Below are positions 1 to 42,632 of a stretch of 42,632 nt of DNA, one piece after another (within the stretch, counting starts at the first letter, position 1; the number at the start of each line of letters is the position of its first letter). A model generated the notes under the pieces. It saw nothing but the letters and a program-made list of their open reading frames with translations. It was not told the origin of the DNA and did no database searches. The position numbers and the translations under genes are program-made. Source of the DNA: a virus; IMG/VR virus record IMGVR_UViG_3300012920_000084, positions 1-42,632 of that record. One strand, written 5' to 3'.

Positions 1-1
1 A

Positions 2-844
2 GATGTCAGTCTTGAGATCTTTGCAGGTGATTATATATTATTAAGTATAAGTGATGATCTTGCCCGTGCAGATTATCTAAATCCAAATAACCTTAGATCT
101 TTATTCCAAGATTTTTATGCTGTAGGTGACACTTTAGCTGAAGAAATTGCAGCTGGTGTTACACCTAACCCAGCAACTAATGGTCAAAATAGATATAATA
201 CACACGTTAAGTTTGGATTCATGAATGGTCCAGCTCTTTCAGGTGGTCCGAATGGAGAAGACTGGTTCCGTGGTTTATACAACTATGGTTATCAAGATAG
301 CCAAGCAGAATTTAATTCTAGTATTAGTACGGGAGGAATATTTGAAGGAGCAACTACTATATGTACTTTAGCTTGGGGTGATGAAGTAAGCACATCAGCT
401 GGCGGTTATGATATAGGGACAAATGCTCCATATGCTAGAAATACTGGTGGTGCAGGCTTTTTACTAGATGATATTAATAATCTTAAAGACTGGATTACTT
501 ATGGCCCAAATGCTACAATGAATGGTACACCAACTGCTGTAAATGCTGTTGGTTGTTTCTTTGCAGCTTCTGATAAAGCAACTGGTAATGCAGATGATGC
601 TGTTTTTATATCTAAAGGTTTACGTGATGGTGTAGCTGCTTCTAACTTTGTTGGTGGTAGTGGAGGCTGGACTGATGCGGAATTAAAAGTTGAACCATCA
701 CCAGGTAATCCAAGAAAGATAGAATTTGAAGGATATACTGGCTCAAGTTACACAAATGGTATATCTCAACAAAATACAACATCAGGATTCTATCAAAACT
801 TAGTAAGAACTAAACTACAAGATTTAGGATTTACGGATGTATAA
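2..844 (+). CDS. Partial phage structural protein (C-terminal part)
   Basis: The frame is open from base 2 to the TAA at 842-844, giving 280 residues of the C-terminal part; the true start lies left of the window. The sequence is rich in Gly, Asn, Thr, Ser and aromatic residues with few Lys, as in virion surface or tail proteins. I recognise no domain. It is the penultimate gene of the + strand late module, followed after 20 bases by another structural-type gene and then a strong terminator. A tail, adhesin or decoration role is inferred from composition and position only. An in-frame ATG at 221 could be mistaken for the start, but coding continues upstream of it. Confidence 0.7.
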   Translation, partial: DVSLEIFAGDYILLSISDDLARADYLNPNNLRSLFQDFYAVGDTLAEEIAAGVTPNPATNGQNRYNTHVKFGFMNGPALSGGPNGEDWFRGLYNYGYQDSQAEFNSSISTGGIFEGATTICTLAWGDEVSTSAGGYDIGTNAPYARNTGGAGFLLDDINNLKDWITYGPNATMNGTPTAVNAVGCFFAASDKATGNADDAVFISKGLRDGVAASNFVGGSGGWTDAELKVEPSPGNPRKIEFEGYTGSSYTNGISQQNTTSGFYQNLVRTKLQDLGFTDV

Positions 845-864
845 TAAAATTAAAATAAAATAAA

Positions 865-1470
865 ATGAACTTATTACAAGACTTATTAGGATTATTCAAG
901 CGTAACAAATTTGTTAGCGCTCCAAAACTAAATGACTTTATACCAATAGGTGTAGATAAAGGTAAAGCTCCAGGTGTTGATTCTGCAGAAAAGCCAGAAC
1001 TACGTATTGTTAGACTCTCTAAATTAAAAGCTTTGCTTGGAGGCTCTTCAGCAACAGATGATCTTAGAAAGAAAACAGTGGTAATAACACCAGAACAAGT
1101 GCTTACCTTAAATAATGGAGGAAGCATTGAAGTTCTTCCAGCACCAGGGGCAGATAAAGTCTATGCTATAATGAATGTAGTTTACAAAATAGATTTTAAT
1201 TCTGTTGCATATAACTTTGCCGGTGACTTTATGTCAGGAGAAAGAGTAAACTTTAAATTAGGAAATACTGATTTAAACAGTAGTCAATTTTTTGCATATG
1301 CAACACTTAACTCTACTAATGATTATTTTAATATTTCAGACCCACTAACTGGAGGCACTGCTATTGTACCAAACGCTGCTTTGAATATAGTGTCTACAGC
1401 TGGTACTACAGTCTCACAAGGTGATTCACCTTTGAAGTTTTCAATACTATATAGAGAGCTGAGTCTTTAA
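865..1470 (+). CDS. Late-module hypothetical protein, probably structural
   Basis: 201 residues, not recognised. The N-terminal part (about 1-75) is Lys/Leu-rich and amphipathic. The remainder looks beta-rich, with a segment matching the pattern of small virion beta-sandwich proteins (about 85-200, ending in a hydrophobic strand before the C-terminus). The start is ATG after an A-rich leader with no Shine-Dalgarno, as is usual here. It is the last gene of the left-hand + strand operon and is followed by a hairpin-rich 3' region and terminator. A minor virion or tail-associated protein is inferred from context. Confidence 0.65.
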   Translation: MNLLQDLLGLFKRNKFVSAPKLNDFIPIGVDKGKAPGVDSAEKPELRIVRLSKLKALLGGSSATDDLRKKTVVITPEQVLTLNNGGSIEVLPAPGADKVYAIMNVVYKIDFNSVAYNFAGDFMSGERVNFKLGNTDLNSSQFFAYATLNSTNDYFNISDPLTGGTAIVPNAALNIVSTAGTTVSQGDSPLKFSILYRELSL

Positions 1471-1474
1471 TAAA

Positions 1475-1562
1475 ACCCTGCTTGGGTAAAGCAACAAGAG
1501 ATAGTAGTTATATAGATGGCTTTTATTCTCTTGAATTACGGTAAGAAACTATTTAATCTTAC
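1475..1562 (+). ncRNA. Hairpin-rich 3' UTR of the late operon
   Basis: Three consecutive inverted repeats follow the last late gene: ACCC/GGGT (1475-1478 with 1484-1487), CAAGAGA/TCTCTTG (1495-1501 with 1527-1533) and GTAAGA/TCTTAC (1541-1546 with 1557-1562). The intrinsic terminator at about 1598 comes next. No convincing reading frame fills the stretch. It may be a 3' untranslated region that protects the late mRNA or is released as a small RNA. That function is inference; the repeats are visible. Confidence 0.45.
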
Positions 1563-1590
1563 GGAACTACAATAAACACTACATCTATAA

Positions 1591-1619
1591 AAAAGAAGGG
1601 GCTTAGTGCCCCTTTTTTA
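1591..1619. terminator. Bidirectional intrinsic terminator
   Basis: GGGGC (1598-1602), loop TTAGT, GCCCC (1608-1612), flanked by A-rich sequence on the left and six T on the right, so it reads as a Rho-independent terminator on both strands. It sits exactly where the + strand late operon and the - strand early module converge. The last codons of the 46-residue - strand gene run into its T tract. Confidence 0.9.
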
Positions 1620-1757
1620 TTGCTTTTTAGATAGTGATACAAACTTATATACATTATAGCCCATGATCCGTTTGTTATTTACTGTGTCATACCAGCCATC
1701 TTGTCTCTTTACTACAACATTTCCAGTGATATGACTTTTATATACTTCACCTTTCAT
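1617..1757 (-). CDS. Small hypothetical protein (46 aa), last gene of the - module
   Basis: ATG at 1757, TAA at 1617-1619. The product starts MKGEVYKSHITGNVVVKRQD and is basic at the C-terminus. The start overlaps the stop of the upstream gene by 11 bases, consistent with coupled translation. The stop lies in the T tract of the bidirectional terminator, so it is the final gene of the transcript. Alternating hydrophobic and polar residues suggest a small beta-sheet fold. No family recognised. Confidence 0.6.
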   Translation of the reverse strand: MKGEVYKSHITGNVVVKRQDGWYDTVNNKRIMGYNVYKFVSLSKKQ

Positions 1758-2031
1758 TCTCTATCTCTTTTTGTAGATTAGCTAGGGCTCTCCAAGCAAC
1801 TTTAGCTGAGTGACGTTGGCCATCATCATCAAGTTTGCCTGCATCAATCAGATGTCTTGCTAACGCATCAAGCTCATCTGTAGATTTACTACGGTCCCAA
1901 TGCAATGGTTTATCTGGATGGTGTTGCTCATTACCCGCTAAAGATACTTTAGCAACTTCCATTATTGCATCTGGAAAATATTTTAAAACGCCTGTGTATA
2001 CAGGTCTTTCTTTTCTTTCTTTTGCATTCAT
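1747..2031 (-). CDS. dATP/dGTP diphosphohydrolase-like protein (DUF5664 type)
   Basis: 94 residues resembling the phage domain known as DUF5664, now described as the N-terminal domain of dATP/dGTP diphosphohydrolases. Recognisable parts are the VYTGVLKYFPDAIMEVAKVS segment, HHPDKPLHWDRSKSTDELDA, the ARHLIDAG stretch and HSAKVAWRALANLQ near the end. Related proteins may remove purine dNTPs or act in nucleotide-pool control. This version is short, so it may be a single-domain form. No PurZ- or DatZ-like gene is visible here, so nothing points to modified adenine in the DNA. It is followed by an 11-base overlap with the last gene of the module. Confidence 0.7.
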   Translation of the reverse strand: MNAKERKERPVYTGVLKYFPDAIMEVAKVSLAGNEQHHPDKPLHWDRSKSTDELDALARHLIDAGKLDDDGQRHSAKVAWRALANLQKEIENER

Positions 2032-2034
2032 ACT

Positions 2035-2169
2035 TTATATTTCTGTATTGGTTTCATCTAGTAACTTTTTAATTTTTAGTTCTTGAATTACTTCTTCTAA
2101 CATAGCGTAGGCATCTGCTTGGTCTCCATTTTTAAGGGCTTCTAGAATAAGTATTAAATCCTCTAACAT
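2035..2169 (-). CDS. Small acidic helical protein (44 aa)
   Basis: ATG at 2169, TAA at 2035-2037. The product begins MLEDLILILEALKNGDQADA and is predicted almost entirely alpha-helical, with a leucine/isoleucine heptad-like pattern and many acidic residues. It starts at the stop of the upstream gene and ends four bases before the next start, which favours a real gene in a tight operon. No family recognised; a small regulator or dimerising peptide is possible. Confidence 0.6.
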   Translation of the reverse strand: MLEDLILILEALKNGDQADAYAMLEEVIQELKIKKLLDETNTEI

Positions 2170-2397
2170 TTATTTTTGTTTTTTTCTTAGTATTTCTAAG
2201 TTTTCTCTTTCTAATCTATACTGTATATATGCCGCTTCATCTGTTTTTTTTAATTTGTTTTCATACTTGCTAATCCTAGTATCAATTATACGGTTGTTAG
2301 TCTCTATACTATAAGGAACATAACCTTTATATAATTCATCTAATCTACCTTTCAGATACTGCACTTCCATTAATTTCATTATCTCTTTCTCTGTCAT
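2170..2397 (-). CDS. Hypothetical coiled-coil protein
   Basis: 75 residues, strongly charged, with long helical stretches (about 1-25 and 40-75, the latter rich in Lys, Glu, Arg and Leu) that look like a coiled coil. No enzyme motif. It is the first gene after a large inverted repeat at 2409-2479, followed directly by a 44-residue ORF. The ATG is chosen because it lies just downstream of the hairpin. Function unknown. Confidence 0.65.
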   Translation of the reverse strand: MTEKEIMKLMEVQYLKGRLDELYKGYVPYSIETNNRIIDTRISKYENKLKKTDEAAYIQYRLERENLEILRKKQK

Positions 2398-2408
2398 GGC
2401 TAAGAATT

Positions 2409-2479
2409 TAAATAAAGAGGGGGCTATACGAGGCTTATTTTAATCACTTCATATAGTTGGTTGCCCCCATACTTTATTT
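2409..2479 (-). promoter_or_regulatory. Large stem-loop in the 5' leader of a - strand gene
   Basis: An AAATAAAG...GGGGGC arm (about 2409-2424) is complementary to GCCCCC...CTTTATTT (2463-2479), and an inner CTATA/TATAG pair (2424-2428 with 2452-2456) may extend it. On the - strand it ends 11 bases before the ATG at 2397. No T tract follows, so it does not look like a plain terminator. It may stabilise the mRNA 5' end or control translation (inference). Confidence 0.5.
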
Positions 2480-2547
2480 GTTATACTTACTTTTCAATAA
2501 GTAGTGAATAATTATTATAAAAACAACAAGGATAATTAGATTCTCAC

Positions 2548-3450
2548 TCACGTTTTAATCAAATGTTGTGCAGTTAATTGTACATCATCAATATCAACGG
2601 TGTTAGGTACTTCTAACCAATCCTCATCTTCATCAATGTTCAGCTCACTATATTTAGATAATGCATTATAGGTATTATCTACTTGAACTGGACGGTGCTG
2701 ACCTAAAATCTCAGCAGTAATAAAATCATGAAACGTTTGTGTATCACTCAACCATGTTCTAGGATGAGATGTTTTGAACGCATGTGTTACATGATTATAA
2801 AATGTCCAAGCATTATCTTGATCACAGTTGTAATCATAAGATGGCTTGTTCATTTCATTTCTACAACATGTCATCTGCGTATTATCAAGTAGCTCTTCAT
2901 TAAAATAAAGTCTACCTAATAGTGCAGCCTGTTGTTCTTTTGTTAATGGTGTATTTCTTAATGCATCTCTGTCATCTATAATACGCTTGTATATCTTCTC
3001 AGCATTCTTAATCTGATTAGATATTTGCATATGTATATCATGATCAGCTGCACCGGTATGTTTTCTTTTGAAATTCATAAGATCACCGGCCACCATACCA
3101 TTGTAACATACTCCTACATATCCTCCAATAGCACATTGGAATCTAATAGTTTTATCATAAGAGTTTGTCCAGGCAAACATCATCCCTAATTCTGTTTCAT
3201 TTAGAACTTTAGGATCTGTTATAGCGCTGTTTGTCTTAGGTTTAATGTGATATATACCCTGTGCAACTTTTGCATCTAGATTAGCTCTGTATAGCTCTCT
3301 TGTTATAGCAAAACCACTATCTTCTAGTAGTTTTGTAGTTCTGTCCATCACTTGTTTATGTGATACTACAGTGTAAGATGGTCCCCATTTTGGAAGCGGG
3401 GCAGCTTCTAAGTAACTACGTGTTACTTCTGTTGGTCTTTTATGTCCCAT
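2548..3450 (-). CDS. DUF932-family phage/plasmid-like protein
   Basis: 300 residues. The central region fits the DUF932 (phage/plasmid-like TIGR03299) pattern: a polar segment ending in TNSYDKTIRFQCAIGGYVGV followed by CYNGMVAGD (about residues 95-125), then a helical region and an acidic C-terminus. DUF932 proteins are common in phages and plasmids. Their biochemical role is not established, though an association with DNA metabolism is often suspected. The gene is monocistronic: a consensus-type promoter with an overlapping palindrome lies directly upstream (3468-3499) and a hairpin region follows. The separate control is notable because most neighbours are in long operons. Confidence 0.75.
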   Translation of the reverse strand: MGHKRPTEVTRSYLEAAPLPKWGPSYTVVSHKQVMDRTTKLLEDSGFAITRELYRANLDAKVAQGIYHIKPKTNSAITDPKVLNETELGMMFAWTNSYDKTIRFQCAIGGYVGVCYNGMVAGDLMNFKRKHTGAADHDIHMQISNQIKNAEKIYKRIIDDRDALRNTPLTKEQQAALLGRLYFNEELLDNTQMTCCRNEMNKPSYDYNCDQDNAWTFYNHVTHAFKTSHPRTWLSDTQTFHDFITAEILGQHRPVQVDNTYNALSKYSELNIDEDEDWLEVPNTVDIDDVQLTAQHLIKT

Positions 3451-3467
3451 ATTGTAAACTTTTTAAG

Positions 3468-3499
3468 TGTAAATATAATTAAAATTGCTGACTCAGCAA
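3468..3499 (-). promoter_or_regulatory. Bacteroidota-type promoter for the DUF932 gene
   Basis: On the - strand, TTG (3499-3497), a 19-base spacer and TATATTTA (3477-3470) match the Bacteroidota consensus TTG-N19-TAnnTTTG with one change at the last base. The ATG follows about 20 bases later. The same TATATTTACA element lies at nearly the same distance before the DnaA-like gene. Confidence 0.65.
3485..3499. repeat. Perfect palindrome TTGCTGA-C-TCAGCAA over the promoter
   Basis: Two 7-base arms around a central C. It covers the -33 box and half the spacer of the DUF932 promoter, the position of a repressor operator. On the - strand it could also form a weak hairpin (TTGCTG/CAGCAA) followed by TTTT, so it may end the radical SAM transcript instead. 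Both readings are possible. Confidence 0.55.
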
Positions 3500-3502
3500 A
3501 AT

Positions 3503-4336
3503 TTAAAAGATATATCTTATAGTTTCTAAAGGAAAATATTTTTTATAAATATCTTTAAACTCTGATATAAGTCTTCCTTTATGTGCTATAGGATATCTCA
3601 TCACGCCAGATTGATTTTTAATTTCATATGAACGTCTCATCAGTTCTCTAGCTTCTGGTGATGCTTTAGCCATTTGATTTCTGTGATTTGTAAGTGCAAT
3701 TACCTCACACTTATTTACTCCAGCTATCTCTTTTACAACGCTAAATAATGTATTATACTCTTCTTTCCATCCTGGATAGAATATAAGAGGGCTGTAATTA
3801 CAATGTACTTCCCATCCTAAGTCTTTAAGCCTATTGATATCTACAATACGGCTAGATATCTTTTGCATTTTAGGCTCAAGTATATCAGAATATTTCTGAG
3901 GCATTAGGCTTACTCTAACTCTTGGTTTCTTATTAAAGTGATTCACATCTAATTTAAGAAGACTAGGATACTTAGTAGCCATAGTACTATTTAGCTGCGG
4001 ATGATCATCATATCTCTTTAGATAATCAATCAATGGTTCAGGCATATGTCTCTGCATCAGAACAAGGTCTGAGTTACACGCAACATCTACCATAGTATAT
4101 ATAGGGTCTTGTTGATCTGGTTGTTTGTAGTATGTTTTTTCCCATTCTACAACTGAATTAAATATCTGATCAACATTCTTATTGACATAAACTCTTTTCC
4201 CGTTGTAACGGGCCATATAACAATAAGTATTAACACAGCCCCCCATGCATCCATAGATAACATTAGGAGCTATGCAATTGGCACTATTATTATTTGGTTT
4301 TGTGTCTAGTGTTTTGGTTTTTTGAATCTTTATCAT
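3503..4336 (-). CDS. Spore photoproduct lyase-like radical SAM protein
   Basis: 277 residues. The middle resembles spore photoproduct lyases: RVRVSLMPQKYSDILEPKM then IVDINRLKDLGWEVHCNYSP and a FYPGWKEEYNTLFSVV helix (about residues 136-205). SPL enzymes bind a [4Fe-4S] cluster and S-adenosylmethionine and reverse thymine photodimers. The cluster motif is C30-x3-C34-x4-C39-Y, not the usual C-x3-C-x2-C, a difference confirmed in the DNA. The protein could be a photolesion repair enzyme or a derived radical SAM enzyme with another substrate. Its start overlaps the SET-domain gene by 47 bases, implying coupled expression. A hairpin region follows the stop. Confidence 0.7.
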   Translation of the reverse strand: MIKIQKTKTLDTKPNNNSANCIAPNVIYGCMGGCVNTYCYMARYNGKRVYVNKNVDQIFNSVVEWEKTYYKQPDQQDPIYTMVDVACNSDLVLMQRHMPEPLIDYLKRYDDHPQLNSTMATKYPSLLKLDVNHFNKKPRVRVSLMPQKYSDILEPKMQKISSRIVDINRLKDLGWEVHCNYSPLIFYPGWKEEYNTLFSVVKEIAGVNKCEVIALTNHRNQMAKASPEARELMRRSYEIKNQSGVMRYPIAHKGRLISEFKDIYKKYFPLETIRYIF

Positions 4337-4721
4337 CTATAATATAACCTATTTCTGTACCTGATATAATATCAATACCGTGTACTTGTATATCTTTTAA
4401 CTTACTAGGTGGATCATACAGTGAATAATATGTACATATTTCTTCACCTTCTTTTATATCACGAAGAGTTCTAAGTTTTAACACACCACACTCTATATCT
4501 CTTGTATTTGCACAACTTATTAATTCTGCATTAGGCGTTTCACTATGATTTATAAATCCACCTAGTGGTGTTCTTAGATGCTCTGTAAAGTATTCAGTAT
4601 GTGTTACATGGGTTGTGCCTAGTATCTCACCTTCTTTAATATTTCTTTCTGTGAATAGACCCAAACCATGCACAGAAGACCTTTTTATAGTAAGGCCTTC
4701 TGGTAGCGGTTTGTAACTCAT
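4290..4721 (-). CDS. SET-domain protein (putative lysine methyltransferase)
   Basis: 143 residues covering a compact SET domain: S-x-V-H-GLGLF (about 16-23) for SAM binding, GGFINHSETPNAEL (54-67) with the signature N58-H59-S60, and GEEICTYYSLYDP (92-104) with the Tyr pair near the active site. SET enzymes transfer methyl groups from SAM to protein lysines; the target here is unknown. The gene lies between the DNA polymerase (whose stop directly precedes its ATG) and the radical SAM gene, overlapping the latter by 47 bases. Two SAM-using enzymes in tandem suggest a linked role, which is inference. No post-SET cysteines are seen. Confidence 0.8.
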   Translation of the reverse strand: MSYKPLPEGLTIKRSSVHGLGLFTERNIKEGEILGTTHVTHTEYFTEHLRTPLGGFINHSETPNAELISCANTRDIECGVLKLRTLRDIKEGEEICTYYSLYDPPSKLKDIQVHGIDIISGTEIGYIIDDKDSKNQNTRHKTK

Positions 4722-6713
4722 TTAAAATAATTCTAATTGATTAACTTTAACATTTAATATATTATTTATTTCTTGCTCAATTGCTTGCATATAGTATGCT
4801 TTATCAATATTATAGTTTTCCCATTTAGGTTCTACTTTCATATCATTGTATACTGTTTGCAACCATTTACCTGACTCAAGTTGTATTTCTCTTCCGTCAT
4901 GCTTGTTTACTTTAACAATCTTAACTCCTGTCTTAGATATATAGTATCTATTTATCTTCTGAAGTTTTTCTTCTTTAAGTACATCATTTTCTATTGAGCG
5001 GGCATGCTGTTCCCAGTTGCCTTTTGATTTACCACCAATACAATAATCTAGAATATTTCTGTTTGTTTCTAAATAATCTTCTGGTAGTATATCATGTATG
5101 AAATAATTATATATTGCTTTCTTGATAACAAGTTTAGATTTGTTCTTGTGCAACATCAGATCATGAAAGTCAAATCTGCCTTTCAACTTTGTTGGTGCTA
5201 CATAAAACTTATCTTGTTCTACTTTGAATTTATAGTGTGGAGAACTTTTTCTAAGCTCACGGTACTCATCCATTGAAACCTTCTTAAACTTATTTTGACC
5301 TATGTAGTTATTCACATCTCCCAATATAAGCTTATCATATTCATCATGTTCAAGTTGTAAGTTAGTTATTCTCTCCCACTCAGCACAAATTTCTAAGTAT
5401 TTATCTTGTTGTGTTCTTGGTATTTTTATTTCTATACCATCTGTATTCTGTAATAATCCAAATGCTTCAGGAATTGCTTCCATTATCATTTCATAAAGCA
5501 TCATCAGTGTAAGCTGACCGTTTACTGTAATTCTCATACAGAGCTCTGGATCATAAAAGAAACTGTTTATATCATTGCTGAGACCAAACGTAGAGTTAAG
5601 AATAATCTTATAGACATAGTTCATAGGATTACTCTTAGGTATCTTCTTTCTCTCCTCAAAGAACCACTCATACTGATCACAAAACTGTTCAGCTGGAAAG
5701 TGTCCTGGTGACCAACGATTCCTGATTACAAGATTAGGATAGAATGATGTAACATCTGATGACATGATTACATAATCTTCATCTGATATATACACACCTG
5801 GTACTCTTGCACCATGTGCACCACCTAAGCCAAAGTGTGTTTCTATATTCTTATAGTTTACTTTGTACTTAAATCCTCCTCTTAAATTACTTGGGTCAAG
5901 TTCTACTGCCTTGAATCTTTCAAGTAATCTTTGAAATTCTGGAGACTGAAACTTTATATACGGTAGTATAATATCTTTAAACTTAATCACATTTCTGTGT
6001 GATCTCATTTTTTTAAGTTCATACTTAGGTATATTTAAGTTCCTTGATAAGTAATAACCAAACAGCTCTTTACTTATTCTTGGCTCAGATGCACTGAATA
6101 GATTTATACCATATTCTTTTGTCAACACTTTACGCAATGATACCAAAGATTTTGATCTATTGAATATCTCTTTTGTAGAGCTTACATCATTGACACAATA
6201 CTTTATTATAGTATCTATCTCTTCTTGTGTATTAATCTCTGTAGTATGTGATATAGGCATATCTATAATATTCTCCCAGTCCATACTATATTGAATCCAT
6301 TTAAGACTTGATCTTTTAGCGGGGTTGTCCCAATGATGCATCTTAAACATATCAATCTGTCCTATAGACATTTGCCATAAAGCATAATCAGAAAACTGTT
6401 TATTGTTTGCTGATTCAATAGTCTTCTGTGCATATGCATAAATGATTCTTGCTACAGCACTTGCCTCTAGTTCTTCCCAATCACTGCAATTGTCTATTAT
6501 ATATTGAGTGACCTGTCCATCAAATGCTAATCCATTATAGGATATATGCCACTCTTTGTTATTTACATTCTGTTCTAAAAACTTTATGAACTCATTTCTA
6601 TCATCTCTCAGCTCATGTATTACAAAGATCTTTCTTTCTTCAGTTTTGTAATGCTCAAATACAGCTGTGAAACAGTTAGACAATGTTTCATAATCCATTA
6701 CCCAGTGATTCAT
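4722..6713 (-). CDS. Family B DNA polymerase with 3'-5' exonuclease
   Basis: 663 residues, the replicative polymerase. Exonuclease motifs: D7-Y-E9 (Exo I), N60-x3-F64-D65 (Exo II) and Y172-x3-D176 (Exo III). Polymerase motifs: A with D320 in SSDVTSFYPNLVI, B K369-x3-N373-S-x2-G377 (KIILNSTFG), C N423-T-D425-G. The first aspartate of the usual DTD is Asn, while the second, catalytic one is kept. No TPR1/TPR2 protein-priming insertions are obvious and the A-to-B distance is short, so the protein is compact for the family. A terminator-like hairpin lies just upstream (6729-6757), and the SET gene follows directly. Confidence 0.92.
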   Translation of the reverse strand: MNHWVMDYETLSNCFTAVFEHYKTEERKIFVIHELRDDRNEFIKFLEQNVNNKEWHISYNGLAFDGQVTQYIIDNCSDWEELEASAVARIIYAYAQKTIESANNKQFSDYALWQMSIGQIDMFKMHHWDNPAKRSSLKWIQYSMDWENIIDMPISHTTEINTQEEIDTIIKYCVNDVSSTKEIFNRSKSLVSLRKVLTKEYGINLFSASEPRISKELFGYYLSRNLNIPKYELKKMRSHRNVIKFKDIILPYIKFQSPEFQRLLERFKAVELDPSNLRGGFKYKVNYKNIETHFGLGGAHGARVPGVYISDEDYVIMSSDVTSFYPNLVIRNRWSPGHFPAEQFCDQYEWFFEERKKIPKSNPMNYVYKIILNSTFGLSNDINSFFYDPELCMRITVNGQLTLMMLYEMIMEAIPEAFGLLQNTDGIEIKIPRTQQDKYLEICAEWERITNLQLEHDEYDKLILGDVNNYIGQNKFKKVSMDEYRELRKSSPHYKFKVEQDKFYVAPTKLKGRFDFHDLMLHKNKSKLVIKKAIYNYFIHDILPEDYLETNRNILDYCIGGKSKGNWEQHARSIENDVLKEEKLQKINRYYISKTGVKIVKVNKHDGREIQLESGKWLQTVYNDMKVEPKWENYNIDKAYYMQAIEQEINNILNVKVNQLELF

Positions 6714-6728
6714 ATTTAATTATTTTAG

Positions 6729-6757
6729 AAAAAAAAAGGGATGCTTGCACATCCCCT
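6729..6757 (-). terminator. Intrinsic terminator before the polymerase gene
   Basis: On the - strand GGGATG (complement of 6750-6755), a 6-base loop, CATCCC (complement of 6738-6743) and then nine T form a textbook Rho-independent terminator. It closes the transcript of the upstream genes (6784 onward). Read-through or a promoter in the few remaining bases must feed the polymerase gene, which starts at 6713. Confidence 0.85.
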
Positions 6758-6783
6758 TTCAATCAACTTAAATTCATACTTAA

Positions 6784-7197
6784 CTATGCATTAAGTATAA
6801 TGTTGGAAGTTTGAGTTTCCTTAACATCTACATTCATGAACTGCCCATAGTCAAATGATTCAGCATTTATTGCAAATATATTAATGAAGTTCTCAATCTC
6901 CTCTTTCTCAGTTATATAAAACTCAGAAAACGTTTCTTGGCTTATTCTCTGTTCCTTTACAGTTTTACCTGTAGTTTTATTTGGAACTTTAAGTCTCTGT
7001 GGTTGACCATTATCATCTAGTCTAGGGACCATATGAAATGATTGTTTAGAGGTTTTACCAATTACTGCTAAAATGCCTGACGATGGGTCATACATAGCTT
7101 CTACATATGGTGAGTCATTGCTCACTGGCATTAAGTTAAAAGACTTAGCTCCTCTAAAAGAAGAGGTTACTAACATCATATTTTTTCCTATACCCAT
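6784..7197 (-). CDS. Hypothetical early protein (137 aa)
   Basis: Not recognised. The N-terminal half looks like beta strands (MMLVTSSFRGAKSFNLMP, then EAMYDPSSGILAVIGK), followed by a basic linker and a helical C-terminal part with several Phe and acidic residues. It is the last gene before the terminator at 6729 and lies upstream of the DNA polymerase, downstream of a RecE-like nuclease. A small replication or recombination accessory is plausible from context only. Confidence 0.6.
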   Translation of the reverse strand: MGIGKNMMLVTSSFRGAKSFNLMPVSNDSPYVEAMYDPSSGILAVIGKTSKQSFHMVPRLDDNGQPQRLKVPNKTTGKTVKEQRISQETFSEFYITEKEEIENFINIFAINAESFDYGQFMNVDVKETQTSNIILNA

Positions 7198-7204
7198 AAA
7201 TTAA

Positions 7205-7786
7205 TTATTTGTTCAAAGATAACAAATTATCATTACCAAACAAATCTATTTCAAAAGGAATACTACAATACAATGTTTCTTTATATATGTCTGGTACACT
7301 ACATACCTCAAATATATTTTCCATCACCTCTTTGTCTACTCCAAGTCTTTCTGCATACTGTTGGTGTAGCTCTTCATCTGGTGTTAGAAAACCTTTTACA
7401 TAAGAAGATATTCTACCTTGACTACCAAAGAAATCTAATATAGCTATTTTATTATTGACTGTGAATTTAGAATATTTACCTGTTGCAAACATTTCAAAGT
7501 CATGTGCATACATCTCAAAGTCAAAAATATATAATTGTTCCTTTCCAAGATTAACATGCTCAAACAAAAGCTCATGATTTTTTAAGAAAGCATCTTCAAA
7601 CTCTTTAAATGAGTCATCATACTCTGATTTATACAGACACATAAATTTATTATCTGTCTCTTCAAATACAGTATCCCAACAGATATACGTTTCTATAGGA
7701 ACATAAGTAATCCCCTTCCTCAATCTAAGTAGTGGATAGAGGAATACTTTGCTCTTTTGAAAGTAATCTGTGTAGACGCTTCCCAT
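7205..7786 (-). CDS. Hypothetical protein (193 aa)
   Basis: Not recognised. An acidic, aromatic-rich globular protein, beginning with a beta-rich segment (about 1-50) and continuing with helices that include ELLFEHVNLGKEQLYIFDFE and a run with repeated FE/YA. No metal-binding or nucleotide motif is visible. It lies directly between the RecE-like nuclease gene (1-base gap) and the 137-residue gene, so it is almost certainly co-expressed with them. Confidence 0.6.
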   Translation of the reverse strand: MGSVYTDYFQKSKVFLYPLLRLRKGITYVPIETYICWDTVFEETDNKFMCLYKSEYDDSFKEFEDAFLKNHELLFEHVNLGKEQLYIFDFEMYAHDFEMFATGKYSKFTVNNKIAILDFFGSQGRISSYVKGFLTPDEELHQQYAERLGVDKEVMENIFEVCSVPDIYKETLYCSIPFEIDLFGNDNLLSLNK

Positions 7787-7787
7787 A

Positions 7788-8762
7788 CTATAAGTTAACC
7801 TTTCTTACTAAGAATTCATAGGGCAAACTATAATTTTTAGTATCATAATGGTGTTTTGCAGCCATTATGGCACTTAATAATTCATTTGTCCACTCATTCA
7901 TAGTAGGTTCAGATACTTCAAATATATAAACTTGATCATAGGCATCTATTACAACAAAGTTAAACTTTATTGTATAAGAATCATCTTCTAAATTGTCAAA
8001 AACAAGCTTAGAATATATAGCTGCTTGTAACCAATAGTTATAAAATTCTACTGTATCTGCAAAATCATTTATACTTTTTGATGTTGTTTTTAAATCATAA
8101 ATAGTAGCAGTTTTTGTCTCAGTATTAACTTCATAGAAGTCAACATATCCATGCAAACCAAAAGGATAATCTTTAAGTTCTGATGTAAGATAGGCTTCTG
8201 CATGCGTTGTTATTGGATCTAACTCAAAATCTGTTTGTTTTGGTGCAAAAGCCTGACTTACTTCTTCATTATTTTTTAGTATCTCTACTCTATCTAAACA
8301 ACGTTGATATGTATCTTGATCTATGACATCAATAATATTGTTACTGACAAACTCCCAGTATATTTGATATTCAGAAACTTTAATTTTAGATAATCTTTGC
8401 TCATCAGTTTTTAGTGACTGATAAAGATTAATTGCTTTTAATGAATCTAATATAACAAAGTCTTCTACCTTCATAAGATCTGTCTCATCTGTATGTAAAG
8501 ACATATCATGTAGCACCTTTCTAACATTATCAGATGGAGCTTTCTCAGGCACAACTCTGAATTTATTTTTAAAATTATCTGGCTCAAATAGTAAACAGTG
8601 TATAGCACTACCTTCAATCAGGTGTTTTTCTATTTTCTGTTCCCTGTCTTTTAATATATACTCTTTATAGAATAGTGAAGGAGAGAACAACAGCTTATTC
8701 AATGAAGAATAGCTGAAGTTAAACTCCTTCTCATAAAATTTATCTTCTAGTTCTTTACTCAT
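7788..8762 (-). CDS. PD-(D/E)XK nuclease, RecE/exonuclease VIII-like
   Basis: 324 residues. The N-terminus has the SYSSLNKLLFSPSLFYKEYI and GSAIHCLLFEP elements (about 17-61) found in RecE-type and PDDEXK_1-like nucleases. The active site reads G-Y-V-D208, then D223-L-K225, and the QxxxY motif is Q246-AAI-Y250. Such enzymes degrade dsDNA from ends to produce single strands for annealing. The Sak4-like ATPase, SSB and RusA-like resolvase elsewhere in the module are natural partners. The ATG overlaps the stop of an upstream 44-residue membrane peptide as ATGA. Confidence 0.8.
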   Translation of the reverse strand: MSKELEDKFYEKEFNFSYSSLNKLLFSPSLFYKEYILKDREQKIEKHLIEGSAIHCLLFEPDNFKNKFRVVPEKAPSDNVRKVLHDMSLHTDETDLMKVEDFVILDSLKAINLYQSLKTDEQRLSKIKVSEYQIYWEFVSNNIIDVIDQDTYQRCLDRVEILKNNEEVSQAFAPKQTDFELDPITTHAEAYLTSELKDYPFGLHGYVDFYEVNTETKTATIYDLKTTSKSINDFADTVEFYNYWLQAAIYSKLVFDNLEDDSYTIKFNFVVIDAYDQVYIFEVSEPTMNEWTNELLSAIMAAKHHYDTKNYSLPYEFLVRKVNL

Positions 8763-8893
8763 ATTATAGATATAATAAGACCAATGATAGAAGATGCCAA
8801 GGCAAATACTAGTAAGAAGTCCATCAACTTATACGTTGATTCTACTTGTTTTCTAGATCTGCCTTGTCTGTATTTCATATCTTCTTCTGTCAT
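8759..8893 (-). CDS. Small single-pass membrane protein (44 aa)
   Basis: ATG at 8893, TGA at 8759-8761 overlapping the nuclease ATG (ATGA), which argues for coupled translation. The N-terminal 20 residues are polar and basic (MTEEDMKYRQGRSRKQVEST). Residues about 24-44 form one hydrophobic helix reaching the C-terminus, so a C-tail-anchored topology with the basic part inside is likely. Function unknown; a membrane tether or host-modifying peptide are possibilities. Confidence 0.6.
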   Translation of the reverse strand: MTEEDMKYRQGRSRKQVESTYKLMDFLLVFALASSIIGLIISII

Positions 8894-8898
8894 AATTA

Positions 8899-10131
8899 TT
8901 AAAATGGTAGATCATCAAATCCATCAAGGCTTGTTAACTCTTCTATGATTTCATTACCGTCTGGCTCTACAATAAGTGCCTTCTGTAATTCTTCATTTAG
9001 TTTTATATCCTCAATATTAATAGTGAAAAGGTTATCTACAGTCTCACCACCACGTTTTGCTGATCCGGTTAAATTATTTCCTAAATATACATTATTATAT
9101 ATACGTTTCCTAATTTCAAACCACGCCCACTCTGTAAATGCAGTTTCTGCTACTAGCAGTCTAATTAGATTTTGATACATATATATCTGACTATCATTAC
9201 CATGGTCATTTGTAAAACCACCAAGTCTTTCTCTCAGTGCTTTTACATTTACATGATTCCAGTTGTTAGCATCCTTTAAGTAATTATAATTAAAATAGAA
9301 TGTTGAAGCAACTTTATCAAGGCATGCTTCTAAGTTACAATTAGACATCATTTCTAATGCAAGAGCTCTATTAGCTCTATCATCACTTTGTATCATAGTT
9401 TGCATTTGATCTACTTCATCTGCAGTCATAACATGCATATCTTCAGAACATATACTATTGATTACTTTATCAAGAACTAACTGAGATCCTGACATAAGTG
9501 AATTAAAGTCTTGCTCATTCTCTTCTTTTACATAAACAAGATTTCTGCTATCACTAACATCTCTTAGAATTTTATTAGCTGCATCTCTAACAAGATCAAA
9601 GTTATTTGAATTGTTATTACCATAATAATATGGCAAATCTATATGTATTCTATCTGTTGTATGTAGAGTTCTATAAAGCATATTCAGTTTATCTGCAAAG
9701 TCTACCGATATTGTATCAGGATACTGTTGTTGTACTGATGTAAAATAATCTATCATATCTTTTAATATAGAGATATCATAATAAGTATCCCACGGAACAG
9801 CAGTAATGCTATCTAAATACTTCATAGATATAATGCTGTAGTCTGATTTTGCTTTATCTCTGACCACTTTTACATTATACTTCTCTTTAAGAAGATCTAC
9901 CTTCATTCTTGGTAAACATAACTTAGGATATCTATATAGTTTTTTATCTTTTATCTGCACTAATTCTGGTGCATCAATAAGATTAAGTTTCACATTATCA
10001 AACTTACTCATTGGCCTTGACCATGAGTAGTTTGTAATATCACCAAGAAATAATCCTAGTTTATTTAGGTCTACATCACTATATAGACCATTGTCATTTA
10101 CTTTTATTTTAATTTTATATACATTATTCAT
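8899..10131 (-). CDS. Unknown 410-aa protein with SSB-like C-terminal tip
   Basis: No domain recognised. The N-terminal third is beta-rich, the middle (about 150-330) mostly helical with many acidic and Asn residues, and the last 30 residues are acidic. The final residues, LDGFDDLPF, match the acidic tip of bacterial SSB (typically DDDIPF or DDDLPF), which recruits replication and repair proteins. It is the last of four large genes (VWA protein, MoxR ATPase, 348-aa unknown, this one) that run with 1- to 8-base gaps or overlaps. It is probably a substrate or partner of the MoxR/VWA machine or a DNA-associated protein. This is inference. Confidence 0.65.
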   Translation of the reverse strand: MNNVYKIKIKVNDNGLYSDVDLNKLGLFLGDITNYSWSRPMSKFDNVKLNLIDAPELVQIKDKKLYRYPKLCLPRMKVDLLKEKYNVKVVRDKAKSDYSIISMKYLDSITAVPWDTYYDISILKDMIDYFTSVQQQYPDTISVDFADKLNMLYRTLHTTDRIHIDLPYYYGNNNSNNFDLVRDAANKILRDVSDSRNLVYVKEENEQDFNSLMSGSQLVLDKVINSICSEDMHVMTADEVDQMQTMIQSDDRANRALALEMMSNCNLEACLDKVASTFYFNYNYLKDANNWNHVNVKALRERLGGFTNDHGNDSQIYMYQNLIRLLVAETAFTEWAWFEIRKRIYNNVYLGNNLTGSAKRGGETVDNLFTINIEDIKLNEELQKALIVEPDGNEIIEELTSLDGFDDLPF

Positions 10132-11170
10132 TTGTACTGTGTTTTAAATATTTACGGTATTCAGGCCTAACTTGGCATTGAAATACATATAGTTCTCTAT
10201 TAGAGATATATATTTCTTTCCTGCATATAGGCTCTAAATATCTAAATGTTATTGTGTCAAGCTTACCTTCATTGTGAAGTTCTTGAATCATAGCTTCTGC
10301 TGATAAACTTCTATAGTGATCAATATTAGCTTTTTGCATCCAATAGTTCACATCTTTATCTCTACTAAATTTATGACTATAAGAGTAGAGAGTATCCGCT
10401 AATCTCCATATAAGATGCAAGTTCTTTGTATAATCCAATGTTGGGATCATTTTAGAAGCCATTGCTAGGTTTTCATCATTATAGGATTCTAAACATCCTA
10501 CTAGAGTACGCAATAGTTCTTCATCTAATACGGTTAATGAGGCTGACTCATGTAAAACTGTATCAGTATCTACAACTGCTAGTCCCTCAGTACCTATTCT
10601 GTATGCTAAGTTACAACCCAAGCCTGTTAGGTATGCTAGATCATATAAACTTACCTCCTCATCAAGATTATATCTATTTACTTTATCAGCTACAGATGGA
10701 GTATAAATTACACGAAGGTTGTTAGGATTACTTACACCTAATAAAGAATTAGATTTAGACATATCATATGCTTCATAGTTCCATATTGTACCAAACAAAA
10801 CATTTGTTTTGATATTCTCCTCATTATTAAATCCTTGATGTAGATTATCATGAGTTATAATTAAGTCTGCAATCTCATAATCATTTGTCATAGCTATACC
10901 ATGATCCTTCAGTGATTGTTTAAGTCTATCTGCTGATACTTCACAGCCAGGTATTACAAATGCTTTTTTATAACTACCTTTCTTTAGTGATGTTATAGTA
11001 GGTATTTTAACTATATCATGCATAGCATCTACAGATGTTTTATCTTCTGTTAATATAACCTCATTTACAACACCCCTTGATAGTAACCCAAATCTCTCTG
11101 AGTTACTACCAAGGCTGTATTGTGTTAGAGCGTTAACATCAAATTCTTGAAAAACGCTTTTATTTGCCAT
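10124..11170 (-). CDS. Unknown 348-aa protein, possible BRCT-like segment
   Basis: Not firmly recognised. Residues about 65-110 (KKAFVIPGCEVSADRLKQSL then GIAMTNDYEIADLIITHDNL) have the strand-Gly-helix-strand-'ADLIIT' rhythm of BRCT-like or other alpha/beta domains. The rest is helical. It overlaps the MoxR ATPase stop by one base (TAATG) and the 410-aa gene by eight, so these products are made together. A role as adaptor of the MoxR/VWA cluster is suggested by position only. Confidence 0.6.
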   Translation of the reverse strand: MANKSVFQEFDVNALTQYSLGSNSERFGLLSRGVVNEVILTEDKTSVDAMHDIVKIPTITSLKKGSYKKAFVIPGCEVSADRLKQSLKDHGIAMTNDYEIADLIITHDNLHQGFNNEENIKTNVLFGTIWNYEAYDMSKSNSLLGVSNPNNLRVIYTPSVADKVNRYNLDEEVSLYDLAYLTGLGCNLAYRIGTEGLAVVDTDTVLHESASLTVLDEELLRTLVGCLESYNDENLAMASKMIPTLDYTKNLHLIWRLADTLYSYSHKFSRDKDVNYWMQKANIDHYRSLSAEAMIQELHNEGKLDTITFRYLEPICRKEIYISNRELYVFQCQVRPEYRKYLKHSTNE

Positions 11171-12438
11171 TACTTCATTGTCATTTTTATTATTTCAGGC
11201 TTCATCATAAGTTTATTAAACTTAGCTTTGTTGCCATTAAAGATTGTTCTTACCACTAAGTACTTAAGATCATTTGTAAAGTAGTCTTTAGTACATAATG
11301 TTTCTAGTCTATCAGTAATCTTCTGCGTAATTGTATTCTCTTTTGAGTATACAACAGCATAGTTAGCTAATCTTGTTGCAAGAGTAGATGCAATATCTGC
11401 ACGATATGAATCATCTTTACCAATACATCCAGTTAGTTCTCCAAGAATATATTGCTCATTATCATGAGTCAATAGATCCATAGGTGTTACAAGTTTATCA
11501 AGTTTATTATTGATAAATGTTGTAAACATAGAAGCAAATGCATCTCCTACACTACCTTCACCAATCATTTGAATTAGTGATAGGTTCTCTTCAAAGTTAT
11601 TAAAACTAGATATTGCATTAAAGAATGTTGTAATAGACCTTGCATTAGTTTCTTGTGTAACTAATTCTGGATGAAGTAATAGGAAGTTGATACAACGTGT
11701 ATCTATTCCTGCTTCTTCTGCCCACTTAGCCCATACATTTACATCAAACTTTAGATTAGCAGTGATATATCTGGTCTTCTGTGCTGCATCTACAGAGTTT
11801 ACCATATAGTCACCATTATCAGGGTTTGATGTTAGGATTATGTGCCAGTCTTCTGGTAATGACCATGAGATATAAGTCTGTCTATCTACAAGTTCCATAA
11901 CAGCTTGTATGAAACGTACATCAGCACGGTTCCAATCATCAAGAAGCAGGATACCACCTTTCTTCTTATTAGAAATCCATTCTGGTGCACAATAAGACAT
12001 TCTATTCTTACCGGTCATTTTAAATCCATTCTTTAAATATTCCTGTACAGCAAGTTCATCAACCCATTGGCCAACTTTCTTAGTTACAGTGCTACTCAAA
12101 TTAGCAAGGCTTGCACCTGCTGCTCTTTGTGTTGCTGTTACCATTTCTAAGTTATCATTAGATACTGTTACTTGCTTCTCTTTATACATTTGAAATTGTC
12201 TTACAGGAAAACCTACAAGATCACCTAGCTCTTCTATCTGAGCAAGGTTAAGCTTAACAAAATCTAAGTCAAGCTCTTTTGCCATTTCAATAATAGATGA
12301 AGTCTTACCAATACCTGACTCACCTACAACTTCTATAGATACTGGATTCTTACGGTCTTTCTGTAAGAATCTATTATTACTAACAATGTGGTTTACAAAA
12401 CCTTTTAGTTCTTCAATATTTAAATTTACTTGTGCCAT
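11170..12438 (-). CDS. MoxR-type AAA+ ATPase
   Basis: 422 residues. Walker A is GESGIGKTS (G39 to T46), Walker B GGILLLDDWNRAD with D167-D168, and sensor 1 is in ILTSNPDNGDY (N205). After this comes a helical lid and an unclassified C-terminal part. MoxR ATPases work with VWA-domain proteins as chaperone-like machines that remodel or insert metals into target complexes. The partner is encoded directly upstream (12447-13604), and two unknown genes follow without gaps. The acidic C-terminal half is longer than in minimal MoxR proteins. Confidence 0.85.
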   Translation of the reverse strand: MAQVNLNIEELKGFVNHIVSNNRFLQKDRKNPVSIEVVGESGIGKTSSIIEMAKELDLDFVKLNLAQIEELGDLVGFPVRQFQMYKEKQVTVSNDNLEMVTATQRAAGASLANLSSTVTKKVGQWVDELAVQEYLKNGFKMTGKNRMSYCAPEWISNKKKGGILLLDDWNRADVRFIQAVMELVDRQTYISWSLPEDWHIILTSNPDNGDYMVNSVDAAQKTRYITANLKFDVNVWAKWAEEAGIDTRCINFLLLHPELVTQETNARSITTFFNAISSFNNFEENLSLIQMIGEGSVGDAFASMFTTFINNKLDKLVTPMDLLTHDNEQYILGELTGCIGKDDSYRADIASTLATRLANYAVVYSKENTITQKITDRLETLCTKDYFTNDLKYLVVRTIFNGNKAKFNKLMMKPEIIKMTMK

Positions 12439-12446
12439 TTTTAATT

Positions 12447-13604
12447 TTAATTTAATTGTATTTTTAATCCTGGTAATTCTTCATTTATGCTACATTGAGA
12501 ACTGTGTACCCATAAGGTATTTTGTGGACAGTTATCAGGACTATAAGCTTCACCATCTGTTAAATATATAAGGGCTGTATAACGCCCTTTCTTCTCATTA
12601 TAATGATCAATTACAGGTTGGAAGTCAGTACCTCCTCTACCTTTAATTTCCCAGTCTTTCTTTGGATTAAATTCTTTTATAGAATTAATCTGTGTATCAC
12701 ATTGTGCTACTGTAATCTTGTGACCAGTTTTATGCATATGAGTAAGCTCACTCATAAACTCAACAAGTTCCTTATTAGATACAGATCCACTTGTGTCAAC
12801 ACCAACTAGTATATGATTCTTAAACTTAATCTTTAGGCCAGGATTAGATATATATCTTTTGTTATATTTTCTCCTTAGCTTCTTAGTATATGATATACTA
12901 GAATTACCTACAAATCTTCTTAGATATCCTTTCCAATCAAATTTAGGTGGTTCAACATGCCTTAGCCTGTGTATTAAATCAGCTAGTTCACCCGGTATAT
13001 TACCTCTCCTCTTCTCTGTTTGCTCAGCAGTTTCTTTTAGCTGATGCTCTATTTGCTTTTGTATAAGCTTTTTATCAGCATCAGATAATTCATCTAGCTC
13101 ATCCCAAGTTGTATGACAATAGGGTGTATTACCATCCATTTGTGACATCAAAGAGTCAAGAGTTGGTGATGTACCATCTTCTTTAGCTTGTTGCAATAAA
13201 TCATAATACTTTTTAGTACCTGCCTTCTCTGGTAAATCTAGTTCAGGGAAGCTTTGTAATGTTAAACCTCCTTCAGGTAAGTAGCTATGAGATATATACT
13301 GGTTTATTTCTATGTCTGCTGCAATATTAAATAACTTTTTATCTTGATACATATCTCTCATGATAAGATGTCCAAATGAAATATGAAGTAACTCATGTTT
13401 CACTAAGCCTATTCTATGTTCATTAGATAATTCTAAGAAAAAGTCTGGGTTTATTGCAAGTTGTACACCTATACCGTGTTTGCTAACACCAGCTGTAGGT
13501 ATAGTCTTTATATATACTTTATTTAATCCAACTAAAAAGAGCCCATAAAAGGGCTCCTCTAGTATTAGTGTTTTAGTTGCTTTAGATAACTGTTCTGCTA
13601 CCAT
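12447..13604 (-). CDS. VWA-domain protein with metallopeptidase domain (DUF2201-like)
   Basis: 385 residues. The N-terminal domain contains H70-E-L-L-H74 and H79 (HELLHISFGH), a zinc-metallopeptidase motif typical of DUF2201 N-terminal domains. The C-terminal VWA-like domain has the MIDAS residues D270-T-S-G-S274, T326-D327 in GRGGTDF and D350-G351. Such proteins pair with MoxR ATPases; the ATPase gene follows 8 bases downstream. The host or phage substrate is unknown. A terminator-like hairpin is present within the first 70 bases of the gene. Confidence 0.85.
   Translation of the reverse strand: MVAEQLSKATKTLILEEPFYGLFLVGLNKVYIKTIPTAGVSKHGIGVQLAINPDFFLELSNEHRIGLVKHELLHISFGHLIMRDMYQDKKLFNIAADIEINQYISHSYLPEGGLTLQSFPELDLPEKAGTKKYYDLLQQAKEDGTSPTLDSLMSQMDGNTPYCHTTWDELDELSDADKKLIQKQIEHQLKETAEQTEKRRGNIPGELADLIHRLRHVEPPKFDWKGYLRRFVGNSSISYTKKLRRKYNKRYISNPGLKIKFKNHILVGVDTSGSVSNKELVEFMSELTHMHKTGHKITVAQCDTQINSIKEFNPKKDWEIKGRGGTDFQPVIDHYNEKKGRYTALIYLTDGEAYSPDNCPQNTLWVHSSQCSINEELPGLKIQLN
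13534..13556 (-). terminator. Terminator-like hairpin inside the VWA gene
   Basis: On the - strand GAGCCC, TTTTAT loop, GGGCTC, then five T, about 50-70 bases into the VWA coding region. It has the form of a short intrinsic terminator and could act as an attenuator of the MoxR/VWA operon. It might also be a chance product of the codons, since the bases encode ordinary residues. Confidence 0.35.
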
Positions 13605-13954
13605 TTTAAATCTAATTTAAGTTCATTCATAAAATTAAAGTCACCGTTAAAGAAACCTTTTTTGATATCATTTTCTACTAAATAAGTAAACATAGACTTC
13701 TCATCATCTGTTCCAGTACTTTTTATTGTTTCAAACATTTCCCCAGTACTCATCTCACGCTCTTCTAGTGTGATTTCAAATCTTTCTCTAAATCTATGTC
13801 TTCTATTAAATGAAAGATCTTTACAGAATAATACTTTAATATTCTGTGACAGTTTTAAGTTATCTATATTTTCCAATGCTAATTCAAAGTCTTCTTCAGT
13901 TGCATGTAATTGCTTTCTTGTTATTTTAAATTCTTCTAAATTCATTTTAATCAT
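13598..13954 (-). CDS. Hypothetical protein (118 aa)
   Basis: Not recognised. Helical and highly charged, with an internal basic cluster (FNRRHRFRERFE, about 49-60) and an acidic stretch after it. It overlaps the VWA gene start by 7 bases and the upstream DUF6915-like gene by 8, placing it in the same operon. A second ATG three codons in would remove the upstream overlap. Role unknown. Confidence 0.6.
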   Translation of the reverse strand: MIKMNLEEFKITRKQLHATEEDFELALENIDNLKLSQNIKVLFCKDLSFNRRHRFRERFEITLEEREMSTGEMFETIKSTGTDDEKSMFTYLVENDIKKGFFNGDFNFMNELKLDLKW

Positions 13955-14294
13955 TAATTTTCATTGTTTTCATCATCCAATCAGGTCTATTACCTGATCC
14001 AATATTAAACAACCACTCTTTAGCAGATGGTATATAATTATTACAATCTTCTTTTACGTGCTGTTCACCTACATATCTGGTATATACTGTTTTACCATCA
14101 GAGTTAGTAAAACTTTTACCAAATATTTTTTCACATTCAAAAATTCCTTCAGAATGATGACGAAAGGCTCTATGGTTAGAATGACCTAACCATGATTTAG
14201 TCTCATCAAACCAGTCATGTATATGCTGATAGTCTTCAACCTTGCCTCCCCACTTTCTTACAGAACTTTTACTGTGTATTAATGGATGTGCCAT
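13947..14294 (-). CDS. DUF6915-like conserved protein
   Basis: 115 residues matching the pattern of a family I know as DUF6915: MAHPLIHSKSSVRKWGGKVE at the start, HDWFDETKSWLGHSNHRAFR in the middle, HHSEGIFECEKIFG, and YVGEQHVKEDCNNYIPSAKEWL near the end. Several conserved His and acidic residues could bind metal. Function is unknown in the family, which occurs in phages and their hosts. The ATG overlaps the stop of the small zinc protein by one base. Confidence 0.7.
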   Translation of the reverse strand: MAHPLIHSKSSVRKWGGKVEDYQHIHDWFDETKSWLGHSNHRAFRHHSEGIFECEKIFGKSFTNSDGKTVYTRYVGEQHVKEDCNNYIPSAKEWLFNIGSGNRPDWMMKTMKIND

Positions 14295-14464
14295 TAATCA
14301 TATGTGCCTGGATACTGCCCCATATATAATCTTGCTGGGATTACCTTAGTATAATTACAGGTATCACAACAACAACCATCCTCTGCTAATGGTCTGGGAC
14401 TATGTCCAAATCCTTCAAAAGGTTTCTCACAAATACAACAGAAGTTCTTAACCACACGACTCAT
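14294..14464 (-). CDS. Small Cys-rich zinc-binding protein
   Basis: 56 residues from the ATG at 14464. Two cysteine clusters, CCICEKPF and DGCCCDTCNYTKVIPARLY, fit a small zinc finger seen in many phages. The longer reading from 14515 would overlap the upstream gene by 68 bases, so the internal ATG just before SRVVKNF is preferred. Probably a structural zinc fold for nucleic-acid or protein binding; no specific role known. Confidence 0.6.
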   Translation of the reverse strand: MSRVVKNFCCICEKPFEGFGHSPRPLAEDGCCCDTCNYTKVIPARLYMGQYPGTYD

Positions 14465-14840
14465 TTCTAAAAATATTTTGACCATCAAAGTTATGTTCTT
14501 GGACAGTACGTTCATAATAGTCTAAGTCCCATGAAAAATCACTCAAGTTAATATTTAATTGACCTGAGCCACCTTCATTATTTACCCAATCATAAAGAAG
14601 ATTATTAGAAAGCCATGTATAAGCCATGTCTTTTATTTTTTCTTCTTCAGTTGATTCAATTAGTCTGTTGTTTATATCTAATTGCCATGAGTCAACCCCA
14701 TCATTAGTTTTATAACCAACCTCATCCACATCTCCTGAGTCTCCTGACCCTGAGAATGATATATTAAGTTGTGATATTCCTTTTCCTTTTAGTCTTGTTA
14801 GGAGGATTTGATCTTTTAGATCTAGATTTGTGTTCATCAT
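14448..14840 (-). CDS. DUF6878-like hypothetical protein
   Basis: 130 residues. The QLNISFSGSGDSGDVDEVGY segment (about 24-43) and the NNEGGSGQLNINLSDFSWDL segment near 88-107 recall the GSGDSG...W-NNDGG-G pattern of DUF6878 proteins, whose function is unknown. The 5' end overlaps the RusA-like gene by 77 bases in another frame. If the overlap is too large, translation could begin further inside, but the conserved part begins only after residue 24, so the annotated start is kept. Confidence 0.6.
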   Translation of the reverse strand: MMNTNLDLKDQILLTRLKGKGISQLNISFSGSGDSGDVDEVGYKTNDGVDSWQLDINNRLIESTEEEKIKDMAYTWLSNNLLYDWVNNEGGSGQLNINLSDFSWDLDYYERTVQEHNFDGQNIFRNESCG

Positions 14841-15216
14841 TATTTACAGTGTTATCAATTATTTCAATAAATACTCCCGGATTGATTTTATCATAACTAT
14901 ACTGTATAAATACTGGTAGTATAAATTCAGCATTGTCATCTTCAATCCAACCATGTTTAACCATATCATCCTGTACAGTTTGTGCAGGGTTTATATAATC
15001 AAACTTGTGTTTAGTACCTCTAACAAATGTAAATGCTATTGAGACGGGTAGTTTATGATTCTTAAGCTCTTCTCTAAACAGAGGAGCAAATTTCTCATAG
15101 TAGGATTTTGTTGCTTTCCTATAGTTCATAACAGATTTACTTGCTATGAAATACTTACCGGTCCATCTTCTACCATTTTTACTTGAGGGTACATTGCCTG
15201 GTATAAACCATTTCAT
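14764..15216 (-). CDS. RusA-like Holliday junction resolvase
   Basis: 150 residues. Starts MKWFIPGNVPSSKNGRRWTG, typical of RusA-type resolvases, and has the acidic core D73-x2-N76, then D83-D84 and G-W-I-E-D93-D94-N in the second half. RusA enzymes cut four-way junctions during recombination and clean branched DNA before packaging. The last 25 residues are a basic tail (Lys, Arg, Asn) that overlaps the next gene. It lies between the primase and small genes of the recombination module. Confidence 0.8.
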   Translation of the reverse strand: MKWFIPGNVPSSKNGRRWTGKYFIASKSVMNYRKATKSYYEKFAPLFREELKNHKLPVSIAFTFVRGTKHKFDYINPAQTVQDDMVKHGWIEDDNAEFILPVFIQYSYDKINPGVFIEIIDNTVNNDEHKSRSKRSNPPNKTKRKRNITT

Positions 15217-15219
15217 ATA

Positions 15220-16197
15220 TTATAGTTTTAATGTTTCAGACAAAAGAGGTTTAAGCTTTTCATGTACTATTTTAGTTCCATGTTCTTTTACTGCATCTGA
15301 TATATCTTTACATAGCGGCAACGCAGTGCCCTTTATATCATACAGTTCTAGATATCTATCTATAGCCTTATAACCTGCTTCATCATTATCAAATAGAGTT
15401 ATTACTTTCTTGTATTTCTTTTTTAAGTTTTCAATTAAGTAAGGTTTAATTACAGTATTCTCACTATCAGGTGCTATTGTTTCTATATTGTATCCTATAC
15501 TCTTTAGACACATAGCATCTTTTAATGATGAACATATAATCAAATAGGGCTTATCATACTTCAGTTGATCAAAGCCCTGCAGATAGCTTTTAACTTTATG
15601 GAACTTATGCTTTTTAGATTTTGGTTGATATATCTTATAGACATTACCATCCTTATCAAAGTAACCATACATATAAGGAGCCTCTATTTGTAGAGTCTTA
15701 ATCTCTTCATTCTCCTCCTTAAACATATTGTAGTATTGTATAGGCTTGACATTATAAGCATCAAGCAAGCTACTACCAATATTGTATGGCAACCAAACTG
15801 TAGAATCTTGTGCATTCCATTCTCTAGTCTGCACATGATCTATTTCCCATTTTGCTGCTACCTTAAATTTAACATTATTATACTCTTCTGATTTTGCATA
15901 TATATTGTAGTCTTCTACTATTCTTGTTACTGCTTGTGAGTAATCTATATTAAATAGTTCTTTTACTATATCAATATGACTACCATATTTACCGGTTGAG
16001 AAGCACTTAAACTTATACTGCATAATAGATTTATCTACATAAATACACATAGATGCAGTTCTCTCAGCTGGATTAAATATAGATTTCATTTTAATATCTT
16101 GTCCTGTAAGTTCTACAGGCAAGTCTAGATAATATTGAAATACCCAATAGCTTGGAACATCAGAGTCTCTTGATACTAAATTCTTGGTATTAAACAT
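15220..16197 (-). CDS. TOPRIM-domain DNA primase-like protein
   Basis: 325 residues from ATG 16197; a GTG at 16236 would add 13 residues but falls in a structured element. The N-terminal third resembles a degenerate CHC2-type zinc fold: IFNPAERTASMCIYVD and YKFKCFSTGKYGSHIDIV, without a full cysteine set. The TOPRIM core (about 217-275) has LFDNDEAG with D270 and D272, but the usual early Glu motif reads ICSSLKDAMCL, with Ser instead of Glu. This is the pattern of phage primase-like TOPRIM proteins. It probably primes synthesis for the family B polymerase with the DnaB-type helicase. Confidence 0.75.
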   Translation of the reverse strand: MFNTKNLVSRDSDVPSYWVFQYYLDLPVELTGQDIKMKSIFNPAERTASMCIYVDKSIMQYKFKCFSTGKYGSHIDIVKELFNIDYSQAVTRIVEDYNIYAKSEEYNNVKFKVAAKWEIDHVQTREWNAQDSTVWLPYNIGSSLLDAYNVKPIQYYNMFKEENEEIKTLQIEAPYMYGYFDKDGNVYKIYQPKSKKHKFHKVKSYLQGFDQLKYDKPYLIICSSLKDAMCLKSIGYNIETIAPDSENTVIKPYLIENLKKKYKKVITLFDNDEAGYKAIDRYLELYDIKGTALPLCKDISDAVKEHGTKIVHEKLKPLLSETLKL

Positions 16198-16208
16198 TTG
16201 CTCTATTA

Positions 16209-16310
16209 AATAAATACCGGGAGGGGCCTTGGTCACGCTATTGTAGTTTGACTCCCATTAAGCTGCTGTTGCCACGTCTGGACTAACACCAGTGAGCGCC
16301 CGGATTTATT
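16209..16310 (-). ncRNA. GC-rich structured RNA element before the primase gene
   Basis: A 12-bp closing stem with one bulged base is formed by 16209-16221 and 16299-16310 (AATAAAT + CCGGG with CCCGG + ATTTATT). Inside, GCGCU/AGCGU and CUGG/CCAG pairs can be drawn on the - strand. The stretch is much richer in G+C than neighbouring DNA and has no convincing reading frame. It is not a tRNA, as no T-arm is present. It lies between the SSB-like and primase genes, 11 bases before the primase ATG. A leader regulator, a processed RNA or an origin are all possible. Confidence 0.5.
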
Positions 16311-16318
16311 ATTAATTA

Positions 16319-16999
16319 TTATAAATCAAAATCATCACCTACACTAGATGTAGCTGGCTCAAATGATTTATTTCCTTCATTATTGTTATTCTCTTTCTTC
16401 TGTAATTTTCTAACATGTTCTGAGTTATTAAATGTAAGAAGTCTAGAGTTCTCTTTTTCAAGTGCTTCTAATGGAACACCATCTTTAGAGATACGTGGTA
16501 AATACAAGTCAAGGTTTACATAGCCATCCTTGTTCTCCCATTCTCTACCACCAATACATGCATTAAAGTATTCACTATTTGAGAATAAGTTGTTACACTC
16601 ATTCATGAACTCTTCAATAGTATTTGCTTCTATCTTATCAAGCTCCTCTCTTTTATTAAGAACTTCAGATAGGAAGATCATACCTTTTAGTATTTCATTA
16701 TCTCTACTGATTTCTACACCACTTGGTAACGTAGTATCTTTGTAAGGATAAGGGCTAAACCTAATTCTACCTACCTGGCCAGCATAACGCTCACCGTTAG
16801 GGTTATTTACATCTTTTAAGAAACCTTGGAATTCTCCTTCTTCTGGCTTACCCTCTACATGTAAAGTAATATTATAGGCATCAACATCATATGGTGTTTG
16901 ATCAAATGTAATGTTATTGATTTTAATAACATTATTACCTGCTCCCATTACTGGTTTTGTTCTACCACTACCGGCAGACATATCTTTAGTATTAAACAT
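16319..16999 (-). CDS. Putative single-stranded DNA-binding protein
   Basis: 226 residues. A beta-rich body (about 20-180) with several aromatic residues (FSPYPYK, EYFNACIGG, YVNLDLYLP) is followed by a low-complexity Glu/Asn linker and a short acidic end (SSVGDDFDL). This arrangement, an OB-like core plus flexible linker and acidic tip, is that of phage SSBs. It sits between the Sak4-like ATPase and primase, as expected for a recombination/replication SSB. Direct sequence homology was not established. Confidence 0.6.
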   Translation of the reverse strand: MFNTKDMSAGSGRTKPVMGAGNNVIKINNITFDQTPYDVDAYNITLHVEGKPEEGEFQGFLKDVNNPNGERYAGQVGRIRFSPYPYKDTTLPSGVEISRDNEILKGMIFLSEVLNKREELDKIEANTIEEFMNECNNLFSNSEYFNACIGGREWENKDGYVNLDLYLPRISKDGVPLEALEKENSRLLTFNNSEHVRKLQKKENNNNEGNKSFEPATSSVGDDFDL

Positions 17000-17032
17000 A
17001 ATTTTTGAATTTACTTTTAAAATTTAACTTAA

Positions 17033-17716
17033 TTAATTATCATACTTGTTTATGCAATCCAATACATAAGCAAGATCATTTGGAATGAATGGTTCTTCAA
17101 ACATACCCATTGGTGATTTACATGTATTCTCTCCATTGTTTTGGGTTTCAAAACCATATTCAAGAACACCATCATCATCTTTACGTACTTTACCAAATAA
17201 CACTATAGAGAAAAGACCTTCTAGTGTCAAAGCATTATCAATCATCTTACCTACAGTCTTAGCTTTCACTCTTTTGTGTCCGTTAATATCTGTAGACTCT
17301 TCTGAATGAGTCAAGAAAAATATAGTGAGATCAGATCTCATGTCCTTTGGTAACTTAGCTACATGTGCAAGATTAGCTGCTATAGATGTAAATTTATCAT
17401 AGCCTTTCTCTTGCGCTCTATCAAAGTACTCAAAGGAACTCATATACTGCCAGTCATCTACAACTAATGTTGTAACGTGTGGCATATTATCATTAACATG
17501 CTTCATAGCTTTTGCAACTCCAGCTGCGGAAGATACTGATACAAGATTACCTTTTGGGTTATCTTTATTCATTGGTGTATACTTGCTCTTCCAGCCCTTA
17601 AATGGTAAAGGTTTGTTAGCAATATTAATAATTACTGTGTTTTGAGGATCTAATGTCCTCATGCTTGTTGATTTGCCTGACCCTGAGTCAGCAATAATTA
17701 ATACAGATTGTGCCAT
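17033..17716 (-). CDS. Sak4-like RecA-fold ATPase
   Basis: 227 residues. Walker A ADSGSGKST (residues 9-17) and Walker B TLVVDDWQYM (about 83-92) in a compact RecA-like NTPase, typical of phage Sak4/AAA_24 proteins that act with SSB in single-strand annealing recombination. The downstream SSB-like gene supports that role. The start overlaps the preceding stop by one base. Confidence 0.75.
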   Translation of the reverse strand: MAQSVLIIADSGSGKSTSMRTLDPQNTVIINIANKPLPFKGWKSKYTPMNKDNPKGNLVSVSSAAGVAKAMKHVNDNMPHVTTLVVDDWQYMSSFEYFDRAQEKGYDKFTSIAANLAHVAKLPKDMRSDLTIFFLTHSEESTDINGHKRVKAKTVGKMIDNALTLEGLFSIVLFGKVRKDDDGVLEYGFETQNNGENTCKSPMGMFEEPFIPNDLAYVLDCINKYDN

Positions 17717-18249
17717 TAATTCATCTTGTTTAAAATGTGATACATAGTTTTATTTATATTATTTAGTGTTTCATTAATCTGTAATAATGCATCTACTACT
17801 GTTGGATCTTTCTTATCATCTGGATTAGGAAGATTTGCAAAGTCTAATATTTCTTTAGACTCTCTCTTTTCCGTAATATCTCTTATTACAATCAATTCAC
17901 TTACAGGTATCAAGTGTCTTTGATATCCTGATTTACTCTCAGTCAGCTCATATTCATCACGCCAATGTGGGTTGTACTTGTGTAGATACAAAGTTCTTTT
18001 AGGATCTTCTGATTCATAGTCAATACTAACAAACTCTGTGTATATATCTTCACTCTTTTCTAACTCACTAGGGAAGAAACTAACATGTAGTTCATCCTTG
18101 CCGCTAGGTCTATAAGCCATCTTAGGTATATATAATGCATTAGTTAAATCATTATTACTGAACCACTCCTGGTGAGTTTCACGCAACTTTTTAACTTTTG
18201 CTTTTCTTTCTTCTGGTGACATATAACTTTTATTTTTTGTTGTGATCAT
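17716..18249 (-). CDS. Hypothetical protein (177 aa)
   Basis: Not recognised. A basic N-terminal helix (KAKVKKLRETHQEWF), a beta-rich middle, and a C-terminal helix about 150-177 with a coiled-coil-like Asn/Leu/Ile pattern. ATGA overlap with the DnaB-like gene upstream and one-base overlap with the Sak4-like gene downstream show it is part of the replication operon. An accessory to the helicase or recombinase is inferred. Confidence 0.6.
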   Translation of the reverse strand: MITTKNKSYMSPEERKAKVKKLRETHQEWFSNNDLTNALYIPKMAYRPSGKDELHVSFFPSELEKSEDIYTEFVSIDYESEDPKRTLYLHKYNPHWRDEYELTESKSGYQRHLIPVSELIVIRDITEKRESKEILDFANLPNPDDKKDPTVVDALLQINETLNNINKTMYHILNKMN

Positions 18250-19205
18250 CTTCTTTGTTGTGTCTCAGGTGTATTCATCTCTGCTATCTCCATTTGCTCA
18301 AATTGAGCTTTAAAGAAACTCATTCTTGCATCACCATTTCTTGCTTTCAAGAAGTGTAATACAAGCGTCCTATCATCCTCTATGATATATCTGTCTGGTC
18401 CATAGTACCTGATCTTCTGCTTTGCTGGCCTGTTGATACCTATCAAAGTATCAGCATGCTGTAACATAGCATCAGAACCAAATATATCTGACTCAAGGAT
18501 ATAGTTACCATACTTACCATCAACAGCCCTATCAGGGTTATCAATATTCCTATTGAGCTGTGACAGTGCAACAAATAAACAAGGATACTCTCTTTTAACT
18601 TGTGTAAAGAACTCACCTAATTCAAATAGCATATCTAAACTACTATTCTGATAGGGCGCTCTTTTAACAAGCATAGTGTGATCCAATGTTATTATTGTTC
18701 TTTTGCCTTTATGCATTGTCATATACATATCAATCTGCTCACGCATTTGATTTACCGTCATAGGACGGCTGACAATATCTACAGGATACTTAACACGTTC
18801 CTTAGCATATTGGTGGCACTTATTTAGTACATCAGTAGTAATCTTACTGCCTGCACTACATAATTCTTTATAAGTTTTACCAGTTATAGAACTAAATTCT
18901 CTGATAGCTGAGGTTCTACCAACCATCTCAAATTGAAATTCTAAGACTCTAAACTCATCCTGTGGATTAAGTATAAATGATTCTCTCACTATCTGATCTT
19001 TGATAAGTGTTTTACCTGAACCAGGTCTACCACCTATTACAGTTAGTGTATTCCATTCTAATCCATCTGTGGTAGCATCATTAAACTTAGGCCATGGTGT
19101 ATATATTGACTTTTCTTCTCCAGTCTGTCTACGGTACATGTATTTAAGCGCTTCATTGAAGGCTGCATACTGACCTACCCAAGCTTCTGTTGCTTTTTTT
19201 GCCAT
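18246..19205 (-). CDS. DnaB-type replicative helicase (C-terminal ATPase domain)
   Basis: 319 residues, corresponding to the RecA-like ATPase half of DnaB. Walker A GGRPGSGKT (58-66), Walker B ITLDHTML, the LSQLNR motif (H3/H4 region) and the arginine-finger segment FLKARNGD are present. The usual N-terminal primase-binding domain is missing or reduced to about 40 residues. It should unwind the fork as a hexamer. It is preceded by the putative loader and DnaA-like genes and followed by the recombination set, making a compact replication operon. Confidence 0.85.
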   Translation of the reverse strand: MAKKATEAWVGQYAAFNEALKYMYRRQTGEEKSIYTPWPKFNDATTDGLEWNTLTVIGGRPGSGKTLIKDQIVRESFILNPQDEFRVLEFQFEMVGRTSAIREFSSITGKTYKELCSAGSKITTDVLNKCHQYAKERVKYPVDIVSRPMTVNQMREQIDMYMTMHKGKRTIITLDHTMLVKRAPYQNSSLDMLFELGEFFTQVKREYPCLFVALSQLNRNIDNPDRAVDGKYGNYILESDIFGSDAMLQHADTLIGINRPAKQKIRYYGPDRYIIEDDRTLVLHFLKARNGDARMSFFKAQFEQMEIAEMNTPETQQRR

Positions 19206-19206
19206 A

Positions 19207-19800
19207 CTATACTACTTTTTCTTTAAAGTGTTTATCTTCAGTATCTATTCCTTCTTTTATAAGATCACAATAGTCTGCCAATGGAGATGATTTGACCTTA
19301 TTTTTATCTTGTTTGCAAATAAAATATTGACTTGTTACCATATATCTATAGTCTTTATCTCTATATTCATTTACATACATTTTAGTTGCTTTAATAATAT
19401 CTTCCCATGTGTGACCATAAGAAGAGAAGAACCATCTGAATGCTGTAGATAATGCTTTAATATTTTGTCTTGCTGGTTTACCACTTGGTAACCTTTTAGC
19501 AGGAAAGATTTCTCTATACTGCTCTATATGCTTGACAAAGTCTTTACCCATTATTTCTGCATCAGTTTTCTTCTTTGCTTTTATAAAGTAACTATCAAGG
19601 ACTGCTAATACTTTAGTAGATTCAGGTGTAAGTTTATATACACCATCTTCTATAGTTAGAAATCCTTTACGTACTAGTAATTCTTTTGTCTTACCAGTAT
19701 TATATTGACTCAGTGATATTTTCTCCTTTATGGAAAATAGCAAGAGACATTGATTTGGGGTTAATCCCTTTTTTATTATCAGATTCAGTAAGTCCCACAT
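19207..19800 (-). CDS. Winged-helix protein, possible helicase loader
   Basis: 197 residues. The N-terminus (about 1-70) reads like a winged helix: LTPNQCLLLFSIKEKISL, a recognition helix and a TIEDGVYKLT wing. The C-terminal half (about 95-175) has helices with GKPARQNIKALSTAFRWFFS and YRYMVTSQYFICKQDK. It is the gene directly before the DnaB-like helicase (1-base gap), the common place of loaders. It overlaps the 3' end of the DnaA-like gene by 101 bases. A loader or initiator role is inferred. Confidence 0.6.
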   Translation of the reverse strand: MWDLLNLIIKKGLTPNQCLLLFSIKEKISLSQYNTGKTKELLVRKGFLTIEDGVYKLTPESTKVLAVLDSYFIKAKKKTDAEIMGKDFVKHIEQYREIFPAKRLPSGKPARQNIKALSTAFRWFFSSYGHTWEDIIKATKMYVNEYRDKDYRYMVTSQYFICKQDKNKVKSSPLADYCDLIKEGIDTEDKHFKEKVV

Positions 19801-20197
19801 CTGTCAAATATTTAGTTAAGTTATCATATGCGTCTAAAAATAATTCATCCTTGGTTGCTATCATATTATCTCCTACTTTCTCTGCATGTAGTACTGTTGC
19901 ATGATGCATACCCATAGCTCTTGCTATAGCACTACTCTTATAACACCTTTCTCTTCTTAAGATATACATGAGTGCTTGCTTTATTGCAACTACCTCACGC
20001 TTTCTTGTTGTGCCTTTAAAAGTGTTACCTATGTTACATTCAGGAAATGCTAATCTTGTATATTCAAGAGCATTTTTTACAGTTTCATCCAGTTCTCTAT
20101 TCCTGTCTACAGATTTGTAAACATAAAGATTTGCATAACGCTTATATTTTCTTTTAAGATAAGTACGGATGATTTCTACGTCTTGTTCTAACGACAT
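19700..20197 (-). CDS. Stand-alone DnaA domain IV-like protein
   Basis: 165 residues. Residues about 64-112 fit the DnaA C-terminal DNA-binding domain: RKREVVAIKQALMYILRRE, a helix with SSAIARAMG and the signature MHHATVLHAEKVG (97-109), which matches the DnaA-box recognition helix DHTTVLHA. No ATPase domain is present. It may bind DnaA-box-like sites at the phage origin and recruit the loader and helicase encoded next. It has its own promoter within the end of the UDG gene. Its last 33 codons overlap the next gene in another frame. Confidence 0.8.
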   Translation of the reverse strand: MSLEQDVEIIRTYLKRKYKRYANLYVYKSVDRNRELDETVKNALEYTRLAFPECNIGNTFKGTTRKREVVAIKQALMYILRRERCYKSSAIARAMGMHHATVLHAEKVGDNMIATKDELFLDAYDNLTKYLTDVGLTESDNKKGINPKSMSLAIFHKGENITESI

Positions 20198-20215
20198 ATT
20201 AATTGGTTTTTGAAA

Positions 20216-20248
20216 TGTAAATATACGATTTTATACCCAGTTTATCAA
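20216..20248 (-). promoter_or_regulatory. Promoter of the DnaA-like gene
   Basis: On the - strand TTG (20248-20246), 20-base spacer, TATATTTA (20225-20218), continuing as TATATTTACA, 19 bases before the ATG. The element and its distance are the same as before the DUF932 gene. It lies across the 3' end of the UDG gene. Confidence 0.6.
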
Positions 20249-20965
20249 GGGTTTATTAACCGATTTTAAGTGTTCATTGATACGGTTCCAACAGTCATTG
20301 TGTTCCCATTTACCACCACGATACGCAGCTGAGGCTGGATGAGGTAGATGTATATTATATTGACCAGGGAAATACTTTTCATACTGTTGAGCCTTACGAC
20401 CCATATATACAATAGCAAGTTTATCACTTAGATTATTAATCTCTTTAAGGAGATAGGCAGTGAAGGGTTTCCATACTTCATAATGGGCGCCCACTGCTTG
20501 AACTTGGGTAGTAAAGGCAGTGTTTAGAAGTATAACTCCCTGCTTAGACCATCTTGACAAATCCGGATCAGCGCTATGTATGTTCTGATACAGTGTTGAA
20601 AAGATGTAGCGTAGAGAAGCCTCAGCTTTCCCTTTCTTGCTACAGCTAAACGCAATCCCGTCAGCAACTCCAGCTTGTGGGTATGGATCTTGTCCAATAA
20701 TTACTACCTTTACGTCCCCAGGCTCACAATGCAAAAACGCATTGAATATATCTCCATATTTGGGTGTGAACCTTTTACCTTCATTTATTTGATTTACTAA
20801 GTAATTAAATACGTTAGTATGATCAGGACCATTTATCCATGGCCCAAGTATAGATAACCATCTGCTATCACCAAACTTCTCTATTAGTTTGACTCTTTTT
20901 TCATTGATATCTATTGAGTTCTCGTTATTTTTATCTAAATTTGTTTGAAACATTTCTATTTGCAT
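20231..20965 (-). CDS. ung: Uracil-DNA glycosylase (family 1)
   Basis: 244 residues. Family-1 motifs: water-activating loop GQDPYP (91-96, D93), LLNTAFT in the middle, and H209-PASAAY in place of HPSPLS. The usual His after GQDPY is Pro here. The enzyme removes uracil from DNA, starting base excision repair. A phage with it presumably keeps uracil out of its genome. The gene is divergent to the lone + gene at 20979, only 13 bases apart, and contains that gene's promoter near its start and the DnaA-like gene's promoter near its end. Confidence 0.93.
   Translation of the reverse strand: MQIEMFQTNLDKNNENSIDINEKRVKLIEKFGDSRWLSILGPWINGPDHTNVFNYLVNQINEGKRFTPKYGDIFNAFLHCEPGDVKVVIIGQDPYPQAGVADGIAFSCSKKGKAEASLRYIFSTLYQNIHSADPDLSRWSKQGVILLNTAFTTQVQAVGAHYEVWKPFTAYLLKEINNLSDKLAIVYMGRKAQQYEKYFPGQYNIHLPHPASAAYRGGKWEHNDCWNRINEHLKSVNKPLINWV
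20914..20943 (+). promoter_or_regulatory. Consensus Bacteroidota promoter for the lone + gene
   Basis: TTG (20914-20916), exactly 19 bases, then TAAATTTG (20936-20943): a perfect match to TTG-N19-TAnnTTTG. The predicted start of transcription is near 20949, giving a leader of about 30 bases before the ATG at 20979. It lies within the UDG coding sequence. Confidence 0.75.
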
Positions 20966-20978
20966 AAAATTATTTATT

Positions 20979-21401
20979 ATGAGTGAAAAAATTAATGTAG
21001 CTCCTAAGTGGGATACAACAAAGAATATTGAAAATATTACAATAAATCCAGGTTATATCTATGCATTCCAAGATGTATTAATGTATTATATTAATAGTGT
21101 TATTCCTAATCCAGAGGACGTAGGACCAATCATCAGAAAATGCGGTGATGTTATATCAGGTGAAATCAAACTTGAAGATGCTAAATTTAAATGGTATGAA
21201 CAGCATATGTATGCTATATACTCTTTATTAGAGTTACTTAGATATCAAGCAACTGAACAAGGTTTAGCTATCAAGGATGATAGAACTATTGATGCAGAAG
21301 ACTTAAAGAAGCTTACGGAAGCTGTTTTACAAGGTCAAACTGATATAGTTAAAGAATTAGAGAAGAAGATTACTGATGATGTAAATAGTCAATCAACGTA
21401 A
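20979..21401 (+). CDS. Lone + strand hypothetical protein in the early module
   Basis: 140 residues, not recognised. Mostly helical, with a conserved-looking NPGYIYAFQDVLMYYINSVI segment (about 23-42), a WYEQHMYAIYSLLELL helix and an acidic, coiled-coil-like C-terminus (about 105-140). It is the only + gene inside the 28-kb - strand module. It has its own consensus promoter and overlaps the converging NinB-like gene by 9 bases at its 3' end. Independent timing, or antisense effects on both neighbours, are possible. Confidence 0.7.
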   Translation: MSEKINVAPKWDTTKNIENITINPGYIYAFQDVLMYYINSVIPNPEDVGPIIRKCGDVISGEIKLEDAKFKWYEQHMYAIYSLLELLRYQATEQGLAIKDDRTIDAEDLKKLTEAVLQGQTDIVKELEKKITDDVNSQST

Positions 21402-21785
21402 TTGCATTCCATTAAAGTCTCCAATCTCTATCAGAGCTTGTATTACTAAATTAAGTTCATCCTTATCACATTGTGCAAAGGATTTACAATACTCTACATT
21501 ATTTCTTGTAAAGCATAGGCCAGCTTGGCGCTTAGCTTGTAACTTAATCTCTTCAAAAGTATATCCAAGGTACTGTGCTATCTCTCTTATCATTGCATGA
21601 GCTCTTGCAAGTTGTGCATTACTACCTTTATCTGTACTATAGCCCATATGTAGATCTATTGCAGTTCCATCTGGGACGTCTTTAAGAAAGTTGGTAAACC
21701 TACTCTCTTGTGCTTTATTTGGAAAGTCAAGCTGACCGTTTTTAACAGCCAGCGTGACAAATATATTATTCTTCATGGTGATCAT
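21393..21785 (-). CDS. NinB/Orf-like recombination protein (tentative)
   Basis: 130 residues (127 from the ATG at 21776). The DLHMGYSTDKGSNAQLARAH, MIREIAQYLGYTFEEIKLQA and C-terminal DELNLVIQALIEIGDFNG segments recall phage NinB/Orf-type proteins that help RecA-like recombination. I saw no strict motif, so the family is tentative. The upstream gene overlaps by up to 20 bases; the lone + gene ends in the last 9 bases. Confidence 0.5.
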   Translation of the reverse strand: MITMKNNIFVTLAVKNGQLDFPNKAQESRFTNFLKDVPDGTAIDLHMGYSTDKGSNAQLARAHAMIREIAQYLGYTFEEIKLQAKRQAGLCFTRNNVEYCKSFAQCDKDELNLVIQALIEIGDFNGMQLR

Positions 21786-22035
21786 ATAGTTTCTCTTCTA
21801 TATCAGCTTGATCATCTAGACATAAATAAGGCCAGATGTTTACGCTTACTAAAAGACCATTCTTATCTTTTACTTCAGCATATGCTGCATATATATTGAC
21901 AGAAGGTGCTGAGCCAGGATGACCTGGATCACCATTAGGATACGTATGTATCATAGGTTCTCCTGGGTCATACTCATACTCAACTTCTACCCACTGACCA
22001 TTATCAAGTTCATAATCATGTGTGTATTTACTCAT
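21766..22035 (-). CDS. Hypothetical acidic protein (89 aa)
   Basis: Not recognised. An acidic, Tyr/Pro-rich, beta-like sequence beginning MSKYTHDYELDNGQWVEVEY, with DPGEPMIHTYPNGDPGHPGS as a loop. Such small proteins are widespread in phage early regions and often interfere with host proteins. There is no direct evidence here. It overlaps the NinB-like gene start and follows a small membrane peptide gene. Confidence 0.6.
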   Translation of the reverse strand: MSKYTHDYELDNGQWVEVEYEYDPGEPMIHTYPNGDPGHPGSAPSVNIYAAYAEVKDKNGLLVSVNIWPYLCLDDQADIEEKLYDHHEE

Positions 22036-22039
22036 AATA

Positions 22040-22198
22040 TTAATTAACCATTAGTACTACGCCCATAACTAATATCATTGCTATAAATATTATACCAATA
22101 ATGTTAACTATTTGCATTTCCATTTCTCTTCTTCTTTTACGTTCTGCAATTGTTACATATCTTTTTGGGATCTTTCTTTTAAATATATTTAAGTTCAT
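22040..22198 (-). CDS. Small single-pass membrane protein (52 aa)
   Basis: ATG at 22198, TAA at 22040-22042. The first 28 residues are basic (MNLNIFKRKIPKRYVTIAER, then KRRRE), followed by one hydrophobic helix (about 30-52) reaching the C-terminus. Its ATG overlaps the stop of the zinc-ribbon gene by one base (TAATG). Same design as the 44-aa protein at 8759. Function unknown; inner-membrane anchoring is expected. Confidence 0.6.
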   Translation of the reverse strand: MNLNIFKRKIPKRYVTIAERKRRREMEMQIVNIIGIIFIAMILVMGVVLMVN

Positions 22199-22434
22199 TA
22201 TTTAAATCTTAAAGTGTTACCTTCTACTAATATAAATTCCTGACCACATACATCACATATTACATCTGTTTCATTACGCAATATGCTATGATTGTGACAG
22301 TTTGGACATTGCATAGAGTCTTCATGTATAAACTCTTCACATGTCACACGTGCTAATTCTTGTATAAATGCATCATGGCTGCCATTATATTCTTCTTCAA
22401 CCATTTGCATATACATTTCTTTCATTCTACCCAT
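22198..22434 (-). CDS. Zinc-ribbon protein (78 aa)
   Basis: Starts at the ATG at 22434 (MGRMKEMYMQMVEEEYNG), eight bases inside the helicase stop. A longer reading from 22473 would overlap the helicase by 47. The acidic helical N-terminal half is followed by a zinc ribbon CPNCH...CDVCG (about 43-64). Such ribbons often recognise nucleic acid or RNA polymerase. Directly follows the SF2 helicase, so a partner role is possible. Confidence 0.6.
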   Translation of the reverse strand: MGRMKEMYMQMVEEEYNGSHDAFIQELARVTCEEFIHEDSMQCPNCHNHSILRNETDVICDVCGQEFILVEGNTLRFK

Positions 22435-23530
22435 GTTTTCCAGGATTATAACGTTTAATTTTACTTTGATCAAAATCTTTTAGTGCATTCTTAATCCAAT
22501 ACTCATCTTGAGTACCTTTGTAACACAGTATGTGACAAGTTGCTGTCTCAGTTGGATTAAGTCTTAATAGCCTACCAATCCTCTGTGCTGTCTTCTTCTC
22601 ATTACCATAGGCATGCATAATAATACCGGCTTTGAGACCAGGAATTGTAACACCTTCTGATAATTGTAACACGCATGATAACTTATCTATACGCCCATCA
22701 CTGAATAGTTCAAGATTATAATCACTATTAGAGTTCTTAGAATGGTAGCTGTGTGTACACACTCTATCTGCTTGCTCCATAGTATTTGCAAAGATGATGC
22801 ATTTGCTCTTGATCTGTGGTATCAAAGTTCTTACATATTTCTCTTTAGTTTCATAGTCCATCAAAGCTCTCATACGCATAATAGAAGCCCATTGCTTCTG
22901 CTTTGGTGTTTGTGCTTTATCTATGACACTAATGATCCATCTGTAATCATTTAGTTCTGATTGATACCATACTCCTCCATCTTTCCTTTTCTTCTTTACA
23001 TTCTTAAGTGGTGATAATGATAGCTCATGTATAATAATATTATAATCATTTAATATATGTGAGTCAGTTGCATCATCTACCTTGAATGTATACTTGATAG
23101 GACAGTATTTATTTACTAGCCTACCTTTTACACTATCCATTCTTCTTGGCGGTGTACCTGTTAGACCTAATATTCTACCTGTAAACTGACTTAAGAATGG
23201 TTCATGTGTTAACAATAAACTATGGCACTCATCAAGATATACTATATCATAGTCTGCCGGGTTATGTTTATTGATAGATAAATAAGTAGTGAAAGTAATA
23301 TGATTCAATAAATCATCATCACCCATCTTATCTAATTCAGTTGTCCAAGATTTCATTACAGTATTCTTAGGAACAACTACAAGTGCTTTTATAAAGGGAT
23401 TGTAATTTTTCTTCAGGTGCTCTATGGCTATTCTAGTTTTACCTACGCCCATAGATATACCTAATCCACATCTTTTATGTTGTGTTGCTATTGATAGTGC
23501 ATCATTTTGTACTACTTCTCTCTGTGTCAT
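22427..23530 (-). CDS. SF2 DNA/RNA helicase
   Basis: 367 residues from ATG 23530; the reading from TTG 23554 would run into the tRNA. Motif I GISMGVGKTR (24-33), motif II D100-E-C-H103, motif III TGTPPRRMD, motif IV/V region ending in LSEGVTIPG, and motif VI QRIGRLLRLNP are all present. It is a compact superfamily 2 helicase of the DEAD/H-like (UvsW/Snf2-related) type. Phage versions help resolve branched DNA or restart forks. Followed by the zinc-ribbon gene, preceded by tRNA-Arg. Confidence 0.85.
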   Translation of the reverse strand: MTQREVVQNDALSIATQHKRCGLGISMGVGKTRIAIEHLKKNYNPFIKALVVVPKNTVMKSWTTELDKMGDDDLLNHITFTTYLSINKHNPADYDIVYLDECHSLLLTHEPFLSQFTGRILGLTGTPPRRMDSVKGRLVNKYCPIKYTFKVDDATDSHILNDYNIIIHELSLSPLKNVKKKRKDGGVWYQSELNDYRWIISVIDKAQTPKQKQWASIMRMRALMDYETKEKYVRTLIPQIKSKCIIFANTMEQADRVCTHSYHSKNSNSDYNLELFSDGRIDKLSCVLQLSEGVTIPGLKAGIIMHAYGNEKKTAQRIGRLLRLNPTETATCHILCYKGTQDEYWIKNALKDFDQSKIKRYNPGKHG

Positions 23531-23543
23531 ATAAATTTCTTTG

Positions 23544-23617
23544 TACCCGCACAAGGACTTGAACCTTGAACCTACAGCTTAGAAGGCTGTTGCTCTATCC
23601 AATTGAGCTATACGGGC
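23544..23617 (-). tRNA. tRNA-Arg (anticodon UCU)
   Basis: 74 bases on the - strand. Acceptor stem GCCCGTA/TGCGGGT with discriminator A; D arm GCTC...GAGC; anticodon stem ACAGC/GCTGT with loop CTTCTAA (anticodon TCT); T arm CAAGG/CCTTG with TTCAAGT loop. No CCA is encoded. It reads AGA, the commonest arginine codon in this AT-rich genome, and so may support late protein synthesis. It lies between the HNH and helicase genes. Confidence 0.93.
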
Positions 23618-23622
23618 ATAGT

Positions 23623-24030
23623 CTATATTCTTTTCTCAGAATATCCTAGCTCTATAGCTTGTTCTGGGTGTTCTTCAATCCACGTGTGGCATGATCTGCA
23701 TACAGATATCCAAGTGTTTACACTTAAATGATATTGTCCTCTACCTTTTTTATGGTGTACATCAGTAGCTTGTACAGTACAACCAGGTAGACCTGCTTCA
23801 CATACAGGTTTATTTAACATAAATTTCTTTCTAATCTTGGAATATGCTAGATCTATAGCTTGCATCTTCTTTGATTTAGGATTAATAGGCTTTCTAACCT
23901 TTAATGGCTTTGAATCAGGCTCTTTTCTTTTGTGCCAGCAATATTTGCAATACCTGTTGCCTTTATCATTCTTCCAAATGAATTGCATGGTATTGCAATT
24001 ATTACATAGCTTCTTCTTCTGTTGTATCAT
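23623..24030 (-). CDS. HNH endonuclease with zinc-ribbon N-terminus
   Basis: 135 residues. N-terminal C9-x2-C12...C-x2-C zinc ribbon (CNNC then CKYC), a basic linker, then an HNH core: CEAGLPGC, DVHHKKGR, NTWISVCRSCHTWIEEHP (about 77-123). HNH nucleases cleave or nick DNA, either in packaging or as homing enzymes. Beside a tRNA it might be a free-standing mobile nuclease, but no disrupted gene is seen. The start overlaps the upstream stop as ATGA. Confidence 0.8.
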   Translation of the reverse strand: MIQQKKKLCNNCNTMQFIWKNDKGNRYCKYCWHKRKEPDSKPLKVRKPINPKSKKMQAIDLAYSKIRKKFMLNKPVCEAGLPGCTVQATDVHHKKGRGQYHLSVNTWISVCRSCHTWIEEHPEQAIELGYSEKRI

Positions 24031-24545
24031 TCACCTTTTACAGTTAAAAAGTTCTTAGGCAAGAGACCCTTGCTCATAAACCGCAAGATAACATCTTCAT
24101 ACGTAATACCCAAGTCTTTTAGTGACATAGTATTCTTATAATCTTCCAATACTTCTTCTGGTGGTATTGATATTATATACTCTGCCATAGGACCAGTAAA
24201 TGTTTTCCTAAAGTATTCATTTACCTTCTTATTACATATATATTGTTTCCATGAGTTTAGTTCTCTTTGACCTCTTTTCCATACTCTTGTTACTCTTCTC
24301 TTCTTATCCCAATGAAGTTTAGCAACCTCATCTTTACTATATATGTTTAAACCATGTAGTACACGTTTAAACAAAAAATGTTGATAGGGATTAAGTTTAC
24401 GGTAACTTAAATCTTGTACTAAATCTTTTGGGTGTAACTGATATTCATCAAGTATACCATAATAGTTTAGTCTTTCTTCTCTTTGTGATAGTAATTCTTT
24501 TTTCTTTAGTGTTGTTAATTGTTTTATTTGTTCTTTATTAAGCAT
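24027..24545 (-). CDS. Hypothetical protein (172 aa)
   Basis: Not recognised. Highly charged and basic, with helices and aromatic patches (HFLFKRVLHGLNIYSKDEVA, WDKKRRVTRVWKRGQRELNS); DNA or RNA binding is plausible from the charge. ATGA overlap with the HNH gene suggests a functional pair. It is preceded by a strong GC-rich hairpin whose 3' base lies 28 bases before the ATG (24574-24617). Confidence 0.6.
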   Translation of the reverse strand: MLNKEQIKQLTTLKKKELLSQREERLNYYGILDEYQLHPKDLVQDLSYRKLNPYQHFLFKRVLHGLNIYSKDEVAKLHWDKKRRVTRVWKRGQRELNSWKQYICNKKVNEYFRKTFTGPMAEYIISIPPEEVLEDYKNTMSLKDLGITYEDVILRFMSKGLLPKNFLTVKGE

Positions 24546-24573
24546 TTTATTAAGTTTTAGTAAGTGATATAAC

Positions 24574-24617
24574 GTTAGTGGGCCCCCTGACGCGATCCAA
24601 GAGGGCCCTTCCCTAAC
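24574..24617 (-). promoter_or_regulatory. GC-rich hairpin in the leader of a - strand gene
   Basis: GTTAG (24574-24578)/CTAAC (24613-24617) and an inner GGGCCC (24580-24585)/GGGCCC (24603-24608) extended to 24588/24600 with one mismatch, loop 11 bases. On the - strand the apex is TGGATCGCGTC. No T tract, so not an ordinary terminator. Position before a start codon suggests mRNA 5'-end protection or translation control. Confidence 0.5.
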
Positions 24618-24681
24618 TAAATTTCTGATAATTATGAAAATACTACAGGATTATGAGACCTATAGTATGCGTTTATGAGAA

Positions 24682-25272
24682 TTACAGCTCAAAAGTTTCT
24701 GCCTCAACAGCTTCTTCTTCCTCTACTGTGTCTTCTACTACCTCTTCATTTTCAATTTCAGAGATAGAGTCCTCTAAATCTACTTGTTTAGAGTTATTAT
24801 CTTCAAAAGCTTCTTCTGGCGTTGCTTTTACAACGTCTTTAAGCTTGTTTCCCGTACCATTTGCTTCTCTGATAGCATCTCCGTTAGTATGTGCTACAAA
24901 GATGTCCTCAGCGTTAGCATCTGTGGTAAAGAAAGTCTTTCTATAAATAGGCTCACCATGTGCACAACAGATAATACCAGTATCACCTGCATATTTCAGG
25001 TCTCTATCTGGATTTTCTTCATTGAACGGTGTAAGCTGCTCTTTTACTACAATTTTACCAGGTAATGTAGTTTGATTTGCAATACCTGTTTCTTGTAGAT
25101 CTTCTATAGTACCGTGTAATAGTGTAGATACTACATTTCTTTTAACCCAACCAGCGTTACCAAAAGTAACTCTTTCTTGTACTAGTCTAACATGACCGTA
25201 ATCTGGGTTGTTTTTTGATTGACGGATAACAGCACCGCTGTCATCAGCCACAATTTGGACTTTGCCTTGCAT
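24682..25272 (-). CDS. Acidic-tailed early protein, possibly DNA-binding
   Basis: 196 residues. The N-terminal two thirds look beta-rich and globular (VQIVADDSGAVIRQSKNNPD, VTFGNAGWVKRNVVSTLLHG, GKIVVKEQLTPFNEENPDRD, GEPIYRKTFFTTDANAED). The last 55 residues are almost entirely acidic and end ETFEL. Body-plus-acidic-tail is the plan of phage ssDNA-binding proteins, and also of scaffold or DNA-mimic proteins. It might be a second SSB. No certain homology seen. A 136-base stretch with a GC-rich hairpin follows. Confidence 0.6.
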   Translation of the reverse strand: MQGKVQIVADDSGAVIRQSKNNPDYGHVRLVQERVTFGNAGWVKRNVVSTLLHGTIEDLQETGIANQTTLPGKIVVKEQLTPFNEENPDRDLKYAGDTGIICCAHGEPIYRKTFFTTDANAEDIFVAHTNGDAIREANGTGNKLKDVVKATPEEAFEDNNSKQVDLEDSISEIENEEVVEDTVEEEEAVEAETFEL

Positions 25273-25304
25273 AATTAAAAAATTTAAAGTTGAAAAATTA
25301 TTAT

Positions 25305-25577
25305 TTAAATATCATCTGAGTGAAAGTACTCATCCTCAAGCTTATCTATTTCAGTGAACTCATCTAATGCGGGTTCTCTTTCTTCAATATGCTCTTTCAT
25401 ATCTTCAAATGCCTGCTCTCTTGCAGTAGATGCATAAGATCTATGAAAAGGATTTGATATTTCCATTGTATATGCTGAGCTAAGACCATTAAGCTCTTGT
25501 ATTTCTTCATCAGACAGCGCAAGATATTGTTCTACTGATAATTCAATAACTCTCCCGCTTGGTAACTGTAGTATCAT
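25305..25577 (-). CDS. Hypothetical acidic protein (90 aa)
   Basis: Starts at ATG 25577 (MILQLPSGRVIELSVEQYLA); a TTG further up would add eight residues. The first 35 residues are one short beta unit followed by a helix (DEEIQELNGLS). The C-terminal half is strongly acidic. No family I can name with confidence. It is the next gene upstream of the acidic-tailed protein and probably shares its transcript. The 89 bases upstream of 25601 hold no gene I can support. Confidence 0.6.
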   Translation of the reverse strand: MILQLPSGRVIELSVEQYLALSDEEIQELNGLSSAYTMEISNPFHRSYASTAREQAFEDMKEHIEEREPALDEFTEIDKLEDEYFHSDDI

Positions 25578-25690
25578 AATAATTTTGTCTGACTCAAACA
25601 AAAATAATAATTATTACAGTTCATATATGATTAAACACAATGTTTATTAGTCTTATCTCAAAACTTTTTACTAATATATAGCTATCAATA

Positions 25691-25945
25691 CTAAATCAAT
25701 TTGAAAAATCTGCCTTTTCTTTCTATTATTTTAGCATCTTTTAGCTCTTTTATACCTCTTATTGTAGTCCTAAGACCTATATTAAGTGAGTCAGCAATGG
25801 TTCCGTTTGATGGATAACATGTTGACTTATCACCACAATAACAACAAATAAGTGTATATATTACTTTAGCATTCTTTGATAAAGAAGGATCAGTGATTAC
25901 TTCTCTATTAACAATACCAAATGTTTTATACTGCTTCCGTGACAT
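25691..25945 (-). CDS. Winged-helix DNA-binding protein (HTH_36-like)
   Basis: 84 residues. FGIVNREVITDPSLSKNAKV, IYTLICCYCGDKSTCYPSNG, TIADSLNIGLRTTIRGIKEL and the wing IIERKGRFFKL make a complete winged-helix domain of the HTH_36 replication-initiator/regulator type. It is small enough to be a transcription regulator of the early module. It overlaps the upstream gene by 20 bases. Confidence 0.75.
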   Translation of the reverse strand: MSRKQYKTFGIVNREVITDPSLSKNAKVIYTLICCYCGDKSTCYPSNGTIADSLNIGLRTTIRGIKELKDAKIIERKGRFFKLI

Positions 25946-26585
25946 GTTTGCTAAGAATTATTTTCTTTGCATCATCTACATTTAGGCAGTTATCAAGATC
26001 TTTATCCTTAAATAAATATCTTTTATTCATATATGGACCAAAATCTTCAGGATTACCCGTCCAATTGTAGATCTCAGATTCTAATAAGCTTGGTGATATT
26101 CTTGACATCAGTTTGTTTAAATTAAAATGAGGTATATCTAATTTGTTTACACGCTGAAGCATCATTGTTTTACAGTTAACTTCTTCATGTTTAACTTTTT
26201 TATCTTCATCATGCCACAATGCTTGTACAACCATCTCTTTATGATATGGATTAAAGCCTTTACCCCATGATGTGTCCTTCAATATCTTACCGTAACAGTA
26301 CCCATTATCATAGAGACCCATATCTATAAGGATATCTACATGAAATTTATCACCTTCATCATAAGGATTAGGTTTAAATTTTACATAGTCACCCTTATGC
26401 AAAGGTATATATGCAGATTCTTGATGCAAGAGCTTAAATATCCAACCTATATTGTCCTGATCTAGATTAGATACTGTAAGATCTATGATTGCATCAACGT
26501 TATGAACGTCTGCATATATACTCTTCAACATACTTTTCACTGTAGATAACGGTAAAGTTACTGTGCCATCATCATTTAGTGCCAT
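25926..26585 (-). CDS. Hypothetical protein (219 aa)
   Basis: Not recognised. Mixed alpha/beta, with His/Trp/Asp-rich segments (GYCYGKILKDTSWGKGFNPY, HKEMVVQALWHDED) that might bind a metal. It overlaps the DUF4846 gene by 10 bases and the winged-helix gene by 20. Whether it works with the exported DUF4846 protein or the regulator is unclear. Confidence 0.6.
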   Translation of the reverse strand: MALNDDGTVTLPLSTVKSMLKSIYADVHNVDAIIDLTVSNLDQDNIGWIFKLLHQESAYIPLHKGDYVKFKPNPYDEGDKFHVDILIDMGLYDNGYCYGKILKDTSWGKGFNPYHKEMVVQALWHDEDKKVKHEEVNCKTMMLQRVNKLDIPHFNLNKLMSRISPSLLESEIYNWTGNPEDFGPYMNKRYLFKDKDLDNCLNVDDAKKIILSKHVTEAV

Positions 26586-27448
26586 CTTCTTAAGTCATTT
26601 ACGTGAAATGTCCAGTCTGGTGTTCTGACTTCAGTCATAAAGTCAAATAACTCATAGAATACATCTCCTGTAGCAGGATTAAGTAGTATTTGATTCTGCT
26701 GTGCAGGCATATAGCTTTGTGCTAATATAAAATACTTATGTCCAGTCTCTTCATTAACGCCAACATCTACTACATTGACTGCATGTCCTGGAAATCCACC
26801 TACTACAAAGACATCACCTGGTTGAATATCATAGATATCTACCTGATAAGTCTCATATGTTTGTAAACTATACGTACCTGCCCATATAAATACATGGTCA
26901 AGATACTTTCTGAATGTTTCACAGTTATCTTTACGTGGTTTTGTCATCACTTGCTTAAGACCATTACCCTCTGGTGTCCATATAACACCCTTGAGCCAGT
27001 CTCTATAAGGCATAATAGTGCCATCACTGGCCACTAATTCAATATCATCCCCTCTGCCTTCACTATACATCCAACTTGCACGCATATATATTACTGCATC
27101 TGCACATTGGTGTAAGTTTCTTGGTCCAATATCATAATCATATACAGCTGCCCATACATTATTATTATATTTTCTCTTGCCATTGAAGTATTTAACTACG
27201 TTATTGTCTTTCAATGGGTGTTGTCTTAAGAATTTACTGTAAGTATCATTGTATATTCTTTCATATCCATCAGGATAACCAAATCTATCTTCTATATTAG
27301 ATGATTGAGCGTGTGCTGATAGAGTGAATATAGATAGTATAAGGTACAAGAGCCCGGCTACACCTATAGCAAAGCCTATACACTTGACAATAATCCAGCA
27401 AATGATCTTAAATCCTTGTATTACTTGATTTCTTTCTAATTGATTCAT
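26576..27448 (-). CDS. DUF4846 protein, exported or membrane-anchored
   Basis: 290 residues. A hydrophobic segment at about 13-44 followed by A-H-A-Q makes a signal peptide or anchor. The rest fits DUF4846: RFGYPDGYERIYNDT, NVVKYFNGK, AAVYDYDIGPRNLHQCADAV, GDVFVVGGFPGHAVNVVDV and LAQSYMPAQQ. The family is common in Bacteroidota. The Cys of QCADA and the His of PGHAVNVVD recall papain-like (NlpC/CHAP-type) folds, which is my inference. A role on the cell envelope, such as altering the host surface, fits the lipoprotein neighbours. A GC-rich hairpin precedes the gene. Confidence 0.8.
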   Translation of the reverse strand: MNQLERNQVIQGFKIICWIIVKCIGFAIGVAGLLYLILSIFTLSAHAQSSNIEDRFGYPDGYERIYNDTYSKFLRQHPLKDNNVVKYFNGKRKYNNNVWAAVYDYDIGPRNLHQCADAVIYMRASWMYSEGRGDDIELVASDGTIMPYRDWLKGVIWTPEGNGLKQVMTKPRKDNCETFRKYLDHVFIWAGTYSLQTYETYQVDIYDIQPGDVFVVGGFPGHAVNVVDVGVNEETGHKYFILAQSYMPAQQNQILLNPATGDVFYELFDFMTEVRTPDWTFHVNDLRRWH

Positions 27449-27469
27449 AATTTTAAATTTGTATGATCA

Positions 27470-27509
27470 GGGAGAAAGGTGAACCCCGTTAGATCCACCC
27501 TGTTCTCCC
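27470..27509 (-). promoter_or_regulatory. Hairpin in the leader of the DUF4846 gene
   Basis: GGGAGAA (27470-27476) pairs with TTCTCCC (27503-27509), and an inner GGTG (27478-27481) with CACC (27496-27499). The 14-base loop reads GATCTAACGGGGTT on the - strand. It ends about 21 bases before the ATG at 27448. No T run. Rest of the 27449-27583 stretch: AT-rich, nothing else supported. Confidence 0.5.
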
Positions 27510-27583
27510 CTCTCACTGGTTATCACTTACCTTAACCAAAAACAATAAACAAACTACTCCTTAAGGAAGTGTGATACTATAGG

Positions 27584-27655
27584 TCACCCTATAGATATTA
27601 AGTATAGTAATAGTATATATAATAATATTACTGTTATTATTAGTATGCCATTCAT
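27584..27655 (-). CDS. Tiny hydrophobic peptide (23 aa)
   Basis: ATG at 27655, TGA at 27584-27586, two bases after the stop of the membrane protein. MNGILIITVILLYILLLYLI followed by SIG: one complete transmembrane helix. Small size and AT-rich DNA make chance likely, but the tight spacing inside a membrane-protein cluster supports it. Might be a holin-like or exclusion peptide. Confidence 0.35.
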   Translation of the reverse strand: MNGILIITVILLYILLLYLISIG

Positions 27656-27657
27656 GG

Positions 27658-27981
27658 CTACCTTTTTTTCTTATATGATATAGTAAATGCTACTAACGGT
27701 AAACATATCATAATAGTCTTGTCTGTCTGGTCCCATGCTATAAGTAAACCTATAGCTGGTAACCATTCTACAGATAAACGAGGTACAAGTACCACATTAT
27801 CCATATACATAGCAACAGTAAATGCTGATATAACTACAGCCATACCTAGAATAACTAGTGCAAATCCAAACCATGGATCTGTGTTACCCCATATATATGC
27901 GTTTGATACCACATATATATAGAGTAATGGTTGTATAATAACTAAATAAAGCTTCAATAGCCTTTTAAAAAATGTTTTCAT
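27658..27981 (-). CDS. Three-helix membrane protein
   Basis: 107 residues from ATG 27981 (an ATG at 28008 would add nine and overlap the upstream stop). Hydrophobic helices at about 9-29, 37-61 and 75-99, with basic residues at both ends (MKTFFKRLLK and SYKKKR). Could be a holin or a superinfection-immunity protein. The endolysin is in the late module, so a holin here would be out of place. Part of the envelope cluster 26576-28950. Confidence 0.6.
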   Translation of the reverse strand: MKTFFKRLLKLYLVIIQPLLYIYVVSNAYIWGNTDPWFGFALVILGMAVVISAFTVAMYMDNVVLVPRLSVEWLPAIGLLIAWDQTDKTIMICLPLVAFTISYKKKR

Positions 27982-27994
27982 AAGATAAGTGTTA

Positions 27995-28480
27995 TTAATT
28001 AATTTCATATACAGTGAAGCCGTTCTCTGTATACCATTCTACTGGATGCTTTACCGTATTCCATGGAGTAGAACCAAAAGGGAATACACATTCTAAAAAG
28101 TCATTACTCTCAATGCCATTAGAACCATTTCTAAACATTACATAGTCAGGATATGGCGCTTGGCCCATGCCTAGTGCAAAATAATTGTATGCACTATCTG
28201 CTGCCTCATGATTACTATCTGCATAGTCTTCATACTCAGCTAATACTTGACAAGAGTGATCAACCTCCCATGCCCAGTAGAAACGTTCTCCTGCTGGTAA
28301 CTCCTCACCTATAAGCCAAGTATTAAATTGGTTTTCAGGTGCATCAAAGTTCCAAGGGTGGTAGTCATATGACCAATATATCATTATATCAGGATCCTCT
28401 TGAATCAACTCTTCTAGAGGTTCCTCTTGACATGACACTAAGCCTAGTAGTATCATGCCAAATAATAGGAATCTTTTCAT
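27995..28480 (-). CDS. Lipoprotein (161 aa)
   Basis: Signal MKRFLLFGMILLGLVSC with a lipobox at L-V-S-C17, followed by acidic QEEPLEELIQED. An acidic run just after the cysteine is the Bacteroidota signal that exports lipoproteins to the outer surface. The mature part is rich in Trp, Tyr and Asp, with YWSYDYHPWNFDAP and YWAWEVDHSC. Surface display could block further phage adsorption or change the cell surface. This is inferred; no family recognised. Confidence 0.7.
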   Translation of the reverse strand: MKRFLLFGMILLGLVSCQEEPLEELIQEDPDIMIYWSYDYHPWNFDAPENQFNTWLIGEELPAGERFYWAWEVDHSCQVLAEYEDYADSNHEAADSAYNYFALGMGQAPYPDYVMFRNGSNGIESNDFLECVFPFGSTPWNTVKHPVEWYTENGFTVYEIN

Positions 28481-28489
28481 AATATTAAT

Positions 28490-28666
28490 TTATCTACGCC
28501 ATGGTCTTGCTGTGTACTTTTGCTTTTTAGCATTCCAATATGGTTTCTTGTTCCATTTCTTCTTCATCTTCTGCGTTTTACACATTCTTGTGCTGCTACA
28601 TGACGTTACGGTTGCTCCTATGCCTACAAAGAGTAGACAAAAGAATAAATATTTAAGTGTTTTCAT
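28490..28666 (-). CDS. Small basic lipoprotein (58 aa)
   Basis: ATG at 28666 overlapping the upstream TGA (ATGA); TAA at 28490-28492. Signal peptide of about 22 residues with T-S-C23 lipobox (VTSCSST), then a strongly basic, Lys/Arg/Trp-rich mature part (KKKWNKKPYW...). A periplasmic or envelope-attached peptide, perhaps membrane- or peptidoglycan-binding. No family recognised. Confidence 0.65.
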   Translation of the reverse strand: MKTLKYLFFCLLFVGIGATVTSCSSTRMCKTQKMKKKWNKKPYWNAKKQKYTARPWRR

Positions 28667-28950
28667 AAGTTATAGGATTGTGCATATGTCAAGAAGCCTA
28701 ATCTATCTTGATCATGAACGATGATTGCATCATTCTCCTCTGCAATATGCCTAAGACTTACGCTAGTTAATAATTCATTTTCTAACTCAGCAATTCTTGG
28801 TGACTCAAGTCTATCAAGTGTTACTGGTTTGTAATCACCGCTTGGATCTATGAACCATGCAGTGTTGGCTAACTCATTGACGAATACTTTCACGCCAATA
28901 GTAGTGCCTAGTTGAGCAAATACATTGCTATTAATAAATTCAATTCTCAT
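28663..28950 (-). CDS. Hypothetical protein (95 aa)
   Basis: Not recognised. A beta-rich first half (MRIEFINSNVFAQLGTTIGV, then NTAWFIDPSGDYKPVT) and a helical second half (ELENELLTSVSLRHIAEEND). It is the first gene after the 334-base intergenic region and is joined to the lipoprotein by an ATGA overlap. Cytoplasmic. Function unknown. Confidence 0.6.
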   Translation of the reverse strand: MRIEFINSNVFAQLGTTIGVKVFVNELANTAWFIDPSGDYKPVTLDRLESPRIAELENELLTSVSLRHIAEENDAIIVHDQDRLGFLTYAQSYNL

Positions 28951-29259
28951 TGTGTTAAGGTTTAAGTGATTAATGTTATTGCGGGTAATATGCCTATCTT
29001 CCTATATATAGAAGAGAGTAATACATAAGCTAACCCATAACTTGTAGTCTTATTGGTATTGTTGATCCACATTCCTCTAGTTATGGTAGTGTTAGCTATG
29101 TTTATATATTACGGTGCTAAAGTTTTGTTTTAGTGTTACAAAGTGGGTTTTTGTGGGTATTTTTACCTCACACACACTGTGCAACACACATAAATAATTA
29201 ATTTACGTGCAACAAAAGTAATTTTTGCAAGAATTTGCCTGTAACATTGGAACAAGTGT
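28951..29259. promoter_or_regulatory. Intergenic region with long stem-loop and dyad
   Basis: No credible gene. AGCTAAC (29028-29034) pairs with GTTAGCT (29091-29097), and CCATAACT (29035-29042) with AGTTATGG (29079-29086), giving a 15-bp stem with a four-base bulge and a 36-base loop. A dyad around CTATATATAG (29002-29011) and CA/TG-rich repeats (about 29165-29192) lie nearby, and TACTTTTG (29220-29213, - strand) resembles a -7 box. It could be the leader of the - operon starting at 28950 or an origin. Unproven. Confidence 0.45.
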
Positions 29260-29280
29260 AAAAGGGAACCGTAGTTCCCC
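29260..29280 (-). terminator. Intrinsic terminator after the first early gene
   Basis: On the - strand, GGGAAC-TACG-GTTCCC followed by four T (complement of 29260-29279). It directly follows the stop of the 95-aa gene at 29285, so that gene is a single-gene transcript or leader with partial read-through. Confidence 0.75.
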
Positions 29281-29284
29281 TATA

Positions 29285-29572
29285 TTACTCTGCCCAGTAC
29301 AGGTTATCAAAGGCTTGATTTGTTTGCTGATTGATGACTTTCTTTTCAGTCAATGTTAATGGTAGTTCATCTCCTACCTTTAATTCAGCCTTTAATGCCA
29401 TTCCGTCTTCAGCGCTTATAGCCGTGAAGCCAAATTTGACATCTGACACACCTTGCTGTCTGATTTCCATAGTTCTACTACCTATCTTCTTAGATTGTGT
29501 AGTCAATTCAGATAGTGGTTTGTCTGTTGAGATGAGAGATTTGTTACTCTCTGAGATTTTGTAAAAATACAT
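29285..29572 (-). CDS. Hypothetical leader-position early protein (95 aa)
   Basis: Not recognised. Starts MYFYKISESNKSLISTDKPL; beta-rich, with VKFGFTAISAEDGMALKAEL and ELPLTLTEKKVINQQTNQAF. It is the first gene leftward from the divergent region, on its own transcript ended by a terminator, the usual place for an immediate-early or very abundant protein. A hairpin (29606-29622) lies 33 bases before its ATG. Confidence 0.65.
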   Translation of the reverse strand: MYFYKISESNKSLISTDKPLSELTTQSKKIGSRTMEIRQQGVSDVKFGFTAISAEDGMALKAELKVGDELPLTLTEKKVINQQTNQAFDNLYWAE

Positions 29573-29605
29573 AGCGTATAAAATTTAAGTTATTAATGAT
29601 TATAA

Positions 29606-29622
29606 TCAGGGGGTATCCCTGA
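29606..29622 (-). promoter_or_regulatory. Hairpin in the leader of the first early gene
   Basis: TCAGGG (29606-29611) and CCCTGA (29617-29622) with a five-base loop. On the - strand it ends 33 bases before the ATG at 29572. Another of the short GC-rich hairpins placed before - strand genes. No T tract. Confidence 0.45.
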
Positions 29623-29682
29623 CCGCTTAATAGCTGGGGAGCAAAATCACAAGGACCTCTTGCCAATGCTAAATACACAACA

Positions 29683-29717
29683 TTTTTTGGGGGTGGAAAA
29701 AAATTTTGGTATATTGG
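29683..29717 (+). promoter_or_regulatory. Promoter of the + strand late module
   Basis: TTTTTTG (29683-29689), a 20-base spacer and TATATTGG (29710-29717, one mismatch to TAnnTTTG). The ATG at 29736 follows 18 bases later, a short leader. It is the first promoter on the right of the divergent region, and is therefore the likely start of the late or middle + transcript. Confidence 0.55.
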
Positions 29718-29735
29718 TTATATAGACACAGCGTT

Positions 29736-30062
29736 ATGGAAGAGCATTCAGAGGATTACGGATATGGAAGATCAGTTGAAGAGATTCAGCAAGAAGAAGC
29801 GTTATTGAATGATGCATATAACAATTCATATCTGTTACTTACTAATACTGCTTCTATGGAGTTTATGATGACAAAGTTAAATGGGCAGAATGGATTAGTA
29901 CTTGCACATAATGATTATAGTGGCCCTACTAAAATGGAATTAGAGAACATGATTCTCTTTTTTATAGAGACTGAAGAGTATGAAAAGTGTTCTGTCCTTA
30001 AAAGTATGTTGAATGAAAAGTATCCTGAGTCTATTAATGAATCACTAGAAGAATGGCTATGA
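29736..30062 (+). CDS. Hypothetical protein, first gene of the + module
   Basis: 108 residues from the ATG at 29736; a TTG at 29706 would include the promoter and is rejected. Acidic, mostly helical (EEIQQEEALLNDAYNNSYLL, EYEKCSVLKSMLNEKYPESI). No family recognised. It is coupled to the next gene by an ATGA overlap. Its helices and acidic charge suggest a small protein-binding role. Confidence 0.6.
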   Translation: MEEHSEDYGYGRSVEEIQQEEALLNDAYNNSYLLLTNTASMEFMMTKLNGQNGLVLAHNDYSGPTKMELENMILFFIETEEYEKCSVLKSMLNEKYPESINESLEEWL

Positions 30063-30304
30063 CAGAGAGTAACATCAAAAAGTTAGGATTTAAGAAATGT
30101 ATTATTACTCCAGAAGAAAGTGGTAATGAAAAAGACTTTTACTTCTATGAGCGTAGTATAGGTGATCTTTGTCTCATAAGTAATGACAACGTAAACCGCG
30201 TAGACGGGAAATGGTACGTAGAAATACCGGAAGGAAGTGTAAGATTTTTTAAATATGTTGAACTAAAAAATCTTATAGCCTTACTGGAGCGAAATCTATT
30301 CTAA
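30059..30304 (+). CDS. Hypothetical protein (81 aa)
   Basis: The ATG at 30059 overlaps the preceding TGA; another ATG at 30053 adds two residues. Alternating strands (KKCIITPEES, DFYFYERSIGDLCLISNDNV, KWYVEIPEGSVRFFKYVELK) give a small beta domain. Not recognised. One-base overlap with the nuclease gene that follows. Confidence 0.6.
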   Translation: MTESNIKKLGFKKCIITPEESGNEKDFYFYERSIGDLCLISNDNVNRVDGKWYVEIPEGSVRFFKYVELKNLIALLERNLF

Positions 30305-30690
30305 TGGAAAAGTACGTATACAGGGCTAAATTAATGCGTGTGGTGGACGGGGATACTATAGATGCTATGATTGACCTGGGGTTTGACACATGGATTAAAC
30401 GTAGGATCAGATTTAAAGGTATTGACACATGGGAATCTAGAACCCGTGACAAGGCTGAGAAGAAGAAAGGCCTAGCAGCTAAAGCAAGAACAAAACAATT
30501 ATTACTAGAAGTAAGCTGTGACTCAGGACTATGTAGACTTAAATCACATGGTGTAGGTAAATATGGTAGAGTCCTGGGTGAATTGTTTATCAAAGACGTA
30601 GATGGAAACGAAATATGCGTAAATGATAAACTGAAAGAAGAAGGGCATGCCTATGCGTACTTCGGAGGAAAGAAGAAAACTTTCAAATAA
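30304..30690 (+). CDS. Thermonuclease-like (SNase fold) nuclease
   Basis: 128 residues. VVDGDTIDAMIDLGF (13-27), R36-F-K-G-I-D41-T-W-E44 and KYGR88VLGELF match the staphylococcal nuclease residues Asp, Arg, Asp, Glu and Arg in order. It hydrolyses DNA or RNA using calcium. There is no obvious signal peptide, so it may act in the cell on host nucleic acids or in a virion or lysis step. It ends the first + gene trio; the next gene has its own promoter. Confidence 0.85.
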   Translation: MEKYVYRAKLMRVVDGDTIDAMIDLGFDTWIKRRIRFKGIDTWESRTRDKAEKKKGLAAKARTKQLLLEVSCDSGLCRLKSHGVGKYGRVLGELFIKDVDGNEICVNDKLKEEGHAYAYFGGKKKTFK

Positions 30691-30714
30691 TATTCCTTTA
30701 CACTTTTATTATTT

Positions 30715-30734
30715 AAACTTTCTTTATATATTTG
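30715..30734 (+). promoter_or_regulatory. Putative late promoter with AAACTTTCTT box
   Basis: AAACTTTCTT (30715-30724) followed by TATATTTG (30727-30734), an exact TAnnTTTG match. There is no good TTG at -33. The same box occurs before the scaffold gene, at a similar distance from the ATG (51 and 55 bases). Confidence 0.5.
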
Positions 30735-30765
30735 TTATATACAAGTATAATTAAAAACCAATGTT

Positions 30766-31035
30766 ATGAGTTTAAATCTAGAAGATCAAACAATCTCTGA
30801 AGAAGATGTTCAATTGAGTAAAGAAGAAATTGCTCAAAGAAGACAAGAGATTACAAATTTCTACAAAGATAGTATCAAGCACCTTAAGGTTCAAAAAGAA
30901 TATGAACAGTTGCTTACTGATATTGAAGAGTGTAGAGCTAAACGTATGCAGGCTCAAATGTTCTTAGCCCAAAGTTTAGCAAGTCAGGAACAAGAACTAC
31001 AATCAGAAGAAAAAACAGAAGATGAAACTGCTTAA
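30766..31035 (+). CDS. Hypothetical coiled-coil protein (89 aa)
   Basis: Highly charged, nearly all helix (about 15-75: EEIAQRRQEITNFYKDSIKH, EQLLTDIEECRAKRMQAQMF) with a Glu-rich end. Not recognised; it could be a small virion or assembly protein. It has its own late promoter and a TTAAAAACCAA leader. The end overlaps the endolysin start by 14 bases, suggesting coupled lysis-gene expression. Confidence 0.65.
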   Translation: MSLNLEDQTISEEDVQLSKEEIAQRRQEITNFYKDSIKHLKVQKEYEQLLTDIEECRAKRMQAQMFLAQSLASQEQELQSEEKTEDETA

Positions 31036-31936
31036 AAAAGGATCAACTGGCTCTGATGTAACAAAACTCCAGACTTTACTAAAGATAAAGCCTGATGGAG
31101 ACTTTGGTCCTGGTACAGAAAAAGCTGTTATTAGATTTCAATTACATTATGATCTAACACCTGATGGTGTAGTAGGTAATGAAACATGGCAGCATTTATT
31201 ACAAAACAAATATAACCCAGAAGCTATTGATGAGGATACAGATTCACAGTCTACTGTTTGGCAGACAAACTATAACCAAACAGTACATAGATACTATCTT
31301 CCTAAAGGAGAATATCTAGATGGACCTATCAAGAATGAATATGCGTTCTTACATCATACAGCTGGAAGACACAATCCATATAAAGTAGTGGACCATTGGG
31401 GAAGAGATACTAGAGGTAGAGTAGCAACTGAGTTTGTACTTGGTGGTAAATGCTCTACAACCGGTAATGATTCTTATGATGGAGTTATGGTGCAAGCATT
31501 TCCTGAAGGAGGATATGGTTGGCATTTGGGTAAAACCGGTAGTGGTCACATGAATAGACACTCTACTGGAATAGAGATATGTGCTTTTGGATATCTAAAA
31601 AATGGTAAGACTTATGTAAATACTTCTGTTAGAGAAGATCAAATAGTTACATTAGAGGAACCATTTAGAGGATATACACAGTATCACAAATACACTGACA
31701 GACAGATTGAGGAAACTGAAAAGTGGATTAAGTATATTGCTGAGAGAGATCAAATTGATGTAAGATTAGGTCTTCAGCAATGGATTAAGAAGTATGGGCC
31801 TATGAAAGCTTTTGAATTTCAAGAAGATGCTTTCTATGGTAAAGTAAAAGGTTTACTTACTCATACTAATGTTAGAAAGGATAAAACAGATTGTTATCCT
31901 GATGAAAGATTAATTGATGTAATTTTAAGTTTATAG
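31022..31936 (+). CDS. Endolysin: N-acetylmuramoyl-L-alanine amidase with PGB domain
   Basis: 304 residues. N-terminal peptidoglycan-binding domain (about 4-62: GSTGSDVTKLQTLLKIKPDG, DGVVGNETW). Then an Amidase_2 domain with H111-H112-T, GWHLGKTGSGHMNRHSTGIE and E185, and a final HTNVRKDKTDCYPD holding the last zinc His and the Asp/Cys pair. It cuts the amide between muramic acid and the peptide. No signal peptide, so a holin is needed to reach the wall. Confidence 0.9.
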   Translation: MKLLKKGSTGSDVTKLQTLLKIKPDGDFGPGTEKAVIRFQLHYDLTPDGVVGNETWQHLLQNKYNPEAIDEDTDSQSTVWQTNYNQTVHRYYLPKGEYLDGPIKNEYAFLHHTAGRHNPYKVVDHWGRDTRGRVATEFVLGGKCSTTGNDSYDGVMVQAFPEGGYGWHLGKTGSGHMNRHSTGIEICAFGYLKNGKTYVNTSVREDQIVTLEEPFRGYTQYHKYTDRQIEETEKWIKYIAERDQIDVRLGLQQWIKKYGPMKAFEFQEDAFYGKVKGLLTHTNVRKDKTDCYPDERLIDVILSL

Positions 31937-31937
31937 T

Positions 31938-32318
31938 ATGGCATTAGTTAATAAAGTAGATTTTAAAACTCAAGTTAATCTTGATGCATCAATAAAGTAT
32001 CAGATACTAACGTATTGTTTCTTTAATGATGTATTGATTAGTCATACTGATCTAAAGTTTCTATGTGAATTAGCTAAAAACCCTGGTATTGAACTTACAA
32101 AGTTTTGCATTTATCTAACAGACAAAAAGATATTTAAGAGTCAGCAGTCTGCTAGAAATGCTATAAACAAAATTGCTGGTAAAGGTCTAGTAATTAAATC
32201 AGGAAATAATAAAAAGACAATTAAGATAAAAGCAGAAATTAATGTACAAGTTTCTGGTGTAGTCTTACTTGACTATAAAGTTTTAGGCCGTGAATCCAAA
32301 GAACCACAAGAAGTTTAG
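31938..32318 (+). CDS. Hypothetical protein with winged-helix-like segment
   Basis: 126 residues. IFKSQQSARNAINKIAGKGL, followed by IKSGNNKKTIKI (about 74-107), reads as helix-turn-helix and wing. Not firmly recognised. It lies directly after the endolysin gene and overlaps the HU-like gene by 29 bases. A small terminase or late regulator is possible, but unproven. Confidence 0.55.
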   Translation: MALVNKVDFKTQVNLDASIKYQILTYCFFNDVLISHTDLKFLCELAKNPGIELTKFCIYLTDKKIFKSQQSARNAINKIAGKGLVIKSGNNKKTIKIKAEINVQVSGVVLLDYKVLGRESKEPQEV

Positions 32319-32658
32319 TGAGGGTATAGCTGATGAGGTAGGAGTTCACTCAAAAGTAGTGGATGACTTTGTAACTTTTTACTATGGTAAACTTAGAAAA
32401 AAGTTAGCAACTCTAGCACATCCAAAGATTTATGTACATGGTCTTGGAACGTTTTTTATTAGAAGAAAAAAACTTGAGAAAGCAATAATGAAAAACAAAA
32501 GTATGTTAGGTAATTTAAAAAAGATAACATATAAAGGATATGAAAAGACATATGCAATAAATCAAAAGTTAGATGAAATGGAAAAAGCTTTAGCAATGAT
32601 TGAAGCAAATGCACTAGCTAAGAAAAAATTTAAATTAGAAAAGAATGCCAATAAATAA
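32290..32658 (+). CDS. HU/IHF-like DNA-binding protein
   Basis: 122 residues, GTG start. IADEVGVHSKVVDDFVTFYY followed by GKLRKKLATLAHPKIYVHGL and GTFFIRRKKLEKAI (about 13-67) follows the HU/IHF pattern, including the G-x-GTF turn, and a basic C-terminal tail. HU/IHF-like proteins bend DNA; some phages keep such genes near the terminase, where they may help cutting or packaging. The start overlaps the upstream stop by 29 bases, with no later ATG available. Confidence 0.7.
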   Translation: MNPKNHKKFSEGIADEVGVHSKVVDDFVTFYYGKLRKKLATLAHPKIYVHGLGTFFIRRKKLEKAIMKNKSMLGNLKKITYKGYEKTYAINQKLDEMEKALAMIEANALAKKKFKLEKNANK

Positions 32659-32956
32659 ATATTTACAAGCTCTCAAGAATATTGACAAGATCTATGATGG
32701 TATTAAAAACAATTTATTCAAAAAAGAATATGTTGAAGTTATAGCTGAGTCAAGAATTAAAATATGTGAAGCATGTAAGTTTTATGATACAAAAGGGACT
32801 GATTGTTTAGCTCCAGGCACACAACCATGTTGTTCCGTTTGTGGGTGTTCTATGACATTTAAAAGTAGATCCATGTCTTCTGAATGCCCTGAAGGTAAAT
32901 GGGAGGCATTATTAACAGAATTAGAAGAAGAAAAACTGATTGAAAATGAAGATTAA
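32645..32956 (+). CDS. Cys-rich zinc-binding protein
   Basis: 103 residues. The helical N-terminal 40 residues are followed by ICEACKFYD, DCLAPGTQPCCSVCGCSMTF and a last SECPEGKWEA, giving a probable two-zinc fold (C-x2-C...CC-x2-C-x-C...C). Found in head-gene regions of Bacteroidota phages, with no known role. A 29-residue ORF starts inside its last codons. Confidence 0.65.
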   Translation: MPINKYLQALKNIDKIYDGIKNNLFKKEYVEVIAESRIKICEACKFYDTKGTDCLAPGTQPCCSVCGCSMTFKSRSMSSECPEGKWEALLTELEEEKLIENED

Positions 32957-33035
32957 ATATATATACAAAGACACAAGTACAACGTATACAATGAATGCTC
33001 AAAATGGCATGTGGTATACAACATTAACTATTTAA
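32946..33035 (+). CDS. Micro-ORF (29 aa) between zinc and nuclease genes
   Basis: ATG at 32946 overlaps the end of the zinc protein; TAA at 33033-33035 lies one base before the next ATG. MKIKYIYKDTSTTYTMNAQN is beta-like. The exact fit into the gap supports it; the short length does not. Not recognised. Confidence 0.45.
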   Translation: MKIKYIYKDTSTTYTMNAQNGMWYTTLTI

Positions 33036-33036
33036 T

Positions 33037-33849
33037 ATGGGACTAACATTTACAGAAGAAGGACATAAATATGAAAGCACAGAAGCTGAGAAAATAGATT
33101 GGATCAGCGTCACATCTTTTATTGGTATGTTTAAACCTAAGTTTGATGCTAAAGGTCAAGCTAAGAAATCTTCTAAAAACAAAAGGTCCAAGTGGTATGG
33201 TATGACTGAGAAAGAAATTTTGCAAGCATGGCAAAATGAATCAGACAGAGCTATAAAGCTTGGCAATTTCTATCATAATCAGAGAGAAGCTGATATGTTA
33301 GATTTTAAGACTATTGAAAGATATGGCGTGGAAGTTCCTATCATCAAACCTATTATTGATGATAAAGGAACTAAAATTGCACCAGATCAAAAGGTTTCTG
33401 ATGGTGTATATCCTGAGCATTTAGTTTATTTAAAATCAGCAAGACTTTGTGGTCAAGCAGATTTAGTTGAGATTGTAAATGGTTATATAAACATAACTGA
33501 TTACAAAACTAATAAAGAAATTAAAAGCAAAGGATTTACTAATTGGGAGGGTATAACAAGCAAAATGTATAATCCTATAAGTCATTTAGATGATTGTAAT
33601 TTAAATCATTATAACTTACAATTGAGTATTTATGCGTATATTATTAAAAAGCACAATCCCAAACTCAAGATTGGAAAGCTGATAATTCAACATGTTAAAT
33701 TTAAACAAGTTGGAACAGATAAAAACGGTTATCCAATTAATGAACATGTAGGTGGAGAACCTGTATTAGAAGATATAAAAATGTATGAACTACCCTATTT
33801 AAAGGATGAAGTAATACAATTAATTAACTGGTTAAAAATAAATAAATAA
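33037..33849 (+). CDS. PD-(D/E)XK nuclease in the packaging module
   Basis: 270 residues. The core reads LCGQADLVEIVNGYINITDY followed by K (about 135-158), giving G-x-A-D, then D-Y-K, and Q-L-S-I-Y in NLQLSIYAYII for QxxxY. The N-terminal HKYESTEAEKIDWISVTSFI resembles Cas4/RecB-type nucleases. It is different from the RecE-like protein at 7788. A position three genes before the co-chaperonin and terminase suggests work on DNA during late replication or packaging. Confidence 0.75.
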   Translation: MGLTFTEEGHKYESTEAEKIDWISVTSFIGMFKPKFDAKGQAKKSSKNKRSKWYGMTEKEILQAWQNESDRAIKLGNFYHNQREADMLDFKTIERYGVEVPIIKPIIDDKGTKIAPDQKVSDGVYPEHLVYLKSARLCGQADLVEIVNGYINITDYKTNKEIKSKGFTNWEGITSKMYNPISHLDDCNLNHYNLQLSIYAYIIKKHNPKLKIGKLIIQHVKFKQVGTDKNGYPINEHVGGEPVLEDIKMYELPYLKDEVIQLINWLKINK

Positions 33850-34094
33850 TGGCAGCAGTAACAATAACAGCAGTAGAAACAAATAAAAATCCAACATTTA
33901 AAAAAACGGACTTTCAACCTGAGTTTCAAATACAAGTAGAAAGTAATTCAGTTGTGTCTTTAGCTGAATTTGTAGATCCAATTACAAATAATGTTAACCC
34001 TAATTATTCTGTACTATCTATGGCAGGGTCTGCTAATAAGATAGTTTGCAAACTTACTTTTGCACAGTTACAAGCTTTATTTCCAATGACTTAA
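33849..34094 (+). CDS. Hypothetical small protein (81 aa)
   Basis: A beta-rich sequence, low in charge (MAAVTITAVETNKNPTFKKT, VSLAEFVDPITNN, SMAGSANKIVCKLTFAQL) as in small virion or neck proteins. One-base overlap with the nuclease gene. Not recognised; a minor structural role is inferred. Confidence 0.6.
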   Translation: MAAVTITAVETNKNPTFKKTDFQPEFQIQVESNSVVSLAEFVDPITNNVNPNYSVLSMAGSANKIVCKLTFAQLQALFPMT

Positions 34095-34098
34095 TATT

Positions 34099-34617
34099 AT
34101 GTTAGTAAGACTATTTGACGTACAAAACGGTAAAGTAATACCAACAGAACATTGCTACTCATTAAACTTTTTAAAAGATTTAATGGATGTATATCCAGAT
34201 ACTTATATGCAAGTATATCAGTATTTGTTTTACATGACTTGTCCTAATCCAGATATGAATCCTTTCTTTAATCTACCAGAACATGAGAAAGAAGATATTA
34301 TTATAGAAGAGGTAGGATTAGAAGAGTCTACAGAAGATCCTAAAATTAGGTATTCAAAAGATATGTGTGAGAAACTATATCAAACTCCAACATACAGAGC
34401 TTACGTAGGTATTAAATCAATGCTTGATAGACTTGCTAAGTATATGGAGACTACTCAAATTGAACATGGTAGAGATGGTAACATCAATGCTTTGGTTAAT
34501 GCTGCTGCTAAGTTTGAAAATATAAGACAATCTTACAAAGGAGCATTTAATGATATGAAATCTGAACAAGAAAGCTCTGTCCGTGGTGGACAAGGTTTAG
34601 CATATGATCAAATGTAA
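34099..34617 (+). CDS. Hypothetical protein upstream of the terminase genes
   Basis: 172 residues, mostly helical: SLNFLKDLMDVYPDTYMQVY, YRAYVGIKSMLDRLAKYMET, FENIRQSYKGAFNDMKSEQE and a final GGQGLAYDQM. No helix-turn-helix stands out, but length, helicity and position (two genes before the large terminase) would fit a small terminase subunit or head-assembly factor. That is inference. Confidence 0.6.
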   Translation: MLVRLFDVQNGKVIPTEHCYSLNFLKDLMDVYPDTYMQVYQYLFYMTCPNPDMNPFFNLPEHEKEDIIIEEVGLEESTEDPKIRYSKDMCEKLYQTPTYRAYVGIKSMLDRLAKYMETTQIEHGRDGNINALVNAAAKFENIRQSYKGAFNDMKSEQESSVRGGQGLAYDQM

Positions 34618-34619
34618 TT

Positions 34620-34733
34620 ATGAAATTTATATTTTGCTACTGGGATGAACCAGAAATTTTAAATCAACAAAAACATGAAACAGAAAATTATACCAATAGG
34701 GATGAAAGTCCTAGTCAAGAAGAAGAAGTCTGA
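34620..34733 (+). CDS. Possible micro-ORF (37 aa) overlapping the co-chaperonin start
   Basis: ATG at 34620, directly after the preceding stop; TGA at 34731-34733. MKFIFCYWDEPEILNQQKHE then a polar, acidic tail. It overlaps the first 59 bases of the GroES-like gene in another frame, which makes it doubtful. Without it, 34618-34674 would be an untranslated gap. Confidence 0.25.
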   Translation: MKFIFCYWDEPEILNQQKHETENYTNRDESPSQEEEV

Positions 34734-34953
34734 TGATTATTTTCCAGGCACTAAAATAATAATTCCTGAAACAGCAAAGGAGGAAGAATACAAAGCTTTT
34801 GTAGTTGCTGTAGGAGATGAAGTTACTAATATAAAAGTTGGTGATTTAGTTCAATATGCAGATTACTGTGTACCTACAAAGATGAAACACGAAGGAGAAG
34901 AACATTTATTGATTAATGTTGGTGATATCTTTGCAGTCATAGTAAATGAATAG
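34675..34953 (+). CDS. GroES-like co-chaperonin
   Basis: 92 residues with the Cpn10 pattern: IIPIGMKVLVKKK, a PGTKIIIPETAKEEEYKAFV segment, VVAVGDEV, NIKVGDLVQYADYC and EHLLINVGDIFAVI. The mobile loop is shortened. Phages such as T4 make their own GroES analogue so that host GroEL can fold the large capsid protein. The gene overlaps the terminase by eight bases and shares the transcript with portal genes. Confidence 0.8.
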   Translation: MKQKIIPIGMKVLVKKKKSDDYFPGTKIIIPETAKEEEYKAFVVAVGDEVTNIKVGDLVQYADYCVPTKMKHEGEEHLLINVGDIFAVIVNE

Positions 34954-37126
34954 ATCAATACCTACATACAAAAACGGTGAGTGGACTATAACTGAATTTA
35001 ATTCAGATGAAGAGTTCTCTGAATTTGTATTGAGTGTATTTAAAGAACCAGGTCTATATAATTTTGATGAGTATGCACTATTATTTAATTTAGAAGCAAG
35101 AAACTTTAATAAAGATGGTTTCTATTGTCCTGCTCCTTTCAGATCAAAAGATTTTATAAACTATTGGGAAGATCAGAAGAACAAATGTAGAACAGGTGTA
35201 ATATATATAAACAAAGATAAAACTTGGTATATTACAAGAGACTACTACATGTGGTTAAACTTCTTGCCTATCTATGACAAAGAAGAAAAGAAATATGGGT
35301 TTGCAAAGGTAAGAGATGCACAATACCATATGGCCCTATATGAATTATTAGCAGAGTTAAATAATAAACATTCTGCTATTCTAAAGAAAAGGCAGATTGC
35401 TTCATCTTACTTTCACATGGGTAAGATTATAAATACTTATTGGTTTGAAGAAGGAAGTGTATGTAAGATTGGTGCATCACTAAAAGATTATATCAATGAT
35501 AAAGGTTCTTGGAAGTTTTTAGATGAATATAAAACATTTCTTAATGAACATACAGCATGGTATAGACCCTCTACACCAGAAAAGGTTTTACTATGGGAGC
35601 AAAAGATTGAAGTACGTGTAAATAATAGAAAAACAGCACGTGGTTTAAAATCTAAAATACAAGGTGCATCTTTTGAAAAGAATGCAACAACTGGTGTTGG
35701 TGGTCCTACAACTTATTTCTTTCATGAAGAGGCTGGTATTGCGCCTAAAATGATGGACACATATGAATATCTCAGACCTGCAATGACATCCGGTATGATG
35801 ACAACAGGTATGTTTATAGCAGCAGGATCAGTGGGTGATTTAGAACAATGTAACCCACTAAAAGAAATGATTTTAAATCCAACAGTCAATGATATATATG
35901 CAGTAGAAACTGATCTTATGGATGCTGATGGCACTTCAGGATTAGCTGGTTTGTTTATACCAGAGCAGTGGTCTATGCCTCCATACATTGATGAGTATGG
36001 AAACAGTCTTATTGAAGAAGCTTGTGAAGCTATTATACTTGAAAGAAAGAAATGGAAGATTGAACTAACACCAGAACAATATCAACTTAGGATTTCACAG
36101 AAACCTATGAATATTGCTGAGGCATTTGCATACAGAAAAGAATCAATATTTCCACAAGGTATATTGCAGAAACAACTTAGAAAAATTGAAGACAAAGAAT
36201 ATAGCTATGAACATATAGAACTTGAGTTTGAACAAGATGGTTTAGCAGTTAGACGTAGCAATAGATTACCTATAACAACGTTTCCAGTAGATAAGAAACA
36301 ATCTAACAAGGAAGGTGTATTAGTTGTTTGGGAAAGACCAGTAAAAGATCCACAGTTTGGTATGTATTATGCTTCTGTTGACCCTGTTTCAGAAGGTAAA
36401 ACAACTACGTCAGACTCTTTGTGCAGTATATTTGTTTACAAGAATCCTGTAGAAGTAAGAAGAGAAACACCAGAAGGCTTAGAAACTATCATAGAAAAAG
36501 ATAAGATAGTTGCTGCATGGTGTGGTAGATATGATGATATAAATAAAACACATGAGCAACTAGAAAAGATAATAGTATGGTACAATGCTTGGACAGTTGT
36601 AGAAAATAACATATCTCTTTTTATTCAACATATGATAGCTAGAAAGAAACAAAGATATCTTGTACCTAAACAACAAATATTATTCTTAAAAGATCTTGGC
36701 TCAAATAGAACAGTATATCAAGAGTATGGTTGGAAGAACACAGGCACATTATTTAAAAGTCATTTGATATCATATGCAATAGAGTTTTTGAGAGAACAAA
36801 TAGATGAAGAAACAGATGCTCAGGGAGATGTGATAGGTCAAACATTAGGTGTGGAGCGGATACCAGACCCAATGCTTTTGAAGGAAATGTTAGCATATTA
36901 TCCTGGATTAAACGTGGATAGACTAGTTGCATTTGGTGCATTAGTGGCATTTACAAAAATTCAACATTCTAACCGTGGGTACGTTAAAAGGCGTGAATCA
37001 GATGAAAATTCCTTGGATAACTCAGAAAATTTGTATAAATTAAAGTATAGCCCATATAGAAATTTAGGGCGTAATAAGAGCTTAGGTAGAACTAAAAAAA
37101 GGTCCGCATTTAAAAACATAAAATAA
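34946..37126 (+). CDS. Terminase large subunit
   Basis: 726 residues. The ATPase half has a deviant Walker A, KKRQIASSYFHMGK (147-160), and Walker B TTYFFHEEAG, with H260-E261-E262. The RNase H-like nuclease half has D479 in YYASVDPVSEG, E553 in TVVENNI and D658 in NVDRLVAF. It cuts concatemeric DNA and drives it through the portal, encoded directly downstream. It is long for a terminase because of an N-terminal extension of about 120 residues. Confidence 0.92.
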   Translation: MNRSIPTYKNGEWTITEFNSDEEFSEFVLSVFKEPGLYNFDEYALLFNLEARNFNKDGFYCPAPFRSKDFINYWEDQKNKCRTGVIYINKDKTWYITRDYYMWLNFLPIYDKEEKKYGFAKVRDAQYHMALYELLAELNNKHSAILKKRQIASSYFHMGKIINTYWFEEGSVCKIGASLKDYINDKGSWKFLDEYKTFLNEHTAWYRPSTPEKVLLWEQKIEVRVNNRKTARGLKSKIQGASFEKNATTGVGGPTTYFFHEEAGIAPKMMDTYEYLRPAMTSGMMTTGMFIAAGSVGDLEQCNPLKEMILNPTVNDIYAVETDLMDADGTSGLAGLFIPEQWSMPPYIDEYGNSLIEEACEAIILERKKWKIELTPEQYQLRISQKPMNIAEAFAYRKESIFPQGILQKQLRKIEDKEYSYEHIELEFEQDGLAVRRSNRLPITTFPVDKKQSNKEGVLVVWERPVKDPQFGMYYASVDPVSEGKTTTSDSLCSIFVYKNPVEVRRETPEGLETIIEKDKIVAAWCGRYDDINKTHEQLEKIIVWYNAWTVVENNISLFIQHMIARKKQRYLVPKQQILFLKDLGSNRTVYQEYGWKNTGTLFKSHLISYAIEFLREQIDEETDAQGDVIGQTLGVERIPDPMLLKEMLAYYPGLNVDRLVAFGALVAFTKIQHSNRGYVKRRESDENSLDNSENLYKLKYSPYRNLGRNKSLGRTKKRSAFKNIK

Positions 37127-37127
37127 C

Positions 37128-39863
37128 ATGAGAGTATTTAATGCAATGCAAACAAAAGCAGGTGCAAGAAAAGAAGGAGGACCAACCTCATCTTCTCTTA
37201 CACAACCTATTCAGTTTTTACCTGCTAGCAAAAAGAATGATGACTGGTCAGCTTGGAACCTTGATTGGTTAGAGTTACAAGGTATGGAGTTCTTGCGTAG
37301 AAATGCAAGAAGATTGCTAAAGAACTATAAACTTGCAAAAGGTATCATTGATAAGAAAGATTACATTGTTGAAGAAGACAATGAATATAAAGATTTAATG
37401 AATGTACTCACAAAGGAAGATGAGTCAGCATTAGAGCTAAAGTTTTATCCTATTATTCCTAATGTTATAAATGTTTTAAGTGGTGAGTTTGCTAAAAGAT
37501 TTTCTAAAGTACAATTTAGAGCTGTAGATGACACATCATTTAATGAGATGCTAGAGCAAAAAAGAGCTTTAGTAGAAGAAAATTTATTAGCTGATGCAGA
37601 GCAACAACTAATAACTAACATGATTAAAAAGGGACTAAACCCTGAAACAGAAGAAGCTCAAAAACAATTATCACCAGAAAATATTAAATCTCTTCCAGAG
37701 ATAGAAGACTTCTTTTCTAAGTCATACAGAAGTATGGTAGAAGAGTGGGCAACACATCAGATGAATGTTGATGTTGAAAGATTTAAAATACAAGAACTTG
37801 AAGAAAGAGCATTTAGAGATATGCTTATAACAGACAGAGAGTTCTGGCATTTTAAGATGATGGAAGATGATTATGATGTTGAACTATGGAATCCAGTTTT
37901 AACTTTCTATCAGAAATCACCTGAAACAAGATATATATCAGATTCTAATTACGTAGGTAAATTAGATCTGATGACAGTTGCAGATGTTATTGATAAATAT
38001 GGATATCTAATGAATGAGAAACAACTCAAGTCATTAGAAAAGATTTATCCTGCTAAGTCTGCACAATATCAAGTAAGTGGTTATCAGAATGATGGTGCTT
38101 ACTATGATGGCAAAAGATCTCATGCTTGGAATACAAACATGCCAGGTTTGGCTTACAGACAGTTTGTAAGCAATTGGTCTGATGACCCAGCCAGAGGTGG
38201 GGATATAGTTAGTGCTATTCTAAATGAAGGGGAAGACATCATGCAATGGGGAGAAGGTGAGCTGATGCGGGTTTCTACAGTCTATTGGAAAACCCAGAGG
38301 AAGGTTGGGCATCTTACCAAAATAGATGAGACAGGTCAAGTTACCCAAGCAATTATAGATGAAGTATATAAGGTTACTGAAAAACCTATATATGATACTA
38401 CACTCTTTAAGAATAAATCTAAAGAGAACTTAATCCAGGGAGAACATGTAGATTACATTTGGATCAATGAAGTTTGGGGTGGTGTTAAGATAGGACCAAA
38501 TCTTCCAGCTACATGGCGTTCTGATATGGGTAATAACATTGACCCAATATATCTAGGAATAGATAGAGTTAAGCCAGGTAAAATACCTTTCCAATTCAAA
38601 GGAGATAAAACATTATATGGATGTAAACTACCAGTTGAAGGAAGAGTATTTTCTGATAGAAATACTAAATCTACTTCATTAGTAGATCTTATGAAAGCAT
38701 ATCAGGTTGGTTACAACATGGTTAATAATCAGATTGCAGATATCCTTGTAGATGAATTAGGCACTGTGATTATGTTTGACCAAAATTCTTTACCAAGACA
38801 TTCTATGGGTGAAGATTGGGGTAAGAACAATATGGCAAAAGCATATGTAGCAATGAAAGATTTTCAAATGTTACCGCTTGATACATCTATTACAAATACA
38901 GAAAACGCAACTAACTTTAATCATTACCAGACTCTGAACATGGAACAGACTGGTAGATTAATGTCAAGAATTCAATTAGCTAATTATTTTAAACAACAAG
39001 CCTTTGAATCTATTGGTATAAATGGACAAAGATTGGGTGGACCTGTTGATCAACAAACTGCAACAGGAGTTACGCAAGCTATGCAACAATCATATGCTCA
39101 AACAGAAATATACTTTATTAATCATTCTGACAACTTAATGCCAAGAGTTCATAAAATGAGAACTGACTTGGCTCAATACTATTACAGTAATACTCCAAGT
39201 GTTAGATTACAATATATTTCAACTGAGGCAGAAAAAGTAAATTTTGTTATTAATGGAACTGATTTATTGTTGAGAGACTTTAACATTTTTGCTACAACTA
39301 GAACTAATCATAGATCTATACTAGAAAATTTAAAACAGTTAGCATTAACAAATAACACAAGTGGAGCTAGTATTTATGACCTTGGTAATATTCTCAAAGC
39401 TGATTCTATTGCTGAAGTTACTGATATCCTCAAGGATGCAGAACAGAAGCAATTGGTAATGAAGCAACAAGAGATGGAACAACAAAGACAACTTCAAGAA
39501 CAACAGATACAGTCTAGAGCTGAAGAAAACAAACTCAAGCTTGAATTTGAAGCTGATCAAAATGATAAACAACGTCAAAAAGATATAACTGTAGCAGAAA
39601 TTAGAGCATCTGGTTACGGAGCTATGCAAGATATCAATGAGAATCAACAGTCAGATCTCCAAGATTCTTTAAAAGATATACGTGAAACTTCACAGTATAG
39701 AGAGCAAATGAACTTTAAACGTGAGCAAAGTGCAGTAGATAATGCAACTAAACAAGCAAAGATGCAGATTGAACGTGAAAAATTATCTACACAGCGTGAA
39801 ATAGCTGATAAACAACTACAAATTGCTAGGGAGAATAAAAACAAATATGATAAGGAAAAATAA
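37128..39863 (+). CDS. Portal protein
   Basis: 911 residues, the longest gene in the window. The early region has WNLDWLELQGMEFLRRNARR and IVEEDNEYKDLM, followed by FYPIIPNVINVLSGEFAKRF, which resembles portals of Bacteroidota phages. The last 110 residues are a Gln/Lys/Glu-rich coiled coil (about 795-910), suiting the barrel of a large portal. It forms the dodecameric vertex. One base separates it from the terminase gene. Length and lack of close motif rest on context as well as sequence. Confidence 0.85.
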   Translation: MRVFNAMQTKAGARKEGGPTSSSLTQPIQFLPASKKNDDWSAWNLDWLELQGMEFLRRNARRLLKNYKLAKGIIDKKDYIVEEDNEYKDLMNVLTKEDESALELKFYPIIPNVINVLSGEFAKRFSKVQFRAVDDTSFNEMLEQKRALVEENLLADAEQQLITNMIKKGLNPETEEAQKQLSPENIKSLPEIEDFFSKSYRSMVEEWATHQMNVDVERFKIQELEERAFRDMLITDREFWHFKMMEDDYDVELWNPVLTFYQKSPETRYISDSNYVGKLDLMTVADVIDKYGYLMNEKQLKSLEKIYPAKSAQYQVSGYQNDGAYYDGKRSHAWNTNMPGLAYRQFVSNWSDDPARGGDIVSAILNEGEDIMQWGEGELMRVSTVYWKTQRKVGHLTKIDETGQVTQAIIDEVYKVTEKPIYDTTLFKNKSKENLIQGEHVDYIWINEVWGGVKIGPNLPATWRSDMGNNIDPIYLGIDRVKPGKIPFQFKGDKTLYGCKLPVEGRVFSDRNTKSTSLVDLMKAYQVGYNMVNNQIADILVDELGTVIMFDQNSLPRHSMGEDWGKNNMAKAYVAMKDFQMLPLDTSITNTENATNFNHYQTLNMEQTGRLMSRIQLANYFKQQAFESIGINGQRLGGPVDQQTATGVTQAMQQSYAQTEIYFINHSDNLMPRVHKMRTDLAQYYYSNTPSVRLQYISTEAEKVNFVINGTDLLLRDFNIFATTRTNHRSILENLKQLALTNNTSGASIYDLGNILKADSIAEVTDILKDAEQKQLVMKQQEMEQQRQLQEQQIQSRAEENKLKLEFEADQNDKQRQKDITVAEIRASGYGAMQDINENQQSDLQDSLKDIRETSQYREQMNFKREQSAVDNATKQAKMQIEREKLSTQREIADKQLQIARENKNKYDKEK

Positions 39864-39946
39864 TTTATAATATATCTTTTTTATTGTTAGCTATATATTG
39901 CTTAAAACTTTAAAAAAATTCAAATATTATAAGTTTACATTCAAAA

Positions 39947-39962
39947 AAACTTTCTTATATTG
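39947..39962 (+). promoter_or_regulatory. Putative late promoter before the scaffold gene
   Basis: AAACTTTCTT (39947-39956) followed by ATATTG, repeating the box found before the gene at 30766. The 138-base gap before 40002 also has a TTAACATTTAAAACCAA leader near the ATG. The repeated box suggests a phage-specific late promoter. Confidence 0.5.
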
Positions 39963-40001
39963 TATATGTACATAGTAATTAACATTTAAAACCAACATAT
40001 T

Positions 40002-41303
40002 ATGGCAGAGAATAAGACCACTGGCGAAAGCACAGTTGAACAAGTAGACATAAACTTGGATGAGTTGTTTGCTGCAGCACCAGACGCTGATGCAATCACA
40101 CTTCCAAAGGAAGAAAAGAAAACCAAAAACATCTTTTCTAAGAAAGAAAAACAAAGTTTAGACTTCTTAGATAAAGAGGAAGAAGAAGTTAAAGAGGAAG
40201 TAGAAGAAAAAGCTGAAGAAGGTAAAGAAACGGAAGCTGCTACAGAACCTGAAACAAAAGAAGAGGAACCAAAGAAAGAAGAAACTAATGTTGATGAAGT
40301 ATTAGATTCTCTTGATGAGGTTGATGAAGAAGAGGAAGAGAAGAAAGAAACAAGAGGTAGAAAAAAGATCAAGGGTATAAGTGATGTATTTACAAAGCTT
40401 ATCAAAGATGAAAAGATTGTACCTTTTGATGATGACAAATCTTTAGAGGATTATACCGCTAAAGATTGGGAGGAGCTTATAGAAGCTAATCTTGAGGAGA
40501 AAGCTTCTCAAGTTAGAAAAGAAACTCCCGCTAAGTTCTTTGAAAGTTTGCCTGAAGAATTAAAAATTGCTGCAAGGTATGTGTATGATGGAGGTCAAGA
40601 TCTTAAAGGTTTGTTCTCTACATTGGCTCAGACAGAAGAAACTAAGTCAATAGATATTAAATCTGAGAGAGGTCAAGAAAGAATCATACAGGAATATCTT
40701 AGTGCAACCGGATACGGTACAGCAGAAGAGATAGCAGAGGAGATAGAAGTATGGAAAGATCTAGGAAAACTAGAACAACAAGCTTCTAAATTCAAACCTA
40801 AATTGGATAAGATGCAAGAAAAGATTGTTCAACAGAAGCTTCAAGAGCAGGAAATGAAGAAGAAGCAACAAGAACAAGCATCTAAAAAGTATATGGATAA
40901 TGTGTATAATACCTTAAAAGAAGGTGAAATCAATGACATTAAGATTGATAAAAAAACACAAGCAATGCTTTATAACGGTTTAGTACAACCTAATTATCCT
41001 TCTGTAAGTGGACGAAACACTAACCTGTTAGGACACTTACTTGAAAAGTATCAATTTGTTGAGCCTAATTATAGCTTAATATCAGAAGCTCTGTGGTTAT
41101 TACAAGACCCAGATGGATATAAATCTAAGATTATGGAAAAAGGTGCTCAAGCAACTGTAGAGAAAACAGTTAGAAAATTGAAAACAGAACAAGTAAACAG
41201 TGGCGGAAGCTCTCTTGGCGTCCAACAAAAAGAGGAAGATGGAAAGAGAAAAGCCGGCAAACGCTTACAAAGAAAACAAAATAATATCTTTAAAAGATTT
41301 TAG
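40002..41303 (+). CDS. Acidic scaffold-like protein
   Basis: 433 residues. A Glu/Lys-rich, low-complexity region (about 35-125), a basic RGRKKIKG link, an acidic middle, a helical coiled-coil part (about 215-300, EQASKFKPKLDKMQEKIVQQ) and a basic C-terminus (KRKAGKRLQRKQ). Placement between portal and major capsid genes, charge and coiled coil are those of a scaffold protein. No protease motif seen. The basic end may contact the capsid protein. Confidence 0.75.
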   Translation: MAENKTTGESTVEQVDINLDELFAAAPDADAITLPKEEKKTKNIFSKKEKQSLDFLDKEEEEVKEEVEEKAEEGKETEAATEPETKEEEPKKEETNVDEVLDSLDEVDEEEEEKKETRGRKKIKGISDVFTKLIKDEKIVPFDDDKSLEDYTAKDWEELIEANLEEKASQVRKETPAKFFESLPEELKIAARYVYDGGQDLKGLFSTLAQTEETKSIDIKSERGQERIIQEYLSATGYGTAEEIAEEIEVWKDLGKLEQQASKFKPKLDKMQEKIVQQKLQEQEMKKKQQEQASKKYMDNVYNTLKEGEINDIKIDKKTQAMLYNGLVQPNYPSVSGRNTNLLGHLLEKYQFVEPNYSLISEALWLLQDPDGYKSKIMEKGAQATVEKTVRKLKTEQVNSGGSSLGVQQKEEDGKRKAGKRLQRKQNNIFKRF

Positions 41304-41359
41304 AAATTTTATATATAACTATTAACATTAATTATTAACACTTAAAACAAAGATCAATT

Positions 41360-42632
41360 ATGGCAACTCCAGTTTTAAACAATGGAATTTTCCTAAGAGA
41401 TACAAGCTATAAAGCAAGTTCTCACGTTGATTCTTATCACCTTACCCAGATGCTTGGTTCTGCTGAGCCTATGGATATGGGACCAGTTGATTTGTGGGCA
41501 ATGACTCAAAAAGTTGAAATGCCTCTTTATCAAATGGCTTCTTTTGGTGGAAAGAATACAATCAGTGTGGACAATGCTAGAGGTGAGTACAAATGGCAAA
41601 CTCCAGTTGCTCAAGACCTACCATTTATTGTGGCAGACATTGAAGCAGCAAACACTTCTAAAGGTATTGATGGAACTACCTTTAAGATTAAACTTTCTAA
41701 GAGAGCGTTTGGTCATGGTGATATTATCACTTATGACAAGTACAATGGCTTAGAATTATACATTACTGCTGACGATATTATCCCAGCTGGTGATGGTTTC
41801 ATCTACACTGTACAACTTGTTAACAACAACAATGCAGCAAAACTTGATAATTCATATCTTGCTTCTGGAACTAAGTACTTTAGAAAAGGTTCTGCAAGAG
41901 GAGAGTATGGAGAAAGATTTTCTGATATTGAAACAGGTTCTGGTTTCAGAGAATTCTACAACTTTGTAGGAGGAGCTGAGGCACACGTACACTACTCAAT
42001 TTCTTCAAGAGCAGACTTAATGATCAAAGGCGGTCTTAATGCTGACGGAACAGTACCAGTTACTGAGATTTGGAGAAACTTTAACCAAGATGCCAACAAC
42101 CCTTCAGTATCTTCAATTGAAGAGTTAGTAGCTAGCATGGGTAAATCTGGTGCAAGAGATGCATTTGAAAGCGGTCAATTGACTAGAACTTTCATTACAA
42201 ATCTTGAAGCAGCTCACCTAAGCAAGATTGCTAATGACATTGAAACTTACCTAATGTGGGGTAAAGGTGGTAGAATTAAGCAAGACGGACCAGATGATAT
42301 CAGACTATCTGTAGGTTTATGGTCTCAGTTGGATAACTCATTTAAGAGAGTATACAACAAGTCTTCTTTCACTCTTGACATGTTCAAGTCTGAATTATAC
42401 AACTTCTACCAAGGTAAAGTTGAATTTAAAGGACCAGACCCACAAAGAGCACTTGTTGTACAAACAGGTATTGGTGGTATGCAACTTATCAACAAAGCAA
42501 TTGCTGATGAGGTGTATGGATCAGGTCTTGTACAAAACGCTACAGATGTAGGTGCAGTTTCTGGATCAGGAATGGACTTAGACTTTGGTTTTGCTTACAC
42601 AAGCTTTACTATTCCATTCTTAGCTAACGTTA
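41360..42632 (+). CDS. Major capsid protein (partial, 5' part)
   Basis: ATG at 41360; the frame is open to the window end, 424 codons. The sequence starts MATPVLNNGIFLRDTSYKAS and runs through EYKWQTPVAQDLPFIVADIE, SGFREFYNFVGGAEAHVHYS and a YLMWGKGGRIKQDGPDD region, with a fold consistent with HK97-type capsid proteins. Codons are more uniform and more often end in C than in neighbours, as in very highly expressed genes. It follows the scaffold gene and has its own leader resembling the scaffold one. The C-terminus lies beyond the window. Confidence 0.85.
   Translation, partial: MATPVLNNGIFLRDTSYKASSHVDSYHLTQMLGSAEPMDMGPVDLWAMTQKVEMPLYQMASFGGKNTISVDNARGEYKWQTPVAQDLPFIVADIEAANTSKGIDGTTFKIKLSKRAFGHGDIITYDKYNGLELYITADDIIPAGDGFIYTVQLVNNNNAAKLDNSYLASGTKYFRKGSARGEYGERFSDIETGSGFREFYNFVGGAEAHVHYSISSRADLMIKGGLNADGTVPVTEIWRNFNQDANNPSVSSIEELVASMGKSGARDAFESGQLTRTFITNLEAAHLSKIANDIETYLMWGKGGRIKQDGPDDIRLSVGLWSQLDNSFKRVYNKSSFTLDMFKSELYNFYQGKVEFKGPDPQRALVVQTGIGGMQLINKAIADEVYGSGLVQNATDVGAVSGSGMDLDFGFAYTSFTIPFLANV

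Follow-up and report, generated by a model that had tools for sequence, protein, structure and literature searches.

The 334-base gap between two minus-strand open reading frames in this virus record raises the question of what a long stem-loop does where genes are absent. The window, by which we mean the whole stretch analysed, is a 42,632-base virus record (IMGVR_UViG_3300012920_000084), and the original prediction had proposed this region as a possible leader RNA or replication origin. The size of the gap was confirmed from the flanking ORFs, and the predicted geometry, a 15-bp two-part stem with a four-base bulge and a 36-base loop, proved exact: AGCTAAC plus CCATAACT (29028-29042) pair over 7+8 bp with AGTTATGG plus TAGT plus GTTAGCT (29079-29097), where TAGT, in plus-strand order, is the bulge in the 3' arm and the two arms enclose the loop. 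The dyad CTATATATAG was located at 29002-29011, and the CA-rich run, which reads as ACC repeats on the minus strand, keeps its position among relatives (Table 1).

Table 1. Features in and around the intergenic region, in window coordinates.
Feature	Position	Strand	Basis
Downstream gene, 95 aa, no assigned function	28663..28950	-	ORF list
3' conserved blocks: TCTTCTATATATAGGAAG region (the dyad of the original prediction) and ATATTACCCGCAATA tail	28975..29020	-	Sequence conservation; hairpin unproven
Conserved non-coding element A, promoter/leader-like, houses the hairpin, ~220 bp	28977..29206	-	blastn, 42/80 related loci (several of the 80 end short of the element)
Whole two-part stem	29028..29097	-	Outer 7 bp 29028-29034/29091-29097, inner 8 bp 29035-29042/29079-29086
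Type-B RNA hairpin, 8-bp stem and 36-nt conserved loop, core AATG..TCAACAATACCAATAAG	29034..29087	-	Model R1, covariation
Box1 TATAAACATAGCTAAC, consensus ATAWAYATAGCTAAC, promoter-like AT-rich block	29091..29106	-	Nearly invariant in alignments
CA-rich block, three repeats, 10-11 nt spacing, consensus TACCCAC / TACCACC / TACCAC, upstream of box1	29133..29160	-	Alignments
Possible terminator behind the upstream gene, a stem-loop with a short T run	29259..29284	-	Homologues L004 and L010 pass scan
Upstream gene, 95 aa, no assigned function	29285..29572	-	ORF list

Judged from its large terminase and portal, which fit the PHROG terminase and portal families, the carrier of element A is a crAss-like phage, a group that is very abundant. 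By tblastn the window terminase matched 137 phage records, the best of them crAss-like at identities of 27% or less, and relatives of the window in IMG/VR reach sizes of about 110-118 kb. Genes to the left of ~29.6 kb lie on the minus strand and include DnaB-like helicase, primase-like, DnaA C-terminal-domain and HTH_36 proteins, and those to the right lie mostly on the plus strand, with terminase, portal and an amidase endolysin. The window also encodes a tRNA-Arg(TCT) at 23543-23617 (-), and a Met-Leu-Arg tRNA cluster is present in five relatives (L054, L030, L046, L013 and L015).

The window loop corresponds to a portable motif, here motif B, whose exact 24-mer occurs in 21 IMG/VR stretches and whose 22-nt degenerate core occurs in 46. 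The 24-mer had no match in GTDB contigs, and the bare core pattern was uninformative as a genome search. An 18-mer search added ten loci, eight of which lacked the hairpin and were dropped, leaving L192 and L196. The type-B alignment contains 23 distinct sequences, the window among them, and its rows were retrieved by the loop core and not by the stem. In this alignment 96.2% of the cells of the 8-bp stem are paired and double changes occur in six of the eight pairs; for the stem together with the inner helix, covariation reached 0.449 versus 0.233 ± 0.020 in shuffled alignments (0 of 500 as high), with slid controls at or below 0.154. The stem sequence varies between sites yet still pairs, as in the divergent stems of L090 (AAGATTCC/GGAATCTT), L206 and L094, whereas the loop core is almost invariant. 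The pairing, whose absence the original prediction had named, together with even replication coverage, as grounds for abandoning the idea, is kept by compensatory changes.

These alignments also fix the strand. U-G and G-U pairs are frequent in the type-B stem when it is read on the window minus strand and would be A-C mismatches on the opposite one, which assigns the RNA to the minus strand. This one-stranded G-U pairing, together with the compensatory changes, marks motif B as a structured RNA and not a DNA element. In folding, the minus strand of 28990-29110 gave z = -3.3 (0 of 200 shuffles equally stable) and the plus strand only -1.2 (25 of 200), and the full 334 nt of the minus strand gave z = -4.5 (0 of 100). 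The outer arm pairs through U-G in L010, L046 and L162 (by eye). Within the type-B loop the fold is uncertain, because one pair of the inner helix (GNGG/CYAC) is broken in 10 of the 23 sequences. Model R1, whose source alignment contains the window sequence itself, scored 75.9 bits (E 3.4e-21) on the minus strand and 10.1 bits on the plus strand of the same place; elsewhere in the window it found nothing convincing, the next best match having 12.0 bits (E 0.5). A hairpin at the dyad was suggested by single folds and rejected, as the RNAalifold consensus of 43 sequences has no base pair there; the dyad belongs to a conserved sequence block, and covariation does not support a hairpin in it.

Additional sequences were noticed around motif B. 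In L088 (~2560-2640, -), L199 (~7230-7312, +) and L212 (~3229-3320, +) it is adjoined by an apparently structured non-coding stretch of ~90 nt with closing arms AAATTAGG ... CCTATTT (by eye), which is not a tRNA by ARAGORN and is not in Rfam. In L218 (G016) several hundred bases past element A (~740-1350) look non-coding and hairpin-rich by eye, with motif B inside, and L049, L091, L101, L111 and L130 share a recurrent ATGGACCACTAACAATACCAGTAAT with some likeness to the motif B core.

In the window the hairpin sits inside element A, which on the minus strand reads, 5' to 3', three CA-rich repeats, box1 and a variable slot, followed by the block TCTCTTCCTCTATAGGA and then the tail ATAGTACCCGCAATA; the GCTAAC of box1 doubles as the 5' outer arm of the hairpin. 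The box1-to-tail span is 104 nt in 29 distinct sequences, a class picked for sharing that length, and 89 to 155 nt in other classes. Consensus folding of the first element A alignment gave zero pairs, and a covarying fold of the 104-nt class was rejected after its 13 predicted pairs proved mostly invariant, with double changes in only two. The blocks of element A are conserved as sequence, with no convincing covarying fold in the 104-nt class or in the dyad region. Box1 was also considered as a repeated promoter and discarded: among 14 long contigs, four (G008, G009, G010 and G011) have exact copies at two places and G002 has one at a single place, the remaining contigs have mismatched copies only, and a reversed-pattern control also matches in 13 of the 14. 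A further sequence resembling box1, ATATATATAGCTAAC or close to it, lies in the opposite direction just beyond the HTH_36 stop codon of the window (25673-25687, +) and at L051 ~1811 (+) and L062 ~3036 (+), and AGCTAA..TTAGCT self-complementarity is seen in several relatives. In L052, L053, L062, L064, L125 and L141 the CA-rich repeats shift from ACCAC-type to AAGCC-type at nearly unchanged spacing, as if a binding protein had altered its specificity.

The order of phased repeats, AT-rich box1 and hairpin resembles a promoter, and on this rests the serious rival to an autonomous small RNA, namely a cis-acting leader in which element A would be an early promoter and its 5' hairpin would control stability, translation or antitermination of the downstream early or replication operon. 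We regard it as a possibility of some weight, if one that falls clearly short of even. Of 29 sampled leaders, in which L044 is counted twice, 11 have terminator-like stems upstream compared with 4.1% of base shuffles, which fits a new transcript beginning within element A. In the window, L010, L043, L046 and L062, an ATG stands 26 nt beyond the ..GCAATA tail. On the other side, the window's own copy of the terminator-like stem-loop fails both the leader scan and the consensus scan, and the gene behind the window leader is not conserved, with relatives in just two other contigs. A riboswitch, or a leader tied to a single class of gene, was rejected, given that narrow distribution of the downstream gene and the varying sites of the motif.

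The same blocks can be read as the replication origin of the original prediction, with the CA-rich repeats as iterons, box1 as an unwinding element and the hairpin as a cruciform or primer RNA. Iteron-like spacing beside an AT-rich block near the strand switch would suit such a role. So would two gene products of the window, the DnaA C-terminal-domain protein and the replication-initiator-like HTH_36 protein, and the single site that element A occupies in each of the 16 of 28 long records where blastn places it. The GC skew does not bear this reading out. In one relative, the 116-kb contig G008, minus-strand ORFs have a skew of -0.140 and -0.135 on either side of the element and plus-strand ORFs to the right have +0.171; the near-equal values indicate that skew mirrors the coding strand, without a strand-independent inversion. 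One-mismatch DnaA boxes number 19 in the whole window versus 17.2 expected by chance, and their mean across 44 element sequences is 0.27 per sequence compared with 0.10 after shuffling, slightly above chance but with no conserved site. The G-U covariation, moreover, indicates an RNA and not a DNA cruciform, and we consider an origin improbable.

A longer form of the RNA, type D, was first found through a weak R1 match behind a stop codon in L016 (23.4 bits). It is laid out as stem P1, the strand AUGAGUCAAGCAAUACC, hairpin P2, short hairpin P3, the strand GAUAAGCA and stem P1', and its 20-mer occurs in 44 IMG/VR stretches. Across 14 sequences 95% of the cells are paired and covariation is 0.241 versus 0.109 ± 0.016 in shuffled alignments (0 of 500), while a measure of further pair types was matched by 67 of 500 shuffles, and seven of the nine P2 pairs are invariant. 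P3 carries insertions in L033, L236 and L245; L033, L236 and L241 were omitted from alignment A6 for a P3 insertion or an altered 3' side, and L250, L252-L255 and L258 were left unused as the type-D context is absent by eye. L251 and L257 represent a variant in which P2 and P3 differ in sequence but still pair by eye; model R2 gives the two 53 and 46 bits. In GTDB contigs a type-D 19-mer was found in three stretches, two of them without type-D context by eye. The third, L261 (WLWP01000004.1, 114,697 bases), lies in a MAG labelled Pseudomonadales and carries the type D RNA and a phage-type endolysin; on account of that endolysin it is probably a misbinned crAss-like phage.

Types B and D have a common core and share some genomic slots, and B reads as this core without the two extra hairpins, P2 and P3, of D. 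Model R1 detects the D copies of G005 (E 3.5e-4), G029 (E 9e-5) and G030 (E 4e-4), and G023 carries an intermediate that scores 29.6 bits with R1 and 38.2 bits with R2.

Of 28 long records, 74-118 kb in length, 9 carry strong B (60 bits or more), 11 strong D (80 bits or more), none both and 8 neither, a split that is not an unbiased sample since the records were picked for length or for carrying the motif, include some near-duplicates and are all possibly fragments. G023 has two B-like copies, the second being the weaker intermediate. In many loci the RNA lies behind box1, as a cis leader would: both forms are found 36-41 nt past it inside element A, D also 135-136 nt past it, directly after the tail, and B also 236-734 nt past it. 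Both forms also stand behind a stop codon, with the core at 21-24 nt. Against a cis leader, box1 (at most one mismatch) is missing from the 4 kb upstream on the same strand in 12 of the 13 records with a located copy (ten with strong B, and the D of G028, G030 and G031, searched whole), although a diverged upstream element A could escape this search. The exception, G023, has a box1 that belongs to its own element, the one with the intermediate copy; box1 matches in G033-G035 overlap the motif's own stem, and G021 ends 591 bases upstream. These whole-record searches supersede an exact box1 and tail search of 34 loci, which found neither within 4 kb in 25, because only 8 of those 25 extend 4 kb upstream.

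The RNA also seems to be exchanged independently of its surroundings. L010 and L051 carry the same 36-nt loop as the window in an element that is only 75-79% identical, and L004-L007 have another hairpin in the slot though their endolysin is 82% identical, as is that of L010. Varying positions and loops identical across diverged genomes could also be expected of a mobile hairpin, or of a DNA repeat that binds protein (REP/MITE-like or transposon-end-like), that has entered several sites. We judge this very improbable, as each of the 28 long records that has any strong copy has a single one, and the stems are rebuilt by paired change with frequent U-G pairs that the other strand would read as mismatches. 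The mutual exclusivity of the forms, their varied sites and the loop exchange fit an exchangeable one-per-genome RNA unit better than an element that controls one particular gene, and the hairpin accordingly looks like a portable RNA unit rather than the switch of a single gene.

Taken together, the window hairpin is a copy of a family of small structured RNAs of related marine phages, usually single per genome and outside Rfam 15. As a leader RNA, the original prediction thus holds in part: the RNA lies on the strand of the downstream gene, within a promoter/leader-like element, but "leader" is not its whole identity since it is also found away from element A. Our leading account, held tentatively and at somewhat less than even probability, is that the hairpin belongs to a new family of autonomous, protein-binding phage RNAs derived from early or replication transcripts. 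Transcription would start from box1, and the RNA would be produced as a segment of such transcripts, forming the 5' hairpin of the leader in the window, and possibly excised from them. The conserved loop or junction may bind a protein, candidates being a phage RNA polymerase, a factor in replication or translation, or a host protein involved in defence or RNA decay, and the RNA might act in trans; an action that need not depend on the adjacent gene would explain why position and neighbours vary while the core is constant. Against autonomy count the 8 of 28 long records with neither form and the promoter-proximal site in element A, which is what a cis leader predicts. More doubtful, in our estimate, is the fuller proposal of an autonomous one-per-genome small RNA whose forms B and D are interchangeable, which would shift from one docking site to another within the early/replication block and act in trans on a protein of the host or the phage, for instance by inhibiting RNA polymerase or defence or by serving as a packaging or replication cofactor. 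A covarying RNA outside Rfam, nearly always single-copy and with an exchangeable slot beside a promoter-like element, is a defined experimental target and offers a route to ask how crAss-like phages control early expression.

Known families and systems allow a comparison. Of the 4227 families in Rfam 15, tRNA alone scored at or above its gathering threshold in the window and in the 28 relatives' loci covered, the weak matches in the region scoring 14.6 bits against a threshold of 60 and 10.4 against 95; the RNA resembles Rfam families in being a conserved structured RNA with covarying stems but has no family assignment. In 50,697 phage records, blastn with the window region, element A and motif B gave only short, weak matches. 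Within titles and abstract openings of a literature that left most subscription journals outside, no conserved non-coding RNA is described for crAss-like phages. A search of two large G008 ORFs against Pfam and PHROGs recognised no RNA polymerase.

Three phage systems come close by description. The put antiterminator RNAs of phage HK022 are structured RNAs just downstream of early promoters and share the place near a promoter, whereas the present RNA often lies behind stop codons without a promoter-like element. The pRNA of phi29 and similar phage small RNAs are single structured RNAs per genome, among early genes, and the likeness lies in the one RNA per genome, while size and location differ. 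The virion RNA polymerase of phage N4 uses hairpin promoters. An article on Crassvirales terms their transcription broadly similar to that of N4, with early genes driven by a virion RNA polymerase, and states the replication mode as unknown (PMC10136315). With the N4 hairpins the present motif shares a place in the early region of phages whose group has a virion RNA polymerase, and a hairpin beside a promoter-like block, and it differs from them in its 36-nt loop, its RNA-type covariation and its many copies far from box1.
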